The translations under genes were made by a program, and so were the position numbers. Below, piece by piece: positions 1 through 64,000 of a DNA stretch of 64,000 bases (positions within the stretch are counted from its first letter, which is position 1; every line of letters begins with the position of its first letter). The notes under the pieces were generated by a model. The model had not been told where the DNA came from and made no database searches. It saw only the letters and a program-made list of their open reading frames with translations. The DNA comes from Fundidesulfovibrio terrae. GTDB taxonomy: Bacteria; Desulfobacterota; Desulfovibrionia; Desulfovibrionales; Desulfovibrionaceae. The DNA lies in assembly GCF_022808915.1 (NCBI RefSeq), contig NZ_JAKZFS010000001.1:1070644-1134643 (forward strand), read 5' to 3'.

Positions 1-2065
<2,065 letters not shown>

Positions 2066-2074
2066 TAGGATACC

Positions 2075-2617
2075 CTACAGGATTTGGCGGGCCATGCCCA
2101 GCCAGGTTTCGAATGCTTGGGGGAAATAGAGCACCATCCATGCTTCGCGAGTGTCCCCTTGCGTGACGCCCCGCTTGAGTTCGGTGAGGGCGATGGGCGC
2201 GGCCAGCTCCACGGGATAGCCGTAGGCTCCGCAACTGATGGCCGGAAAGGCCACGGTGTCGATGCCGTGTTCCCGGCACAGGGCGAAGCACGAGCGGTAC
2301 GCGCGGGCCAATGCCTCGGGCTCGCCGGAATTCCCGCCGTGCCAGATGGGCCCCACCGCGTGGATGATGAAGGATGCGCTCATATCGAAGCCCGGGGTGA
2401 TGGCGGCCTCCCCGGCCTTCAGTTCGCCGCGCGCGGCGATGATCTCCCGGCAGGCTTCGGGGAGCCTCGGCCCGGCGGCCCGGTGGATGGCCCCGTCCAC
2501 GCCGCCGCCCCCGGCCAGGCGGGAGTTGGCCGCGTTGACCACGGCCCGGGCCGGCCATGAGGCGATGTCGCCCAGGGCCAGGTGCAGCACCCCGGTCGGG
2601 AACTCGAAGCTGGTCAC
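2075..2617 (-). CDS. Macro-domain protein (O-acetyl-ADP-ribose deacetylase-like)
   Basis: A single macro domain fills this 180-residue protein. The ADP-ribose binding elements [20 protein letters not shown] and, later, [14 protein letters not shown] are clearly visible. Macro-domain enzymes of this type hydrolyse O-acetyl-ADP-ribose or remove mono-ADP-ribose from proteins. The start is a GTG that overlaps the stop of the upstream M16 peptidase gene in a GTGA arrangement, so the two are translationally coupled. The longer open frame upstream is a shadow of the peptidase gene. The substrate cannot be read from sequence. Confidence 0.9.
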
Positions 2618-3882
2618 GGCCTGAAGGTTCCGGCCCAGGACTCGTCGATCTCGGGGCCCATGACCGCGAGCCCGGCTCCGGCCGGATCGAGGATTTCGGC
2701 GGCCAGGGCGCGCACCTCGTCCAGGGTGACGGCCTCGAAGCGGGCGGCGGTCTCCTCGGGGGGCACGAAGCGGCCGAGGATCAGCTGGTTGCGGGCCAGC
2801 CGGGACATGCGGTCCTCGCTGGACTCCAGGGTGAGGTACAGCACGGACAGCAGGTGGTCGCGGGCGTGCTCCAGCTCTTCGGCGGTGACGCCGCCCCCGG
2901 CCAGCTTGCCGATTTCCTCGCGCAGGCAGGAGAGCAGCTCGCCGGTGCGCTCGGGGTCCACGGCGGCGTAGACCTGCACCACGCCCTGGCGGGTGAGGGA
3001 GTTGGCGAAGGAATAGACCGTGTAGGCCAGTCCCCGGCGCTCCCGCACTTCCTGGAAAAGGCGCGAGGACATGTTGCCGCCCAGGATGGCGTTCAGGATT
3101 CCCATGGAGAAGCGGCGCTCGTCGGACGCGCCCATTCCCGGAAAGGACAGGGTGACGTGGCTCTGCTCGGTGTCGCGTTCCCTGAGAAACGCCGGGGGGG
3201 CGTAGCGGCCGGGAGAGGGGCGAGCGCCCGCGGCGGCCGGTTCCAGCGCGCCGAAACGCCGGGCCACCATGTCGCGCACGCGGTCGTGGTCCAGGCTTCC
3301 GGCGGCGGAAACCAGCATGCGCCCGGGGCGGTAGTTGGCCGAGCGCCAGGTCTCGAGGTCGGAAAGTCCGAAGGAGCGCACCGTCTCGGGCATGCCCAGG
3401 ATGGAGTGCCCAACCGGCGAGCCGGGCCACATCTCGCGCCAGAAGGCCTCCATGAGGCAGTCTTCCGGGTCGTCCTCCACCATGGCGATCTCCTGGAGCA
3501 CTACGTCCTTCTCTCGCGCCAAGTCGTCAAGGGACGGGCGCGGCGACAGGGCGATGTCCGCCAGGATGTCCAGGGCGTCCTCCAGGTGGGTGTCCACCAC
3601 CCGGGCGTGGAAGCAGGTGTGCTCGCGGCTGGTGTAGGCGTTGGAGTATCCGCCCAGGAGGTCCAGGGACTTGGCGATGTCCAGGGCGGAGCGCCGGGCG
3701 GTGCCCTTGTAGGCCAGGTGTTCCCAGAGGTGGGCGGTGCCCTCCTGGCCAGGGGACTCGTGGAGCGATCCGGCTTCGATCCAGATGCCGAAGCTTACGC
3801 TGCGCGCGCCGTCCAAACGTTCGGTGGCGATGCGCAGGCCGTTGTCCAGCACATCGAGGCGATGGTCGTAGAGGTGGGTCAT
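2614..3882 (-). CDS. M16 family zinc peptidase (PqqL/YmxG-like processing protease)
   Basis: This 422-residue protein has the inverted zinc motif HLWEH (His51, Glu54, His55), followed by the usual downstream region [10 protein letters not shown] and MVEDDPED. A second, inactive-type M16 half follows, with [20 protein letters not shown] near the middle. Size and layout match the bacterial mitochondrial-processing-peptidase-like family that trims peptides in the cytoplasm. No signal peptide is seen. The start ATG overlaps the upstream permease stop by 4 bases, and its stop overlaps the macro gene start. It therefore sits in the tail of the transporter operon, although no functional link is obvious. 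Confidence 0.93.
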
Positions 3883-4799
3883 GCACGCTCGCGGAAGTAC
3901 GGCTTGCCGAGCCCTGCGGGGGCGTTGCCCCGGCGTCCCAGGGCTGCGGCCAGGCTCAGGGTGAGGATGGTGAGGATGTACGGGAGGATGCGCAGCACGT
4001 AAAGGGGCACGAAATGGGCGCCAGTGGCCTGGAAGAAGAACTGGAGCGCCGACAGGAATCCGAAAAAGAGCGCGCCGAACAGCGCCCCCATGGGCCGCCA
4101 TCCGGCAAAGATGACGATGGCCACGGCGATCCAGCCCTGGCCACCACTGATGCCTTCCTTCCAGCCGGGGGTGAACACCAGGGAGAGGTAGGCCCCGGCC
4201 ATGCCCGAGAGAAACCCTCCCGCGGAAAGGGCCAGCAGGCGGGTGCGGCCCACAGGAGTGCCCATGGCGTCGGCGGCGGCCGGGTTCTCGCCGCAGGCGC
4301 GTACCATGAGCCCCAGGCGGGTGCGGGTCAGCAGGAACCACAGCACCAGGGCCACGCCGATGCCCACGTAGACCAGGGCGTTCTGCTTGAACAGCACGGG
4401 GCCGACGAAGGGGATGTCCTGAAGGAAGGGGACGGGCGTCTCCTGCACGCGGAGGCCGATCTTGCCGATGAGCCCCCGGCCCAGGTAATTGGATAGGCCC
4501 GTGCCCAGGATGGTCAGGGCGATGCCCGAGAGCAGCTGGTTGGCCCCCAGGCGGATGGCGAAGAATCCGTGCAGGCAGGACAGCAGCGTCCCCACGGCCC
4601 CGGCCGCGGCGAAGGCCAGCACCGGGCTGCCTGTCACGAAGCCCACGTAGAAGCCCGTGAGGGCTCCCATGAGCATGAGGCCCTCCTGGCCGAGGTTGAT
4701 CACCCCGGCCCGTTCGGCCAGCACTTCTCCCTGGGCGGCCAGGAGCACCGCCATGGAGGACTTGAGCGTCAGGGTGAGCAGGAATGCGAAATCGTTCAT
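3879..4799 (-). CDS. BMP-family nucleoside ABC transporter, permease 2 (NupQ/YufQ-like)
   Basis: This inner-membrane permease of about 306 residues is very hydrophobic, with eight or more predicted membrane segments. It carries family landmarks such as ERAGVINLGQEGLMLMGA near the N-terminus and RACGENPAAADAMG in the cytoplasmic loop that contacts the ATPase. It should pair with the permease at 6124-7140 to import nucleosides or related solutes delivered by BmpA. ATG 4799 is preferred because the protein then starts MNDFAFLLTLTLK. An upstream start in the same frame at 4838 would add a basic leader. Unusually, it is separated from permease 1 by a methyltransferase gene and a small opposite-strand gene. 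Confidence 0.9.
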   Translation of the reverse strand: MNDFAFLLTLTLKSSMAVLLAAQGEVLAERAGVINLGQEGLMLMGALTGFYVGFVTGSPVLAFAAAGAVGTLLSCLHGFFAIRLGANQLLSGIALTILGTGLSNYLGRGLIGKIGLRVQETPVPFLQDIPFVGPVLFKQNALVYVGIGVALVLWFLLTRTRLGLMVRACGENPAAADAMGTPVGRTRLLALSAGGFLSGMAGAYLSLVFTPGWKEGISGGQGWIAVAIVIFAGWRPMGALFGALFFGFLSALQFFFQATGAHFVPLYVLRILPYILTILTLSLAAALGRRGNAPAGLGKPYFRERA

Positions 4800-4866
4800 G
4801 GCTCTCGGCTCTCTAGCACGCGCTCGCACACTTTCCAAGAGTCCCGGCGGCGCGCGCCCGGTTTCA

Positions 4867-5739
4867 TCAGTGGGAGGTGCCGATGAGCGGGATCATCTTG
4901 GGCGGGTTGAAAACGTCGTGGTCCAGGCGCAATTTCTTGCGCATGCCCTCCAGGTAGCCGCAGTTGTAGGTCACTTTGGTCAATTCGAAGGGCAACGGGG
5001 CCTTGGAGCAGACGGCGATGAGTTTGCCCGCGAAAAACACCGGGTAGTATTTTCGGATGTCGCCGGGGTAGGTCACGGTGACGGGGGGCTTGTCGGGGTG
5101 GAGGTGGGCCAGCTCGCGCGGCGGGAAGCTCACCTCGCGCACCTCGCTGGCCTGGGCCATGCGCAGGAAGGAGACCTTGTCCGGGATGTCCAGGTAGAGT
5201 GTTTCGATCTTGAGGCCCGCGATGGCCAGAAGCTCCACGAAGCTGGCCGGAGTGTACCAGCGCAGGTGCCCGGTGTGCCAGAATCCGGGGCCGTAGTGGA
5301 ACTTGCCGCGCAGGATTTCGTACTGGAGAATCCAGTAGTGGATGTTGGGCGTGGAGATGATCATGCGCCCGTCGTCCGCCACCAGCTCGCGTACCTTGGA
5401 GAGCGTGACCCAGGGGTCGAAGAGGTGCTCCACCACGTCGTGCAGGATCACATGGCTGAAATAGCCAGCGAATTCCGGGGGCAGGCTCTGGCCTTTCTCG
5501 TAGTCCTCGCGCCAGACGCGGTCCACCAGCCCCTCGAGCAGGCCGGCGCTACGAGGGTCCACTTCCAGGGCGTGCAGGTCGGTGCAGCCCTTGTCGCGCT
5601 TGAGCCGAAGGATCAGCCCGCCCTCGCCGCTGCCGAAATCCATGATGCGGCTGGCCCCTTCGGGGATCATGTTGAAGACGTTGCGCCGGAAGGTGGTGTT
5701 GGCGATGATGAGATCGATGACGTCCTGCTTGCTGACCAT
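4867..5739 (-). CDS. Class I SAM-dependent methyltransferase
   Basis: This 290-residue protein has the SAM-binding motif I as DFGSGEGG (about residues 34-41). An acidic end of strand beta-2 (LEVDP) and HDVVEHLFDPW, a common motif of ubiquinone/SAM methyltransferases (Methyltransf_11/23 type), follow. The C-terminal third includes HLRWYTPASFVELLAIAG, often seen in sugar- or lipid-modifying methyltransferases. AGGAGGG lies just upstream of the ATG. The substrate is unknown. It splits the two permeases of the BMP transporter and may have been inserted into that operon. The adjacent 5884 gene is divergent, leaving 144 bases between them for promoters. Confidence 0.85.
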   Translation of the reverse strand: MVSKQDVIDLIIANTTFRRNVFNMIPEGASRIMDFGSGEGGLILRLKRDKGCTDLHALEVDPRSAGLLEGLVDRVWREDYEKGQSLPPEFAGYFSHVILHDVVEHLFDPWVTLSKVRELVADDGRMIISTPNIHYWILQYEILRGKFHYGPGFWHTGHLRWYTPASFVELLAIAGLKIETLYLDIPDKVSFLRMAQASEVREVSFPPRELAHLHPDKPPVTVTYPGDIRKYYPVFFAGKLIAVCSKAPLPFELTKVTYNCGYLEGMRKKLRLDHDVFNPPKMIPLIGTSH

Positions 5740-5813
5740 GTGCCCTCCTGCGCGGCCCGTGCGTGGCCTGGGCAGGCTACCCCAGGGGAGTGGGATTTCA
5801 AAGCGGGAAACGA

Positions 5814-5843
5814 TTGACACGGCGGCCGCCGTATGGCTCATGC
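5814..5843 (+). promoter_or_regulatory. Possible sigma-70-type promoter for the small gene at 5884
   Basis: A perfect -35 hexamer TTGACA is at 5814-5819. The best -10 match downstream (TCATGC, 5838-5843, spacer 18) is weak. It lies in the 144-base divergent space between the methyltransferase and the small gene. Confidence 0.35.
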
Positions 5844-5883
5844 TGGAGGCTAACCCCATGAACCCGTCAGCAGGAGAAAAGCC

Positions 5884-6117
5884 ATGACCACCTGGATCTG
5901 GGTAGCGCGCTGGCTCAAGAAGCCGGGAAACGAGGCAGAGGTGAAATCCGCCGCACAAGCCATACGCAAGCACTGGGAGGAGTCCGCCCTGGACCAGGGC
6001 CTGGACCCGGCCAAGAACGTCACCACCGCCGAGGGCGAGAAGGAGATCCGCGTGGGCATCTCCGAGGAGATGGACGAGGAGTTCCGCGAAGCCTCCGGAG
6101 AGTGGCGCTACTACTAG
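5884..6117 (+). CDS. Small conserved-looking hypothetical protein (77 aa)
   Basis: This short plus-strand gene is preceded by GGAGAA six bases from the ATG, and its codon use is like its neighbours. The protein starts MTTWIWVARWLKKPGNEAEV and is charged and soluble, with an acidic C-terminal half (EEMDEEFREASGEW). No signal peptide, membrane segment or cysteine is present and I do not recognise the family. It lies alone on the plus strand inside a minus-strand transporter region, converging with permease 1 with only 6 bases between their stops. It is probably real, on the strength of its ribosome-binding site and a candidate promoter. Confidence 0.65.
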   Translation: MTTWIWVARWLKKPGNEAEVKSAAQAIRKHWEESALDQGLDPAKNVTTAEGEKEIRVGISEEMDEEFREASGEWRYY

Positions 6118-6123
6118 CCGGGT

Positions 6124-7140
6124 CTAGCGTTTCTCCGAGCGGGTCTGCAGCCACAAAAGGCTTAAGAGCAGCGCCGCCTCGATGACCAGGCTGGCCGCCG
6201 AGGGCAGTCGCATCCTGGTCTGAAGGTATTCTCCGCCCACCAGGACGGCGGCCAGCGCAACGGCCCCGATCGGCGCGAAACCGGGCTTGAGCCTGGCCAG
6301 ACAGGCCACGATGACCCCGTCGTAGCCATACCCCACGGACAGGCCCTGCTGGAGCCTGTGGTGGATGGCCGTGACTTCGGCCATGCCCGCGATGCCCGCG
6401 ATGGCCCCGCTCAGGATGAGCACCCACAGGCCGCGCCGGGCCGCGTTCATGCCCGCGTATTCCGCCGCCTTGGGGCCAAGGCCCATCACGGTCAGCTCAT
6501 AGCCCCAGCGGGTCTTGGCCAGCACCCAGGCCAGAAGGCCCGCGCCGAAAAGCCCCGCCAGAAGCCCCGGATGCACGCGCGTGCCGGGGAAGCGGGGCAG
6601 GGTGGCGGCGTCGGCGAACATGGCCGTGCCGGGGAAGCCGAATCCGGCCGGATCGCGCCAGGGGCCGAAGTACAGGTGCTCCATGAGGGCGATGGCCACG
6701 TAGTTGAGCAAAAGCGTGGTGATGATCTCGCTGACCCCCAGGCGCGACCTGAGCCAGGCCGGACCCGAGGCCCACGCCGCCCCGCCCAGCGCCCCGGCCA
6801 GGAAGAGCAGGGGGACCAGGACCGGGGCCGGCAGCACCGTGCCGTACCACAGGGCCACGGCCGTGGCGAACACGCCGCCCATGACCAGCTGGCCCTCGCA
6901 GCCGATGTTCCACAGGTTCATGCGCGCGGCCAGGATCACGGCCAGCCCCGTGAGGGTGAGCGCTGATGCCTTCACCAGCACCTCGGAGAAGCGCGCGAAG
7001 GAGCCGAACGCGCCCGCGAACATCACCGAATAGGCTTCCAGGGGGTTGGCCCCCAGAAAGGCGAAGATGGCCGCCCCGGCCAGCAGGGGGATGACGAGGG
7101 CCAGGCTCCACAGCGCGGCCTTGCTCTTCAGGAAGGTCAT
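6124..7140 (-). CDS. BMP-family nucleoside ABC transporter, permease 1 (NupP/YufP-like)
   Basis: This hydrophobic inner-membrane protein of 338 residues has many membrane segments. Family landmarks are AARMNLWNIGCEGQLVMGGV and VMGLGPKAAEYAGMNAARRG, the latter being the loop that couples to the ATPase. SVGYGYDGVIVACLARLKPG follows near the C-terminal pore. With the ATPase just upstream (43 bases) and BmpA it forms the nucleoside importer. ATG 7140 has AAGGGG eight bases upstream. An in-frame ATG at 7173 would add 11 residues and is less likely. Confidence 0.92.
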   Translation of the reverse strand: MTFLKSKAALWSLALVIPLLAGAAIFAFLGANPLEAYSVMFAGAFGSFARFSEVLVKASALTLTGLAVILAARMNLWNIGCEGQLVMGGVFATAVALWYGTVLPAPVLVPLLFLAGALGGAAWASGPAWLRSRLGVSEIITTLLLNYVAIALMEHLYFGPWRDPAGFGFPGTAMFADAATLPRFPGTRVHPGLLAGLFGAGLLAWVLAKTRWGYELTVMGLGPKAAEYAGMNAARRGLWVLILSGAIAGIAGMAEVTAIHHRLQQGLSVGYGYDGVIVACLARLKPGFAPIGAVALAAVLVGGEYLQTRMRLPSAASLVIEAALLLSLLWLQTRSEKR

Positions 7141-7183
7141 GAACGTACCCCTTGCGCCCCGGGCGGGTTCCATCCGGTCGCGG

Positions 7184-8683
7184 TCATTGCTGCACTCCCG
7201 CCATCATGGGGCTTATGCGGGCCACCTGGTCCGGGTCGGATGCGTCCACCACGCCCAGTATCCTTCCGCCGAACATCACGGCCACCCGGTCGGCCAGGGT
7301 CAGGGCCTCGGTGAGGTCGCCGGTGACGATGAGCACCCCGGCGTGCTCGCGCGCGGCCAAAAGACTCTTCCACACGTCCTCGGACGCACCCACGTCCAAC
7401 CCTTGCGTGGGCTGGTGCACGATGAGCGCTTCGGGCAGGCGCGAGAGCTCGCGGGCCAGCAGGAGCTTCTGGAGGTTGCCGCCGGAGAGTTCCCCGGAAG
7501 CCTGCTCCGGTCCCTGGGCCCGGATGGCGAAGCGGCCGATGGCCTCGCGGGTGGCGGCGGCCCCCCCGGCCCAGTCCAGGAGCATGCCCCGGGTGAAGGC
7601 CGCGAGCCTTGTCAGCAGGAAATTGTGGGTGAGGGACAAGCTCGGGATGCTGCCCTCGTGGTGGCGATCCTCCGGCACGTAGGCCAGGGTGTCCTTGGGG
7701 GCGGCGGCCCAGGCAGGGGCATCAAAGGCGCCCCCGGAGTACTCCACGCTCCCCGAGAAGCTGGGGGCGAGCCCGGCCAGGGCCTCGGTCAGCTCGGTCT
7801 GGCCGTTTCCGGCCACGCCCACCACCGCCAGCACCTCGCCTTTGCGCAGGCTGAAGCTCACGTCGCGGAACGCCGGGCGGTCCGGCTCGCCTCCGCCGGT
7901 GAACCCGTCCAGGCGCAGAACTTCGGCCCCCATGCGCACCTCGGGCTTGTCGATGGCGAAGATCACCTCGCGGCCCACCATCATGCGGGCCAGGTTGCGC
8001 TTGCCCCCGGCCTCGGCCGGGGTGGTGCGGGCCACCAGGCGGCCCTTGCGCAGGATGGAAATGCGGTCCGAGAGCTCCAGGGCCTCTTCCAGCTTGTGGG
8101 TGATGAACACGATGGTGCGCCCTTCGCGGCGCAGGGTGCGCAGCACCTCGCAGAAGCTCTCGATCTCGGTGGGGGTGAGCACGGAGGTGGGCTCGTCGAA
8201 GATGAGCACGCGCGCGCCCAGGCGCAAAAGCTTGAGGATCTCCACGCGCTGGCGCTCGCCCATGGACAGGTCGCGCACCCGGCTCTCGGGGCGGGCCTGA
8301 AGGCCGAAGCGGTCGGAGAGTTCGCGGATGCGCGCGGATTCGGCCTTGAGATCGAGCATTGTTCCGCCGCCGGCGGCCAGGGCCACGTTCTCGGCCACGG
8401 TGAAGGCCTCCACCAACATGAAGCGCTGGTGCACCATGCCGACGCCCTGGGCCAGGGCGTCGGCCGGGGACTTGAAGCGCACGGCCTTGCCGTCGAGTTT
8501 GATCTCGCCTTCGTCGGGGCTGTAGCGCCCGGACAGGATGGACATGAGCGTGGACTTGCCCGCGCCGTTCTCGCCCAGAAGCGCGTGGATCTCGCCCGCG
8601 TGGGCGGTGAGGCTCACGCGGTCGTTGGCGGTGTTTTCGCCGAAGCGCTTGGTGATGCCGGAAAGTTCCAGTGCAGCGCTCAT
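7184..8683 (-). CDS. BMP-family nucleoside ABC transporter, double ATPase subunit (NupO/YufO-like)
   Basis: This 499-residue protein has two ABC domains in tandem. The first has Walker A GENGAGKST (about 37-45) and signature LSMGERQRVEI. The second has the degenerate P-loop GVAGNGQTEL and signature SGGNLQKLLLARELS. This arrangement, shared with sugar importers, is typical of the NupO/YufO ATPases that energise uptake of nucleosides by BMP systems. The start ATG overlaps the stop of the phosphoribosyltransferase gene by 4 bases, so the two are translationally coupled. Confidence 0.94.
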   Translation of the reverse strand: MSAALELSGITKRFGENTANDRVSLTAHAGEIHALLGENGAGKSTLMSILSGRYSPDEGEIKLDGKAVRFKSPADALAQGVGMVHQRFMLVEAFTVAENVALAAGGGTMLDLKAESARIRELSDRFGLQARPESRVRDLSMGERQRVEILKLLRLGARVLIFDEPTSVLTPTEIESFCEVLRTLRREGRTIVFITHKLEEALELSDRISILRKGRLVARTTPAEAGGKRNLARMMVGREVIFAIDKPEVRMGAEVLRLDGFTGGGEPDRPAFRDVSFSLRKGEVLAVVGVAGNGQTELTEALAGLAPSFSGSVEYSGGAFDAPAWAAAPKDTLAYVPEDRHHEGSIPSLSLTHNFLLTRLAAFTRGMLLDWAGGAAATREAIGRFAIRAQGPEQASGELSGGNLQKLLLARELSRLPEALIVHQPTQGLDVGASEDVWKSLLAAREHAGVLIVTGDLTEALTLADRVAVMFGGRILGVVDASDPDQVARISPMMAGVQQ

Positions 8684-9330
8684 TGGGCCTCGCGGAACTG
8701 CGGCGCGGGAAGCTTGGCCAGGTACACCAGAGGCTCAAGCGCCGGGTCGCCCTCGATGGCGGCGCAGGCCACGGCCAGGATGGGCGGGGGGCAGCTCAGG
8801 CGGGCGAAGCGCGCGGCCTGCTCCACCAGGGCCTGCATGGCCAGCATGGTGGAGCCGGTTGAGACCACGTCGTCGAAAAGGATGATGCCGTCGGTGGCCT
8901 CGGCCACGATGGCGAGCGAGCGTTCGTACAGGGCCAGGAACTTGTCGCCGCTGGTGATGGAGTCCGCGCCCACCTGCAGAAGCGGGCGGCGTCCGGGCTC
9001 CATGTGGGGCTTGACCCGGTTGTGGGCCACGGCGATCTCGTCCAGGTTAAGCTCGAAGGCCGTCACCTGGGCCAGCTGCAGGGCCTTTTCCACGGCGGTG
9101 AGCATGGTGACGCGTTTCTTGCCCTCGATGAAGGGCTTCAGGCGCGCGGCCAGCAGGCGGCCCAGGTCGCGGTTCAGGCGGGTCTGGCCCACCAGGTCCA
9201 GGGAGGCGATGCGCACCTCCCCTCCGTCGGAGGGTATCCAGACCCAGGGGATCTGGACGGTGTAGTCCAGGCCCTCGAAACCGAGGGTGTACTTCTCGCC
9301 GGACTCGCGCACGGGGCGTTCGTATGCCAT
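8680..9330 (-). CDS. Phosphoribosyltransferase (adenine-type PRTase family)
   Basis: The PRPP-binding loop is clear as FDDVVSTGST (about residues 152-161) in a protein of 216 residues. Type I PRTases with this motif convert a purine or related base plus PRPP to the nucleotide. Its position between bmpA and the transporter ATPase, with a 4-base overlap to the latter, suggests salvage of the imported base or nucleoside. The N-terminal 90 residues (with DLVGQTRLNRDLGRLLA) resemble the adenine PRTase-like proteins linked to BMP transporters. The exact base is not determinable from sequence. Confidence 0.85.
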   Translation of the reverse strand: MAYERPVRESGEKYTLGFEGLDYTVQIPWVWIPSDGGEVRIASLDLVGQTRLNRDLGRLLAARLKPFIEGKKRVTMLTAVEKALQLAQVTAFELNLDEIAVAHNRVKPHMEPGRRPLLQVGADSITSGDKFLALYERSLAIVAEATDGIILFDDVVSTGSTMLAMQALVEQAARFARLSCPPPILAVACAAIEGDPALEPLVYLAKLPAPQFREAQ

Positions 9331-9344
9331 GTGGGCCTCGCAAT

Positions 9345-9382
9345 AAAAAAAGGGGGACGGCCCCGGGTAAGAGCCGTCCCCC
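9345..9382 (-). terminator. Intrinsic terminator between bmpA and the rest of its operon
   Basis: A perfect 10-bp stem pairs 9352-9361 with 9373-9382, with an 11-base loop. Read on the minus strand it is followed by seven T residues (complement of 9345-9351). It lies 14 bases after the bmpA stop and upstream of the phosphoribosyltransferase. Partial termination here would give more binding protein than membrane components. Confidence 0.85.
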
Positions 9383-9395
9383 GCGTGGTGGGCTC

Positions 9396-10487
9396 TTACT
9401 CGGGCAGCTTGCCGCTGACGCCCTTCAGGAGCCAGCGCATGGTGTAGAGCTCCTGCACCGTGGCGCGCTTGCCTTCGGGGATCATCACCTTGCCGTCCTG
9501 GTCGACCATGGGTCCCAGGAAGGAGTTGTCGGTGCCCTTCTTCATGAGGTCGAGCTCGGCCGTGACCTTTTCGCGCACTGGGGCGGGCACCTTCTCATTG
9601 AAGGCGGAGAGTTGGATGGCGTCCTTCTCGAAGCCCCAGTAGAGTTCCTCGGGCTTCCAGGAACCTTCCAGCTTGGCCTTCACGAGCCTAGTATAAAATT
9701 CGCCCCAGTTCCAGATGGTGGAGACCAGAACGCACTTGGCTCCGAAAGCGGAGGCGTCCGCGCCGTAGCCGATGGCCGGGACGTTCTTGGCGCAGGCGGC
9801 CAGCGAGGCGTCGGGGGTGTCGGCCATCTGGCGGATCAGGGTGCAGCCGCGCTGCACCAGGGCCTCGCTCATGGTGGTTTCGCCGATGGGGTCGCGCCAG
9901 CTCTTGAGCCAGACCACGGTGTTCACTGCGTCGGGGTTGAACTTGGCGCCGGATTCCTTGAGGCCGCGCAGCAGGCCGTGGGTGAAGCCGTTGATGCCGC
10001 GGATGGGCTCGGGGATGGGGTTGGTGGAGACGGTGCCCACGTTGCTGTAGCCCATGAGCCCGGCCATGTAGCCCACCAGGTACTCGCCCTGCTCGATGCG
10101 GGCCATGTAGGTGCCCATGTTGGGGGCGGTCTTGTAGCCGGAGCAGTGCTCGAAGGCCACGTCGGGGAAGTCCTTGGCCACCTGGAGCATGGGGTCCATG
10201 TGCTCGAAGGTGGTGCCGAAGATCATCTTGTAGCCGTCCTGGGCGTACTGGCGGAAGACGCGCTCGGCGTCGGCCGCGCCGACGTTCTCGGTGTAGCTCA
10301 CCTCGATCTGGTCGCCGAACTTCTTCTTGAGGGCCTCGATGCCCACGGCGTGGGCGTGGTTCCATCCCTGGTCGTTGACGGTGCCGATCAGGGCGAATGC
10401 AACCTTGAGTTTTTCGGCCTGGGCCAGGCCCGGCAGTGCTGCGAGCACGGCCAGACAGCAGATGACGATGAGCGAACGCCTGCGCAT
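9396..10487 (-). CDS. BMP-family ABC transporter substrate-binding protein
   Basis: This 363-residue exported protein has a signal peptide MRRRSLIVICCLAVLAALPG and likely cleavage after AQA. The mature part begins EKLKVAFALIGTVNDQGWN, the BMP/Med signature, and includes GYKMIFGTTFEHMD and a later FWGFEK-like region (YWGFEKDA). It binds nucleosides or purine-like ligands in the periplasm and delivers them to the permeases. AAGGAGG sits just upstream of the ATG. It is the first gene of the minus-strand operon and is followed by an intrinsic terminator, as expected for a highly expressed binding protein. Confidence 0.93.
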   Translation of the reverse strand: MRRRSLIVICCLAVLAALPGLAQAEKLKVAFALIGTVNDQGWNHAHAVGIEALKKKFGDQIEVSYTENVGAADAERVFRQYAQDGYKMIFGTTFEHMDPMLQVAKDFPDVAFEHCSGYKTAPNMGTYMARIEQGEYLVGYMAGLMGYSNVGTVSTNPIPEPIRGINGFTHGLLRGLKESGAKFNPDAVNTVVWLKSWRDPIGETTMSEALVQRGCTLIRQMADTPDASLAACAKNVPAIGYGADASAFGAKCVLVSTIWNWGEFYTRLVKAKLEGSWKPEELYWGFEKDAIQLSAFNEKVPAPVREKVTAELDLMKKGTDNSFLGPMVDQDGKVMIPEGKRATVQELYTMRWLLKGVSGKLPE

Positions 10488-10597
10488 GGAGCCTCCTTGA
10501 GAGCGTTTTGTTTCGTGTCGTAACGCCCCCGTCAGATGCCGTATTTGCACGGGGATGTAAATCGTTTGGCGCCAGCGGGAATCGCGCGCGGAAATCC

Positions 10598-10627
10598 TTG
10601 TAATCAAGGCGTGACGGGGTGTAGGCT
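10598..10627 (+). promoter_or_regulatory. Possible promoter immediately upstream of the PAS kinase
   Basis: TTGTAA at 10598-10603 and TAGGCT at 10622-10627 are spaced by 18 bases, and the kinase ATG is at 10635. If used, the transcript would begin at or next to the start codon. No Shine-Dalgarno sequence is present before that ATG. Confidence 0.35.
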
Positions 10628-10634
10628 CTGGCCC

Positions 10635-11804
10635 ATGGCGGACTATCAGCGCACACTGGAAGACGAGATTTCCGGCCTCAAGGGCCAGGTGGCCGACCTG
10701 ACCCGGCGCGAACGCCACTGTCAGATGCTCAGGCGCATGCTGGACGACCTGCGCGAGGAGTACCTTTCCCTGGCCCAGTCCGCCCCGGACGCAATCATCG
10801 CCTCCGACGCCAAGGGGCGCATCGTGTTCTGGAACCAGGCTTCCCAAAACCTTTTCGGCTACGAGCCGGGCGAGGTCATGGGACAGGGGCTCGGCTTCCT
10901 TATGCCCGAGCGCTACCACGCCCTGCACGAGCGGGGCTTCGCCCGCGCCCTCGAGGCCGGCCACGCCCTGCGGCCCCATCTGCCCTCGGAATGCGCCGCC
11001 ATCCGCAAGGACGGGACCGAGTTCCCCATCGAGATCACCCATTCCAGCTGGAGCCGCGCGGGCGACATCTATTTCGCGGCCTTCATCCGCGATATCTCCG
11101 AGCGCAAGCACTACGAAAAGTTGCGCGAGGACGTGGAACGCATCATCCGCCACGACCTCAAGTCCCCGCTGCTGGGCATCGTGGGTTTCGCCAAGCTCCT
11201 CATGGAGGACCATGGCCTGCCCGAGAAGCAGCGCGAGTGGGCGCGCCTCATCCACGACTCGGGCATGCAGATGAACCACCTGCTGGCCAACTCCCAGGCC
11301 ATGCTGCGCATCCACCAGGGGAGCTACCGCGTCACCCCCCGGCCGGTGAACCTGGTCAGGCTGCTGGCCGACCTGGGCAAGCGCTTCGAACCGGCCATGC
11401 GGGAAAAGGGCGTCTCCTTCGCCTGCGAGATCGACCCGGTCGCCGATCCTGACAAGGACTGCGGGGTCATGGGCGAAGAGGCGTTCCTGGACGACATGCT
11501 CTCCAACCTCATCAAGAACGCCGTGGAAGCCTCGCCCGAAAACGAGCCGGTGGTGGTGAACGTGGTCCACGAGGCCGGGCACGTGGTCATCGACATCCAC
11601 AACCGTGGAGTGATCCCGGAGCACATCCGGGAGAAGTTCTTCGAGCCCTACGTCACCAGCGGCAAGAAGGGCGGCACGGGGCTCGGCGCGCACAGCGCGC
11701 TGCTCATCGCCAAGGCCCATGCGGGCGACATCACCTTCACCTCGGACGAACCCGAGGGGACGCACATTGTGGTCCGCCTGCCCGAGGGGTCGGGACAGGA
11801 GTAA
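10635..11804 (+). CDS. Soluble PAS-domain sensor histidine kinase
   Basis: The 389-residue cytoplasmic protein has an N-terminal coiled segment (about 1-45), one PAS domain (about 46-155, with GRIVFWNQASQNLFGYEPGE) and a HisKA region. The phospho-acceptor is His173 in IIRHDLKSPLLGIVGF. A HATPase domain follows with N-box NLIKNAVEAS and the glycine-rich GTGLGAHSALLIAKAHAG. No membrane segment is seen. The start chosen is MADYQRTLEDEIS; upstream in-frame codons lack coding character. No response regulator is adjacent, so it is an orphan kinase with unknown partner and signal. Confidence 0.9.
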   Translation: MADYQRTLEDEISGLKGQVADLTRRERHCQMLRRMLDDLREEYLSLAQSAPDAIIASDAKGRIVFWNQASQNLFGYEPGEVMGQGLGFLMPERYHALHERGFARALEAGHALRPHLPSECAAIRKDGTEFPIEITHSSWSRAGDIYFAAFIRDISERKHYEKLREDVERIIRHDLKSPLLGIVGFAKLLMEDHGLPEKQREWARLIHDSGMQMNHLLANSQAMLRIHQGSYRVTPRPVNLVRLLADLGKRFEPAMREKGVSFACEIDPVADPDKDCGVMGEEAFLDDMLSNLIKNAVEASPENEPVVVNVVHEAGHVVIDIHNRGVIPEHIREKFFEPYVTSGKKGGTGLGAHSALLIAKAHAGDITFTSDEPEGTHIVVRLPEGSGQE

Positions 11805-11873
11805 CCGCGACTCCGTCCACGGCGAGCGAACCCTGCCGGATGGCAGTCCTCCGTGATCTTCCGCACCGGAGGG

Positions 11874-12125
11874 TCAGCGCTCAATCACTTCCTCGAACAC
11901 GTCCTGGAGCTTGAACTCGTTGTAGTGGCGCACCTCCACGTCGGAGAGGAGCTCCATGATCCGCTCGGCCTGGGCCTCGCAGCCGGGCACGGCGTTATCC
12001 TTCAGATATTGCGAGAGCGTGCCGCGCAGGTCGTCGAAGATACGGGCGGCGGCCTCCTTGACCACTTCCTTGGAAACGAACTGGGCGTATTGCCGTGAAT
12101 AGAGCTCGCACTGCTTGTCTTGCAT
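11874..12125 (-). CDS. Small hypothetical protein (83 aa), helical
   Basis: This gene encodes MQDKQCELYSRQYAQFVSKE and continues as a charged, probably all-helical soluble protein. There is no signal peptide and no membrane segment; two cysteines (Cys6 and one near residue 49) are present. It follows the globin-like kinase by 63 bases on the same strand, so it may be co-transcribed with it and act in the same signalling pathway. I do not recognise the family. It converges with the PAS kinase gene on the plus strand. Confidence 0.6.
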   Translation of the reverse strand: MQDKQCELYSRQYAQFVSKEVVKEAAARIFDDLRGTLSQYLKDNAVPGCEAQAERIMELLSDVEVRHYNEFKLQDVFEEVIER

Positions 12126-12188
12126 GATGTCCGGTGAGTCGCTTGATGCGTCGCTTGCCGGCGCGCGGCCGGGCGTTTGTCCGCTGGA

Positions 12189-13373
12189 TCAGAAATCCTT
12201 CCAGGCCAGAAACCCCAATTCGTCGATCTGCCCCTTGAGGGGCAGCTTCACCGCGCAGGCCACGCCGCCCTCGGTCCGGGCCAGGGACACCTTGCCGAAG
12301 CACTTGTGCGCGGCGGCCCGGGCGATGGGCAGGCCGAAGCCGGTGCCCTGGGACTTGGTGGAGTGAAACGGCAGGTAGAGCTGTTCCACGTCCTGGTCCT
12401 TGGGGAGTTCGCCGCTGTTCGACACCGTCACGCTCAGATGGCTGGGCGTGGCCTGGTCCACGGACGAGGTCAGCACAAGCCTGCGGTCGCCCTCGGGCAT
12501 GGCTTCCAGGGCGTTTACCAGCACCTCCTTGAAGATTTCCCTGAGCAGGTTCGGGTCCGCGTCCACTTCGGGGTGGTCCGGATCGAGCGAGACCTCGGGC
12601 TCGAGCCCCTGCGGCCAGTTCGGCCCGGAGCGCAGGCCGTCCAGGGTCTGGCGCAGGAAGGGCTCCACGGCCACGGCGGCGAAGGTCGGTTCGGCCAGTT
12701 CGATGGAGTTGCAGGTGGAGATGTCGCGGGTCATGCGCTCCAGGCGCAGGGCCTCGTCCAGGATCACCTGGGCCATGGCGGAGACTTCCGGGCCGCCCGA
12801 GCGCATGAGGCGCGTGGCCGTGCCGCCGATGATGGTGAGCGGGTTGCGGGTCTGGTGGAAGAGCCCCTGCAGGAGCGGCTCCGCGATCTCCGAGTGATAG
12901 GAGGAGTGGCCCTTGGCGCGAATCATCAGGCACAGGTCCAGGAGGTCGTTGACGGCCGAGGCCACTTTGCCGCGAAAATCCGGGGGCACGTCCTCGCGCA
13001 CGGCCTTGATGAACAATTGGCGGCACTTGACCTCGCCCAGCATCACGTATTGCAGGTCGATGCCCAGCCTTGCCGCCGTGACCCCCTGCTGCCAGAGTTC
13101 GCGCAGGAATTTTTCGTCCCAGGCCCTGGTCCAGAGGGTGGAGTACCAGTCGGCCCAGAAATCCTTGAGGGCCCCGTCGAAAAATTCCAGGGTCATTTCC
13201 AGGCGCACGCGCGGAGCGGTCTTGCGCACCAGGGCGTCGATGTAGGCCCCGGCCTTGCGGGCGCGGGCGGCGAGCTTGTCCGCGAAGGGGCGGATCACGG
13301 CGAGCTTGGATTCGTCGAGGCCGATCTCCTTGCGGAAGAACTCCAGCCGGGCGACGGGAACGTCTGCGTTCAT
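12189..13373 (-). CDS. Globin-fold (protoglobin-like) sensor histidine kinase, apparently without the heme histidine
   Basis: Residues 8-155 resemble the protoglobin/globin-coupled sensor domain: LEFFRKEIGLDESKLAVIRP at the start and ARLGIDLQYVMLG in the F-G helix region. At the place where heme-binding members have the proximal His (pattern IGxxHxRIGL) this protein reads QGVTAARLGI, so Ala100 replaces it. A HisKA-like region with His173 (LFHQTRNPLTIIGG) and a HATPase domain (EVLVNALEAMPEG, GTGFGLPIARAAAH) complete the 394 residues. It is cytoplasmic. Non-heme globin sensors such as RsbR-type proteins are a precedent. The alignment is by eye. Confidence 0.82.
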   Translation of the reverse strand: MNADVPVARLEFFRKEIGLDESKLAVIRPFADKLAARARKAGAYIDALVRKTAPRVRLEMTLEFFDGALKDFWADWYSTLWTRAWDEKFLRELWQQGVTAARLGIDLQYVMLGEVKCRQLFIKAVREDVPPDFRGKVASAVNDLLDLCLMIRAKGHSSYHSEIAEPLLQGLFHQTRNPLTIIGGTATRLMRSGGPEVSAMAQVILDEALRLERMTRDISTCNSIELAEPTFAAVAVEPFLRQTLDGLRSGPNWPQGLEPEVSLDPDHPEVDADPNLLREIFKEVLVNALEAMPEGDRRLVLTSSVDQATPSHLSVTVSNSGELPKDQDVEQLYLPFHSTKSQGTGFGLPIARAAAHKCFGKVSLARTEGGVACAVKLPLKGQIDELGFLAWKDF

Positions 13374-13425
13374 GCCTGCCTCGCCGTGGAACGTGTTGGG
13401 GCGGCCTCGCGCCAGGCGCCTCCCG

Positions 13426-14601
13426 CTACTGCGACTCCTTGAGCGACTGGGCCGCTACGAAGCCCGAGGCCCAGGCCCAGTGCAGGTTGTAGCCGCCCAG
13501 GTGTCCGGTTACGTCCAGGATTTCGCCGATGAAGTACAGGCCGGGAACGCCCAGGCTCTCCATGGTCTTGGACGAGATGGCCTTGGTGTCCACTCCTCCG
13601 GCGGTCACCTCGGCCTTCTTGTACCCGGCCAGCTCCTTGGGGGTGATTTCCCAGGCCGTAAGGCGCTTGACCAGCCAGGCCAGTTCCTCCTTGCGCAGCT
13701 GGGCCACGGGCTTGGCCCCCAGTTCCGGCGGCGCGATCATGGCCGCCAGGCGCGAGGGCAGGAGCTTGCCCAGCACCGTCTTCACCTGGGACTTGGTGCC
13801 GCGCGCCTTGGCCAGGATGTCCTCGGGGGACTGGTCCGGGGTCAGGTTCACCACCACGGGCTTGCCCTGCTGCCAGTAGGAGGAGATCTGCAGAACGGCC
13901 GGACCGCTCAGGCCCTTGTGGGTGAAGAGCAGGGCGTCCTCGAAGGACGTCTTGCCGAACTGGATGCGCACCGGAAGCGAGATGCCCGACAGCGCCGCCA
14001 TCTGCCAGCCCTGTCCCATGTTCAGGGGGGTGAGGGCGGGGCGGGGCTCGATGAGGTCCAGCCCGAAGGTCTCGGCCACGCCGTAGCCGAAGCAGGAAGA
14101 GCCGGTCTGGGGCCAGGCCAGGCCGCCGGCCGCCACCACCAGGTTTTTTCCGGGCACGGTGCCGCCCGGGTAGGTGACGCGGAAATCCTCGCGGCGCTCG
14201 ATGTTCTTGATGCGCGCGTTCATGTAGAAGTGAACGCCCGCCTCCTGGCAGAGCCGCTCCAGCAGGTCGGCCACGGCCACCGCGCCCTGGCGGCAGAAGA
14301 GCTGGCCGTGCCCTTCCTCCACGCTGGACAGTCCATTCTGCTCCAGGAATTCCTTGAAGGCCAGCGGCGCGAAGCGCGACAGCGCCGAGACGCTGAAGTG
14401 CGGATTGGAGGAGAGAAAGTTCTCCGGCGTGACCCTTGTGTTGCCGAAGTTGCAACGTCCGCCGCCGGTGACCTTGAGCTTCTTGCCGGTCTGGGTGTTG
14501 TGGTCGAACACGGCGACGCTGAGGCCCCGCCTGGCCGCTGTGAGGGCGCAAAACAGGCCGGAGGCCCCGGCGCCTATGATGACGACATCGTATCCGAGCA
14601 T
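13426..14601 (-). CDS. HI0933/BaiN-type NAD(P)/FAD-dependent oxidoreductase
   Basis: This 391-residue flavoprotein starts with the dinucleotide-binding motif VVIIGAGASGLFCALTAARR, followed by the family motif GKKLKVTGGGRCNFGN. Its C-terminus carries YFIGEILDVTGHLGGYNLHWA, also diagnostic for the HI0933 (YhiN) family. These are cytoplasmic flavoproteins of mostly uncertain substrate; one characterised member (BaiN) reduces bile-acid intermediates. It stands alone, 52 bases upstream of the globin-like kinase on the same strand, with no evident functional link. Confidence 0.92.
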   Translation of the reverse strand: MLGYDVVIIGAGASGLFCALTAARRGLSVAVFDHNTQTGKKLKVTGGGRCNFGNTRVTPENFLSSNPHFSVSALSRFAPLAFKEFLEQNGLSSVEEGHGQLFCRQGAVAVADLLERLCQEAGVHFYMNARIKNIERREDFRVTYPGGTVPGKNLVVAAGGLAWPQTGSSCFGYGVAETFGLDLIEPRPALTPLNMGQGWQMAALSGISLPVRIQFGKTSFEDALLFTHKGLSGPAVLQISSYWQQGKPVVVNLTPDQSPEDILAKARGTKSQVKTVLGKLLPSRLAAMIAPPELGAKPVAQLRKEELAWLVKRLTAWEITPKELAGYKKAEVTAGGVDTKAISSKTMESLGVPGLYFIGEILDVTGHLGGYNLHWAWASGFVAAQSLKESQ

Positions 14602-14752
14602 CCGTCAATGATACGGCATAGCGTAAGAAGGGGCAAGACGTGTCGGCGGCGGCAGGGGCATCCCCGGCGAAAAAGGGTGTTCCGGGCGGCGCGCCGTGAA
14701 GGCCGGAGGCGGGTTCGCCGGGCAGATCCGGTAGTCCGCTGGCAGCCTGCGG

Positions 14753-15736
14753 TCAGCCCGTGGCTGAGAGGCCCGCGCCTTTGGGGCCCATGCCCGCGTC
14801 GTCGCGGAGGATCCGCCTGCCCCCGGCGTAGGAGGAACTCCACACCGGGTCGTCCAGGGAGCCGGTCTTCACCGCTCCCCCGGAGCTGGCGGCGTGCACG
14901 AAGGTGCCTTCCCCCATGTAGATGCCCACGTGGTGTACGCCTTTCTTGCCGAAGAACACCAGATCGCCCGGGCGCAGGTCCTCGCGCTTCACAGGCTGGC
15001 CCTGGCGGAACTGCTCGCGTGAGTTGCGCGACAGCTCCACGCCGCTTCTGGCGTAGACGTAGCTGGTAAGCCCGGAGCAGTCGAATCCCTGACGCGGGGT
15101 TTCGCCCCCGACGGTGTAGCGCCTGCCGAGCTGGGCCTTGGCGGTGAGGGCCAGGGCGCTCGGGTCGGCGGCGGCCAGGGACGGCGGAAGATCAAGCGGC
15201 AAAGGCTTGGCGGCGCGGGGCGCGCGCGGCGGCGGTTTGACGGCCGAGGCCCAGGCGCGAAGGGCGGCCTCGTCCTCGGCGGAGAAACGGGCGGGGGCGC
15301 CTGCCGCCGCCTGGTCCCGCGATTGCCCGGCCGGGCTGGCCTGGGCGGATGAGGGAACGCTGGATGAGGCTCCGGAGGCGGCGCTGGCGGCGCCAGCCGC
15401 GGCGGCGTTGTCCTGCGTGGCGGCCTTCTCCGGGGGCACGGGCTGGCGGGGCCATTCCACCGCGCCCCAGACGACTCCCGGGGGAGCGGTGGAGGGCGCG
15501 GAAAGATGCGTGGCGGCGTGCTGCCCCGTCAACGTCCTGCCGGATGCGCCGGGGGCGTTTTCCCCGGGCCTCTGCACCTCGCCGTGCACTTCGCCGCTTC
15601 CGTGCCCGGACAGCGGAGCGGCCCGGGCCGAGTCCAGGGCCTCGGCGAAGCCTTCGTCCCTTGGTGACAGGGTGGGCAGCGCGGGCTTCGGTTGCAGCCT
15701 GGGCTGGAATATGGGCGGGACCTGTTCGACGGCCAT
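14753..15736 (-). CDS. NlpC/P60 (C40) peptidase with long Pro/Ala-rich N-terminal region
   Basis: The C-terminal 130 residues form an NlpC/P60 domain. Cys220 lies in FDCSGLTSYVY, His269 in GVHHVGIYMG, and a further polar residue is at His281. Such enzymes cleave cell-wall peptide bonds. The first 180 residues are low complexity (Pro, Ala, Ser), start MAVEQVPPIFQPRLQPKPAL, and show no signal peptide or lipobox. This is odd for a peptidoglycan hydrolase and suggests delivery by another export apparatus or a wrong start. It lies 37 bases downstream of exonuclease III on the same strand. Confidence 0.88.
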   Translation of the reverse strand: MAVEQVPPIFQPRLQPKPALPTLSPRDEGFAEALDSARAAPLSGHGSGEVHGEVQRPGENAPGASGRTLTGQHAATHLSAPSTAPPGVVWGAVEWPRQPVPPEKAATQDNAAAAGAASAASGASSSVPSSAQASPAGQSRDQAAAGAPARFSAEDEAALRAWASAVKPPPRAPRAAKPLPLDLPPSLAAADPSALALTAKAQLGRRYTVGGETPRQGFDCSGLTSYVYARSGVELSRNSREQFRQGQPVKREDLRPGDLVFFGKKGVHHVGIYMGEGTFVHAASSGGAVKTGSLDDPVWSSSYAGGRRILRDDAGMGPKGAGLSATG

Positions 15737-15773
15737 GGGGCATCCTCCACGGAATGCCCAGCAAACGCCGTGC

Positions 15774-16535
15774 CTAGAGGTCCAGTTCCAGGCCCACGGG
15801 GCAGTGGTCGGAGCCCATGACGTCGCTTTCGATCCAGGCGCGCTTCACCCTGGGGCGCAGCTCCTCGGACACGAAGAAGTAGTCGATGCGCCAACCCACG
15901 TTGCGCGCCCTGGCCTGGAAGCGGTAGTCCCACCAGGAGTAGTGGCCGCCGTCCTTCTCGAACATGCGGAAGGTGTCCACGTAGCCCGCCGCCACGAACG
16001 TATCCAGCCAGGCCCGCTCCACGGGCAGGAACCCCGAGGTTTTCTCGTTGGATTTGGCGTTCTTCAGGTCCAGCTCGGTGTGGGCGGTGTTGACGTCGCC
16101 GCAGACCACGATGGGCTTTTTCGCGCGAAGCTCCTGGGCGTGGGCCAGGAAGGCGTCGTAGTAGCCCAGCTTGTATTCCAGCCGGTCCGGGCCCATCTGG
16201 CCGTTGGGGAAATAGACGGTGAAGAAGTGGAAGTCCGGATATTCCAGGTGCAGGAGCCTTCCCTCGCCGCCGAATTTCGGGTCGGGCAGCTCGGCGTTCA
16301 CGGCCAGGGGCTCGGCGCGGTAGTACACGCCCACGCCAGAATAACCCTTCTTCACGCTGCTCGATGCGAACACGGTCTTGTAGCCGTGCACCTCGGGAAA
16401 GCCGTTTTCGTGGTCCTTCTGGAGCTTGGTCTCCTGGATGCCCACCACGTCCGCGCCGCAGGTTTCGAGCCACTCGTGGAAACCCTTGCCCGCCGCGGCG
16501 CGCAGCCCGTTCACGTTCCAGGAATAGAGTATCAT
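15774..16535 (-). CDS. xth: Exodeoxyribonuclease III (AP endonuclease)
   Basis: The 253-residue protein has the whole EEP nuclease set: the N-terminal SWNVNGLRAA, the metal ligand Glu in VVGIQETKLQ, CGDVNTAHTELDLKN in the centre, and the C-terminal catalytic SDHCPVGLEL. It cleaves DNA at abasic sites and degrades 3' ends in base excision repair. Length matches the XthA family. It starts 9 bases downstream of the metallophosphoesterase stop, so the two are probably co-transcribed. Confidence 0.95.
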   Translation of the reverse strand: MILYSWNVNGLRAAAGKGFHEWLETCGADVVGIQETKLQKDHENGFPEVHGYKTVFASSSVKKGYSGVGVYYRAEPLAVNAELPDPKFGGEGRLLHLEYPDFHFFTVYFPNGQMGPDRLEYKLGYYDAFLAHAQELRAKKPIVVCGDVNTAHTELDLKNAKSNEKTSGFLPVERAWLDTFVAAGYVDTFRMFEKDGGHYSWWDYRFQARARNVGWRIDYFFVSEELRPRVKRAWIESDVMGSDHCPVGLELDL

Positions 16536-16544
16536 GGCGCTTCC

Positions 16545-17216
16545 TTATGATATGGTCATGAGCCTGGCCGTGACGGCGCTTCCGTCGTAGCCGATGATGG
16601 CGTAGCCGCCCGAGGACAGGTCGCCGGGATTGATGACGACCGTCCTGCCCAGGGTGTCCGTGCTGCGGGCCTCGTGGATGTGGCCGGTCAGGCACACGTC
16701 GGGCTGGGCGCGCTCGATGAAGCCGCGCACCGCCGCCGAGCCCACGTGGGCTCCGGGGCCCACCACGTCGGTGGTGGTGCCATGGGGCGGCGTGTGCGAA
16801 ACCAGGATCACGTGGTCGAAGGCCTTGGCCTGCTCCCAGGCCTGCTCCAGCCATTCTCCCAGCTGCGAGTCGGGCACTTCGCTCGGCGTGTGGAACGGCG
16901 TGGGGCCGGACCAGCCCACGCCCATGAGCGCCAGGCCCGGAGCCAGCTCCACGCATCGCGCGTGGATGCCCATGCCCTTGCCGTCCAGCCAGGACTGCAC
17001 CGGCTCGTGGTCCATGTTGCCGATCTGGGCCAGGATGCGGGGATTTACGGCCGCCACGGCCTCGATCACCCGGCCGGCCTCGGCCACGCCGCCCTTGATG
17101 GTCAGGTCGCCGCTTATGATGACCCCGGCCGCGCCCGGAAGCTCCGGGATGCGCGTAAGGCTTGCCGTGTGGCCGTGGATGTCGCCCATGCCGATCCAGT
17201 ATGCCGCGCCGCTCAT
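16545..17216 (-). CDS. Metallophosphoesterase (calcineurin-like)
   Basis: All five metal-binding blocks of the calcineurin-like superfamily are visible in 223 residues: GDIHG (Asp12, His14), SGDLT, GNMDHE, SHTPPHG and GHIHEARS. The family hydrolyses phosphomono- or phosphodiesters using two metal ions. The protein is cytoplasmic, with no signal peptide. It resembles small stand-alone YfcE/MJ0936-type phosphodiesterases, but the substrate is unknown. It is upstream of xth on the same strand and divergent from the 5-formyl-THF cyclo-ligase gene 57 bases away. Confidence 0.9.
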   Translation of the reverse strand: MSGAAYWIGMGDIHGHTASLTRIPELPGAAGVIISGDLTIKGGVAEAGRVIEAVAAVNPRILAQIGNMDHEPVQSWLDGKGMGIHARCVELAPGLALMGVGWSGPTPFHTPSEVPDSQLGEWLEQAWEQAKAFDHVILVSHTPPHGTTTDVVGPGAHVGSAAVRGFIERAQPDVCLTGHIHEARSTDTLGRTVVINPGDLSSGGYAIIGYDGSAVTARLMTIS

Positions 17217-17273
17217 GCAGGACTCCCTGGGAAAGGTTCTTTGCCGCCGAAGTGCGGCATGTTAGCATAAGTC

Positions 17274-17897
17274 ATGAAGCCGCTCAACGCGAACACGGGA
17301 AACGCCCCGGGGCCGGACAAGGCCGCGCTGCGCAGGGCCGTGCTGGCCCGGCGCGCCGGGCTCTCGCCGGATGAGGTGCGCAGGGCCAGCCTCGCCGCTT
17401 CGATCCTGGTGGACGGGCTCGACCGCTGGCGCTCGGCGCGCGAGGTTATGGTCTATTTCGCCTTCAAGGGCGAGGTGGAGACCTCGGCGCTCCTGGAGGG
17501 CCTGTGGCGGCGGGGCGTGCGCGTGCTGGCCCCGCGCTGCCGCCCCGGAGAGGCCGGAGTGCTCGACGTGGCCTGCGTCACCTGCTTCGAGGAGCTGGCC
17601 CCAGGAGCCTACGGCATCCTGGAGCCCCATCCCGAAAGCTGCCCGGCCCTGTCCGGCTTCGCCCCGGACGTGGCCCTCATCCCGGCCGTGGCCTTCGACC
17701 GCCGGGGCGGCAGGCTGGGCTTCGGCCAGGGATACTACGACCGGCTGCTGGCCGGGCCGGGGTTCGAGAAGACGTTTCTCATCGGGCTGGCGCATCCGTT
17801 CCAGGTGGTGGAGCGCCTGCCGCTGGAGCCCTGGGACAGGCCGGTTCACGCCGTGGTCACGAGCGAAGAGGTTATCCGGGTTCATCCTGGAGAGTGA
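17274..17897 (+). CDS. 5-formyltetrahydrofolate cyclo-ligase
   Basis: The 207-residue protein ends its catalytic core with FDRRGGRLGFGQGYYDRLLA, the hallmark of 5-formyl-THF cyclo-ligase, and has the basic N-terminal helix KAALRRAVLARRAGLS. The enzyme uses ATP to return 5-formyl-THF to the one-carbon pool as methenyl-THF. The next gene (pgeF) starts 15 bases after its stop, so they form a two-gene unit. The first residues before PDKAALRR are not conserved in the family and the exact start is less certain. Confidence 0.92.
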   Translation: MKPLNANTGNAPGPDKAALRRAVLARRAGLSPDEVRRASLAASILVDGLDRWRSAREVMVYFAFKGEVETSALLEGLWRRGVRVLAPRCRPGEAGVLDVACVTCFEELAPGAYGILEPHPESCPALSGFAPDVALIPAVAFDRRGGRLGFGQGYYDRLLAGPGFEKTFLIGLAHPFQVVERLPLEPWDRPVHAVVTSEEVIRVHPGE

Positions 17898-17912
17898 GCG
17901 AGAGGAGAGAGC

Positions 17913-18641
17913 ATGTCCGTAAGCGTCATCGAGTTTTCCTTCCCCGGCGTTCCCGGGGTGCGCGCCGCGTTCACCACGGCCGAGTGCGGCCCGGAGCGCG
18001 GCAATATTTCCTATAACGTGGCCAAGGACCCGAAAGCGGTGCGGGCCAACCGGGAATCCCTGCGCCTGCGCCTGGGTTTTGATTCCTGGTGCTCGCTCAA
18101 GCAGGTGCACGGCACGGACATGGCCTTCGAGCCCGGGGCCGTGGCCCCGCACGAGGCGTCACAGGCCGAGGCCGACGGCTCGACCACATCCGAGCCGGGC
18201 CGCGCCCTGGTGGTCAAGACCGCCGACTGCCAGCCCATCCTCATCGCTCACGAGAGCGGCAAATACGTGGCCGGGCTGCACGTGGGCTGGCGCGGCAACG
18301 TGCTGGAGTTCCCCCAGAAGGGCGTGGCCGCGTTCTGCGAGCGCTACGGAATCGAGCCGGGGGAGCTCCTGGCCGTGCGCGGCCCGAGCCTGGGTCCCGG
18401 GGCCAGCGAGTTCAAGAATTTCGAGATGGAGTTCGGGGAGAGGTTCCGGGATTTCTTCGACCCGGCCACCCAGACCGTGAACCTGTGGCGGCTCACCGTG
18501 GCCCAGCTTCTCGAGGCGGGGCTCAGGCCCGACCGCATCTTCGGGCTGGACCTGTGCACCCACAGCCTTTCGGGGTTCCATTCCTACAGAAGGGACAAGG
18601 CCGATTCGGGCAGGCAGGCCAGCCTGATCTGGATCAGGTAG
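17913..18641 (+). CDS. pgeF: Peptidoglycan editing factor PgeF (YfiH/laccase-domain family)
   Basis: This 242-residue cytoplasmic protein has the three conserved metal/active-site blocks of the family: LKQVHGTD, VVKTADCQPILI and AGLHVGWRGN. A C-terminal HSLSGFHSYRRDKADSGRQ region is also typical. PgeF removes wrongly incorporated residues from peptidoglycan precursors; some homologues were described as polyphenol oxidases or purine nucleoside phosphorylases. It follows the cyclo-ligase gene by 15 bases. Confidence 0.92.
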   Translation: MSVSVIEFSFPGVPGVRAAFTTAECGPERGNISYNVAKDPKAVRANRESLRLRLGFDSWCSLKQVHGTDMAFEPGAVAPHEASQAEADGSTTSEPGRALVVKTADCQPILIAHESGKYVAGLHVGWRGNVLEFPQKGVAAFCERYGIEPGELLAVRGPSLGPGASEFKNFEMEFGERFRDFFDPATQTVNLWRLTVAQLLEAGLRPDRIFGLDLCTHSLSGFHSYRRDKADSGRQASLIWIR

Positions 18642-18827
18642 CTGGAATATATTTTGGCATAGCCCTATATGTATTTTGCTTTTTTTCTTGCCACGCATAC
18701 TCGTGTTGAATAGATTCGCGCCCGAGTTTGGTTTGGCTGCGCATATTCCGTGCGCTGTCCCTGCGCGGAGGCGATTGCGGCCGCCATTCCGCTGTTCGCG
18801 AACATGCACGCCATGGGAGTCCGGCAT

Positions 18828-19838
18828 ATGGAGAGCCTCTCGAACCTCTCGCCCCTGTCCAGAATGCCCAACCTGTCCTTCCGGAAGCTCGGCTACGCCT
18901 TGGTTCTGGGGGGGATTCTCCTGGTCCTGTCCAAATCGTTCTACATCGTTGACCCCACGGAAGTGGCCATGGTGCGCCGGTTGGGCGAGGTCCAGCCGGG
19001 GCTTATGAAGCCCGGAATCCACTTCAAGGTGCCCTTCCTTGACACGGTAGACTTCCTGGCCGTGTCGCTCATGCGCTTCCCCTTCCCCAAGACCGTCTTC
19101 TTCACCTCCGACAACCAGACCGTGGAACTCGGGCTGTCGGTTTCCTACCGGGTGCCCGAAACGTCGGTGGAGAAGCTCCTTTATCAGGTCGGCCGGGTCG
19201 GCAACGTAGACGTGGCCGAGAACATGCGCCCCATCATCATCCAGCGCATCCGCGAGGTGGTGGCCCGCAAGAACCTCACGAGCTTCAACATGGGCATGGG
19301 GGACATCACCCAGGAGATCAAGAACTCTATCGCCCTGGCCACCGCGGACTGGATCAGCGTCGTGGACGTCCAGATTGTGGAGTTCGACTTGGCCGCCAGT
19401 TTCAAGAAGAGCAACGAGGCGGCCGTGCAGGCCAAGAACGACGCCATAGCCGCCCAAAACGAGCTGGCCAAGGTCCAGGCCCAGGCGGAACAGGCCAAGG
19501 CCAAGGCCGACGGTGAAGCCGAAGCCCTGCGCAAGAAGGCCAAGGGTGACGCTGACGCCAAGATTTTCGCGGCCGAGGGCGAGGCCACCCGGATCGAAAG
19601 GATCGCGGCTGCCGAGGCCACGAAAATCGAAAAGACCGCTCTGGCCGAATCCAACGCCATCCGCCTCAAGGGGACGGCCGAGGCCGACGCCCTGTCGCTC
19701 AAGGCCAAGGTCATCGCCGCCAATCCGCAGGTCACCGCGCAGACCTGGGCTGAGCGTTGGAGCGGCCATGTCCCGTCGACGGTCATGGGCAGCGGCCAGA
19801 ATTTCGTGCCGTTTTTCAACGTGCAGCCCGGGAAATAG
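18828..19838 (+). CDS. SPFH/prohibitin-family membrane protein
   Basis: A single membrane segment (about residues 22-38, GYALVLGGILLVLSKSFYIV) anchors the protein. An SPFH/band-7 domain (about 38-220) follows, then a long Ala/Glu/Lys-rich coiled coil (about 220-310) typical of prohibitin/HflC-like proteins. Such proteins form ring scaffolds that regulate membrane proteases or organise microdomains. ATG 18828 is chosen because GGGAG lies eight bases upstream; earlier in-frame starts at 18750, 18804 and 18813 have no ribosome-binding site. No HflK/HflC partner is adjacent. Confidence 0.88.
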   Translation: MESLSNLSPLSRMPNLSFRKLGYALVLGGILLVLSKSFYIVDPTEVAMVRRLGEVQPGLMKPGIHFKVPFLDTVDFLAVSLMRFPFPKTVFFTSDNQTVELGLSVSYRVPETSVEKLLYQVGRVGNVDVAENMRPIIIQRIREVVARKNLTSFNMGMGDITQEIKNSIALATADWISVVDVQIVEFDLAASFKKSNEAAVQAKNDAIAAQNELAKVQAQAEQAKAKADGEAEALRKKAKGDADAKIFAAEGEATRIERIAAAEATKIEKTALAESNAIRLKGTAEADALSLKAKVIAANPQVTAQTWAERWSGHVPSTVMGSGQNFVPFFNVQPGK

Positions 19839-20118
19839 GCCATACCGGCGGTATCTTTCGACAACGCCTCCAGGCGCGGCGCGGTTTGGATAGGGAGATG
19901 AAAAACGGAGGAAGGCGCTGAACGCGGAATGTATTTTCGGGCCGGGCGGTGTCGGCCCTGCTATCAGATGTAAGAATAGTTTACAGATCGAATCACCTCG
20001 TCAAGTGATAGCTGCGCGGAAAGATTGAGGATGACGCGCGGCACGAATCTTGTTTGTTCATTCCTTCGATCCCGGTCGTATTCCGTACCATGCCGTTATT
20101 CCAGCAGGGGAGGCGGTC

Positions 20119-21009
20119 ATGACCAATACCGCTCGAAGGCAAAAGTCGGTCCCGGTTCTTCTGTTCCTGTTCACAACCATGCTTCTGGCAGCTGGCCTGG
20201 CCACGGCGACACCGGCCGCGGCCGACGTCGTGTTCTTCAGCACCGGCGATCCGGACGGAAAAATCGCCACGCTTTCGCGCACGAGCGCGGGCGGCAAGCT
20301 GGAAACGGAATCTGCGGACGATTTTCTGTTGTCTACCCCCACGCGGATAACCGGGGCAACGTTCACGGGGCTCCTGACATCCGGGGCTTCCCTCGTGGAC
20401 ATCGACTCCGTGACCGTGGAAGTCTACCGCGTCTTTCCCAAGGATTCCACCGATCCACCTTCGGGAAATGTTCCCACCCGGGCGAATTCCCCTTCCGACG
20501 TGGCGCTCGACAGCCGCGACAGCGTGGCGGGCTCGCTGTCCTTTTCGGTCACGGCCCTCGGTTCCTTCACGGCGGCGAATTCGGTGGTCAACGGCATCAA
20601 CAAGATCCCAAACCAGAACACACTGGGCGAAGGCTCGGTGACGGGAGAGGAGGTGCAATTCGATGTGGATTTCATCACTGCCCTTAACCTGCCGCCGGAC
20701 CACTATTTCTTCGTGCCCCAGGTGGACTTGTCCTCGGGCGATTTTTTGTGGCTTTCCGCGCCGAAACCCATCGTTGCCCCAGGCACTCCCTTCTTGCCCG
20801 ACCTGCAAAGCTGGATACGTAACGCGAACCTGGCCCCCGACTGGCTGCGCGTGGGCACGGACATCGTTGGCGGAACCTCTTTCAACGCCGCTTTCTCGCT
20901 TTCGGGATCACCCGTTCCCGAGCCGGGCACGGTCCTCCTGCTCGGCGCGGGCCTGACCGGCCTCGCTGCGCTGAGGAAGAAACGCGGTTCGCGCGGCCCT
21001 CACTCCTGA
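20119..21009 (+). CDS. PEP-CTERM sorted exported protein
   Basis: The 296-residue protein has a signal peptide (hydrophobic stretch at about 13-33, cleavage near AAA-DVVF). It ends with a PEP-CTERM tripartite signal: VPEPG, then a hydrophobic segment LLLGAGLTGLAAL, then basic KKRGSR. In known systems exosortase recognises this tail and exports the protein to the surface matrix. The body is Ser/Thr/Asp-rich, beta-type and of unknown function. ATG 20119 follows GGGGAGG; an upstream TTG start is less likely. A terminator follows. No exosortase gene lies in the window. Confidence 0.88.
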   Translation: MTNTARRQKSVPVLLFLFTTMLLAAGLATATPAAADVVFFSTGDPDGKIATLSRTSAGGKLETESADDFLLSTPTRITGATFTGLLTSGASLVDIDSVTVEVYRVFPKDSTDPPSGNVPTRANSPSDVALDSRDSVAGSLSFSVTALGSFTAANSVVNGINKIPNQNTLGEGSVTGEEVQFDVDFITALNLPPDHYFFVPQVDLSSGDFLWLSAPKPIVAPGTPFLPDLQSWIRNANLAPDWLRVGTDIVGGTSFNAAFSLSGSPVPEPGTVLLLGAGLTGLAALRKKRGSRGPHS

Positions 21010-21031
21010 GGGGGCTGGCGGGTGTGACTGA

Positions 21032-21068
21032 AAGGACGCCGTGCGATGCCTCCGGCGTCCTTCTTTTG
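21032..21068 (+). terminator. Intrinsic terminator after the PEP-CTERM gene
   Basis: A 10-bp stem pairs 21032-21041 with 21053-21062 and is followed by the T-rich run TTCTTTTGTT. It lies 23 bases after the PEP-CTERM stop. Confidence 0.75.
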
Positions 21069-21117
21069 TTCGCCCAATGGCCTTGCCCCGTGGCCCCGAA
21101 ACGGGCATAATTACCTG

Positions 21118-21594
21118 ATGATGACCGCCCGTGTTTTTATCCTGTCCGCGTTCCTGGCCCTGTCCGCCTCCGCCGCCCATGCCCAGGTCACAACCCTGGA
21201 GCAGCAGGAGGCCATCTGGGACCAGCTCCTGACCGCCGTCAAGGCCGATCCCTCGTCCCTCGTGGCCGACATCAAGTCCTTCGTGCCCCAGTACGGAAAC
21301 TACTGCGGCCTGCAGGCCACGGCCGCCGGCGCCATCCCCATCGACTGCGTGGATGGGGCCTGTTTCCAGCACGACGCCTCGCCCGGCTATTCCTCGTCGA
21401 ATCCCACCCTGGCGCAGGTGGTAGCCGCCGACCAGCAGTTCATCGCCAACCTGAGCTTCACCCAGGCGTCCACGCCCTACGGTGAACTCTACCGCAACGC
21501 GGCCATCCAGCTCTTCGAGGCCAAGACCACGTACGAGCAGGCCAACTCCGTGACCCTGATCACCCCCTGCGCGGACTGCCTGAACACGCGCTGA
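21118..21594 (+). CDS. Small exported phospholipase-A2-like protein
   Basis: A signal peptide of about 23 residues (cleavage after AHA) precedes a 135-residue mature protein. Residues 59-86 show the secreted phospholipase A2 pattern. A calcium-loop-like YGNYCGLQ is followed by a Gly/Pro-containing loop, then CVDGACFQHD, where His85-Asp86 occupy the positions of the catalytic His and calcium-binding Asp. Secreted PLA2 enzymes cleave the sn-2 acyl ester of phospholipids. The canonical CC pair is AC here, and disulfide spacing differs. Two adjacent ATG codons (21118, 21121) are possible starts. It is separated from the PEP-CTERM gene by a terminator, so it is probably transcribed alone. Confidence 0.7.
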   Translation: MMTARVFILSAFLALSASAAHAQVTTLEQQEAIWDQLLTAVKADPSSLVADIKSFVPQYGNYCGLQATAAGAIPIDCVDGACFQHDASPGYSSSNPTLAQVVAADQQFIANLSFTQASTPYGELYRNAAIQLFEAKTTYEQANSVTLITPCADCLNTR

Positions 21595-21911
21595 GGGCTT
21601 GGCGGTCAGTTTCCGCCGGAGCGGTCGACACCCATCCCGACGCGATTTCTGTGCCGTGCCCTGCGAGCGCCGGGGCGTTGCCCTAGATATTTTTCAAAAA
21701 CCTCTTATTTCTTGAACAACCGGACAGCACCGGTTGTTCTGCCTCCCGACAAAGGCTGCGTGCGCCGCCGGAGCGGTGCGCTGGCGGCAGGCACCTGCGG
21801 CGCCGCGTAAAAAATCGGCGCGGGCAGCGCCGTTGTCACGGTACTTTCGCTTGCCAGCGGGTCCCCCGGGCCGTATGGAGGGGCCTCCCAAAATACTGGA
21901 GATCAATCCCT
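21595..21911. other. Intergenic region upstream of typA
   Basis: This stretch of 317 bases has no convincing gene. It contains an AT-rich block around 21690-21715, a perfect inverted repeat (21714-21739) and a GC-rich part before typA. The promoter and leader of typA must lie here, but no clear -35/-10 pair stands out. Confidence 0.5.
21714..21739. repeat. Perfect 10-bp inverted repeat upstream of typA
   Basis: Positions 21714-21723 pair exactly with 21730-21739 (GAACAACCGG / CCGGTTGTTC) around a 6-base spacer. There is no T run on either side, so it is more likely an operator or RNA leader element than an intrinsic terminator. It lies about 170 bases before the typA start. Confidence 0.6.
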
Positions 21912-23750
<1,839 letters not shown>

Positions 23751-23826
23751 TCCCAGCGGGACCTTTCGGGAAGCGAACGCGGAATCTGCTGACGCTTCCG
23801 GCCGTTAACAAGAGAGACGAACCCCC

Positions 23827-23865
23827 CGCCGGGGCGGACGCTTGGCGTCCGTCCCGGCGTTTTTT
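23827..23865 (+). terminator. Intrinsic terminator after typA
   Basis: A 14-bp stem (23827-23840 with 23846-23859, one G-T pair) and a 5-base loop are followed by six T residues (23860-23865). It lies 76 bases after the typA stop and just before the convergent gene at 23875. Confidence 0.9.
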
Positions 23866-23874
23866 CGCGCCGCG

Positions 23875-24288
23875 CTACTCGGACATGTCGCCCGGTCCCA
23901 TGGACTCACGCGCCAGGCGCACATGCTGGCAGACCTGGGTGATCTCGCGCTTGAACTGCTCGAAATCAATCTGCATGCCATTCACGTAGGCGCTCCACCC
24001 GGCACTGGATTTGGCGTAGTGCACCGCCTCCTCGATTTCGGCCGGGGTGGCTCCGTTCAGCTTGGCCATCTCGGTGTGGAAAAAGGCGCAGTACCGGCAT
24101 TTCGTGATGGCGGAGATAGCCACCCCCATCAGCTCCCGGTACTTGGCGGGGATTTCTCCGGGCGCAAGCTGCACCTGCTTGAACAGGCTCCATTCGAGTT
24201 CCAGGGTCGCGTCCGGAATTGATTTGAACATGGACGGCACAAGGCCAAACATCTCTTCCATTTCCTTGAAGATCTCGGCTCTGGTCAT
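23875..24288 (-). CDS. Carboxymuconolactone decarboxylase/AhpD-like protein
   Basis: This 137-residue helical protein carries the AhpD-type redox motif: Cys64 and Cys67 with His71 (KCRYCAFFHTEMAKLNGAT). Proteins with this CxxC...H pattern are thiol-disulfide reductants or peroxidases of the CMD family. It lies convergent to typA, ending 125 bases beyond its stop across the typA terminator. No partner peroxiredoxin is adjacent. Start MTRAEIFKEMEEMFG is preceded by a purine-rich site (GGGAGGT). Confidence 0.9.
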   Translation of the reverse strand: MTRAEIFKEMEEMFGLVPSMFKSIPDATLELEWSLFKQVQLAPGEIPAKYRELMGVAISAITKCRYCAFFHTEMAKLNGATPAEIEEAVHYAKSSAGWSAYVNGMQIDFEQFKREITQVCQHVRLARESMGPGDMSE

Positions 24289-24446
24289 GGCGACCTCCCG
24301 AAGCTTATTAACTCCACCCTCTCATATGACACACCGGACTCGCCGCGTACACCGGAAATCCAACTGGGGGGCAAAGAGCCAGAGGGCATTGACGCCATAT
24401 CCGTTCAGGCGCATGGAGAGACGATCCGGCATAAGGAGGTCCCGCC

Positions 24447-24896
24447 ATGCGCCTTTTCGCGTCCGTGCTCGTCGCGTCGCTTCTGGCCCTGTCCGGCATC
24501 GCCCAGGCCCAGTTGCTGCCCCAGGCCCTGTCGTTTTCCGACATAAGCCTGGCCCAGTCCTTCCCCCAGGCATTGGCCCAGTCCCTGTTCGACATCTCCC
24601 AGGCCCAGCCCCTTCCCCAGTCTCAGGCCCAGTCCCTGTCCGGCATTGCCCAGTCCCAGACCCAGGCCCAATCCCAGACGGGGGCGGCCTCGCTTCCGGC
24701 CACGGTGGCCGCCTCGCCCACCATCGCGGGCTCGCCCTACCAGGTGACAAACACCGTGACCTACTCCAAGACCGCCACGGGGCTCTTAGTGGTGCTCACT
24801 CCGGCAGCTCTCAAGGGATCAGGGTCGCTGGCCGGGCATACGGAGGGGCTGACCCTGGAGATCCCCGACTTCTTCATCAAGCAACTGTTCTTCTAG
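24447..24896 (+). CDS. Exported Gln/Ala/Ser-rich repeat protein, unknown function
   Basis: A signal peptide (MRLFASVLVASLLALSGIAQA) precedes a low-complexity region (about residues 22-82). That region is built of degenerate units of 15-17 residues with the pattern [LF]PQxxxxSxxDISxAQ. It is very rich in Gln, Ala and Ser. A non-repetitive domain (about 90-149) follows and ends in the aromatic cluster FFIKQLFF. AAGGAGG lies upstream. It heads a three-gene exported operon; the next start is 10 bases away and preceded by AGGAGG. The family is not recognised. Gln-rich repeats recall fibre- or amyloid-forming proteins, which is a guess. Confidence 0.78.
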   Translation: MRLFASVLVASLLALSGIAQAQLLPQALSFSDISLAQSFPQALAQSLFDISQAQPLPQSQAQSLSGIAQSQTQAQSQTGAASLPATVAASPTIAGSPYQVTNTVTYSKTATGLLVVLTPAALKGSGSLAGHTEGLTLEIPDFFIKQLFF

Positions 24897-24906
24897 GAGG
24901 CCCGTC

Positions 24907-25194
24907 ATGAAGACCCTCGCCCTCGTGCTCGCCTTGGCGGCTCTGTCCTGCCCGGCCCTGGCCGCCCCCCTGGGGACCCAGACCTCCCAGTCCACGACCT
25001 TGAGCGTCAACGTGGATTCCTTCGCGTATCGGCTCACCGCGCTCATGAACCTTGCCAACACGGCCCAGGGCATGTCCGTGTCCGTAGGGCCGGGCAACCT
25101 GCAATCGGTCGCCCAACCCGCCGGCCCGGTGAATAACTCGAGCTTTTTTGAAACCTTCACCATCCCCATGTCGGTGATCAACTTCTTCTACTAG
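24907..25194 (+). CDS. Small exported protein, second gene of the Gln-rich operon
   Basis: This 95-residue protein has a signal peptide of about 20 residues (MKTLALVLALAALSCPALA) and a short mature part rich in Ser, Asn and Thr. Like the preceding protein it ends in a hydrophobic aromatic cluster (IPMSVINFFY against IPDFFIKQLFF), which suggests a shared C-terminal function such as assembly or outer-membrane contact. The start follows AGGAGG and lies 10 bases after the upstream stop; the downstream gene begins 3 bases after its stop. No family is recognised. Confidence 0.75.
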   Translation: MKTLALVLALAALSCPALAAPLGTQTSQSTTLSVNVDSFAYRLTALMNLANTAQGMSVSVGPGNLQSVAQPAGPVNNSSFFETFTIPMSVINFFY

Positions 25195-25197
25195 ACC

Positions 25198-25917
25198 ATG
25201 ATACAGGCATTCGTGATTTTCGCCGTGCTGCTGGCCGCCTGCCCTGTCTCAGGGGCGGACCTCACGTCCCGGGCCGACCGGCTCCTGGGCATCGCCTACC
25301 GTCCCGACGGAGTGCTCGATGAATCCGGGCGCTGGACGCTGTTCGAGCACCCGGAGCAGAGCTTCGACACTCCCGGGCTCAATTGCTCGGGATTGGATTA
25401 CGCCCTCATGCGCCTCCTCGCGCCCGGAACCGTGACCACCCGCCAGGCCGCCCGCGACCGGCAGGGCGACTCCGGGCCGGGCGCGCCCATGGGCCAGGAC
25501 TGGGACTTCGGTTTCGACCTGATCCTGAACCTCTCCGAGGGGATGACCAGGACGTGGCTCCTGCCCGAACCACGCCCCGCCACCGGACGGGAGAGCGGCC
25601 GGGACATGCTTGGGTTCGCCACTTCCGACCAGGGCGCCTGGAAAAAGGCCCTGGCCCAGGTCCGCCCTGACCAGGCCGTGCTGGTCAGCTTCAGCCAAAC
25701 CGGGCGGCGCATGGGCTACACCCTCCAGCACTACCACGTGGGAGTGATCCTGCCGGACGCCTCGGGCGGGCGCTGGCTGTATCAGGCCACGCCCAAGTCC
25801 GGGGCGCACAAGGTGAACCTGGCCGACCCGTCGGGCATGGCGCGGTTCCTGAGCTTCTTCTCCGGCGGGGACAAGAGGGCGCTCCTGCTGGCCGTGACCC
25901 TGCCACCGGGGCGCTGA
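25198..25917 (+). CDS. Exported papain-like (NlpC/P60-like) protein, probable lipoprotein
   Basis: The 239-residue protein starts with a hydrophobic segment ending LLAAC, which fits a lipobox with Cys15 as lipidation site. Cys63 in LNCSGLDYALMRL and His178/His180 in LQHYHVGVIL give the Cys...His layout of NlpC/P60 or related papain-fold enzymes. It lies 3 bases after the preceding gene and so is the third member of the exported operon. A processing or cross-linking role on the two small exported proteins is conceivable. The fold assignment is by motif only. Confidence 0.72.
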   Translation: MIQAFVIFAVLLAACPVSGADLTSRADRLLGIAYRPDGVLDESGRWTLFEHPEQSFDTPGLNCSGLDYALMRLLAPGTVTTRQAARDRQGDSGPGAPMGQDWDFGFDLILNLSEGMTRTWLLPEPRPATGRESGRDMLGFATSDQGAWKKALAQVRPDQAVLVSFSQTGRRMGYTLQHYHVGVILPDASGGRWLYQATPKSGAHKVNLADPSGMARFLSFFSGGDKRALLLAVTLPPGR

Positions 25918-26065
25918 GGCGATCGGCCTCGCTTGGCGCGTGCCCGGCGGGCGTTCGGTCCTGCCCGTTGCCGGTGGCGCGGGCGCTGCCCGGCCCGAAG
26001 TTGCCCCCCGGGCGCAAACAGGCTACACCCCTGGCCCACCCGAAGACACCGCCAAGGAGCAGCAC

Positions 26066-26614
26066 GTGGGCAAGGAAAACATGACCCTGGAAAAGATCAC
26101 GACTCAGCCCGAGTTCGACATGGAATACTACATGGAGATCAGCGGGCTCATGCGCATCGAGCAGGGCCTGGCAGAGCTTCTGGAGAAGTACTGGTTCAAG
26201 TGGGAGAAGGAGCTTCATGCCTACAAGATGGAGCCCACCAAGAAGGATGCGGACGACGGTTTCCTGCTGGTCTACCTGGACGAGGACACCGAGGCCGACG
26301 TGCAGCGGGCCTTCGAAGAGAACAATCACCACGGTTTCGCCTATCACCATCTGGCCATCACCCTGGTGATGTGCGCGGCCCAGAGCGTGATGCCCGAACT
26401 CATCGGCGGCTGCATGCCCCTGCCCGCCCCTACCCGCGAGGCCCGCAAGAAGTTCAAGAAGCTCGGCCTGGAATGGAACGAGAGCGGCTCCTCCATGAAC
26501 CGCACCTACGTCGTGCTCACCCCCTATCCCTACAAGGGCGGCTGCGAGACCTGCGCCTCTTGCGACACCTGCCCGTCGAGCCAGATGCGCGAGATCGGGC
26601 GCATGGAGGAATAG
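26066..26614 (+). CDS. Hypothetical cytoplasmic protein with C-terminal CxxCxxCxxC cluster
   Basis: The 182-residue protein is acidic and helical with no signal peptide. Four cysteines at about 160, 163, 166 and 169 (CETCASCDTC) near the end could bind an iron-sulfur cluster or zinc. A GTG start at 26066 has AAGGAG six bases upstream; ATG 26081 is an alternative giving a start MTLEKITTQPEFDMEYYME. The upstream in-frame extension is very GC-rich and unlikely to be translated. No family is recognised. The cupin gene follows after 71 bases. Confidence 0.7.
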   Translation: MGKENMTLEKITTQPEFDMEYYMEISGLMRIEQGLAELLEKYWFKWEKELHAYKMEPTKKDADDGFLLVYLDEDTEADVQRAFEENNHHGFAYHHLAITLVMCAAQSVMPELIGGCMPLPAPTREARKKFKKLGLEWNESGSSMNRTYVVLTPYPYKGGCETCASCDTCPSSQMREIGRMEE

Positions 26615-26685
26615 CCCCCCATCACGGGGCGGCGACGGCCTGGGCCAGGGATCAGAACCGCATCGTATCGTCGCCGGAGGGCGCC

Positions 26686-27027
26686 ATGAAGATGGAAGGC
26701 ATCGCGTTCTGCACGACGGATTGGAATTCGGTGGAGAAAACGGAGCATCCCGGCGACCCAGGCACGGCGCAGTGGAGGACCCGCACGTTCGGCGATTCGT
26801 CCAATCCCATCCGCGTCCGGGTCGTGGAGTATTCACCCGGCTACCGCGCGGACCACTGGTGCAGCAAGGGGCACGTCCTGTACTGTCTGGAGGGCGAGCT
26901 CGAGACCACCCTCGAGGACGGCAGGAAATTCATCCTGACCCCCGGCATGAGCTACCAGGTGGCGGACAACGCCGAAGCCCACCAATCCTACACCGCCACC
27001 GGAGCAAGACTGTTCATCGTCGATTGA
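26686..27027 (+). CDS. DHCW-type cupin-fold protein
   Basis: This single-domain cupin of 113 residues reads YRADHWCSKGHVLYCLEGELETTLEDG in part, with Asp56-His57-Trp58-Cys59 followed by Gly-His, the signature of the DHCW-motif cupin family of unknown activity. The C-terminal strand set contains LTPGMSYQVAD. Metal binding through the His residues is expected from the family. GGAGGG lies upstream of the ATG, and a strong intrinsic terminator follows. Confidence 0.88.
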   Translation: MKMEGIAFCTTDWNSVEKTEHPGDPGTAQWRTRTFGDSSNPIRVRVVEYSPGYRADHWCSKGHVLYCLEGELETTLEDGRKFILTPGMSYQVADNAEAHQSYTATGARLFIVD

Positions 27028-27047
27028 CGGCTCCCTCGGCTATCGCG

Positions 27048-27072
27048 GCGCGCCTTCGGGCGCGCTTTTTTT
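27048..27072 (+). terminator. Intrinsic terminator after the cupin gene
   Basis: A 7-bp GC stem (27048-27054 with 27059-27065) closed by a TTCG tetraloop is followed by seven T residues. Confidence 0.92.
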
Positions 27073-27210
27073 GTCCGGATGTCCGGCCGGAGGACGCTCT
27101 CGCGGGAAGAGTAGGGAAACCCTACCGGTCAAAGGGCGAAAAACGGGACAATTCTACCCAGTTGCGATTGCTCCTTGCTGAATCCTTGCACACTGATACA
27201 AACCCTTCCC

Positions 27211-28872
27211 ATGTCGGTTTTCGCTTTAGTCAGGATATTCCACCGCTTTTTCGTGCTTGTCCTGGGCGAAAATCGATCAGCCATCCGGCTGTTTCTCGCC
27301 GGCGTTCTGTTCTGCCTGTTTTCCCCCACATGGGGCCGCTGCGATGAGCCTTTGATCCAGAAGAACATCCGCATCGGCATCCTGGCCAACCGGGGCATCG
27401 CGAACTGCCTTGAGGATTGGGGCGGCATGATCCGCTCCGTGGCCAAGGCCCTGCCGGAATACGACTTCACGCTGGTGCCCCTTCCGTTCGAATCCGTGGA
27501 TGACGCCGTGGTGGCGGGCTCCATCGACTTCGTGGTGGCCAACCCGGCCATATACGTCAATCTCGAGGTGCGCCACGACGTCATCCGTATCGCCACGCTC
27601 ATCAACCATGCCGCGGGTCGGGCCTCGGACCGGTTCGGCGGGGTCTTCTTCACCCGGGCGGACAGAAAGGGCATCGACACCCTGGGCGATCTCCGGGGCA
27701 AGAAGCTGGTGGCCACGGCGCGCTATTCGCTGGGCGGCTGGCTCATGGGCTGGCACACGCTGCGCCAGCACGGCGTCGACCCCGACACGGAGCTGGCTTC
27801 GCTCTGGTTCGCCAGCACCCACAACGACGCCGTGGATGCCGTCCTGGGCGGCCAGGCCGACGCGGGCGTGGTGCGCACCGACACCCTGGAGCGCATGGCG
27901 GCCGAGGGTCTGCTCCGTCTGGATGACATAAAGGTCATCACCCCCCCGGGCTTCAGGCCGGATCCGACGTTCCCCTTCCTCTACAGCACGGACCTAGTGC
28001 CTGAATGGCCCTTCGCCAAGCTCAGCCACACGTCCGACGAGCTGGCCCGCCGGATGGCGGCGGCGCTGCTCACCATGCGCCCCGGGCAGGGGCACGCGGT
28101 CGGGCATGAGGGGTGCGAGTGGACCGTGCCGCTGCCCTACGAGTCCATCCACGCGATCATGCGCGAACTGCGGGTTCCGCCCTATGAGGAGTTCGGCAGG
28201 GTGTCCGTGAGGGATTTCATCGGCCAGCACCTGCCCCTGGTGCTCCTGGTCGTGCTGCTTCTCATGAGCTTGACGGCTTCCGTGGCCTATTTCAGAAGCT
28301 TCAACAAGCGTCTGCACCTGGCCATGGACAAGCTGCGCCAGGCCGAGGCCGAGCTGACCGTGCAGGCCAACACCGACATCCTCACGGGGCTGCGCAACCG
28401 CAAGCGCTTCAACGAGATAGTGGAGCGGGAGATCGTCCGGGCCCTGCGATACAAGAGGCCCCTGGCCATGATCCTTTTGGACCTGGACCATTTCAAGTCC
28501 ATCAACGACAGGTTCGGGCACCCCGTGGGGGATTCGGTGCTTATCGCCGTGGCCGGGCTGATCGCGTCCCTCGTCAGGAAGACCGATTTCGCGGCCCGGA
28601 TCGGAGGGGAGGAGTTCGCCGTGCTCATGCCGGAGACCGGGCTCGAGGACGCGGCCGACACCGCCGAACGCATCCGCGCGGAAGTGGAGTCGGCCGTGCT
28701 TGCGCAGACCACGTCCGGGCCGGCCTCGTTGACGGTGAGCATCGGCGTGGCCGACGTGTGCCCGTCCATCCAGAACTATTCGTCGCTCTACACGGCTGCC
28801 GACCAGGCCCTCTACATGGCCAAGAAGAGCGGGCGCAACCGGGTGGAGAAATCCACGGCCTGCCTGCTCTAG
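27211..28872 (+). CDS. Membrane diguanylate cyclase with periplasmic PhnD-like sensor domain
   Basis: The 553-residue protein has an N-terminal membrane/signal segment (about 25-42) and a phosphonate-binding-protein-like (PhnD/SsuA) domain (about 52-325). A second membrane segment (about 338-357) and a coiled linker lead to a GGDEF domain. The active site is GGEEF (465-469), with the inhibitory site RxxD (Arg456-Asp459) exactly five residues before it, so c-di-GMP synthesis with product inhibition is expected. A small ligand sensed in the periplasm probably controls it. The start is uncertain: ATG 27211 has no clear ribosome-binding site, and TTG 27175 is an alternative. Confidence 0.92.
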   Translation: MSVFALVRIFHRFFVLVLGENRSAIRLFLAGVLFCLFSPTWGRCDEPLIQKNIRIGILANRGIANCLEDWGGMIRSVAKALPEYDFTLVPLPFESVDDAVVAGSIDFVVANPAIYVNLEVRHDVIRIATLINHAAGRASDRFGGVFFTRADRKGIDTLGDLRGKKLVATARYSLGGWLMGWHTLRQHGVDPDTELASLWFASTHNDAVDAVLGGQADAGVVRTDTLERMAAEGLLRLDDIKVITPPGFRPDPTFPFLYSTDLVPEWPFAKLSHTSDELARRMAAALLTMRPGQGHAVGHEGCEWTVPLPYESIHAIMRELRVPPYEEFGRVSVRDFIGQHLPLVLLVVLLLMSLTASVAYFRSFNKRLHLAMDKLRQAEAELTVQANTDILTGLRNRKRFNEIVEREIVRALRYKRPLAMILLDLDHFKSINDRFGHPVGDSVLIAVAGLIASLVRKTDFAARIGGEEFAVLMPETGLEDAADTAERIRAEVESAVLAQTTSGPASLTVSIGVADVCPSIQNYSSLYTAADQALYMAKKSGRNRVEKSTACLL

Positions 28873-28908
28873 TGTGGCGTCCTCTTCGTGTTGTTCAGGG
28901 ACGCGACG

Positions 28909-31452
28909 CTAGGCCGTGTCCGCCTCGCCGGGCATGGGCAGCCGGATGATGAATTTCGCCCCCACCCCCGGCTCTGAGTCCACCTCGATGCTGCCCCGGT
29001 GATTGGACGTGATGATGAAATAGGACACCGACAGGCCGAGCCCGGTGCCCTGGCCGGGCTGCTTGGTGGTGAAGAAGGGCTCGAAGACGCGCCTTCTCAC
29101 GGCCTGGGGCATGCCGGGGCCGTTGTCCTCCACCTCGATGCGCGCCTGGTCTCCGTCCTTTTTCGTGCGCAACACTATCTTCGGCTGCCGCCCGTCCTCG
29201 AAATGTTCCCGCAACGCCTGCGAAGCGTTGCGCAGGAGGTTCATGACCACCTGTTCGATCTGGGTGGGGGAACACTCCACGGGCCCCAGGGTCGGGTCGT
29301 ATTCCCGCTCTATGAGGATGTGCCTGAAATCGTAGTTTTTCTTCAGGTCGTAGTCGTTGGAGCACAGCTCCACGGCCGTGTCCAGGATGTCCTCGAGGTG
29401 GGAGAGTTCGTGGTGGGAGTCGCCCTTGCGGCTGAATTCGAGCATGTCGGCCACGATCTTCGCCGCCCGGGACGCCGACTGCCTCATGCCTGACAGCAGC
29501 CCCATGATGTCGCGCTTGTCGATGAAACGCCTGAATGCGTCAGAGTCCAGATCCGCTTCCCGCAGGGCCTGGGCGGTCAAGGGGGTGTCCGGATCGAGGC
29601 GCTTCTGCACCACCTGGGCGCCCTGGAGGATGCCGCTCAGGGGGTTGTTGATCTCATGGGCCATGCCGGCGGCCAGGCCGCCCACGCTCATCATCTTTTC
29701 CGACTGGATCATGAGTTCCGACATCCTGACCCGTTCGGTGACGTCGTTGACCACGAGCAGCAGATAGGGCTTGGAGTCCACATCGAAGCGGGCGAACATG
29801 CAGTCCAGCACCAGCTCCTTTCCCGAGGGCGTGCGTATCCTGAATTCCTTGCGGCGCGGCCCAGACCCGGCCAGGGCCTCCTCGGCCAGGGCGGCCATGC
29901 CCGATTTTCGCCAGGAGGGGATGTTCCTGAAGTCGTCGATCCGATGCTGCTCCATCCGTTCTTCGAGCAGGGACTCCAGCAGGTCGTTGGCCACCAGGCA
30001 TTGCCTGGTCTCGCCGTCGTGGACGCAGACGCCCATGGGGGCGTGGCGCAGGATCATCTGGTTGATGGCCAGGCTCTTGCGCAGGTCGTTTTCGGCCCGT
30101 TCGCGTTCCGTGACGTCCGTTACGGAACCGGCCACCCGGTAGGGCTTCCCGTCCGGTCCCCGGAGTTCGAAGGCCCGGGCCAGGACGGTGCGCACCGTGC
30201 CGTCGGGGTGCACCACCCGGTAGTGGGATTCGTACTGCCCGGACCCCAGGGCGGAGCTGAGCAGGTCCTTGATGCGCTGCACGTCATCGGGATGCACGTT
30301 GTCCAGCCACGAGGCGGGATTGTCGTACAGGCTCTGGGGCGAGTTGTCCCAGATGCGCTCGTAGGCGGGGCTGACGTAGAAGAACTCCGAGTAGTCCGGC
30401 GCGGCCAGGAAGAATATCTGGTCGATGTGCTCGGCCATCTGCCTGAAGCGGCTTTCGCTTTCCTCCACCCGCTCCATGGCCGCATGCAGCTCGCTGACAT
30501 CCTGGACGATGACCAGCAGCCTGTCTTCCTCGTGCAGTTTCACCAGGTCGATCTCCGCCAGGATGTACTCCCCGTCTTTGCGGCGGTAGCGCCGCTCGAC
30601 CCGGACGGTTTGCCCGGGGGCGAGCCTCCCCGTGGTGCTGGAGACCGGCTGGGCGGCCAGGTCCTCCGGGTGGATGAAATCCTGGGCGTTCAGGCCGAGG
30701 AATTCGTGGGGCTCGTAGCCGAGGATGGCCGACGCCTTGCGGTTGGCTGACAGAACGCCCGCGCGCATGCTTACCAGGAATATACCCAGGGGGGCCAGTT
30801 CGAAGAGTTCGCGGTAGCGGCCCTCGCTGACGATGAGCCGCTGGTGGATGCGCTCGAAGTACCAGAGCAGCTGCCCGAGTGCCGCGAGCATGCCCAGGCA
30901 CGCTCCGATGATGAATCCCCAGGGGGCGAACCAGGGCACCGTGGTGAGCAGCGGGAAGTCGAGCTTGTGCGCTCCCCAGGCGATGAACGACCAGCCGGCC
31001 AGGCTGTCGCCGAAACCGCGGGGCCTGGACAGCTTCAGGAAAAAGACCCCTGTCCAGATCTGCAGGAATCCGGCGTAGACGTACACCGGCACGCCCGCCG
31101 CGTAGCGGGACTGGCCGGCCACGGAAGCGAAAATGACCCACGCAGCGACTGCGCAACCGGTCCAGGTCAGATGCTTCGGCCAGCTCCGGCCGGTCATGAC
31201 AAGCGCCCCCTGGAGCAGGGACATGGCCTGGGCGACGAGGCAGAGGTGTCCCAGCACGGGCAGCCAGGATGTCGGACCCAGGAGCACGTCCGAGAGATGG
31301 AATGCGTTGCGCAGGGTGTAGAAGGCCCAGGACCATGTCCACCAGGCGAAGAAGCGCTCTTTGTGTCGGGAATGGATGTAGAAGTAGGCCAGCAGAAGCG
31401 CGAGGCCGCTGGCGATGCTCGCCGACACCGCCGGAGTGATCCAACTGTTCAT
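28909..31452 (-). CDS. Membrane-bound multi-PAS sensor histidine kinase
   Basis: This 847-residue kinase has about seven N-terminal membrane segments (residues 5-200). Three PAS domains follow (about 205-320, 330-450, 460-575), then HisKA with His599 in AAGMAHEINNPLSGILQG, then HATPase with NLLRNASQAL, EDNGPGMP and GTGLGLSVSYFIITS. The second PAS has a PAC-like RVAGSVTDVTERERAE. It lacks a receiver domain, and no response regulator lies nearby. It converges with the diguanylate cyclase gene, 36 bases between stops. The signal is unknown; the membrane part resembles other 7TM sensor modules. Confidence 0.94.
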   Translation of the reverse strand: MNSWITPAVSASIASGLALLLAYFYIHSRHKERFFAWWTWSWAFYTLRNAFHLSDVLLGPTSWLPVLGHLCLVAQAMSLLQGALVMTGRSWPKHLTWTGCAVAAWVIFASVAGQSRYAAGVPVYVYAGFLQIWTGVFFLKLSRPRGFGDSLAGWSFIAWGAHKLDFPLLTTVPWFAPWGFIIGACLGMLAALGQLLWYFERIHQRLIVSEGRYRELFELAPLGIFLVSMRAGVLSANRKASAILGYEPHEFLGLNAQDFIHPEDLAAQPVSSTTGRLAPGQTVRVERRYRRKDGEYILAEIDLVKLHEEDRLLVIVQDVSELHAAMERVEESESRFRQMAEHIDQIFFLAAPDYSEFFYVSPAYERIWDNSPQSLYDNPASWLDNVHPDDVQRIKDLLSSALGSGQYESHYRVVHPDGTVRTVLARAFELRGPDGKPYRVAGSVTDVTERERAENDLRKSLAINQMILRHAPMGVCVHDGETRQCLVANDLLESLLEERMEQHRIDDFRNIPSWRKSGMAALAEEALAGSGPRRKEFRIRTPSGKELVLDCMFARFDVDSKPYLLLVVNDVTERVRMSELMIQSEKMMSVGGLAAGMAHEINNPLSGILQGAQVVQKRLDPDTPLTAQALREADLDSDAFRRFIDKRDIMGLLSGMRQSASRAAKIVADMLEFSRKGDSHHELSHLEDILDTAVELCSNDYDLKKNYDFRHILIEREYDPTLGPVECSPTQIEQVVMNLLRNASQALREHFEDGRQPKIVLRTKKDGDQARIEVEDNGPGMPQAVRRRVFEPFFTTKQPGQGTGLGLSVSYFIITSNHRGSIEVDSEPGVGAKFIIRLPMPGEADTA

Positions 31453-31682
31453 GTCAAAACCGCAGGGGGGTCAAAGTCCGGGGTACTGCCGGGCACGATG
31501 CCGATACGCCTGGATGCTGAATACTTCCGGGGAAAGGGAGGGTCAAGCAGGGCCGGCAGGAGCGGGCGGATAGATGCGGCTGATATGCAGCGTGGCGCGC
31601 CATCGCAACTAACGATTTGTCCTTTTCGTTCCAATGGGTTCCATTGCTTTGATACCGGGAACGCCCGGGTATCGGAGCTTGC

Positions 31683-31949
31683 GTGCCAGAAACGTATCCG
31701 GATCACTGGTCTTTCGACGATGAATTCGACAGCGGCGAGGAGTCCTGCGGCCGGGTGATCATCAATCTCCATTCCTACGTGAAGGAGCTTGCGCCCGGGA
31801 CACGGCTGCTGCTGATCTCCCGCGATCCGGCCGCCCCGGCGGAGTTCCCCGCCTGGTGCCGCATGACCAGAAACGCGCTTCTGGACGCGGCCCACCCGTA
31901 CTACCTCATCGAACTCAAACCCGAACTGAAGGAGAACCTCCATGGCTGA
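31683..31949 (+). CDS. TusA-like sulfur-carrier protein (88 aa)
   Basis: This 88-residue protein begins with GTG, preceded by GGAG. It is similar in layout to the TusA-like domain of the gene at 32318: a lone Cys near the N-terminus (Cys22 in EESCGRVIINL), then PGTRLLLISRDPAAPAEFPAWCRM. TusA-type proteins carry a persulfide on that Cys and pass sulfur between enzymes. The classical CPxP motif is absent. Its stop overlaps the start of the DsrE-family gene by 8 bases, so they are translationally coupled. It heads the sulfur-carrier/methionine-synthase cluster. Confidence 0.78.
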   Translation: MPETYPDHWSFDDEFDSGEESCGRVIINLHSYVKELAPGTRLLLISRDPAAPAEFPAWCRMTRNALLDAAHPYYLIELKPELKENLHG

Positions 31950-32307
31950 GAAGTTCTGCGTCACCATCACCCATTGCCGCACCGACGGCGACAAGGCCAC
32001 TGTGGGCTTCGTGGTGGCCAACGCCGCTCTGGGCAGCGAAAAGGACACCATGGTGTTTCTCTCCACCGACGGCGTGTACTGCGCGGTGAAGGGCGAGGCC
32101 GAGAAGATCGACGAAGGCGCTCCCTTCGCCCCCTTGAAGGAACTCATCACCAAGTTCGTGAATGCCGGGGGCAAGATCTGCGTGTGCACCCCCTGCCTGA
32201 AAAAGCGCGGCATCGCCGAGTCCGACCTCATCGAGGGCGCGGTCCCGGCGGGCGGGGCGGTGTTGGTGGAATGGCTCAGCTCCGGCTCCCCCTGCGTGGC
32301 CTACTGA
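31942..32307 (+). CDS. DsrE/DsrF-family sulfur-relay protein
   Basis: This 121-residue cytoplasmic protein has the DsrE fold pattern: N-terminal strand CVTITHCRTDGDKATVGFVV, then TMVFLSTDGVY, then the sulfur-handling loop CVCTPCLKKRGI with Cys80, Cys82 and Cys85. DsrE-family proteins accept and donate persulfide sulfur with TusA-like partners. It overlaps the TusA-like gene by 8 bases and is followed 10 bases later by the TusA-OsmC fusion, so all three are one operon. AAGGAG precedes the ATG. Confidence 0.85.
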   Translation: MAEKFCVTITHCRTDGDKATVGFVVANAALGSEKDTMVFLSTDGVYCAVKGEAEKIDEGAPFAPLKELITKFVNAGGKICVCTPCLKKRGIAESDLIEGAVPAGGAVLVEWLSSGSPCVAY

Positions 32308-32317
32308 TCAGCCTTCC

Positions 32318-33085
32318 ATGACCACCCTTTCAGCCGACGATCTGCTTGCGCTGTCTCCCGACAGGGTTTTCGACGGGGGCGACCTGGACTGCGGCTCCGG
32401 CCTTGCCCTGCTCATCCGGGAGAACATGCTCTGCGTGAGCCCCGGCGGGGTGCTTGAGATGATAAGCCGCGAACCCACCGTGGCAGATGAGCTGCCCCCC
32501 TGGTGCAGGCTCTCCGGGCACGAGCTTTTGGGCTCCCTGCCGGGCCAGGGCGGGACGCGCTTCTTCCTGCGCCGGGGCGTGGCGGTCTCGCGCGGCGAGG
32601 CTGCCGAGGCCGAGCGCCTGGCCCTGGAAGAGGACAAGCGCCGCGCCAGGCAGTACGAATGGCGGCTGCGGGTGCGCGCGGGCGAGGGCCAATCCAGCAC
32701 GGTCTATTGCCGCAACTTCTCCTGGACCCTGGGCCAGCCCGCCTCCTTCGAGGAGCGGGACCGAAACCCCAGCGCCGTGGAGGCCCTGCTCGGAGCCCTG
32801 GGCGCGGCCCTGGCCACGGGCTACGCCACAGAGTGCGCGCGCGACGCCCTGGAGATCGACGACATCGAGCTCACCGTGAAGGGGCGGCTCACGAACATCC
32901 TGGCCCACCTGGGCATGGAGGAGGGCGACCCGTCGTTCGCCGCCATCGAGGTGCGCTGCTTCGCCTCCACCCTGGACGACGAGGGCAAGGCCCGGGCGGC
33001 CTGGGAGCGGGCCGTAGCCCGGTCTCCCGTGGCGGCCACCCTGGCCAGGGCCGTGGACCTCAAAGCCTCCTTCACCATCGCATGA
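32318..33085 (+). CDS. TusA-like/OsmC-like fusion protein
   Basis: Residues 15-75 form a TusA-like domain with Cys25 (GDLDCGSGLALLIR) and SPGGVLEMISREPTVADELP. After a charged linker (about 90-112), residues 113-255 are an OsmC-like domain (FSWTLGQPASFEERDRNPSA, then EALLGALGAALATGYATEC). OsmC proteins are thiol peroxidases. Here the usual first catalytic Cys (ALASC pattern) is Ala164, while Cys131 and Cys173 remain, so activity may differ. It belongs to the same operon as the preceding two genes, and the selenoprotein-like methionine synthase follows 64 bases later. Confidence 0.85.
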   Translation: MTTLSADDLLALSPDRVFDGGDLDCGSGLALLIRENMLCVSPGGVLEMISREPTVADELPPWCRLSGHELLGSLPGQGGTRFFLRRGVAVSRGEAAEAERLALEEDKRRARQYEWRLRVRAGEGQSSTVYCRNFSWTLGQPASFEERDRNPSAVEALLGALGAALATGYATECARDALEIDDIELTVKGRLTNILAHLGMEEGDPSFAAIEVRCFASTLDDEGKARAAWERAVARSPVAATLARAVDLKASFTIA

Positions 33086-33149
33086 GCATGCTCTCCGCCC
33101 GCGGCTGCGGCTGTCCGGGCCAACTCCCTAACAGAACGGCAGGCACCCC

Positions 33150-34334
33150 ATGAGCTCCTTCACCACCACCCAGGTGGGCAGCTGGCCCCGCTCCAAGAAG
33201 ATGCTGCGCGCCTTGCGCGACCGGCGCACGGGCAATATGACCCGCGCCGCCTTCGACGCCGTGGCCGACGAGGAAGTGCGCCGCACGGTGCGCATCCAGG
33301 AAGAGGCCGGGCTGGACGTGGTGGTTGACGGCGAGCACCGCCGTGACAACTTCTACTCCTTCGTCACGGACAAGCTCGAGGGAACGAAGCTCATGAGCCT
33401 GGCAGAGATGCTGGGCGAGATGGAGGACAAGTCCGGCTTCGAGGAGATGCTCACCACCCTGGACGTGCCCGCCTCGGCCATCCGCAACCCCACCTGCACG
33501 GGCAGGTTGTCGCGGCGCGAGCCCCTGGCCCTTGAGGACTTCCGTTTCGTCAAGTCGCTCACGGACAGGCCGGTGAAAATCACCTTGCCCGGCCCGTACC
33601 TGCTCACCCGGTCCATGTGGGTGAGCGCCTACACCAAGAAAGCCTACGCCTCACAGCGTGAAATGGGCGACGACGTGGTGCGCGTGCTGCGCGAGGAGCT
33701 TCAGGACCTGGCCGCCGCCGGGTGCGAGTTCGTGCAGTTCGACGAGCCGGTGCTCACCGAGGTGGTCATGAGTGGGGAGTGCGGCCGGCGAACGTTCATG
33801 TGAGCGACGCTCGCCACCCGCCGGGACGTGGGTGAAGAACTGGATTACGCGGCCGAACTGATAAATACCGTCATAGAGGGAGTGGAAGGCCCCCGCATCG
33901 GCCTGCACATCTGCCGGGGCAACTGGAGCACCAGGGAGGAGGTCCTGCTCACGGGGGACTACCGTCCGCTTCTGCCAGCGCTCACCAAGATGCGCGTGCA
34001 CCAGTTCGTGCTGGAGTACGCCACGCCCAGGGCGGGCGAGATCGAGGTGGTGGGGAGGGAGCTTTCCGGGGCGGTGCCGGGATCGCCCAGGCCGCGCGAG
34101 TTGGGCCTTGGCGTGATCAACCCGCGCACTACGGACGTGGAGACCCCGGAGGAGATCGTGGCCCGGGCCGAATCGGCCCTGCGCTTCTATCGGCCGGAGC
34201 AGCTCTTCCTCAACACCGACTGCGGGTTCGGCTGTTTCGCCAGCCGCTGCGTCAACGTCGAGGATGTCGCGGCGGCCAAGATCGCCAGCATCGCCCGGGC
34301 GGCGCGCATGCTGCGAGACAAGCACGGCGGCTGA
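33150..34334 (+). CDS. Core-MetE (cobalamin-independent-type) methionine synthase, probable selenoprotein with Sec218 at an in-frame TGA
   Basis: Codons 1-217 and 219-394 are one uninterrupted reading frame except for TGA at 33801-33803. Both sides belong to the same COG0620 protein. The N-side has TTQVGSWPRSKKML, DGEHRRDNFYSF and FVQFDEPVLTEVV. The C-side has LHICRGNW and NTDCGFGCF. The MetE zinc ligands are all present as His253, Cys255, Glu289 and Cys358. The TGA falls in RTFM-TGA-ATLATRRD, where I recall homologues having Cys. A SECIS-like hairpin starts 11 bases after it. This supports selenocysteine insertion rather than a broken gene. Core-MetE enzymes methylate homocysteine with a non-folate or unusual methyl donor. 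A sulfur-carrier operon lies directly upstream. Confidence 0.83.
33815..33834 (+). promoter_or_regulatory. Candidate bacterial SECIS element downstream of the in-frame TGA
   Basis: A 7-bp stem pairs 33815-33821 with 33828-33834 (one G-T pair) and closes a 6-base loop CGGGAC at 33822-33827. The loop starts 18 bases after the TGA and has G at its second position. Both agree with the known pattern of bacterial SECIS elements bound by SelB (loop about 16-37 bases from the UGA, G in the first two loop positions). Confidence 0.68.
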
Positions 34335-34372
34335 CGTTCGGGCGTCATCCAGTGGAGTGAGCACCAAAACAA

Positions 34373-34392
34373 AAGGGCCCCGAGGGGCCCTT
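34373..34392. terminator. Bidirectional terminator between the methionine synthase and the small exported gene
   Basis: An 8-bp stem (34373-34380 with 34385-34392) has a CGAG loop. Read on the minus strand it is followed by TTTGTTTT, giving a strong terminator for the small gene at 34417-34575. On the plus strand the T run is weaker. Confidence 0.75.
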
Positions 34393-34416
34393 AGCTTTCA
34401 GCGAAGAAAGATTGGC

Positions 34417-34575
34417 TTAGCTCTGGGGAGCGGTGGCCTTCTTGGACTTCTTTTTCTTCTTCATCATCTCGGTGTAGGAGCTCTTGTCGGAGGAAGAGGA
34501 CTTGCCTTCGAAAGCGAAAGCGACGGAGCTCATCAGCAAGCAGGAAGCCACGGCGAGGATAACGGCCTTTTTCAT
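34417..34575 (-). CDS. Small exported Lys/Ser-rich peptide (52 aa)
   Basis: The protein starts MKKAVILAVASCLLMSSVAFA, a clear signal peptide with cleavage near AFA. It leaves a mature peptide of about 31 residues rich in Ser and Lys, with a run of five lysines. AAGGAG lies seven bases before ATG 34575, and the further upstream start would add a non-signal leader. A terminator follows. It is divergent from the two-component system at 34772, with 196 bases between, so it may be a target of that regulator. The function is unknown. Confidence 0.75.
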   Translation of the reverse strand: MKKAVILAVASCLLMSSVAFAFEGKSSSSDKSSYTEMMKKKKKSKKATAPQS

Positions 34576-34732
34576 TTTCAATCTCCTTGGGTTGTCAACC
34601 ATGTTGCGTAGCGTCGAGAACGATTCGGACCGCCGGGTTACGGCAATCGCGTGAGAGAGAGCTACCCGGGCGTCTATTACCGGTTCCTTTCAAGGCGATT
34701 ACAGAAATGAAAGGCATGCGAACCGTCCCGCG

Positions 34733-34761
34733 TTGACACTGCCTCGCACCGGGACTAATTT
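34733..34761 (+). promoter_or_regulatory. Promoter for the OmpR-type two-component system
   Basis: A perfect -35 TTGACA (34733-34738), a 17-base spacer and TAATTT (34756-34761) lie only 10 bases before ATG 34772. The transcript would therefore be leaderless or nearly so, in agreement with the absence of a Shine-Dalgarno sequence. Confidence 0.55.
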
Positions 34762-34771
34762 GCTCCCAACC

Positions 34772-35455
34772 ATGCGCATACTCCTTGTCGAAGACGATCC
34801 CAAGATATCGGCGTTCATCGCCCAGGGGCTCAAGCAGAACGGTTTCGCGGTGGACCAGTGCGCCGATGGCCAGGACGGCCTGCACATGGCCCTGACCGAG
34901 TCCTACTCCGCCGCCGTGGTGGACGTGATGCTCCCGGGCATTGACGGGCTCAAGCTCATCGAGGAGATGCGCAAGAGCCGCATCAACACCCCGGTGATCA
35001 TCCTCTCGGCCAAGCGCTCCGTGGACGACCGGGTCAAGGGCCTCGAGACCGGCGGCGACGACTACCTGGCCAAGCCCTTCTCCTTCGCCGAACTGCTGGC
35101 CAGGCTCCAGGCGCTCATTCGGCGGTCCACCAGTTCCGCCGACGCCACCCACCTGAGCGTGTCCGGGCTGTCCATGAACCTCCTGACCCGCGAGGTCACG
35201 CGCGACGGCGCGACCATCGGGCTCCAGCCCCGGGAGTTCGCCCTGCTGGAGTTCTTCATGCGAAACCCGGGCAAGGTGCTCTCCAAGACCATGATCATGG
35301 AGCACGTCTGGAACTACAACTTCGATCCGCAGACCAATGTGGTGGACGTGCTCGTCTGCCGCCTGCGCAACAAGATCGACCGGGATTTCGAACCCAAGAT
35401 GCTCTCGACTCTGCGGGGGGTAGGCTATGTCCTCAAGCCTCCTCGACAGGATTAG
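34772..35455 (+). CDS. OmpR/PhoB-family response regulator
   Basis: The 227-residue protein has an N-terminal receiver domain (MRILLVEDDPKISAFIAQGL, phospho-acceptor Asp51 in VVDVMLPGIDGL, GGDDYLAKPF). A C-terminal winged-helix DNA-binding domain follows (LQPREFALLEFFMRNPGKVL and VVDVLVCRLRNKID). It controls transcription after phosphorylation by the kinase encoded next, whose start overlaps this gene by 29 bases. ATG 34772 fits the receiver-domain start exactly; an in-frame TTG at 34733 falls on the promoter. The divergent small exported gene is a possible target. Confidence 0.95.
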   Translation: MRILLVEDDPKISAFIAQGLKQNGFAVDQCADGQDGLHMALTESYSAAVVDVMLPGIDGLKLIEEMRKSRINTPVIILSAKRSVDDRVKGLETGGDDYLAKPFSFAELLARLQALIRRSTSSADATHLSVSGLSMNLLTREVTRDGATIGLQPREFALLEFFMRNPGKVLSKTMIMEHVWNYNFDPQTNVVDVLVCRLRNKIDRDFEPKMLSTLRGVGYVLKPPRQD

Positions 35456-36839
35456 GCACAGCACCGCCTCCAAGCTCACCGCCAGCTACGGTTTTCTCTA
35501 CATCGCGAGTTCGCTGTTTCTTTTCGTCATCGCCTACATGCTTCTGGCCAACGTGGTGCGCGCCCAGGACCAGAAGCTTCTGACAGAAAAACTCAACGAA
35601 TACGGATATATCGAGCGGACAAAAGGAGTCGGCGCGCTCATCGAGTTCATCCGCCGCGACAACGAGGAGGATACCGAGCCCGACTATTTCGTGCGCATCC
35701 TTGACCCGGCCCGGCGCGAGCTCCTGACCATCGCTCCGCCGGGATGGTCGGCCGTGCCCAAGGAGGAGCTGGACACCCAGGCCGCAGAGGGCGTCAAATG
35801 GTATCTCTGGGAGCAGCCGGGCTTGGGCGGCGGGGTGTACGAGTTCTCCTCGCGCAAGCTGGCCAGCGGGGCGTTCCTCATCGTTGGCGGAGACGTCAAG
35901 CAGCGCGAGGAACTGCTGGCCGAATTCCAGCGCATCTTCCTGGGCATCACCATCACCGTGGTGGTGATCGGCGTGGGCGTGGGCGCGGTGCTGGCCAACA
36001 GGACCCTGGCCCCCATCCGCGACCTCATCTCCACGGTGAACTCCATCGGGCGCGGCAGCATGGCCGCGCGCGTGCCCACCCGGGGGACGGACGACGAGCT
36101 GGACGAACTGGCCAGCCTGTTCAACTCCATGCTCGAGCGCATCTCGCTGCTCATCCAGGGCATGCGCGACGCCCTGGACAACGTGGCCCACGACCTGCGC
36201 ACGCCGCTGACCCGGGCCAAGGCCGTGGTGGAGACGGCGCTGCAGTCCAACCTGAGCAAGCAGGGGCTGCGCGAGGCCCTCATGGACATCGCCGAGGAGA
36301 ACGAGCGCATCCGCACCACCCTGAACACGCTCATGGACATCTCCGAGGCCGAGACCGGCACCATGCACCTGTCGCTGGAACGGGTGGACGTGGCCGGGCT
36401 CATCGAGGAGAGCGCGGAAATCTACGAGTATCTGGCTCAGGAAAAGGGCATCATCCTGGTGCCGGACTCCTCGCCGGGGCTTTACGCCGTGGCCGACGCA
36501 GGGCGGGTGCGCCAGGTGCTGGCCAACCTGCTGGACAACGCGCTCAAGTATTCCAAGCCCGGCGGGCAGGTGTTCGTCACGGGCTGGAACGAGGACGGGC
36601 AGGTGCGGGTGCTGGTGCGCGACGAGGGCGAGGGGATTCCGGGAGAGGACATCCCGCGCATCTTCGAGCGCTTGTACCGAGGCGACAAGAGCCGCTCCCA
36701 CCGGGGGCTTGGGCTTGGGCTGTCGCTGGTGAAGGCCGTGCTCAAGGCCCACGGCGGGGACATTCAGGTGACCAGCGAAGTGGGGAAGGGCAGCGAGTTC
36801 GTGTTTTCCCTGCCGGGTGTCGGACAACCGGCAGGCTAG
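35427..36839 (+). CDS. Two-component sensor histidine kinase (CusS/heavy-metal-sensor type)
   Basis: The 470-residue protein has two membrane segments (about 22-43 and 171-189) flanking a periplasmic domain of about 125 residues. A HAMP domain (about 190-243), HisKA with His255 in DNVAHDLRTPLTRAK, and HATPase (LLDNALKYSKPGG, VRDEGEGIP, GLGLGLSLVKAVLKAHGG) follow. The architecture resembles CusS/QseC-type metal or stress sensors. It overlaps the response regulator gene by 29 bases, so the two form a coupled pair. The ligand is not deducible; no metal-efflux genes are adjacent. Confidence 0.94.
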   Translation: MSSSLLDRIRHSTASKLTASYGFLYIASSLFLFVIAYMLLANVVRAQDQKLLTEKLNEYGYIERTKGVGALIEFIRRDNEEDTEPDYFVRILDPARRELLTIAPPGWSAVPKEELDTQAAEGVKWYLWEQPGLGGGVYEFSSRKLASGAFLIVGGDVKQREELLAEFQRIFLGITITVVVIGVGVGAVLANRTLAPIRDLISTVNSIGRGSMAARVPTRGTDDELDELASLFNSMLERISLLIQGMRDALDNVAHDLRTPLTRAKAVVETALQSNLSKQGLREALMDIAEENERIRTTLNTLMDISEAETGTMHLSLERVDVAGLIEESAEIYEYLAQEKGIILVPDSSPGLYAVADAGRVRQVLANLLDNALKYSKPGGQVFVTGWNEDGQVRVLVRDEGEGIPGEDIPRIFERLYRGDKSRSHRGLGLGLSLVKAVLKAHGGDIQVTSEVGKGSEFVFSLPGVGQPAG

Positions 36840-36858
36840 GCAGAGCAAGGAGCATTGG

Positions 36859-37362
36859 ATGGCTCAGCTGCACAGATCAGCGGCGACGCTTCGGATAATG
36901 GGCGACGAGTTGATTCCACAAAGCATCACCAAGCTCCTTGGTTGTGAACCGACATCCAGTCACACAAAAGGCCAAGTTGTTGGAACAACCAGCACGGGCA
37001 AGGAGATAGTCAGGAAGAGCGGGATGTGGCGGCTTGAGGCAACAGACTGCGAACCGGAAGATTTGAACAAGCAGGTTGCCGAAATACTCGGCAAGCTCCC
37101 TAACGATCCAGGCGTATGGGCACAAATTTCCAAACAGTTTAGAATGGATTTGACTTGTGGTTTTTTTATGAACGAATCCAATGAGGGTGTCGTGATTTCG
37201 ATAGAAACGCTGTTGGCTCTGGGGCAACGCGGGATTGAGCTTGATCTTGATATCTACGGGCCGACTCAAAACATTAACATATGTTGCCCTTGTCCTTGTG
37301 GGAGCGGTCAAACATATGGTGAATGCTGTGTTCCAAAGTTGGAGAACTCTAGGAGTGAATAG
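36859..37362 (+). CDS. DUF4279-like protein with C-terminal SEC-C zinc motif
   Basis: The 167-residue protein has a DUF4279-like body (LHRSAATLRIMGDELIPQSI, then GMWRLEA) and ends with the SEC-C zinc motif CPCGSGQTYGECC. AAGGAG is six bases before ATG 36859. An in-frame GTG at 36817 overlapping the kinase is less likely. The gene is clearly AT-richer than its neighbours and has different codon use, which suggests recent transfer. DUF4279 proteins are often found near toxin systems as possible immunity or regulatory proteins, but none is seen here. Confidence 0.78.
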   Translation: MAQLHRSAATLRIMGDELIPQSITKLLGCEPTSSHTKGQVVGTTSTGKEIVRKSGMWRLEATDCEPEDLNKQVAEILGKLPNDPGVWAQISKQFRMDLTCGFFMNESNEGVVISIETLLALGQRGIELDLDIYGPTQNINICCPCPCGSGQTYGECCVPKLENSRSE

Positions 37363-37412
37363 TGATCAGTGCCGGTCCGATTAAGAGCACCATTTAACAT
37401 ACCCTCAAGTGC

Positions 37413-38876
37413 TCAGAACATCGGCCCCCTGGGCCAATGCTCGCTCCTCTCCTTGAACACCTGCTCCAGCCTGGCGTATTCCCTCCTCTCCTCTTCCGAC
37501 TTGGCCAGGTTCCTGGTCTTCTCCATCTGCATGCGGCTTTGCTTCGGATCGTTGGCGTACACCGCCGCGTAGGACAGATTCAGGTAGGCGTGGAACAGGT
37601 CCCCCGCCTCGCCGTAGATGCGTCCCAGCTGCTGGCGCACTTCGGGGGATTCCGGCGAGAAGGTGGTCACCTTGCGCATGAGGTTCAGGGACTCGATGTA
37701 GTGGCGCTCCTGGGCCAGGATTTGGGCGTAGGCGGCGGAAGCCACCATGTCCCTGGGGTTGGCGGTGACGGCCGCGCGCAGGAGCTGGTCCGCCCGGTCG
37801 AACTCGCGCAGCTTGAGGTAGAACTTCCCTGCCTCGCGCAGCCACAGGGCGTCGTTTCCGCCCTCCTTGAGCGCCTCGTCGAAAGCCTGCTTGGCCTTGG
37901 CGTTGTCGTTGGTGCGTCCCAGCGCCATGGCCAGCCCCAGGCGGTCGAGCTTGGTCATGGCCGTGCCCTTCTTGCCATAATAGCCGATGACCGTGGCCGG
38001 GTCCACGTAGCGGGCCCGGATGATGGTCTGCACGCGCAGGAAGCGCTCGTCGCGGTCCGGGCGGGTGGCCACGTCCTTGGGCATGCGGCTGACGCGCTCT
38101 GTGAGGTAGCCGATGCGCTCGGTGATGTCCGGGTGGGTGGAGAGGTAGGCCGGGATGGAGCCGTAACCCTTGAAGATCTTCATGCGCTGCATGATGTCGA
38201 AGGCCTGGGGCAGACCGCGCGGCGGGTATCCGGCGGCGGTGAGGTAGTTCATGCCCACCTCGTCGGCCTCGCGCTCGTCGTCGCGGGAGTAGTTGAGCAT
38301 GGTCTGCTGGGCGGCGGCTTGGGAACCCACCATGACGGCTGCCCCGGCGTCGCGCTGGCCGGTGGCCGCGCCCAGGGCGAACCCGGCGATGGCCCCCAGG
38401 ATGGCGGCGATGCTCACGATGCTGCCCTGTTCCACGCGCTTGGCGATGTGGCGCTGAGTGACGTGGGCCAACTCGTGGCCGAGCACGCCCGCCACCTCGG
38501 ATTCGTGCTCCATGTTCAGGACCAGGCCGGTGAACACGAACACGTATCCGGCCGGAGCAGCGAAGGCGTTGATGGCGTTGTCCTGCACCACGGCCACGTT
38601 GAACTTGAACGCCTGGGGCGGCATCTGGCGGGCGAGGCGGTCCACGATGTCGCGCACGTAGTCCACCACCTCGGAGTCTTCCACCATGGGCAGCTTGGAG
38701 CGGATGAGCACGTTGAACTTGTCGCCGAGCTCCTTCTCCTCCTTGATGCCGAAGTTGAAGATGCTGGCCTTGGCCGGGGCCACGGCCAGCGGGGAGGGAA
38801 GCGCCAGGGCCAGCGCCAGGACCAGGGCCAGGGCGCGCGGGAAAATGCCGCTTGAGCGGTGTGAGCGTCGCTGCAT
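37413..38876 (-). CDS. Exported M48 metalloprotease with TPR domain (BepA/YfgC-like)
   Basis: A signal peptide (about residues 1-37) precedes an M48 peptidase domain with the zinc motif HELAH (134-138) and a third ligand Glu203 in DEREADEVG. TPR repeats fill about 290-487. The fold and size match BepA/YfgC, a periplasmic protease-chaperone for outer-membrane protein assembly and LptD quality control. It stands alone on the minus strand, convergent with the DUF4279 gene. An unstructured 155-base space separates it from the rho terminator. Confidence 0.93.
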   Translation of the reverse strand: MQRRSHRSSGIFPRALALVLALALALPSPLAVAPAKASIFNFGIKEEKELGDKFNVLIRSKLPMVEDSEVVDYVRDIVDRLARQMPPQAFKFNVAVVQDNAINAFAAPAGYVFVFTGLVLNMEHESEVAGVLGHELAHVTQRHIAKRVEQGSIVSIAAILGAIAGFALGAATGQRDAGAAVMVGSQAAAQQTMLNYSRDDEREADEVGMNYLTAAGYPPRGLPQAFDIMQRMKIFKGYGSIPAYLSTHPDITERIGYLTERVSRMPKDVATRPDRDERFLRVQTIIRARYVDPATVIGYYGKKGTAMTKLDRLGLAMALGRTNDNAKAKQAFDEALKEGGNDALWLREAGKFYLKLREFDRADQLLRAAVTANPRDMVASAAYAQILAQERHYIESLNLMRKVTTFSPESPEVRQQLGRIYGEAGDLFHAYLNLSYAAVYANDPKQSRMQMEKTRNLAKSEEERREYARLEQVFKERSEHWPRGPMF

Positions 38877-38972
38877 GAGAGTGTCTATAAACCCTTCGGG
38901 GGAGTTGGCAACCCGGATGAGGGTGTTGTCAATCTAGCCGTCCCGGCGGAGCGGATGGTTACACGCTGGACC

Positions 38973-39005
38973 AAAAAAGAAGGCGGACGAAAGATCGTCC
39001 GCCTT
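38973..39005 (-). terminator. Intrinsic terminator after rho
   Basis: An 11-bp perfect stem (38980-38990 with 38995-39005) has an AAGA loop. On the minus strand it is followed by CTTTTTT (complement of 38973-38979). It lies 26 bases past the rho stop. Confidence 0.92.
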
Positions 39006-39031
39006 CGGGGGCGCTGTGCGAGCCACCTGAA

Positions 39032-40279
39032 CTAGCGGTTCATCATGTTCAGGAATTCTTTATTATCCTTGGTGCCACGCATCTTGTCCAGGAGGAACTC
39101 CATGGAGTCGATGGAGCTCATGGGGGCCAGGAACTTGCGAAGAATCCAGATCCGGTTGAGCTGTTCCTCGGGCAGGAGCAGTTCTTCCTTGCGGGTGCCG
39201 GAGCGGTTGATGTCGATGGCCGGGTAGACGCGCTTCTCGGCCAGATGGCGGTCCAGGTAGAGCTCCATGTTGCCGGTGCCCTTGAATTCTTCGAAGATGA
39301 CCTCGTCCATGCGCGATCCGGTGTCGATCAGCGCCGTGGCCATGATGGTCAGCGAGCCGCCTTCCTCGATGTTGCGGGCGGCGCCGAAGAAGCGCTTGGG
39401 GCGCTGCAGGGCGTTGGCGTCCAGGCCGCCGGAAAGCACGCGGCCGGAAGACGGGGTCACGGCGTTGTAGGCGCGGCCGAGGCGGGTGATGGAGTCGAGC
39501 AGCACCACCACGTCGCGCTTGCGCTCCACCAGGCGTTTGGCTTTCTCCATGACCATCTCGGCCACCTGGACGTGGCGCTGGGGCGGCTCGTCGAAGGTGG
39601 AGCTGACCACCTCGGCCTTCACCGTGCGCTCCATGTCCGTGACTTCCTCGGGGCGCTCGTCGATGAGCAGCACGATGAGGTAGACGTCGGGGTTGTTGGC
39701 GTTGATGGAGTTGGCGATGGTCTGCAGCAGCATGGTCTTGCCGGTGCGGGGCGGGGCCACGATGAGGCCGCGCTGCCCGTGGCCGATGGGGGCAAGCAGG
39801 TCGATGACCCGCGAGGAATAGTTCTTGTCGCCGTTCTCCATCATGAGGCGGCGGTTGGGGTAGAGCGGGGTGAGGTTGTCGAAGAGGACGATGTTCTTGG
39901 AGGCCTCGGGGGGCTGGAAGCCGATCTCGGAGACTCGAAGCAGCGCGAAGTAGCGCTCGCCCTCCTTGGGGGGGCGGATCTGGCCGGAGATCACGTCGCC
40001 CTTGCGCAGGCCGAAGCGGCGGATCTGCGAGGGAGAGACGTAGATGTCGTCCGGACCGGGCATGTAGCTGTACATGGGGGAGCGCAGGAAACCGAACCCG
40101 TCGGGCAGGATCTCCAGGACGCCTTCGCCGAAGATGGAGCCGTTCTGGGAGGCGCAGTTCTGCAGGATGCCGAAGATGAGTTCCTGCTTGCGCATGCCGC
40201 TCGGGTTTTCCACGTTGAATTGGACGGCCAATTCCATGAGCTCTGGCATGCTTTTGAGCTTGAGATCGGAGAGATTCAT
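39032..40279 (-). CDS. rho: Transcription termination factor Rho
   Basis: The 415-residue protein starts [20 protein letters not shown] (Rho N-terminal helical domain). It has the RNA-binding OB fold with [24 protein letters not shown] and the ATPase domain with Walker [26 protein letters not shown] and ITRLGRAYN. It forms the hexameric RNA helicase that ends many transcripts. ATG 40279 has GGAG seven bases upstream; the longer frame upstream is shadow. A 434-base leader region precedes it, in keeping with autoregulation in other species. Confidence 0.97.
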
Positions 40280-40713
40280 CGAGGACTCCAGAGGATGTTG
40301 CCGGGGACCGGGGGCGTTACGCTCCGGCGGCCGGACCGGCGGGGGATGATGGTGCGCCAGTAATCTCGGCGCGGTGGTGCAAATCGACTGTTTGGGACAT
40401 GGCTGTTCGCCACAGGGCGAAGATTCAATTGTTGAGGGATTGGCTCGTAACCGCGACAACCTGGACGAGCCTGTGGGCGTACCGTTTAAACGAAATACAT
40501 CCCGCAGATCACAAAATCAGCGCAACAATGCCGGGTTGAACGACATGCGGCAAATACGTCCGGAAGATGTTAGGTCCTCTACGCTTTGCTGGTAGTTTGT
40601 TGCGAAGTATGGCGTGATAAAATCAACGGCTTGCCCAAAGGCTCCATATATCATTTTGACGTGGTGTCAAGGGCGCACCCGGCGGGAGGAAAAAAATGGG
40701 CCGCTTCGGGGCG
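40280..40713. other. Intergenic region between carD and rho (rho leader)
   Basis: This is 434 bases without a convincing gene, AT-richer than the surroundings between about 40380 and 40680. On the minus strand it contains a promoter-like element (40643-40670) for rho and therefore a long untranslated leader of more than 350 bases. Short plus-strand open frames here lack ribosome-binding sites and similarity. Confidence 0.5.
40643..40670 (-). promoter_or_regulatory. Possible promoter for rho
   Basis: On the minus strand TTGACA (40665-40670) is followed after 16 bases by TATGGA (40643-40648). An overlapping TATATG with a 14-base spacer is the alternative -10. Confidence 0.4.
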
Positions 40714-41226
40714 CTATTCAGGCTGCTTGGGCTTCATGACGTCCTCGAAGAGGGCGTTGATCTCTTCCTTGACGGCGTCCTGGGGGGTGTCCAGGGCGTA
40801 GGCCACCTCGAGGGTCAACAGGCCCATGGCCTGCTCCAGCAGCCTGCGTTCGCCGAAGGAAAGCTCCTTGCCGCCGCCGATGAGCAGCAGTTCCTTGAGC
40901 ACGTAGGCCACATCGGCCAGGTTGCCGCTTTTGAGCTTCTCGGAATATTCGCGGTAGCGACGGTTCCAGTTCTGCCCGGTGTAGCCGGTGAAGGTGGAAC
41001 GGTCCTTGAGGGACTCCATGATGTCCCTGGCTTCCTGGGCGGGGCAGACGTGGCGCAGCCCCACGTTGGAGGCGTTCTTGACCGGCACCATGAGCGTCAC
41101 ATTGTTGGTCAGGATGCGCACGATATAAAAATCGACCGACTGTCCGCCGACCGTCTGGGACTCGATGCGCTCGACTTTGCCCACACCCTGGGCAGGATAT
41201 ACGACCAACTCGTCCAGAGAAAACAC
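40714..41226 (-). CDS. CarD-family transcriptional regulator
   Basis: The protein of about 170 residues starts MFSLDELVVYPAQGVGKVERIE, the CarD/TRCF RNA-polymerase-interacting domain, followed by the helical DNA-contacting domain (NRRYREYSEKLKSGNLADVA). CarD proteins bind the beta subunit and stabilise open promoter complexes. The GTG at 41226 is chosen: AAGGAG lies ten bases upstream and it matches the family N-terminus, while the longer frame adds a low-complexity leader. It lies between pth and rho on the same strand. Confidence 0.92.
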   Translation of the reverse strand: MFSLDELVVYPAQGVGKVERIESQTVGGQSVDFYIVRILTNNVTLMVPVKNASNVGLRHVCPAQEARDIMESLKDRSTFTGYTGQNWNRRYREYSEKLKSGNLADVAYVLKELLLIGGGKELSFGERRLLEQAMGLLTLEVAYALDTPQDAVKEEINALFEDVMKPKQPE

Positions 41227-41390
41227 TTGGGCGATACTCCTTACGGTGACGGCGGCCAGGGAAAACGCGGTGGATGTGCCCCGCCCGGGGCGGAGGGCAG
41301 GAAAACCTGGCTCCGCAGGGCGATGGGCCGCGCGCTGGCGAGGACGCAATACGACACGCTTGTATTCTTACCTCAAGTGAAATAAAGAGT

Positions 41391-41999
41391 CTACCCTTGT
41401 CCCCCCGGCTGGGGGGCGGCCGAGAACTGCCCGGATTCGCGCATGGCCGCCTCCAGGCCCTCCTTGAGATACAGACGCAGGGCCGCAGCGGCCGCCGGAA
41501 GCACTTTTTCGACCGTTTGGCGCTCGTCCGGGCGGAAATCAGCCAGCACCCAGTTCGATACGTCCATTTTCCCCTCGGGGCGCCCGATGCCCAGGCGAAG
41601 GCGCACGAAATCCTGCGAGCCGGTCTCGGAGGCGATGGACTTGAGTCCGTTGTGTCCGGCCAGCCCGCCGCCCTTCTTCATGCGCATGCGCCCAAGCGGC
41701 AGGTCCAACTCGTCGTGGACCACCACCAGGTCGTCCATGGTGAGCTTGTAGTAGCGCAGCACGTGGGCCACGGCCCGGCCCGAGAGGTTCATGAAGGTCA
41801 TGGGCTTGAGCACGAGGATCTCGCCCTCGATGCCGGTCAGGCGAAGGGCGTGCAACTCGCCGTCCTTGCCCATGGAGAGCTGGCGGGCCGTGCCCGATTC
41901 CAGCAGGGCGTCCACGGCCATGAACCCGAAGTTGTGGCGGGTGCGCTCGTATTTGGGGCCGGGATTTCCCAGGCCCGCGATAAGGGTGTGCGGGGGCAT
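41391..41999 (-). CDS. pth: Peptidyl-tRNA hydrolase
   Basis: The 202-residue protein has the family start LIAGLGNPGPKYERTRHNFG with the catalytic His in RHNFG. VVHDELDLPLGRMRMKKGGG and GHNGLKS also belong to the active site. It recycles peptidyl-tRNA released from stalled ribosomes. ATG 41999 is preceded by a GAGG site; an in-frame TTG 12 bases earlier is less likely. It follows rplY by 73 bases on the same strand, the usual order in many bacteria. Confidence 0.97.
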   Translation of the reverse strand: MPPHTLIAGLGNPGPKYERTRHNFGFMAVDALLESGTARQLSMGKDGELHALRLTGIEGEILVLKPMTFMNLSGRAVAHVLRYYKLTMDDLVVVHDELDLPLGRMRMKKGGGLAGHNGLKSIASETGSQDFVRLRLGIGRPEGKMDVSNWVLADFRPDERQTVEKVLPAAAAALRLYLKEGLEAAMRESGQFSAAPQPGGQG

Positions 42000-42072
42000 G
42001 GCTTTCCTCAAAAATCATGGCCGGAGCTGCCCGCAGGCTGCCCCGGCCATGGAACAAAACGGAGTAGCGCGG

Positions 42073-42666
42073 TTATTTCGCGGCTTCGGCCTCGGCTTCG
42101 GCGGCGGGGTTGATGACGCCCACCACGGCGAAGTTCTGGTCGAACACGGCCTTGACGCCCTCGGGCAGGGCCAGGTCCTTCACGCTGATGTGCTGGTTGA
42201 TGTTCAGCTCGGTCACGTCGATGACGATCTCGTCGGGGATGGCCGCGGGCAGGCAGACCACTTCCAGGGACTCGCGGTAGATCTCCAGCTTGCCGCCGAC
42301 GGTCACGCCCTTGGCTTTGCCGGTGAACTTCACCGCGACGTGGATGTGCACCGGCTTGTTGGGATCGATGCCGTAGAAGTCCACATGGTCCACCTGGTTC
42401 TTCCAGGGGTGGGCCTGGACCACCCAGATCAGGCTGGGATGGGTCTGGGTCACGCCGTCCTTTTCGATGACCAGGTCGAACACGTGGGAGGAGCCCACCT
42501 TCTGGTAGAGCTTGCGGAAGGGCAGGTCGGCCACCACCACGGGGATGTTGGTTCCCTTGTCGTCGTAGAAAATGCCGGGCACCATCTTCTCCGCGCGCAG
42601 GCGGCGGTTGGGGCCTTTGCCTTTCTCGGCGCGGCTCTGCACGGTGAGGCTCAGTTGTTCCTTCAT
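42073..42666 (-). CDS. rplY: 50S ribosomal protein L25/general stress protein Ctc
   Basis: This 197-residue L25 of the long TL5/Ctc type has an N-terminal 5S-rRNA-binding domain (SRAEKGKGPNRRLRAEKMVP) and a C-terminal beta domain (EVVCLPAAIPDEIVIDVTEL), ending in an Ala/Glu-rich tail. It binds 5S rRNA in the central protuberance. AAGGAG precedes the ATG. It lies between prs and pth as in many genomes. Confidence 0.96.
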   Translation of the reverse strand: MKEQLSLTVQSRAEKGKGPNRRLRAEKMVPGIFYDDKGTNIPVVVADLPFRKLYQKVGSSHVFDLVIEKDGVTQTHPSLIWVVQAHPWKNQVDHVDFYGIDPNKPVHIHVAVKFTGKAKGVTVGGKLEIYRESLEVVCLPAAIPDEIVIDVTELNINQHISVKDLALPEGVKAVFDQNFAVVGVINPAAEAEAEAAK

Positions 42667-42698
42667 GGGATATCTCCTTGTTCCGCCTGGAGGCGATG

Positions 42699-43655
42699 CT
42701 AGCTAGTCTTGTTGAAAAGGACGCTCACCGAGGATTCGGTGTGGATGTTGTGGATGGCCTTGGCCAGAAGTCCGGCCACGGACAGCACCTTGATCTTGCC
42801 GCAGGCCTGGGCCTCGGGGGTGAGCGGGATGGTGTTGGTCACCGCCACCTGCGAGAACGGCGAACCGCACAGGCGCTCGATGGCCGGGCCCGAGAGCACC
42901 GGGTGGGTGACGCAGGCCATCACGTCCTTGGCGCCATGTTCCAGCAGTACGTGCGCCGCCTGGACCATGGTCCCGGCGGTATCGATCATGTCGTCCACCA
43001 GCACGCAGGTCTTGCCTTCCACGTTGCCGATGACGTGCATGGCCTTGGCCTGGTTGGGGGCGTCGCGGCGCTTGTCCACGATGGCCAGCCCGCATCCCAG
43101 GCGCTTGGCGAAGCTTCTGGCCCGCTCCACGCCGCCCGCGTCGGGGGAGACCACGGTGAGGTCGCCCTGCACGGTGTCGCCCACGTACTCGGCCAGGATG
43201 CCCATGGCGAAGAGGTTGTCCACGGGCACATTGAAGAAGCCCTGGATCTGCCCGGCGTGCAGGTCCACGGTGAGCAGGCGGTGCATGCCCGCCACCTGGA
43301 GGAAGTCGGCCACCAGCTTGGCGCTGATGGGTGCGCGCGGCACCACCTTCCGGTCCTGGCGGGAGTAGCCGTAATAGGGCACCACTGCCGTCACCCGGGA
43401 GGCGCTGGCCCGCTTGAGGGCGTCCAGGATCAGGCACAGCTCCATCAGGTGGTAGTTCACCGGCTTGCAGGTGGGCTGGATGACGAACACGTCCGAACCG
43501 CGGACGTTGGCCCCGATCTCCACCCTGATCTCGCCGTCGGAGAACTGGCTGACCATGGAGGGCAGCAAGGTGCAGCCCAGATGGTCGCAGATGGCCCTGG
43601 CCAACTCGGGGTTGGCGTTGCCGGTGAGTATCTTCAAATCCCCGTGGGTTGCCAT
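42699..43655 (-). CDS. prs: Ribose-phosphate pyrophosphokinase
   Basis: The 318-residue enzyme has all PRPP synthetase landmarks: [48 protein letters not shown], the flexible catalytic loop, and the PRPP-binding [13 protein letters not shown]. It makes PRPP from ribose 5-phosphate and ATP for nucleotide, His and Trp synthesis. It also supplies the substrate used by the PRTase of the BMP transporter region. It lies between tRNA-Gln and rplY on the minus strand. Confidence 0.97.
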
Positions 43656-43676
43656 ATGAGTCCCGTGTGAAAAAAG

Positions 43677-43751
43677 TGGCTGGGGAGGAAGGATTCGAAC
43701 CCTCGGATGCGGGGACCAAAACCCCGTGCCTTACCGCTTGGCGACTCCCCA
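43677..43751 (-). tRNA. tRNA-Gln (UUG)
   Basis: On the minus strand a full cloverleaf is visible. The acceptor stem TGGGGAG/CTCCCCA, anticodon loop TTTTGGT with anticodon TTG, T-arm GGTTCGAATCC, discriminator G and an encoded CCA all fit. It sits between ispE and prs, its usual place in this gene block. Confidence 0.96.
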
Positions 43752-43764
43752 ACAGATGATGCCG

Positions 43765-44640
43765 TCACAAAAGGGCGCAAAAGACAGACGTCTGCGGCCC
43801 CGAAAGAGCCGAGACGGCAGCAATCGCCCTGGCGGGGTCACGGAAAAGACCGAACACCGCCGATCCGGATCCGCTCATGCAGGCCGCCGCCGCGCCCAGA
43901 GCCAGAAGCCGCTCCTTAAGGAGCCGCACGGCCGGGTGGCGCTTGAAGACCACCGCCTCAAAGCAGTTCGCCATGAACGTCCCGGAAACGCAAAAAGGCC
44001 GCATACTCGCAGGGCAGAGGCTTGTCAAGGCCGGTTTGGATCCTTGCCGTCCCGTGATCCCGTGAGACTCGTCCCAGGCCCGGTAGGCCCAGGCCGTGTC
44101 CACCCGCTCTTCCGGCATGCACACCAGCATGGTCAGACCCGACAGATCGCAGGCGGCGGGCGTGAGTTGGTCGCCTACGCCCGTGGCCCAGGCCGGGGCG
44201 CCGGTGAGAAAAAAAGGCACGTCGGCCCCCAGGCGTACGGCCAGGGCGGCGAGTTCGTCGGGCGACAGGGCCTTGTCTCCGGCGCGGGCGTTCAGCCAGG
44301 CCAGCAGCGCCGCCGCGTCCGCGCTGCCCCCCCCCAGGCCCGCTCCGGAGGGTGTGCGCTTGACCAGGCGCGCCGCGAGAGCGGGGCGAAAGCCCGTGAG
44401 GGCCGCGAATGCCTCGTACGCCTTGGCCACCAGGTTGGATCGGCCCTCCAGGGCCTTGTCCGAACAGGTCAGGGTGAGGCCCGCGGACTCGGGCCCCCCC
44501 GGCGTGAGCTCCAAGGTGTCGCTCGGCTCGGCCACAGGGAAAAAGAGGGTCTCCAGCTCGTGATAGCCGTTGTCCCGCACCCCGGTGATGTCCAGGTACA
44601 GGTTGACCTTGCAGCCGACGGTGACGACTTCCGGCATCAT
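43765..44640 (-). CDS. ispE: 4-diphosphocytidyl-2-C-methyl-D-erythritol kinase
   Basis: This GHMP kinase of about 291 residues has the N-terminal CKVNLYLDITGVRDNGYHEL and the ATP-binding motif PSGAGLGGGSADAAALLAWL. A C-terminal CMSGSGSAVFGLF follows. It phosphorylates CDP-ME in the MEP isoprenoid pathway. Two tandem ATG codons (44640 and 44637) overlap the htrA stop, so translation is coupled to htrA. The tRNA-Gln gene follows 13 bases after its stop. Confidence 0.95.
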   Translation of the reverse strand: MMPEVVTVGCKVNLYLDITGVRDNGYHELETLFFPVAEPSDTLELTPGGPESAGLTLTCSDKALEGRSNLVAKAYEAFAALTGFRPALAARLVKRTPSGAGLGGGSADAAALLAWLNARAGDKALSPDELAALAVRLGADVPFFLTGAPAWATGVGDQLTPAACDLSGLTMLVCMPEERVDTAWAYRAWDESHGITGRQGSKPALTSLCPASMRPFCVSGTFMANCFEAVVFKRHPAVRLLKERLLALGAAAACMSGSGSAVFGLFRDPARAIAAVSALSGPQTSVFCALL

Positions 44641-46064
44641 TTTCCGGGCAGGGGCACGGTGCGGAACAGGTTCTGCTTGTTGCGCTTGATGAGCAGCAGC
44701 ACCACTCCCTTCTTGGAGGCGTCCTCCGCCAGCACCTTGCTCAAATCGGCCACGGAGTTCACCGGGGTCTGGTTGGCCTCCAGGATCACATCCCCGGCCT
44801 TGATCTCGGCCTCCTCGGCGGGCGAGCCCGGAACAACGCCCACCACGCCCAGCCCCTTGCCGGGGGGCACGTTCAGGGCGCGGGACTCCTCGGGCTTGAG
44901 GGGGCGAAGGGAGAGGCCCAGGTCGTTGGTCGCGGCCTCGTCCTCGTCCTTGCCTCCGGATCCGCCGGGCTGAGTCTTGGTGATCTTGGCGCTGTCGCGC
45001 TGGCCGAGCACGGCCGTGAGCTTCATGGTCTTGCCCTTGCGCCACACGGTGAGCTCGGCTTTGCCGCCGGGCCGGATGCCCGCGATGGCCCGCAGGAGCG
45101 CCCCGGCGTCCTTCACCGGCTGCCCGCCCACCGCGGTGACCACGTCGCCCACCTGCACCCCGGCCTTGGCCGCCGGGTCGCCCTCCATGACGGCGGTGAT
45201 GAGCGCGCCTTCGGGCTCGGGCAGGCCCAGGGCCTTGGCGGTGTTCTCGTCGACGTCCTGGATGGAGACGCCCAGCCAGCCGCGCTTGACTTCCTTCTGC
45301 TCGCGCAGGTCGGTGATGACCGCCTTGGCCATGTTGGAGGGGATGGCGAAGCCGATGCCCTGGCCCGAGGCGATGATGGCGGTGTTGATGCCGATGACCT
45401 TGCCGTCCAGGTCCAGGAGCGGTCCGCCGGAGTTGCCGGGATTGATGGAGGCGTCGGTCTGGATGAAGTTGTCGAAGGGGCCGGCCCCGATGACCCGGCC
45501 CTTGGCGCTGACGATGCCCGCCGTGACGGTGTTCTGCAGACCGAAGGGATTGCCGATGGCCATCACCCAGGCCCCCACCTTCATGGCGTCGGAGTCGCCG
45601 AATTCCAGGAAGGGCAGGTCGCCGCCATTGTCGATCTTGACCACGGCCAGGTCCAGTTCGGGGTCGCGCCCCACGACCTTGGCCTTGAGGGGCTTGTCCT
45701 GTCCGCGCAACTGCACCTTGATCTCGTCGGCTTCCTCGACCACGTGGTTGTTGGTGACGATGAAGCCGTCCTTGGAGATGATGAAGCCCGAGCCCATGGA
45801 ACGCTGCGGAGTGGGGGTCTCGTCCTTGAAGCGGCGCTCGAACTGCTCGAAGAATTCGTCGAAGGGGCCGCCCTTGGGGTGATTCTTGAAGAACTCGCGC
45901 ATCTTGTCCTGGTTCTTCACGGTGCGGGTGGTGCTCAGGTTCACCACAGCCGCCCCGGCCTTTTCGGCCAGTTCGGAGAAATCGGGAAGATTCACGCGGG
46001 CCTGGGCGGGGAGGGCCAGGAACAGGGACAGAACGGCAAGGACGGCCGGGATCAACCGGGGCAT
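44637..46064 (-). CDS. HtrA/DegP-type periplasmic serine protease with two PDZ domains
   Basis: The 475-residue protein has a signal peptide (about 1-22) and a trypsin-like domain with triad His107 (NNHVV), Asp138 (DLAVVK) and Ser212 (NPGNSGGPLL). PDZ1 (about 270-365) and PDZ2 (about 395-475) follow. It degrades or refolds misfolded envelope proteins. AGGAG precedes ATG 46064; the longer frame upstream adds no signal peptide. It is first in the htrA-ispE-tRNA-prs-rplY-pth block. Confidence 0.95.
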   Translation of the reverse strand: MPRLIPAVLAVLSLFLALPAQARVNLPDFSELAEKAGAAVVNLSTTRTVKNQDKMREFFKNHPKGGPFDEFFEQFERRFKDETPTPQRSMGSGFIISKDGFIVTNNHVVEEADEIKVQLRGQDKPLKAKVVGRDPELDLAVVKIDNGGDLPFLEFGDSDAMKVGAWVMAIGNPFGLQNTVTAGIVSAKGRVIGAGPFDNFIQTDASINPGNSGGPLLDLDGKVIGINTAIIASGQGIGFAIPSNMAKAVITDLREQKEVKRGWLGVSIQDVDENTAKALGLPEPEGALITAVMEGDPAAKAGVQVGDVVTAVGGQPVKDAGALLRAIAGIRPGGKAELTVWRKGKTMKLTAVLGQRDSAKITKTQPGGSGGKDEDEAATNDLGLSLRPLKPEESRALNVPPGKGLGVVGVVPGSPAEEAEIKAGDVILEANQTPVNSVADLSKVLAEDASKKGVVLLLIKRNKQNLFRTVPLPGK

Positions 46065-46275
46065 GGGAGACTCCTGGGGGCTCGCAAAAAAAGCCGGGTG
46101 GCGTTGAGGTGTATCACTATATCCCTCTTGGGAGGAATGTAAACCGAATAGACTTGCTCCTCGCGGCCACTTGGAGACGGCTTCTTTAACAGCGGACCGG
46201 CAGTCCCGGGCGTGCGCCGCAGGCGAGACCCTCCTGGCGCGGATGGTCTTCACCGCCTGATGCCTGTGGAATGTG

Positions 46276-46304
46276 TTGACCAGGGAAGGGGCTTTGACTA
46301 TCTA
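46276..46304 (+). promoter_or_regulatory. Promoter of tRNA-Arg
   Basis: TTGACC at 46276-46281, a 17-base spacer and TATCTA at 46299-46304 lie 12 bases before the tRNA start, the spacing expected for a tRNA promoter. Confidence 0.6.
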
Positions 46305-46316
46305 TCTCTTCCCCGT

Positions 46317-46393
46317 GGTCCCGTAGCTCAGGTGGATAGAGCGGCCGCCTCCTAAGCGGCAGGCCACAAGTTCGAATCTTGTCGGGACCACCA
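46317..46393 (+). tRNA. tRNA-Arg (CCU)
   Basis: The cloverleaf is complete: acceptor GGTCCCG/CGGGACC, anticodon stem GCCGC/GCGGC with loop CTCCTAA (anticodon CCT), T-arm ACAAGTTCGAATCTTGT, discriminator A and an encoded CCA. A promoter precedes it and an intrinsic terminator follows 10 bases later. Confidence 0.96.
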
Positions 46394-46403
46394 TGGAAAT
46401 CAA

Positions 46404-46435
46404 GGGTTTACAGCGATGAGCTGTAGGCCCTTTTT
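46404..46435 (+). terminator. Intrinsic terminator of tRNA-Arg
   Basis: An 11-bp stem (46404-46414 with 46420-46430, two G-T pairs) with a GATGA loop is followed by five T residues. Confidence 0.88.
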
Positions 46436-46789
46436 CTTTGGAGGACGACCTTGTCCTTCCTAAGTCAGCCCTCCCCATATTCAGATTGTCCAAGGTGAAA
46501 ATCAGGTGGAAAGTCGACAGAGTGTCGCTTGGTGCTCCGTGAAGAAGGGAAACGAATACGTGGCTGGAAAAGAGTCCAAGAAAGCCTAGACCGCTACATC
46601 CCATTATTATATCGAATCGAGGGAACGTTCAGCGCCTGGCTCAAGGGAGCAGGCATCACTCGCAGACAGGCTGATGAAAAACTGCTCATCGCTTGACGCT
46701 GTGAAACGAAAGAGTGGTCCGATTTGTCTTTGTGTTTTCTGGATGTATGTGGGGTGGTTGTATGAACCCGGCAACGCAAGGGGAATCCG
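46436..46789. other. AT-richer intergenic stretch after tRNA-Arg, possible gene remnant
   Basis: This 354-base region has lower G+C than most of the window and no clear gene. A frame with GTG 46532 to stop 46696 (54 codons) encodes a peptide with GWKRVQESLDRYIPLLYRIE and GITRRQADEKLLIA. It looks protein-like but has no good ribosome-binding site and no family I recognise. A decayed piece of a tRNA-integrated element is possible. The promoter of the chemoreceptor gene must be near its end. Confidence 0.4.
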
Positions 46790-48838
46790 ATGTCTCTGAA
46801 TAACTTCAAGATTGGGTCTAGGCTATTTTTTCTGGTGGGTGTTTCTTTGTTATTCCTGATATGCCTAGGATATTATGGTATTCATAGCGTCTCAGTCTTG
46901 AACGACTCGGTTGGTGTGCAATTAAAGAATGCAGAAAATGTTAAAAATGCCGTCAATCAGGCGCGCACTGCTCAGGTCGAATTCAAGAAACAAGTGCAGG
47001 AATGGAAAGATATCCTCATCAGGGGAAACAACCCTGATAGTCTGAAAAAGTACACCGATTTATTCAAGGAATCACATGCGTCAGTCCTCAAGAACTTGAG
47101 GGATTTGAAAGTCACGCTGCAGCATCTTGGATTGCCGGTCGATGAGGTTGACAGGGCAATCTCCATACATGTTGCTCTCTTCGAAAAATATCTCAACAGC
47201 TTGAAGTCGTTCGACACCAGTGACGATGATACGGGAAAGAAACTGGATAAAATGGTTGCCGGTATTGACCAGGAGCCGACCAGGATGATTGACGGCATTG
47301 TCGATGCGATATCCGCATCGGGTGATAAAATACAACAGGCCAGCCTGAATGAGGCCGCCACGCTTTACGCCAATGTTCGGATGATGTTCATAATAGCAAT
47401 AGTTGTCGCATTGGTTGTGCTCATGATTCTTTCTCTGGTGATCATACGGACGATCACAGTCCCGTTGCGACAGAGCGTCGTTTTCGCGGAAGCCATCGCC
47501 AAAGGTGATCTCGGCGCCCGCCTGGCCGTGGTTGGAACGGATGAAGTCGGCGTTCTGGCGGACTCCATGCGCCTGGTGGCCGAGGAGGAACAGCGGATTG
47601 CAAACGTTTCGGAACAAATCGCCCTGGGGAATCTGGATGTGCAGGTTTCTCCTCGCTCCTCGCAGGATATTCTGCTCATCTCCATGGGCAAGCTCCTGGC
47701 TGCTGAAAAGGAAATCGCCGCTGTTGCGGAGAAAATGTCCCTGGGCGACCTGAATGTCGAGGTCAGGAAACGCTCCGACAAGGACGTCCTGATGGCCTCC
47801 ATGACCGCTCTGATCGAAGCTGAAACTCAAGCGACAGAGATAACGCAAACGCTCGCCAACGGCGACCTGCGGGTGAAGGTTTCCAAACGCTCGGATAATG
47901 ACGCCATGCTCGAATCGTTGGGCAAGATGGTGGAGACGCTGACCAATGTCGTCGCGGAAGTGCAGGCCGGCACGGAAAACGTGGCCGCCGGCAGTCAGCA
48001 GCTCTCATCCTCGGCGGGAACCCTTTCTCAGGGCGCGTCTGAGCAGGCAGCTGCAGTGGAAGAGTCCTCGTCCTCCATGGAAGAGATGAGCTCCGGCATC
48101 CAGCAAAACGCCGAAAACGCCCGGCAGACCGAAGCCATTGCGGTCAAGGCCGCAAGTGATGCCAAGGAATCCGGCGACGCGGTGGGGCAGACGGTGCACG
48201 CCATGAAGGAGATCGCCGGAAAGATCACCATCATCGAGGAGATCGCCCGCCAGACAGACCTTTTGGCGCTCAATGCCGCCATTGAAGCGGCCAGGGCAGG
48301 CGAGCACGGCAAGGGGTTCGCCGTGGTGGCCTCGGAGGTGCGCAAGCTGGCCGAACGCAGCCAGGAGGCTGCGGCGGAGATCACCAGGCTGGCCAATGAA
48401 AGCACGAGCGTCGCCGAAAAAGCGGGCATGATGCTGACCCAACTGGTGCCCAATATCCAGAAAACGGCGGAACTGGTGCAGGAGATCAGCGCTTCCACCC
48501 AGGAGCAGAGCTCCGGAGCGGCCCAGGTGAACAAGGCCTTGCAACAGCTCGACCAGACCATCCAGCAAAACGCCAGCGCATCGGAAGAACTGGCGTCCAC
48601 GGCCGAAGAGCTTTCGGCCCAGTCGGAGCTGCTGCAGTCCGTCATCACCTTCTTCAGGGTGGGGGGCACCCGTAGAACGCAACCACGACGCGCCCCGGGC
48701 GTTTCGAAGCCTCTGGCTCCGGCCAAGGAGCCCACGGCGCTGGCGGCTTCCGGCCAGCAACGAAACAAGGGGGTGCGCATCAGCTTGCAAACCGAAAACG
48801 CAGCGGACGAAATAGATTCGTCCTTTGAGCATTTTTAA
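46790..48838 (+). CDS. Methyl-accepting chemotaxis protein with a chain of HAMP-like repeats
   Basis: The 682-residue receptor has membrane segments at about 10-30 and 198-220, around a helical periplasmic sensor (four-helix-bundle type). Four HAMP-like units of about 40 residues follow (about 231-264, 272-304, 312-344, 351-383; recurring GDL/GNL and SDxD). The cytoplasmic hairpin ends in the conserved tip ([20 protein letters not shown]). It senses an unknown ligand and signals through CheW/CheA; cheW follows 30 bases later. AAGGGG precedes the ATG. The first third is markedly AT-richer than the rest, pointing to recombination of the sensor part. Confidence 0.94.
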
Positions 48839-48868
48839 CGGCCCCTTCTCAGCGTCAAGGAGCAACCA

Positions 48869-49417
48869 ATGGCCGATGCCGCCAGTATAGACACCGAACG
48901 GTTTCTGACCTTCACCCTGGCCGGGGAGCTGTTCGCCATCGCCATCACCTCGGTGCGGGAGATCCTGGATATGGCGGAAATAACCCGGATCCCTCAAATG
49001 CCCCCGGCAATGCGGGGCGTGGTGAACGTGCGGGGCGCTGCCGTTCCGGTGATCGACTTGCGCTTGCGCTTCGGCCTGGAAGCGGCCGAGCGAACCGTGA
49101 ACACCCGGATTATCATCGTCGAGATCAGCACCGGCGACGACACGATCACCCTCGGGGCCGTTGCCGACTCGGTCAAGGAGGTGTTGGAGCTGGACGCCGC
49201 AAACATCGCGCCGGTTCCCGCCATGGGCGTGGCCGTGAACACCGCGTTTCTGCGCGGCATAGGCAAGTGCAACGGCAGATTCATCCTGCTGCTTGATATC
49301 GGAAAGGTGCTTCATTCCGACGAGATCTTCATGCTCGACGAGGTGAGCCGCTCTCTCAACGACGTAAGCGTCATAGAGGGGCAGGCTGCCGCCGCAACGA
49401 CGATCCCGGCGCAATAG
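48869..49417 (+). CDS. cheW: Chemotaxis coupling protein CheW
   Basis: The 182-residue single CheW domain has FTLAGELFAIAITSVREILD, MRGVVNVRGAAVPVIDLR and the C-terminal FILLLDIGKVLHSDE, all diagnostic. It links chemoreceptors to the CheA kinase. AAGGAG lies six bases before the ATG, 30 bases after the receptor stop, so it is co-transcribed with and probably dedicated to that receptor. No CheA is in the window. Confidence 0.95.
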   Translation: MADAASIDTERFLTFTLAGELFAIAITSVREILDMAEITRIPQMPPAMRGVVNVRGAAVPVIDLRLRFGLEAAERTVNTRIIIVEISTGDDTITLGAVADSVKEVLELDAANIAPVPAMGVAVNTAFLRGIGKCNGRFILLLDIGKVLHSDEIFMLDEVSRSLNDVSVIEGQAAAATTIPAQ

Positions 49418-49501
49418 CGCAGCAAGAGGGCTAGGCCGCGCGTGTTTGCTTCGTAGCAATGCCTTGTCGAACGGGCTGCCGGGTCCACCACCAGGAAGAT
49501 G

Positions 49502-49532
49502 AAGGGGTTGCGGCGTGCGCCGCAACCCCTTT
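49502..49532 (+). terminator. Intrinsic terminator after cheW
   Basis: A perfect 13-bp stem (49502-49514 with 49519-49531) has a GTGC loop and ends in the short run TTT. It lies between cheW and the glycosyltransferase gene. Confidence 0.75.
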
Positions 49533-49581
49533 CCGGGAATCCGTTCCGGGCCGGCGCAGGCCCGGATGCAGGGAGTCAGCC

Positions 49582-50430
49582 ATGCCCGAAGTGAGCGTCG
49601 TCATCTCGCTCTACAACCATGAACGCTATCTCGCCCAGTGCGTTGCCAGCGTGCTTGAGCAGACCTTTTCCGATCTGGAGGCGATCATCGTGGACGACGC
49701 CTCCACGGACGGGGGACTGGAACTGGCGCGCGCCCTCGAGCGCCAGGCCCCGGGGCGGGTGAAGGTGTACTCCAACGCCAGGAACCTGGGGGTGAGCCGC
49801 ACCAGGAACTTCGGTGTCTACAAGTCCACCGGCCCCATCCTGGCCTTCCTGGACGCGGACGATTACTGGCTTCCGGAAAAGCTCGAAAGGCAGGTGCGCG
49901 CCTTCCGGGAGGACCCGGGGCTCGGGCTGTGCCACTGCTGCGCGGCCGTGGAGTGCGACGAGGCGAGCCGCCTTTGGCTGGGCGAGAACCGGGGCATGTC
50001 CGCCGCCGTCTTCGCCGCCTGGGCCGGGAGCTTCGCCGCCTTCTGCCGGGAGGCCGAGGGCTTCGGCCGGATCGACTACTTCCGGTGGCTGCTCACGGCC
50101 AACAACATTTGCCTCTCCACGGTGGCCGTGCGCCGGGACGCCTTCAAGCGGGCGGGCGGCTTCCTGGATGGCCTGCGCTGCCAATGCGAGGACTGGCTCC
50201 TGTGGCTCAAGCTCAGCATGCTCGCCGAGTTCCGGTCCATTCCGGATGAGCTCGCCGTCTACCGGTTCCACCATGCAAGCCATACCGCGCAGGTCTTCAT
50301 GCGCCCGGATTTCGATTTCCAGAGCGTCCGGACCGAGGTGGTCGGGGCGGCCAGGAGCTTCGATCCCCCGCGTTTCGACGCGCTGTTGGAGGCCGTCCGG
50401 GCCCTCGGGAATCCTCCGACCAACACGTGA
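49582..50430 (+). CDS. Family 2 glycosyltransferase
   Basis: The 282-residue protein has the GT-A fold of family 2: N-terminal VSVVISLYNHERYLAQCVAS, the nucleotide-binding IIVDDASTDGG and the DxD-type LAFLDADDYWLP. The acceptor region has CEDWLLWLKLS. It transfers a sugar from a nucleotide sugar to an unknown acceptor, often in surface polysaccharide or glycoprotein synthesis. GGGAG precedes ATG 49582. It stands alone after the cheW terminator, so a link to flagellar or receptor glycosylation is only a guess. Confidence 0.9.
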   Translation: MPEVSVVISLYNHERYLAQCVASVLEQTFSDLEAIIVDDASTDGGLELARALERQAPGRVKVYSNARNLGVSRTRNFGVYKSTGPILAFLDADDYWLPEKLERQVRAFREDPGLGLCHCCAAVECDEASRLWLGENRGMSAAVFAAWAGSFAAFCREAEGFGRIDYFRWLLTANNICLSTVAVRRDAFKRAGGFLDGLRCQCEDWLLWLKLSMLAEFRSIPDELAVYRFHHASHTAQVFMRPDFDFQSVRTEVVGAARSFDPPRFDALLEAVRALGNPPTNT

Positions 50431-50687
50431 CGCCCCCCGCCGCATCCGCCATGCGCGAACCTCGGAATCACTTAACAATGCGAAACTATATGGGAATCCA
50501 AGGTGACGAAGGCCCTTGGGCCGCTGGTGGCTTCCCCCTGTACAGCCTATTCACCAGCCTTCGATCTTTCGCTCCGGCCTCTCCCGGGCTGGACCGTGTC
50601 TCGCTTCGCCGGTGTCGTTAGACCGGTGTCCGCTTTGACGCTACCCCTTGCAAATCCTCCCCTTCGACTCTTCTTCAAATCCTCGTG
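50431..50687. other. Intergenic region before the CBS-domain gene
   Basis: Together with the promoter and leader of the next gene this gap covers 322 bases. The sequence has pyrimidine-rich tracts and several short open frames, but none has a ribosome-binding site or recognisable product. I see no hairpin strong enough to call a terminator for the glycosyltransferase gene. Confidence 0.45.
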
Positions 50688-50716
50688 TTGACAGCTTTTC
50701 CGGCCAGGCATAAAGA
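50688..50716 (+). promoter_or_regulatory. Sigma-70-type promoter of the CBS-domain gene
   Basis: A perfect -35 TTGACA (50688-50693) is followed after exactly 17 bases by TAAAGA (50711-50716). The GTG start is at 50753 with AAGGAGG before it. Confidence 0.65.
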
Positions 50717-50752
50717 ATAGTCACCTGTGAAATTTTTAACAAGGAGGCAGCG

Positions 50753-51145
50753 GTGAAAGTCAAAGACGCGATGTCCACCAGGGTGATGTACGTGAAGAAG
50801 GACGCCACGGCAGGTCAGGCCATGAGGCTCATGGCCGAGAACAATATGCGCCGCCTGATGGTGGACAAGGACGGCCCCGACGGCACGTACGGCGCAGTGA
50901 CGGTGCGCGACATGATCCAGAAGGTGATCTCCGCGGGCCGCGATCCCGGTTCGGTCAAGGTCGCCGATGTCATGAACTCCTCCCTGTTCGCGGTGAAGTC
51001 CACGGACGACCTGCTGGCCGTGGCCAAGATCATGGACGAGAAGAACGTGGCGGGCCTGCCCGTGATCGACGACGGCAAGCTGGTGGGCGTCATCACCATG
51101 TGGGACATCCTCATCGCCAAGGGCGTGCACTGCAAGGTTTCGTAG
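50753..51145 (+). CDS. Two-CBS-domain protein
   Basis: The 130-residue protein consists of two CBS motifs (about 5-60 and 70-125), with VKDAMSTRVMYVKKDATAGQ and VADVMNSSLFAVKSTDD at their starts. CBS pairs bind adenosine nucleotides and regulate partners. The GTG start has a strong AAGGAGG. A well-formed promoter precedes it, so it is transcribed on its own. The partner is unknown. Confidence 0.92.
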   Translation: MKVKDAMSTRVMYVKKDATAGQAMRLMAENNMRRLMVDKDGPDGTYGAVTVRDMIQKVISAGRDPGSVKVADVMNSSLFAVKSTDDLLAVAKIMDEKNVAGLPVIDDGKLVGVITMWDILIAKGVHCKVS

Positions 51146-51424
51146 ACCGGGCCTGAGAGCCGGGCCGTTGGGCACTCCACGGGCGCTTTGGGCTTAAGCG
51201 CGCGGCGGGGACGGTTCGGCGCAGGATGATTCGAGAGAGCGCGATCCGGAAGGGGATGGGCCAGATGCCGCCCGGATCGCGGCAACTAAGACGTGCTTGC
51301 AACTTGTTGGCGGGGTCAAGGTTCTCGTGGGACTCCTTGGTCCATTTCAGGGGCAGGCTGCCTCTCCTTCAACCTGACGGTGCGCAGGCGCGCGCCGCAG
51401 CACCGCTCAGCCATTGGAGACATT

Positions 51425-51775
51425 ATGGCCACGAAGAGAACATACAAGAACGACGGGCTGGTGAAGCCGCTGGAGGCGTTTTCCGCCAAGGCGGTTTACG
51501 GCAGCACGTTCTGCAAGCGTCCCATCGCCGTGCAGATTCTCGTTGATGACAACGTGCTCCGGGAGATCGGCGGCGAGGTGCAGTGCTCCTACAGCCGCCA
51601 GTGCCTGGGCACACTGATATCCATGGTTAAGGGAATGGACGTGGACTCGGCCTGGGAATTTTCCGGAGAGGACCTTAAGGGCAACCTGGAATACGTCGAT
51701 CCCCAGTCCGACTGCGACACCTATGTGGTGGCCGCGTTTCGCCTGGCGCTGCGCAACTTCGAGAAGGGGGTGTGA
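51425..51775 (+). CDS. NifU/IscU-like iron-sulfur scaffold-related protein
   Basis: The 116-residue protein begins MATKRTYKNDGLVKPLEAFS. It has a NifU N-terminal-like layout: Cys in EVQCSYSRQCLGTLISMVKG (two Cys near the position of the scaffold ligand), then a helical part and a third Cys in SDCDTYVVAAFRLALRNF. The three-cysteine pattern fits scaffolds that assemble Fe-S clusters, but the usual spacing is not exact. The gene is isolated. Assignment by pattern only. Confidence 0.62.
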   Translation: MATKRTYKNDGLVKPLEAFSAKAVYGSTFCKRPIAVQILVDDNVLREIGGEVQCSYSRQCLGTLISMVKGMDVDSAWEFSGEDLKGNLEYVDPQSDCDTYVVAAFRLALRNFEKGV

Positions 51776-51824
51776 GGCGCCGCCGAAGCCCGGATGGGGA
51801 CTCCCGGCGGGCCGCCTGATGACG

Positions 51825-51850
51825 AGGGCCGGGGCGACAGCTCCGGCCCT
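51825..51850 (+). terminator. Possible terminator hairpin after the NifU-like gene
   Basis: An 11-bp stem (51825-51835 with 51840-51850, one G-T pair) closes a GACA loop and is followed by a weak TTGCCGTTT tract. It lies 49 bases after the stop. Confidence 0.45.
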
Positions 51851-51935
51851 TGCCGTTTCGGAGATGCTACGCCCGTTTTCAGGGCGGATGCGGCGGCGAC
51901 GAATATACTAGAAGGCTGCGGGCAGGGATGTCCGG

Positions 51936-52670
51936 CTACTGCACGGTCATCCGTTCGCAGTAGGTGATGAACTTCCGGGCTTCGATGAATTCCGGATTGA
52001 GCGTGGTGGCGATGTTCAGGATGCCGATGCACTTGTCGATCTCGCCCTTGTCGAAGTGCACGCGGGCCAGGTTGAAATAGATGTTCTCGTCGTTCTTCTG
52101 TATCTCCAGCGCCTTGTTGAAAAAGGCGATGGATTCCTCCAGGTAGCCCTGCTTGCGCAGGTTGATGCCGAAGGTGTTGAGCTTCTGGCGGTATTCCAGC
52201 GAGAACGCGTCGTCCAGGCCCATGAGCACGTTGAGCACCTTGCGCAGCTTCAGGTATTCCTTCTGCTCCGTATATACGTCGCCGAGGCCGTAGTTGGCCG
52301 GGACGCTGACCTCGTCGATCATGAGCGCCTTGAGGAATGCCTTTTCCGCGTCGTCCAGAAGCCCCATGGAGAAGAACTTCTCCCCCTGTTCGATCTTGGA
52401 TGTCAGGGACCTGAGCGCGGGCACCGTGTTGGCCTCGTAATAGCGCGGCTCAGGGGTGTAAGAGCGCAGGAAGTCGTTCAGGCCGGCCTGTTTCCGTATG
52501 CCGGAGGGCACATGGTAGACGTTGAGCGGCTGTACCTCCACGGCGGTCTGGTCCAGCTGCCGGGCATACCAGTAGGTCAGCTGGGCATGCCTGGCCTGGG
52601 TCGCGCCCGTGCCGACCTCGTCGGACTTGCGCAGGGAGAAGACCCCGAGAACTGATGGATAATCGCTCAT
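51936..52670 (-). CDS. TPR-repeat protein
   Basis: The 244-residue soluble protein starts MSDYPSVLGVFSLRKSDEVG. It has a non-repetitive N-terminal domain (about 1-95) and at least three TPR units from about residue 98 onward (GLLDDAEKAFLKALMIDEVS, GYLEESIAFFNKALEIQKND, GEIDKCIGILNIATTLNPEF). TPRs mediate protein contacts. A similar short TPR protein is common in this lineage as part of signalling or secretion, but no partner is visible. The 88 bases upstream are AT-rich and probably hold its promoter. Confidence 0.85.
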   Translation of the reverse strand: MSDYPSVLGVFSLRKSDEVGTGATQARHAQLTYWYARQLDQTAVEVQPLNVYHVPSGIRKQAGLNDFLRSYTPEPRYYEANTVPALRSLTSKIEQGEKFFSMGLLDDAEKAFLKALMIDEVSVPANYGLGDVYTEQKEYLKLRKVLNVLMGLDDAFSLEYRQKLNTFGINLRKQGYLEESIAFFNKALEIQKNDENIYFNLARVHFDKGEIDKCIGILNIATTLNPEFIEARKFITYCERMTVQ

Positions 52671-52758
52671 GTGCAGTGGAATACGAAGTTTTTACTAGCA
52701 AGACAAGTTGGGGAAACAGGAAAAAATTTGTCAGTGATGTTTTATATAGTCATGGGGG

Positions 52759-55512
<2,754 letters not shown>

Positions 55513-55576
55513 GAAAACTCCGGAATCGTTCTGAACAAGGGCAGATAATCTCTGTGCCGAAAAAGGCAAGGAGGAA

Positions 55577-56845
55577 TCAGCCCCCCAGCATGTCGATCAG
55601 GAGCATCACGTTGAGCGCGATCACCACCGCCGCGATCACGGCGAGCACGGCCACCGTGGATTTTCGGTTGACCCACTTGCCCATCACTTTGCGCGAGGAG
55701 GTCAGATACAGCTGCAGCAAAATAGTGAACGGCAGCTGTATGGACAGCGCGATCTGCGAGTAGATGAGCCCCTGGAAGGGGTCGGGGATGGCCAGGATGA
55801 TCAGGTAGGCCGCGAACAGGGTTATCCCCACGCCCCACTTGGTGTGGATGTCGTGGATGTTGTAGGGTTCCTTGAAGATGCCCGCGAAGATGGCCCCTCC
55901 GGCCATGCCCGCCGTCACCGACGAAGCCACCCCCGCGAAAAGGAGCGCCAAGGCGAAGACCACGGCCGCCGCATTGCCCACCAGGGGGGTGAGCAGGCTC
56001 TGGGCCTGCTCCAGTTCCGTCACCTGGGTCCCGGCCGTGTGGAAGGCCGAAGCCGCCAGGAGGATCATGGCCGAGTTGATGGCCCAGCCCACGATCATGG
56101 ACACCAGGGTGTCGGTGAACTCGTACTTGAGCTGATGGTGGATGATCTCGTCGTTGTCCAGGTTCCACTGGCGGCTTTGGATGATCTCGGAGTGCAGGAA
56201 GAGGTTGTGGGGCATGACCACCGCGCCCAGCACGCTCATGACGATGGGGATCGATCCGTCGGGGAAGGCCGGGATCACCCAGCCCGCCACGGCCTGGCCC
56301 CAGTCCACGTTGACCATGGACAGCTCGAACACGAAGGAGATGCCGATGAGCGAGACGAAGCCGATGATGTACTTCTCGATGCGCCGGTAGGAGTTGGCGA
56401 AGAGCATCCAGCCGACCACGGCCATGGTGAGAAGCGCCCCCAGCCACAGGGGCAGGCCGAAGAGCATGCGCAGGGCGATGGCCCCTCCGAGCAGTTCCGC
56501 CAGGGCGGTGGAGACGGAAGCCAGCACGGCCGAGCCCAGTACGGCGTTGGAGGCGGTGCGGGGCAGGTGGTGGGCCGCGCCTTCCGACAGGCACAGGCCG
56601 GTGGCGATGCCCAGGTGCGCGGCGTTGTGCTGCAGGACGATGAGCATGATGGTCGAGAGGGTGACCATCCACAGCAGGGTGTAGCCGAAGCCCGCGCCCG
56701 CGGCCACGTTGGCCGCCCAGTTGCCGGGATCGATGAAGCCCACCGTGACCAGGAGGCCCGGGCCGATGTATTTGAATATCTCCAGCGCCATGAAGCGCGG
56801 TTTGTGGCGCTCCGCCAGCCCGGAGAGGCTCTTGAACAGATTCAT
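55577..56845 (-). CDS. mntH: Nramp-family manganese/divalent metal transporter MntH
   Basis: The 422-residue membrane protein has about 11 segments and the two metal-site motifs of Nramp: GFIDPGNWAANV in segment 1 and MPHNLFLHSEI in segment 6. It imports Mn(II) or Fe(II) with protons. ATG 56845 gives MNLFKSLSGLAERHK. No strong ribosome-binding site is seen, and a large hairpin lies just upstream. No mntR gene or manganese riboswitch is visible in the 53-base space to the next gene. Confidence 0.95.
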   Translation of the reverse strand: MNLFKSLSGLAERHKPRFMALEIFKYIGPGLLVTVGFIDPGNWAANVAAGAGFGYTLLWMVTLSTIMLIVLQHNAAHLGIATGLCLSEGAAHHLPRTASNAVLGSAVLASVSTALAELLGGAIALRMLFGLPLWLGALLTMAVVGWMLFANSYRRIEKYIIGFVSLIGISFVFELSMVNVDWGQAVAGWVIPAFPDGSIPIVMSVLGAVVMPHNLFLHSEIIQSRQWNLDNDEIIHHQLKYEFTDTLVSMIVGWAINSAMILLAASAFHTAGTQVTELEQAQSLLTPLVGNAAAVVFALALLFAGVASSVTAGMAGGAIFAGIFKEPYNIHDIHTKWGVGITLFAAYLIILAIPDPFQGLIYSQIALSIQLPFTILLQLYLTSSRKVMGKWVNRKSTVAVLAVIAAVVIALNVMLLIDMLGG

Positions 56846-56862
56846 GGGAAGATATTGGAAGA

Positions 56863-56888
56863 GGAAAGCGCCCCTGGGGGCGCTTTCC
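56863..56888 (-). terminator. Hairpin between the 79-aa protein gene and mntH
   Basis: An 11-bp stem (56863-56873 with 56878-56888) has a short loop. It lies 11 bases after the stop of the small upstream gene. There is no long T run on the minus strand (TCTTCC), so it could be a partial terminator or a leader structure of mntH. Confidence 0.5.
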
Positions 56889-56898
56889 AATGTTTCGG

Positions 56899-57138
56899 TT
56901 ATTTATTCATGAGCCCCATGTACTCGGCCGTAGCCTTGGACACGATGTCGTAAAAACTGGCTTCCTTCTTGCCGGCCTTGAGTTCCTGCTCGGCCAGTTG
57001 GGCCTTGTGGGCGGCCTCCTCGAAGGCCTGCGCGTCGAGCCCGCTCATCTCCAGGGCTTCCTCTTTGGAGATCTGGCCCATCTGGGCGAACACGGCGGCC
57101 GTCACTCCCAATACCTTGCGGACGTTTTCCTTGGCCAT
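56899..57138 (-). CDS. Small hypothetical helical protein (79 aa)
   Basis: The protein starts MAKENVRKVLGVTAAVFAQM and continues with ISKEEALEMSGLDAQAFEEA, a helical and acidic sequence without signal peptide or cysteine. AAGGAGG lies before the ATG. It is 22 bases downstream of the HD-GYP regulator gene on the same strand, so it is probably co-transcribed with it. It ends before a hairpin. No family is recognised. Confidence 0.68.
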   Translation of the reverse strand: MAKENVRKVLGVTAAVFAQMGQISKEEALEMSGLDAQAFEEAAHKAQLAEQELKAGKKEASFYDIVSKATAEYMGLMNK

Positions 57139-57160
57139 GGAGTTCCTCCTTGCAATGGTC

Positions 57161-58270
57161 CTAGTCGTGGCATTTCTTCTGTATATTCAGGAACTCGTCC
57201 AGATTGTCCAGGAAAAGAGAAAAGATTTTGGGATCGAAGTGAGGGCCTTTCTCCTGCTCCGAGCGCATGACGGCCAGGGCCTTCTCGTTCGGGTACGCTT
57301 CCTTGTAGGGCCGAGCCGTGGTCAGGGCGTCGAAGACGTCCGCCACAGCGCAGATGCGCCCGAAGAGGGGGATGTCCTCCCCGGAAAGGCCCTTGGGGTA
57401 GCCCGTGCCGTCGTAGCGCTCGTGGTGGGAGTATGCGATCAGCTCGGCCGCCTGCAGCAGCTCCGAATCGGACTCGGCCAGAATGCTTTTGCCGATGACC
57501 GTATGGGTCTTCATGAGTTCCCATTCGTCGGGATCGAGCTTGCCCGGCTTGAGGAGAATCGCGTCCGGGATGCCCATCTTGCCTACGTCATGCATGGGGC
57601 TGGCCTGGCGCACCACGTCCACGTCGTGGTCGGGCAGGCCGAGCTGCCGGGCCAGCAGGGCGCTGTAGGCGCTCATGCGCTTGATGTGGCTGGCGGTGTT
57701 GTCGTCCTTGTATTCGGCGGCGGCCGACAGGCGCATGATGGTCTCGCGTTGCGACGCCTCGATGGAGAGCTGCATCCCCTGGAGGTTGTCCAGGGCCAGG
57801 CTCAGCGCTTCGGTGCGCTGGGTGACCATCTCCTCCAGGGACGCCTGGTAGCGCTTGACCTCGTCCTGGGACGCCTTCATGCGCAGAAGCGAGTCCATGC
57901 GCACCTTGAGTTCGGTGCGGTCGATGGGCTTGGCGATGAAGTCGTTGGCTCCGGCGGCCACGGCGGCCAGGCGGTCCTGCTTGCCGGTGAGGGCCGTGAC
58001 CATGATGACGGGGATGTCGCGGTAGGCCGGGTCGCGGCGCATGCGGCGAACGGTCTCGAAGCCGTCGATGCCGGGCATGAGCACGTCCAGGAGGACCAGG
58101 TCGATGTCGGGCTTGAGCTTCTGGAGCACGGCCGCGCCGCAGTCGGCAAGCACCGCCACGTGACCCATGTCGCGCAGGAAGGCCGCGAGAACCTTGAGGT
58201 TCACGGCTTCGTCGTCGGCGACGAGGATGCGGCGCGGAGGCGTCGGCGCGCGGCCCTTCGGGGTATTCAT
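57161..58270 (-). CDS. Response regulator with HD-GYP c-di-GMP phosphodiesterase domain
   Basis: The 369-residue protein has a receiver domain (phospho-acceptor Asp62 in VLLDVLMPGIDG), a coiled linker (about 135-175) and an HD-GYP domain. The metal motif is His227-Asp228 (SPMHDVGKMGIP), and HHERYDGTGYPKGLSG carries the GYP signature. It hydrolyses c-di-GMP in the cytoplasm on phosphorylation by a kinase not encoded next to it. It could oppose the diguanylate cyclase at 27211-28872. No clear ribosome-binding site precedes ATG 58270. Confidence 0.95.
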   Translation of the reverse strand: MNTPKGRAPTPPRRILVADDEAVNLKVLAAFLRDMGHVAVLADCGAAVLQKLKPDIDLVLLDVLMPGIDGFETVRRMRRDPAYRDIPVIMVTALTGKQDRLAAVAAGANDFIAKPIDRTELKVRMDSLLRMKASQDEVKRYQASLEEMVTQRTEALSLALDNLQGMQLSIEASQRETIMRLSAAAEYKDDNTASHIKRMSAYSALLARQLGLPDHDVDVVRQASPMHDVGKMGIPDAILLKPGKLDPDEWELMKTHTVIGKSILAESDSELLQAAELIAYSHHERYDGTGYPKGLSGEDIPLFGRICAVADVFDALTTARPYKEAYPNEKALAVMRSEQEKGPHFDPKIFSLFLDNLDEFLNIQKKCHD

Positions 58271-58390
58271 GGGTTGATGAAAATCTACCAGGGAATAACG
58301 GTCTGGGCAATGCCGGAGTGTACTTTGCGAAGCCTATTTTCCGCATTTCCCGGACAGAAGAGAAGCATCCATGGCATCGAAAGGCGGACG

Positions 58391-58417
58391 AAATAAGGGG
58401 GAGCCTGAGCTCCCCCT
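58391..58417 (-). terminator. Terminator after eno
   Basis: A 9-bp stem (58396-58404 with 58409-58417) with a CTGA loop is followed on the minus strand by TATTT. It lies 59 bases past the eno stop. Confidence 0.7.
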
Positions 58418-58475
58418 CGTGTTGCCGGATATCCCCGGGCGCTCCGCCTGGCGGCAGGGCGCGTTCGTCCGGGAT

Positions 58476-60606
<2,131 letters not shown>

Positions 60607-60734
60607 GGGGTTCTCCGGGCACGCCGGGAAGTATTCGATGGACGCAAAGACGACCGAAGATAGACTATTTTCCGGGGGTTGAAAAGATGATACCCCTCCA
60701 TGCGGGGTGTTACATTCCGCACTAAGGGGCACTC

Positions 60735-61790
60735 ATGGATCCTAGTACGCTGATTCCTCCGGCGGACGCGATTCCCGCCGCGCCGTGGCTTTTTCGGGCC
60801 CTGCTCGATACGACCTTCACGGTCCACCTGCTGTTCATGAACGCCATGCTGGGGCTAACGCTCTTGGGATTCGTCCGCTCCCTGCGCCCGGCCCGGGCGC
60901 TCGGGCAACAGGCTACGATGGTGCCCACCGCCACGGCCCTGGCCGTGAACATCGGGGTGGCTCCGCTGCTGTTTCTGCAGGTGCTCTACGGCCAGTTCCT
61001 CTATGTGAGCTCCACGCTCATGGCCGTGTACTGGTTCGCCCTGGTGCTGGCGGTCATGGCCGCCTACGGCCTGGCCTACCGCCAGAAATACGCCCTGCAC
61101 AAAAACGACCGGCGCGGCACGCTTCTGTGGGGAATCATGAGCGCGCTTTTCCTCTACGCATCGCTCACCCAGACCACCAACGCCATCCTCCTCGTGCGCC
61201 CCGACCTCTGGAGCGGCTATTTGGGTGATCCGGGCGGAACCCTCACCGCCTGGGGCGATCCCACCTTCACCCCCCGCTGGCTGCACTACGTGACCGCCGC
61301 TGTGGCCCTGGGCGGACTGTGCCTGGCCATGATCGGGCACGGCCGGGCCAAACGCCATGATCCAAGCGGCGAGGCCCTCAAGGCCGAGGGGCTTTCTTGG
61401 TTCGGCTGGGCCACCCTCATTCAGGCCCTGGACGGGGTCTGGTGGCTCGTGAGCCTGCCCAGGCCCCTCATGCTGGCCTTCATGGGCGGCGACCACGCGG
61501 CCTCCATGCTTCTCATGGCCGGGCTCGCGGGCACGGGCCTCGCGGTGGCCTTCGCCTTCAAGGGCAGGCTCATGCCGGCGGCGGCGGCGGCCGTCTTCAC
61601 CGTGGCGGTGATGACCGCCATGCGCGGCGTGCTGCGTCAGCTCTACCTGACGCCGTTCTTCGACCCGTCCGGACTGCCGGTGGTCTCCGAGCCCTCCACC
61701 ACGGCCATGTTCCTGGGCTTCTTCGCGGTGAGCATCGCGGTTGTGGCCTGGGCCGCCAGGCACCCCAAGACCGATCCCAAGGGGGCGTAA
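60735..61790 (+). CDS. Polytopic membrane protein, partner of the CydA-like cytochrome
   Basis: The 351-residue protein has about eight to nine membrane segments. His-containing segments such as TTFTVHLLFMNAMLGLTLLG and FTPRWLHYVTAAVALGGL could bind b-type heme. It resembles the quinol-oxidase-like membrane halves seen beside c-type cytochromes in sulfate reducers and Geobacter relatives, but is not itself a standard CydA or CydB. AAGGGG precedes the ATG. The next gene begins 3 bases after its stop, so the two make one complex. Confidence 0.75.
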   Translation: MDPSTLIPPADAIPAAPWLFRALLDTTFTVHLLFMNAMLGLTLLGFVRSLRPARALGQQATMVPTATALAVNIGVAPLLFLQVLYGQFLYVSSTLMAVYWFALVLAVMAAYGLAYRQKYALHKNDRRGTLLWGIMSALFLYASLTQTTNAILLVRPDLWSGYLGDPGGTLTAWGDPTFTPRWLHYVTAAVALGGLCLAMIGHGRAKRHDPSGEALKAEGLSWFGWATLIQALDGVWWLVSLPRPLMLAFMGGDHAASMLLMAGLAGTGLAVAFAFKGRLMPAAAAAVFTVAVMTAMRGVLRQLYLTPFFDPSGLPVVSEPSTTAMFLGFFAVSIAVVAWAARHPKTDPKGA

Positions 61791-61793
61791 GCC

Positions 61794-64000
61794 ATGGACT
61801 ATCCCGTTCTGCACTGGACCTCCTGGGGAGGCGGGCTGCTCATCGCCCTGGTGGCCACCATCCACGTGTTCGTATCCCACTTCGCCGTGGGCGGTGGCCT
61901 CTTTATCGCCGTCATGGAGACCCGGACCCAGCGCCTGGGACTTACCAGCATGCGCGACTACCTGCGCCGCTACGCCAACTTCTTCCTGCTCTTGACCATG
62001 GTGGTGGGCGGGCTCACGGGCGTGGGCATCTGGTTCGCCGTGTCCATCACGGCCCCGGGCGCGGCCTCCAAGCTCATCCACGCCTTCGTGCTGGGCTGGG
62101 CCACGGAGTGGACCTTCTTCCTGGCCGAGATCGTGGTGCTCATCACCTACATGCGCTCCTTCGAGGGGCAGCGCTCCACCCGGCGGCTCATCCTGGCCTG
62201 GCTCTATTTTTTCTTCGCTTTTGGCTCTCTAGTCATCGTGCAGGGGTTCATCTCGTTCATGCTCACGCCGGGCGAGTGGGTCACCACCCAGCGCTTCTGG
62301 GACGGCTTCTTCAACCCCACTTACTGGCCCGGCCTTGTCCTGCGCTCGGGCATCTGCGCCACCCTGGCCGGGACTTTCGGGCTCATGACCGCCCAGGGCG
62401 TGGCCGACGAGGGCCAGCGCAAGAGCCTGTCGCGCTTCTGCGCCGTATGGGCGGCCCTGCCCGTGCCCCTGGTGGCCCTGGCCGGATGGTGGCACATCAG
62501 TGTCCTGTCTCCCGAACAGCAGGTGCTGGCGCGCGGGCTCTCGCCCGAGGTGGCGGACGGCATGCGTGCCTTCTGGTGGGCCGCCCCGGCCATCGTGGCC
62601 GGAGGAGCGCTGCTGGCCGGGGGGCTTCCCCGCAGGGCCGCCCGGGCCGTTGCCGTCCTGACCCTGGCCGCGTCGTTTCTGTTCATAGCCAGCTTCGAAT
62701 ACATGCGAGAGGCCGCCCGCCGGCCCTATCTCATCACCGGATACATCTATTCCAACGGCATTCTGGTTTCCCGTGCGGCGGAGCTCAACCAGGCGGGCGT
62801 GCTGGCCTCGGCCAAATGGAGCCGGGTGAAGTCCGTCACCGCCGAGAACCGGCTGGAGGCAGGCAAGGAGCTCTTCTTCCTGGAATGCTCCAGCTGCCAC
62901 AGCCAGGGCGGGCCCATGCTCGACATGCTGCCGCGCTCGGCCAAGTATTCCACCACAGGCATGGAGGCGCTGCTTACGGGCCTGGGCAGGATCGGCACTT
63001 ACATGCCTGCCTTCATAGGCACCCAGGCCGAGAAGAAGGCCCTGGCCGCCTACCTCACCGAGGGGTTGCACGGGGCTAAGCCCGCTCCGGATGTTCCCAT
63101 CACCGGGAAAGACGAGGCCGTCCCGCCCTTCAACGACGACGCGCAGTACCTGCTCACGGTCTCGGCGGACAAGGGCGTCAACATGCTCTTCGACGCCAAG
63201 GGACAGTGGACGCTTTCCATCGGCGCGCAGGCGCTCACCGCGCAGCTTGTCAAGCGAGGCCCAACGCCTGAGCTGGTCACCAAGGATGTGACCCTCACCT
63301 ACGCCGTGGAAGGGCAGGCGGCCGGGAATTTCAACGTCTCCGGCCGGGCCTTCCGGGCCGAGGGGATTCAGGTCTCGCCGTATGGCCAGTCGCCCGGCCA
63401 GCCAGCCGCAACGGCGGGCACAACCGGCCAGTCTACGGAGCCGGCGGTCGGCGCGGTCTCCGCGGGCTTCAATCCCTATCCGGTGGCCGTGGTCCAAGCC
63501 GCGGACCCTTCGGGCAAGATCCTGGCCGAGACCAAGGTGGTGCTGCCCGTGTCCACCGAACTCGCCTGCAAGAACTGCCACGGTGGCGCATGGACCCACG
63601 GCGTGGCGGGGCTGGCCGACGCCACGGCCCGCGACGTGCTCACGGCCCATGACCGCCTGAGCCGCACCGGTCTTCAAGGCCAGGCCCCCAAGGTGGAATG
63701 CCGCTCCTGCCATGACGATGCCGCAAAGGGTGGGAAACGGTCCCTGAACCTCTCCGCCGCCGTGCACGGGCTGCACGCGGTTTACTTGGCCGGACGCGGC
63801 TCCGACGCCTGCGACCTGTGCCATCCCACCAATCCCAAGGGGGCCACCCGCGCCTTCCGTGACCCCCACGCCGCCTCCGGCCTCGACTGTACCAGCTGCC
63901 ACGGTCCTCTGGAGGACCATGCCCTGTCCCTGCTCACCCGCGAGGACGCCCAGGGAGTGGCCGCGGCTAAGCCGCTGCTTGCGCTCATCAAGCAGCGCGA
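61794..64000 (+). CDS. CydA-like membrane domain fused to c-type and multiheme cytochrome (3' end outside window)
   Basis: Residues 1-320 are a polytopic membrane domain resembling cytochrome bd subunit I, with His-rich first segments (IHVFVSHFAVGGGLFIAVME). A monoheme cytochrome c with CSSCH and an axial-Met-like GTYMPAF region follows at about 360-430. Farther on, after a linker, come CKNCH, CRSCH, CDLCH and CTSCH, so at least five c-type hemes are present before the window ends. Electron transfer between membrane quinone and periplasm is likely. The frame has no stop through 64000. It is translationally linked to the preceding gene. Confidence 0.85.
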   Translation, partial: MDYPVLHWTSWGGGLLIALVATIHVFVSHFAVGGGLFIAVMETRTQRLGLTSMRDYLRRYANFFLLLTMVVGGLTGVGIWFAVSITAPGAASKLIHAFVLGWATEWTFFLAEIVVLITYMRSFEGQRSTRRLILAWLYFFFAFGSLVIVQGFISFMLTPGEWVTTQRFWDGFFNPTYWPGLVLRSGICATLAGTFGLMTAQGVADEGQRKSLSRFCAVWAALPVPLVALAGWWHISVLSPEQQVLARGLSPEVADGMRAFWWAAPAIVAGGALLAGGLPRRAARAVAVLTLAASFLFIASFEYMREAARRPYLITGYIYSNGILVSRAAELNQAGVLASAKWSRVKSVTAENRLEAGKELFFLECSSCHSQGGPMLDMLPRSAKYSTTGMEALLTGLGRIGTYMPAFIGTQAEKKALAAYLTEGLHGAKPAPDVPITGKDEAVPPFNDDAQYLLTVSADKGVNMLFDAKGQWTLSIGAQALTAQLVKRGPTPELVTKDVTLTYAVEGQAAGNFNVSGRAFRAEGIQVSPYGQSPGQPAATAGTTGQSTEPAVGAVSAGFNPYPVAVVQAADPSGKILAETKVVLPVSTELACKNCHGGAWTHGVAGLADATARDVLTAHDRLSRTGLQGQAPKVECRSCHDDAAKGGKRSLNLSAAVHGLHAVYLAGRGSDACDLCHPTNPKGATRAFRDPHAASGLDCTSCHGPLEDHALSLLTREDAQGVAAAKPLLALIKQR

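Follow-up and report, generated by a model that had tools for sequence, protein, structure and literature searches.

Background

The locus described here raises the question of whether a MetE-like gene of Fundidesulfovibrio terrae that appears to be broken by an in-frame TGA encodes a full-length protein containing selenocysteine (Sec). The gene lies in a window, meaning the whole stretch of DNA analysed, of 64,000 nt (GCF_022808915.1, contig NZ_JAKZFS010000001.1, positions 1,070,644-1,134,643 of the forward strand). According to the available sections of a 2026 review (PMC13188914), most selenoproteins are likely redox proteins, and the route of selenium to SelD is incompletely elucidated. 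The original prediction for this locus was a probable new selenoprotein, and the column-218, hairpin and Sec-machinery checks suggested with it spoke for it. The protein is absent from the inventory in the same sections of that review, where none of the 119 families or subfamilies in Table 1 has a methionine synthase domain, and it passes no NCBIfam model. A Sec-MetE family is not described in the available parts of PMC12013277, PMC9312934, PMC7857596, PMC7005905, PMC2702500, PMC8318568, PMC10418091 and PMC5322559, and no account of one appeared among the published papers listed by the literature searches.

We consider it very probable (about 0.93) that the gene encodes a core-MetE-type zinc methyltransferase, in which UGA 218 would be decoded as Sec by means of a downstream hairpin, SelB and tRNA-Sec, and that this enzyme belongs to a four-gene module and to a family with Sec and Cys members, of which it is the first to be described here. 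The reading frame, the conserved TGA, the Sec/Cys pair, the hairpin, the Sec machinery, the operon and the intact zinc and homocysteine residues form the basis of this reading.

Reading frame and coding evidence

The following features define the gene:
33150..34334, + strand: MetE-like predicted selenoprotein, 394 aa with UGA 218 as Sec (frame, 45-locus comparison, Pfam, 65-row alignment)
33801..33803, + strand: predicted Sec codon TGA, residue 218 (TGA in 45/45 loci; Cys in 35/35 distant rows)

The two halves of the open reading frame, 33150-33803 (ATG start, 217 codons) and 33804-34331, share one frame, and the TGA at 33801-33803 is its sole break. The terminal stop is the TGA at 34332-34334, and the read-through product has 394 residues. 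Coordinates and translation thus agree with the initial description of two pieces in the same frame, separated by TGA only and forming one complete protein with four zinc ligands. The gene is present as a single copy in the window genome. An Rfam scan of the whole window returned nothing beyond two tRNAs.

Third codon positions were more variable than first and second positions on both sides of the TGA in 10 of 10 pairwise comparisons, and the half downstream of the TGA is therefore evolving as coding sequence. Additional stops occur in two fragments at contig ends: L040 contains one extra stop in frame, and L042 contains another TGA plus four further stops. These stops are the evidence in favour of a pseudogene, a sequencing error or a conserved stop with a functional 217-residue product. 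Such an explanation is highly improbable, given the TGA in every one of the 45 loci and the coding-type evolution after it; a 217-residue product would lack the active site because all zinc ligands lie after the TGA. A pseudogene or random stop was excluded by these two observations together with the Sec/Cys column described below, and the earlier view that the gene is no pseudogene was upheld. We regard a Sec codon at 33801-33803 as almost certain, and the gene that looks stop-broken most probably encodes a full-length zinc methyltransferase with Sec. We infer the presence of Sec in the protein from these data.

Selenocysteine and cysteine at column 218

The scan of genome contigs yielded 49 loci, or 50 with that of the window, of which 45 reach column 218 and 5 fall short. 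All 45 carry TGA at this column, including three from Bacteroidota. The context is RTFM-U-ATLATR in 44 loci and RTIM-U-ATLSTR in the remaining one (L043). Identity to the window protein ranges from 87% down to 58% (L039) and 54% (fragment L042).

Relatives were also searched in the genomes of the class and of the phylum; these two sets and the contig-scan set overlap one another. Among 348 genomes of the class, 29 had a match, comprising 22 with one TGA at the column (own genome included), 3 fragments ending before the column and 4 distant MetE proteins. Full-length TGA matches scored at least 705 bits, one TGA fragment 285 bits and the distant MetE proteins 75-85 bits. Among 395 genomes of the phylum, 13 had a match: two were the TGA form (one being the own genome), five were uninterrupted Cys relatives with TFMC or SFMC at column 218 (398-497 bits), and the rest were distant. 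No close Cys version was seen in the 348 class and 395 phylum genomes, since the non-TGA matches in the class were fragments ending before the column or distant MetE proteins and the phylum Cys relatives reached 398-497 bits only. The original prediction had placed Cys at this position in homologues; this was correct for distant homologues (about 40-45% identity, plasmid search), and a close Cys relative was not found.

In the class of one Cys genome, a relative was detected in 33 of 148 genomes, none with an internal TGA and two with one TAG. An alignment of 65 rows was built from 30 Sec rows and 35 Cys rows; the latter represent 31 of these 33 genomes and G497, together with two rows from Paracoccus and a second entry of one protein. 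All 65 rows have either Sec or Cys in column 218, with Cys in all 35 distant rows, and every family member seen thus has Sec (TGA) or Cys at this position. Phe216 and Met217 are invariant in the alignment, for which rows were filtered by the presence of the letters FM, a filter by which no row was lost. Cysteines 116, 192, 211 and 362 occur in all 30 Sec rows and in none of the Cys rows. In the tree, a branch with support 100/99 separates the Sec rows from all others; the tree gives one Sec clade and not the direction of the Sec/Cys change, because the single outgroup row sits on a very long branch. A conserved in-frame TGA with Cys at the same column in homologues is thus present, and MetE(Sec) resembles known bacterial selenoproteins in its in-frame UGA, SECIS-like hairpin, Sec/Cys pair and Sec machinery.

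SECIS-like hairpin downstream of the TGA

A candidate recoding element follows the TGA:
33815..33834, + strand: SECIS-like hairpin, 7-bp stem and 6-nt loop CGGGAC (33822-33827), 18 nt after the TGA (codon conservation, pairing, SECIS-rule fit)

The bacterial SECIS model includes a hairpin 16-37 nt after the TGA (section 5 of PMC13188914, as available), and the hairpin of the window gene, at 18 nt, fits it. The constraints in that section were coded by us as a SECIS rule, which was satisfied in 43 of 45 loci (not in L011 and L033) vs 584 of 2882 other places of the same genes (20%). Codons +5, +9 and +6, all in the hairpin, had the highest conservation of the gene's 163 fourfold codon columns. 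In the pair counts, 88.9% of cells were paired vs 85.8% in shuffles, with 0 of 500 shuffles as high, and slid versions of the hairpin reached at most 52.4%. Of the 7 stem pairs, only 2 had changes on both sides, a number that 24 of 500 shuffles also reached. Synonymous-codon shuffles gave a mean z of -1.17 over the 45 loci, with 9 below 0.05, and the corresponding controls gave z from -0.59 to 0.17 at seven control places and 0.10 for 32 Cys relatives. Taken by itself, the window hairpin did not differ significantly from synonymous shuffles, 20% of which reached its z of -0.77, or from dinucleotide shuffles, for which z was -1.36 (19/200). The hairpin signal resides in the locus set and not in the window gene alone.

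Sec machinery and its linkage to the gene

The window genome contains tRNA-Sec (anticodon tca), SelB and SelA, three parts of the machinery that a selenoprotein gene would need. The search for tRNA-Sec covered 56 genomes, comprising 50 with the Sec gene, 5 with the Cys form and G539. A match of at least 55 bits was found in 48 of the 50 Sec-gene genomes. G730 gave a match of 51.9 bits that ARAGORN called tRNA-Sec, and no match above 46 bits was found in the carrier G224, a genome that is 81% complete. All five Cys-form genomes had a match of at least 69 bits. Bit score alone is unsafe here, as a 61.6-bit match in L123 is tRNA-Cys by ARAGORN, and the same genome has a better 69-bit match. Two tRNA-Cys genes (gca, ARAGORN) matching the tRNA-Sec model were seen in genomes G736 and G751, at L123 501-589 (61.6 bits) and L130 296-387 (54.7 bits).

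Another candidate, L102 (G539:C197:17751-18665, minus strand), was weighed as a possible second Sec-MetE and not retained. It is a distant MetE-family gene with TGA at the zinc-ligand Cys of HxC, and a broken gene is likelier than Sec because G539 has no tRNA-Sec match above 46 bits.

All three Bacteroidota carriers (G744, G748 and G750) have tRNA-Sec (tca). In a sample of 296 Bacteroidota genomes, tRNA-Sec was found in one, G748, which is itself a carrier. In G744, a single strand holds tRNA-Sec, selA, selB, a cysteine desulfurase family gene, yedF, a Se/S carrier gene (PF11823) and selD, followed by genes for small TusA, DsrE, TusA-OsmC and MetE(Sec). In G748, tRNA-Sec, selA, selB, yedF and selD are clustered and MetE is on another contig. 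At L024 and L017, tRNA-Sec lies at the operon head, with MetE roughly 1.5 kb further on. The genomes G618 and G738 are apparently one and the same, with two tRNA-Sec genes (L024 3387-3484 and L126 317-414), one of which heads a Sec-MetE operon.

Operon with TusA, DsrE and OsmC

Three genes precede MetE(Sec) in the window:
31683..31949, + strand: small TusA-like protein, 88 aa, first operon gene (PF01206, 29.1 bits; tblastn match; GTG start chosen by us)
31942..32307, + strand: DsrE-family protein, 121 aa (PF02635, 61.3 bits; conserved at the same place)
32318..33085, + strand: TusA-like and OsmC-like fusion, 255 aa (PF02566, 39.9 bits, residues 149-249; weak TusA, 23.3 bits, residues 13-88; conserved)

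MetE(Sec) is the last gene of a conserved operon in the order small TusA, DsrE, TusA-OsmC and MetE(Sec). The small TusA gene, whose end overlaps the start of DsrE, was absent from the list of pieces behind the original prediction. The TusA (PF01206) and DsrE (PF02635) domains of these sulfur-relay proteins score over their cut-offs; the TusA part of the fusion is below its cut-off, in the window and in L159 alike. Of the 45 loci, 40 have DsrE and 41 have TusA-OsmC. A small TusA was matched in 40, counting a cross-match inside TusA-OsmC in L006 and the odd truncated locus L043. Missing operon genes coincide with contig ends in every case except L043. At L043 (2292-3004), a Sec-MetE without its N-terminal half stands directly behind the small TusA match, through a deletion or an assembly fault.

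The OsmC part of the window fusion (32318-33085), compared by eye, has ALGAA where the OsmC of L127 has AMGSC. With Ala in the place of Cys, the fusion in the Sec operon may have lost a thiol site. At L002 (8475-9341), roughly 2 kb past the operon and on the opposite strand, there is an open reading frame that resembles methylenetetrahydrofolate reductase by eye.

Selenoproteins of the DsrE-like and OsmC-like kinds are known; in this operon, by contrast, DsrE and OsmC are without TGA and MetE has it. The operon is like YedF and the TusA/DsrE carriers described in the available part of PMC5322559 in having TusA and DsrE domains near Sec genes. It differs from YedF in that the domains are separate genes or are fused to OsmC or MetE, and L159 has YedF as well.

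Neighbourhoods of the Cys forms

In the second class, OsmC follows the standalone Cys forms with loci in 16 of 16 cases (L168-L183), and DsrE precedes the longer Cys forms in 14 of 14 (L184-L197). Pfam was used to check the TusA-MetE fusion in two proteins (L128 and L165); elsewhere the fusion was deduced from length. In L127, a rhodanese-like open reading frame, recognised by eye, follows OsmC.

A plasmid of Paracoccus ferrooxidans carries, in this order, TusA, DsrE, two open reading frames without a family match, TusA-MetE(Cys), selA (565 bits) and trxB. A tRNA-Sec lies some 8 kb past MetE, and neither selB nor selD appears in the annotation of the plasmid stretches shown. In L165 (P. ferrooxidans pFER4, 4357-12571), a cysteine desulfurase joins the TusA/DsrE/TusA-MetE(Cys)/selA/trxB group, and tRNA-Sec is at 18239-18332. 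A stretch of P. versutus UW1 contains MetE(Cys), selA and trxB, and no tRNA was found in its 13 kb. Sel genes and tRNA-Sec near Cys forms were found in Paracoccus and not in 20 Desulfobacterota stretches.

Enzyme family and active-site residues

PF01717 (Meth_synt_2) covers residues 4-360 of MetE(Sec) with 109 bits. Nine NCBIfam models (June 2026) match, all of methionine synthase types and all below their cut-offs. As no curated methionine synthase model is passed, the protein is filed as MetE-like and not as a named member. The predicted zinc ligands are as follows:
33906..33914, + strand: His253 and Cys255 (HxC), invariant in 65/65 rows
34014..34016, + strand: Glu289, invariant in 65/65 rows
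34221..34223, + strand: Cys358, invariant in 65/65 rows

The homocysteine-holding residues were named from the available part of PMC7857596 and transferred to MetE(Sec) via motifs. Ser11 and Glu62 are kept in all but one gapped row of the 65, and Asp198 is kept in all. A Meth_synt_2 domain with zinc and homocysteine residues, as in core methionine synthases, is thus present. The closest fold is MesD. Compared with core-MetE and the folate-independent MesA-MesD, MetE(Sec) differs by Sec or Cys in an FM[U/C] loop motif, by its TusA/DsrE/OsmC operon and by failing every NCBIfam methionine synthase cut-off.

In Desulfopila G734 and G739, MetE(Sec) is the sole PF01717 protein and occurs together with the homocysteine enzyme HcyBio; a full MetH was not detected, with MetH matches of at most 73 bits. 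A MetH-like protein occurs in the window genome, intact and short, and in most other carriers tested; methionine synthesis therefore need not be the role of MetE(Sec). Methionine synthase is a putative identity, supported by fold, zinc and homocysteine residues and tempered by the intact short MetH-like protein of the window genome. In the three genomes checked, a TAG within MetH matches from the window genus proved to be the ordinary gene end.

Proposed function

We infer a function in methyl transfer of the homocysteine type, coupled to carriers of persulfide or perselenide; every reaction step, the nearness of Sec218 to zinc and any contact with TusA or DsrE belong to this proposal. The outline below is slightly favoured. 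Bound through Ser11, Glu62 and Asp198, homocysteine or a comparable thiol would be activated by zinc. Sec218 is modelled on the loop after Asp198, at the mouth of the barrel; its position near zinc is putative because loop 205-230, which holds it, was modelled at low confidence. Sec218 would trade an atom with TusA and DsrE, either sulfur as persulfide or selenium as perselenide, and during this exchange a methyl group would move to or from the bound thiol.

One reading is selenium salvage, in which the methyl group of methylselenol or another methylated selenium compound would pass to homocysteine, and the freed selenium on Sec/Cys218 would move to TusA and DsrE for SelD and SelA. It is a tentative possibility, consistent with Sec-gene linkage in three lineages (the complete cluster of L159, tRNA-Sec at L024 and L017, and selA with trxB on Paracoccus plasmids), with tRNA-Sec matches of at least 69 bits in all five Cys-form genomes tested, and with YedF, a TusA and DsrE protein tied to selenium use in the available part of PMC5322559. 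Methyltransferase clusters with proposed methyl-selenium roles also exist: as far as PMC10418091 was available, the Type I mlp gene clusters are likewise methyltransferases beside Sec genes, proposed for methyl-selenium use. However, those clusters hold corrinoid proteins and are commonest in Firmicutes, neither of which was seen for this operon, and the activity proposed for the operon is conjectural. In addition, no sel genes lie near the Desulfobacterota Cys forms in the stretches fetched, and the linkage may only mean that the gene was transferred along with the machinery it requires.

The invariant homocysteine and zinc residues and the MesD-like fold would suit a plain core methionine synthase, which would convert homocysteine to methionine with a corrinoid or other methyl donor, with Sec as methyl relay or redox guard and the carriers protecting or tuning the enzyme. 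The Desulfopila genomes G734 and G739 offer circumstantial evidence in its favour (sole PF01717 protein, MetH of at most 73 bits, HcyBio present), although their isolated MetH-like domains could be parts of a split MetH. The MetH-like protein of the window genome and most other carriers tested argues against this role, which leaves TusA, DsrE and OsmC unexplained; it is a tentative possibility.

Sulfur carriers in the operon, the fusion of TusA to the Cys form and carrier organisms that are mostly sulfate reducers, judged from names, would fit a methyl-sulfur enzyme. Here, the methyl group of methanethiol or a related compound would pass to homocysteine, and sulfur would leave on TusA and DsrE to sulfur metabolism. 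The substrate is conjectural, the linkage to Sec genes would be unexplained, and we regard this explanation as unlikely.

A further version, which we regard as somewhat unlikely, is a chalcogen system: the Sec methyltransferase would demethylate a selenium (or sulfur) compound, make methionine from homocysteine and pass the atom on its own Sec to TusA/DsrE for Sec synthesis. As selenium freed on its own Sec would be fed into selenocysteine synthesis, the enzyme would both need and supply selenium. The whole Sec machinery stands in one cluster with MetE(Sec) in at least one Bacteroidota genome.

Implications

Sec in a MetE-type zinc methyltransferase beside persulfide carriers is a combination missing from the inventory of PMC13188914, in its available sections. 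It hints that selenium, sulfur carriers and methionine-type methyl transfer are connected in a way not known before, and the reason for the co-occurrence of TusA, DsrE, OsmC and methionine synthase becomes testable. Annotation that ends at the TGA misses the active site of MetE(Sec). The findings suggest that some Desulfopila could need selenium for methionine synthesis, and the family may bear on how selenium reaches SelD.
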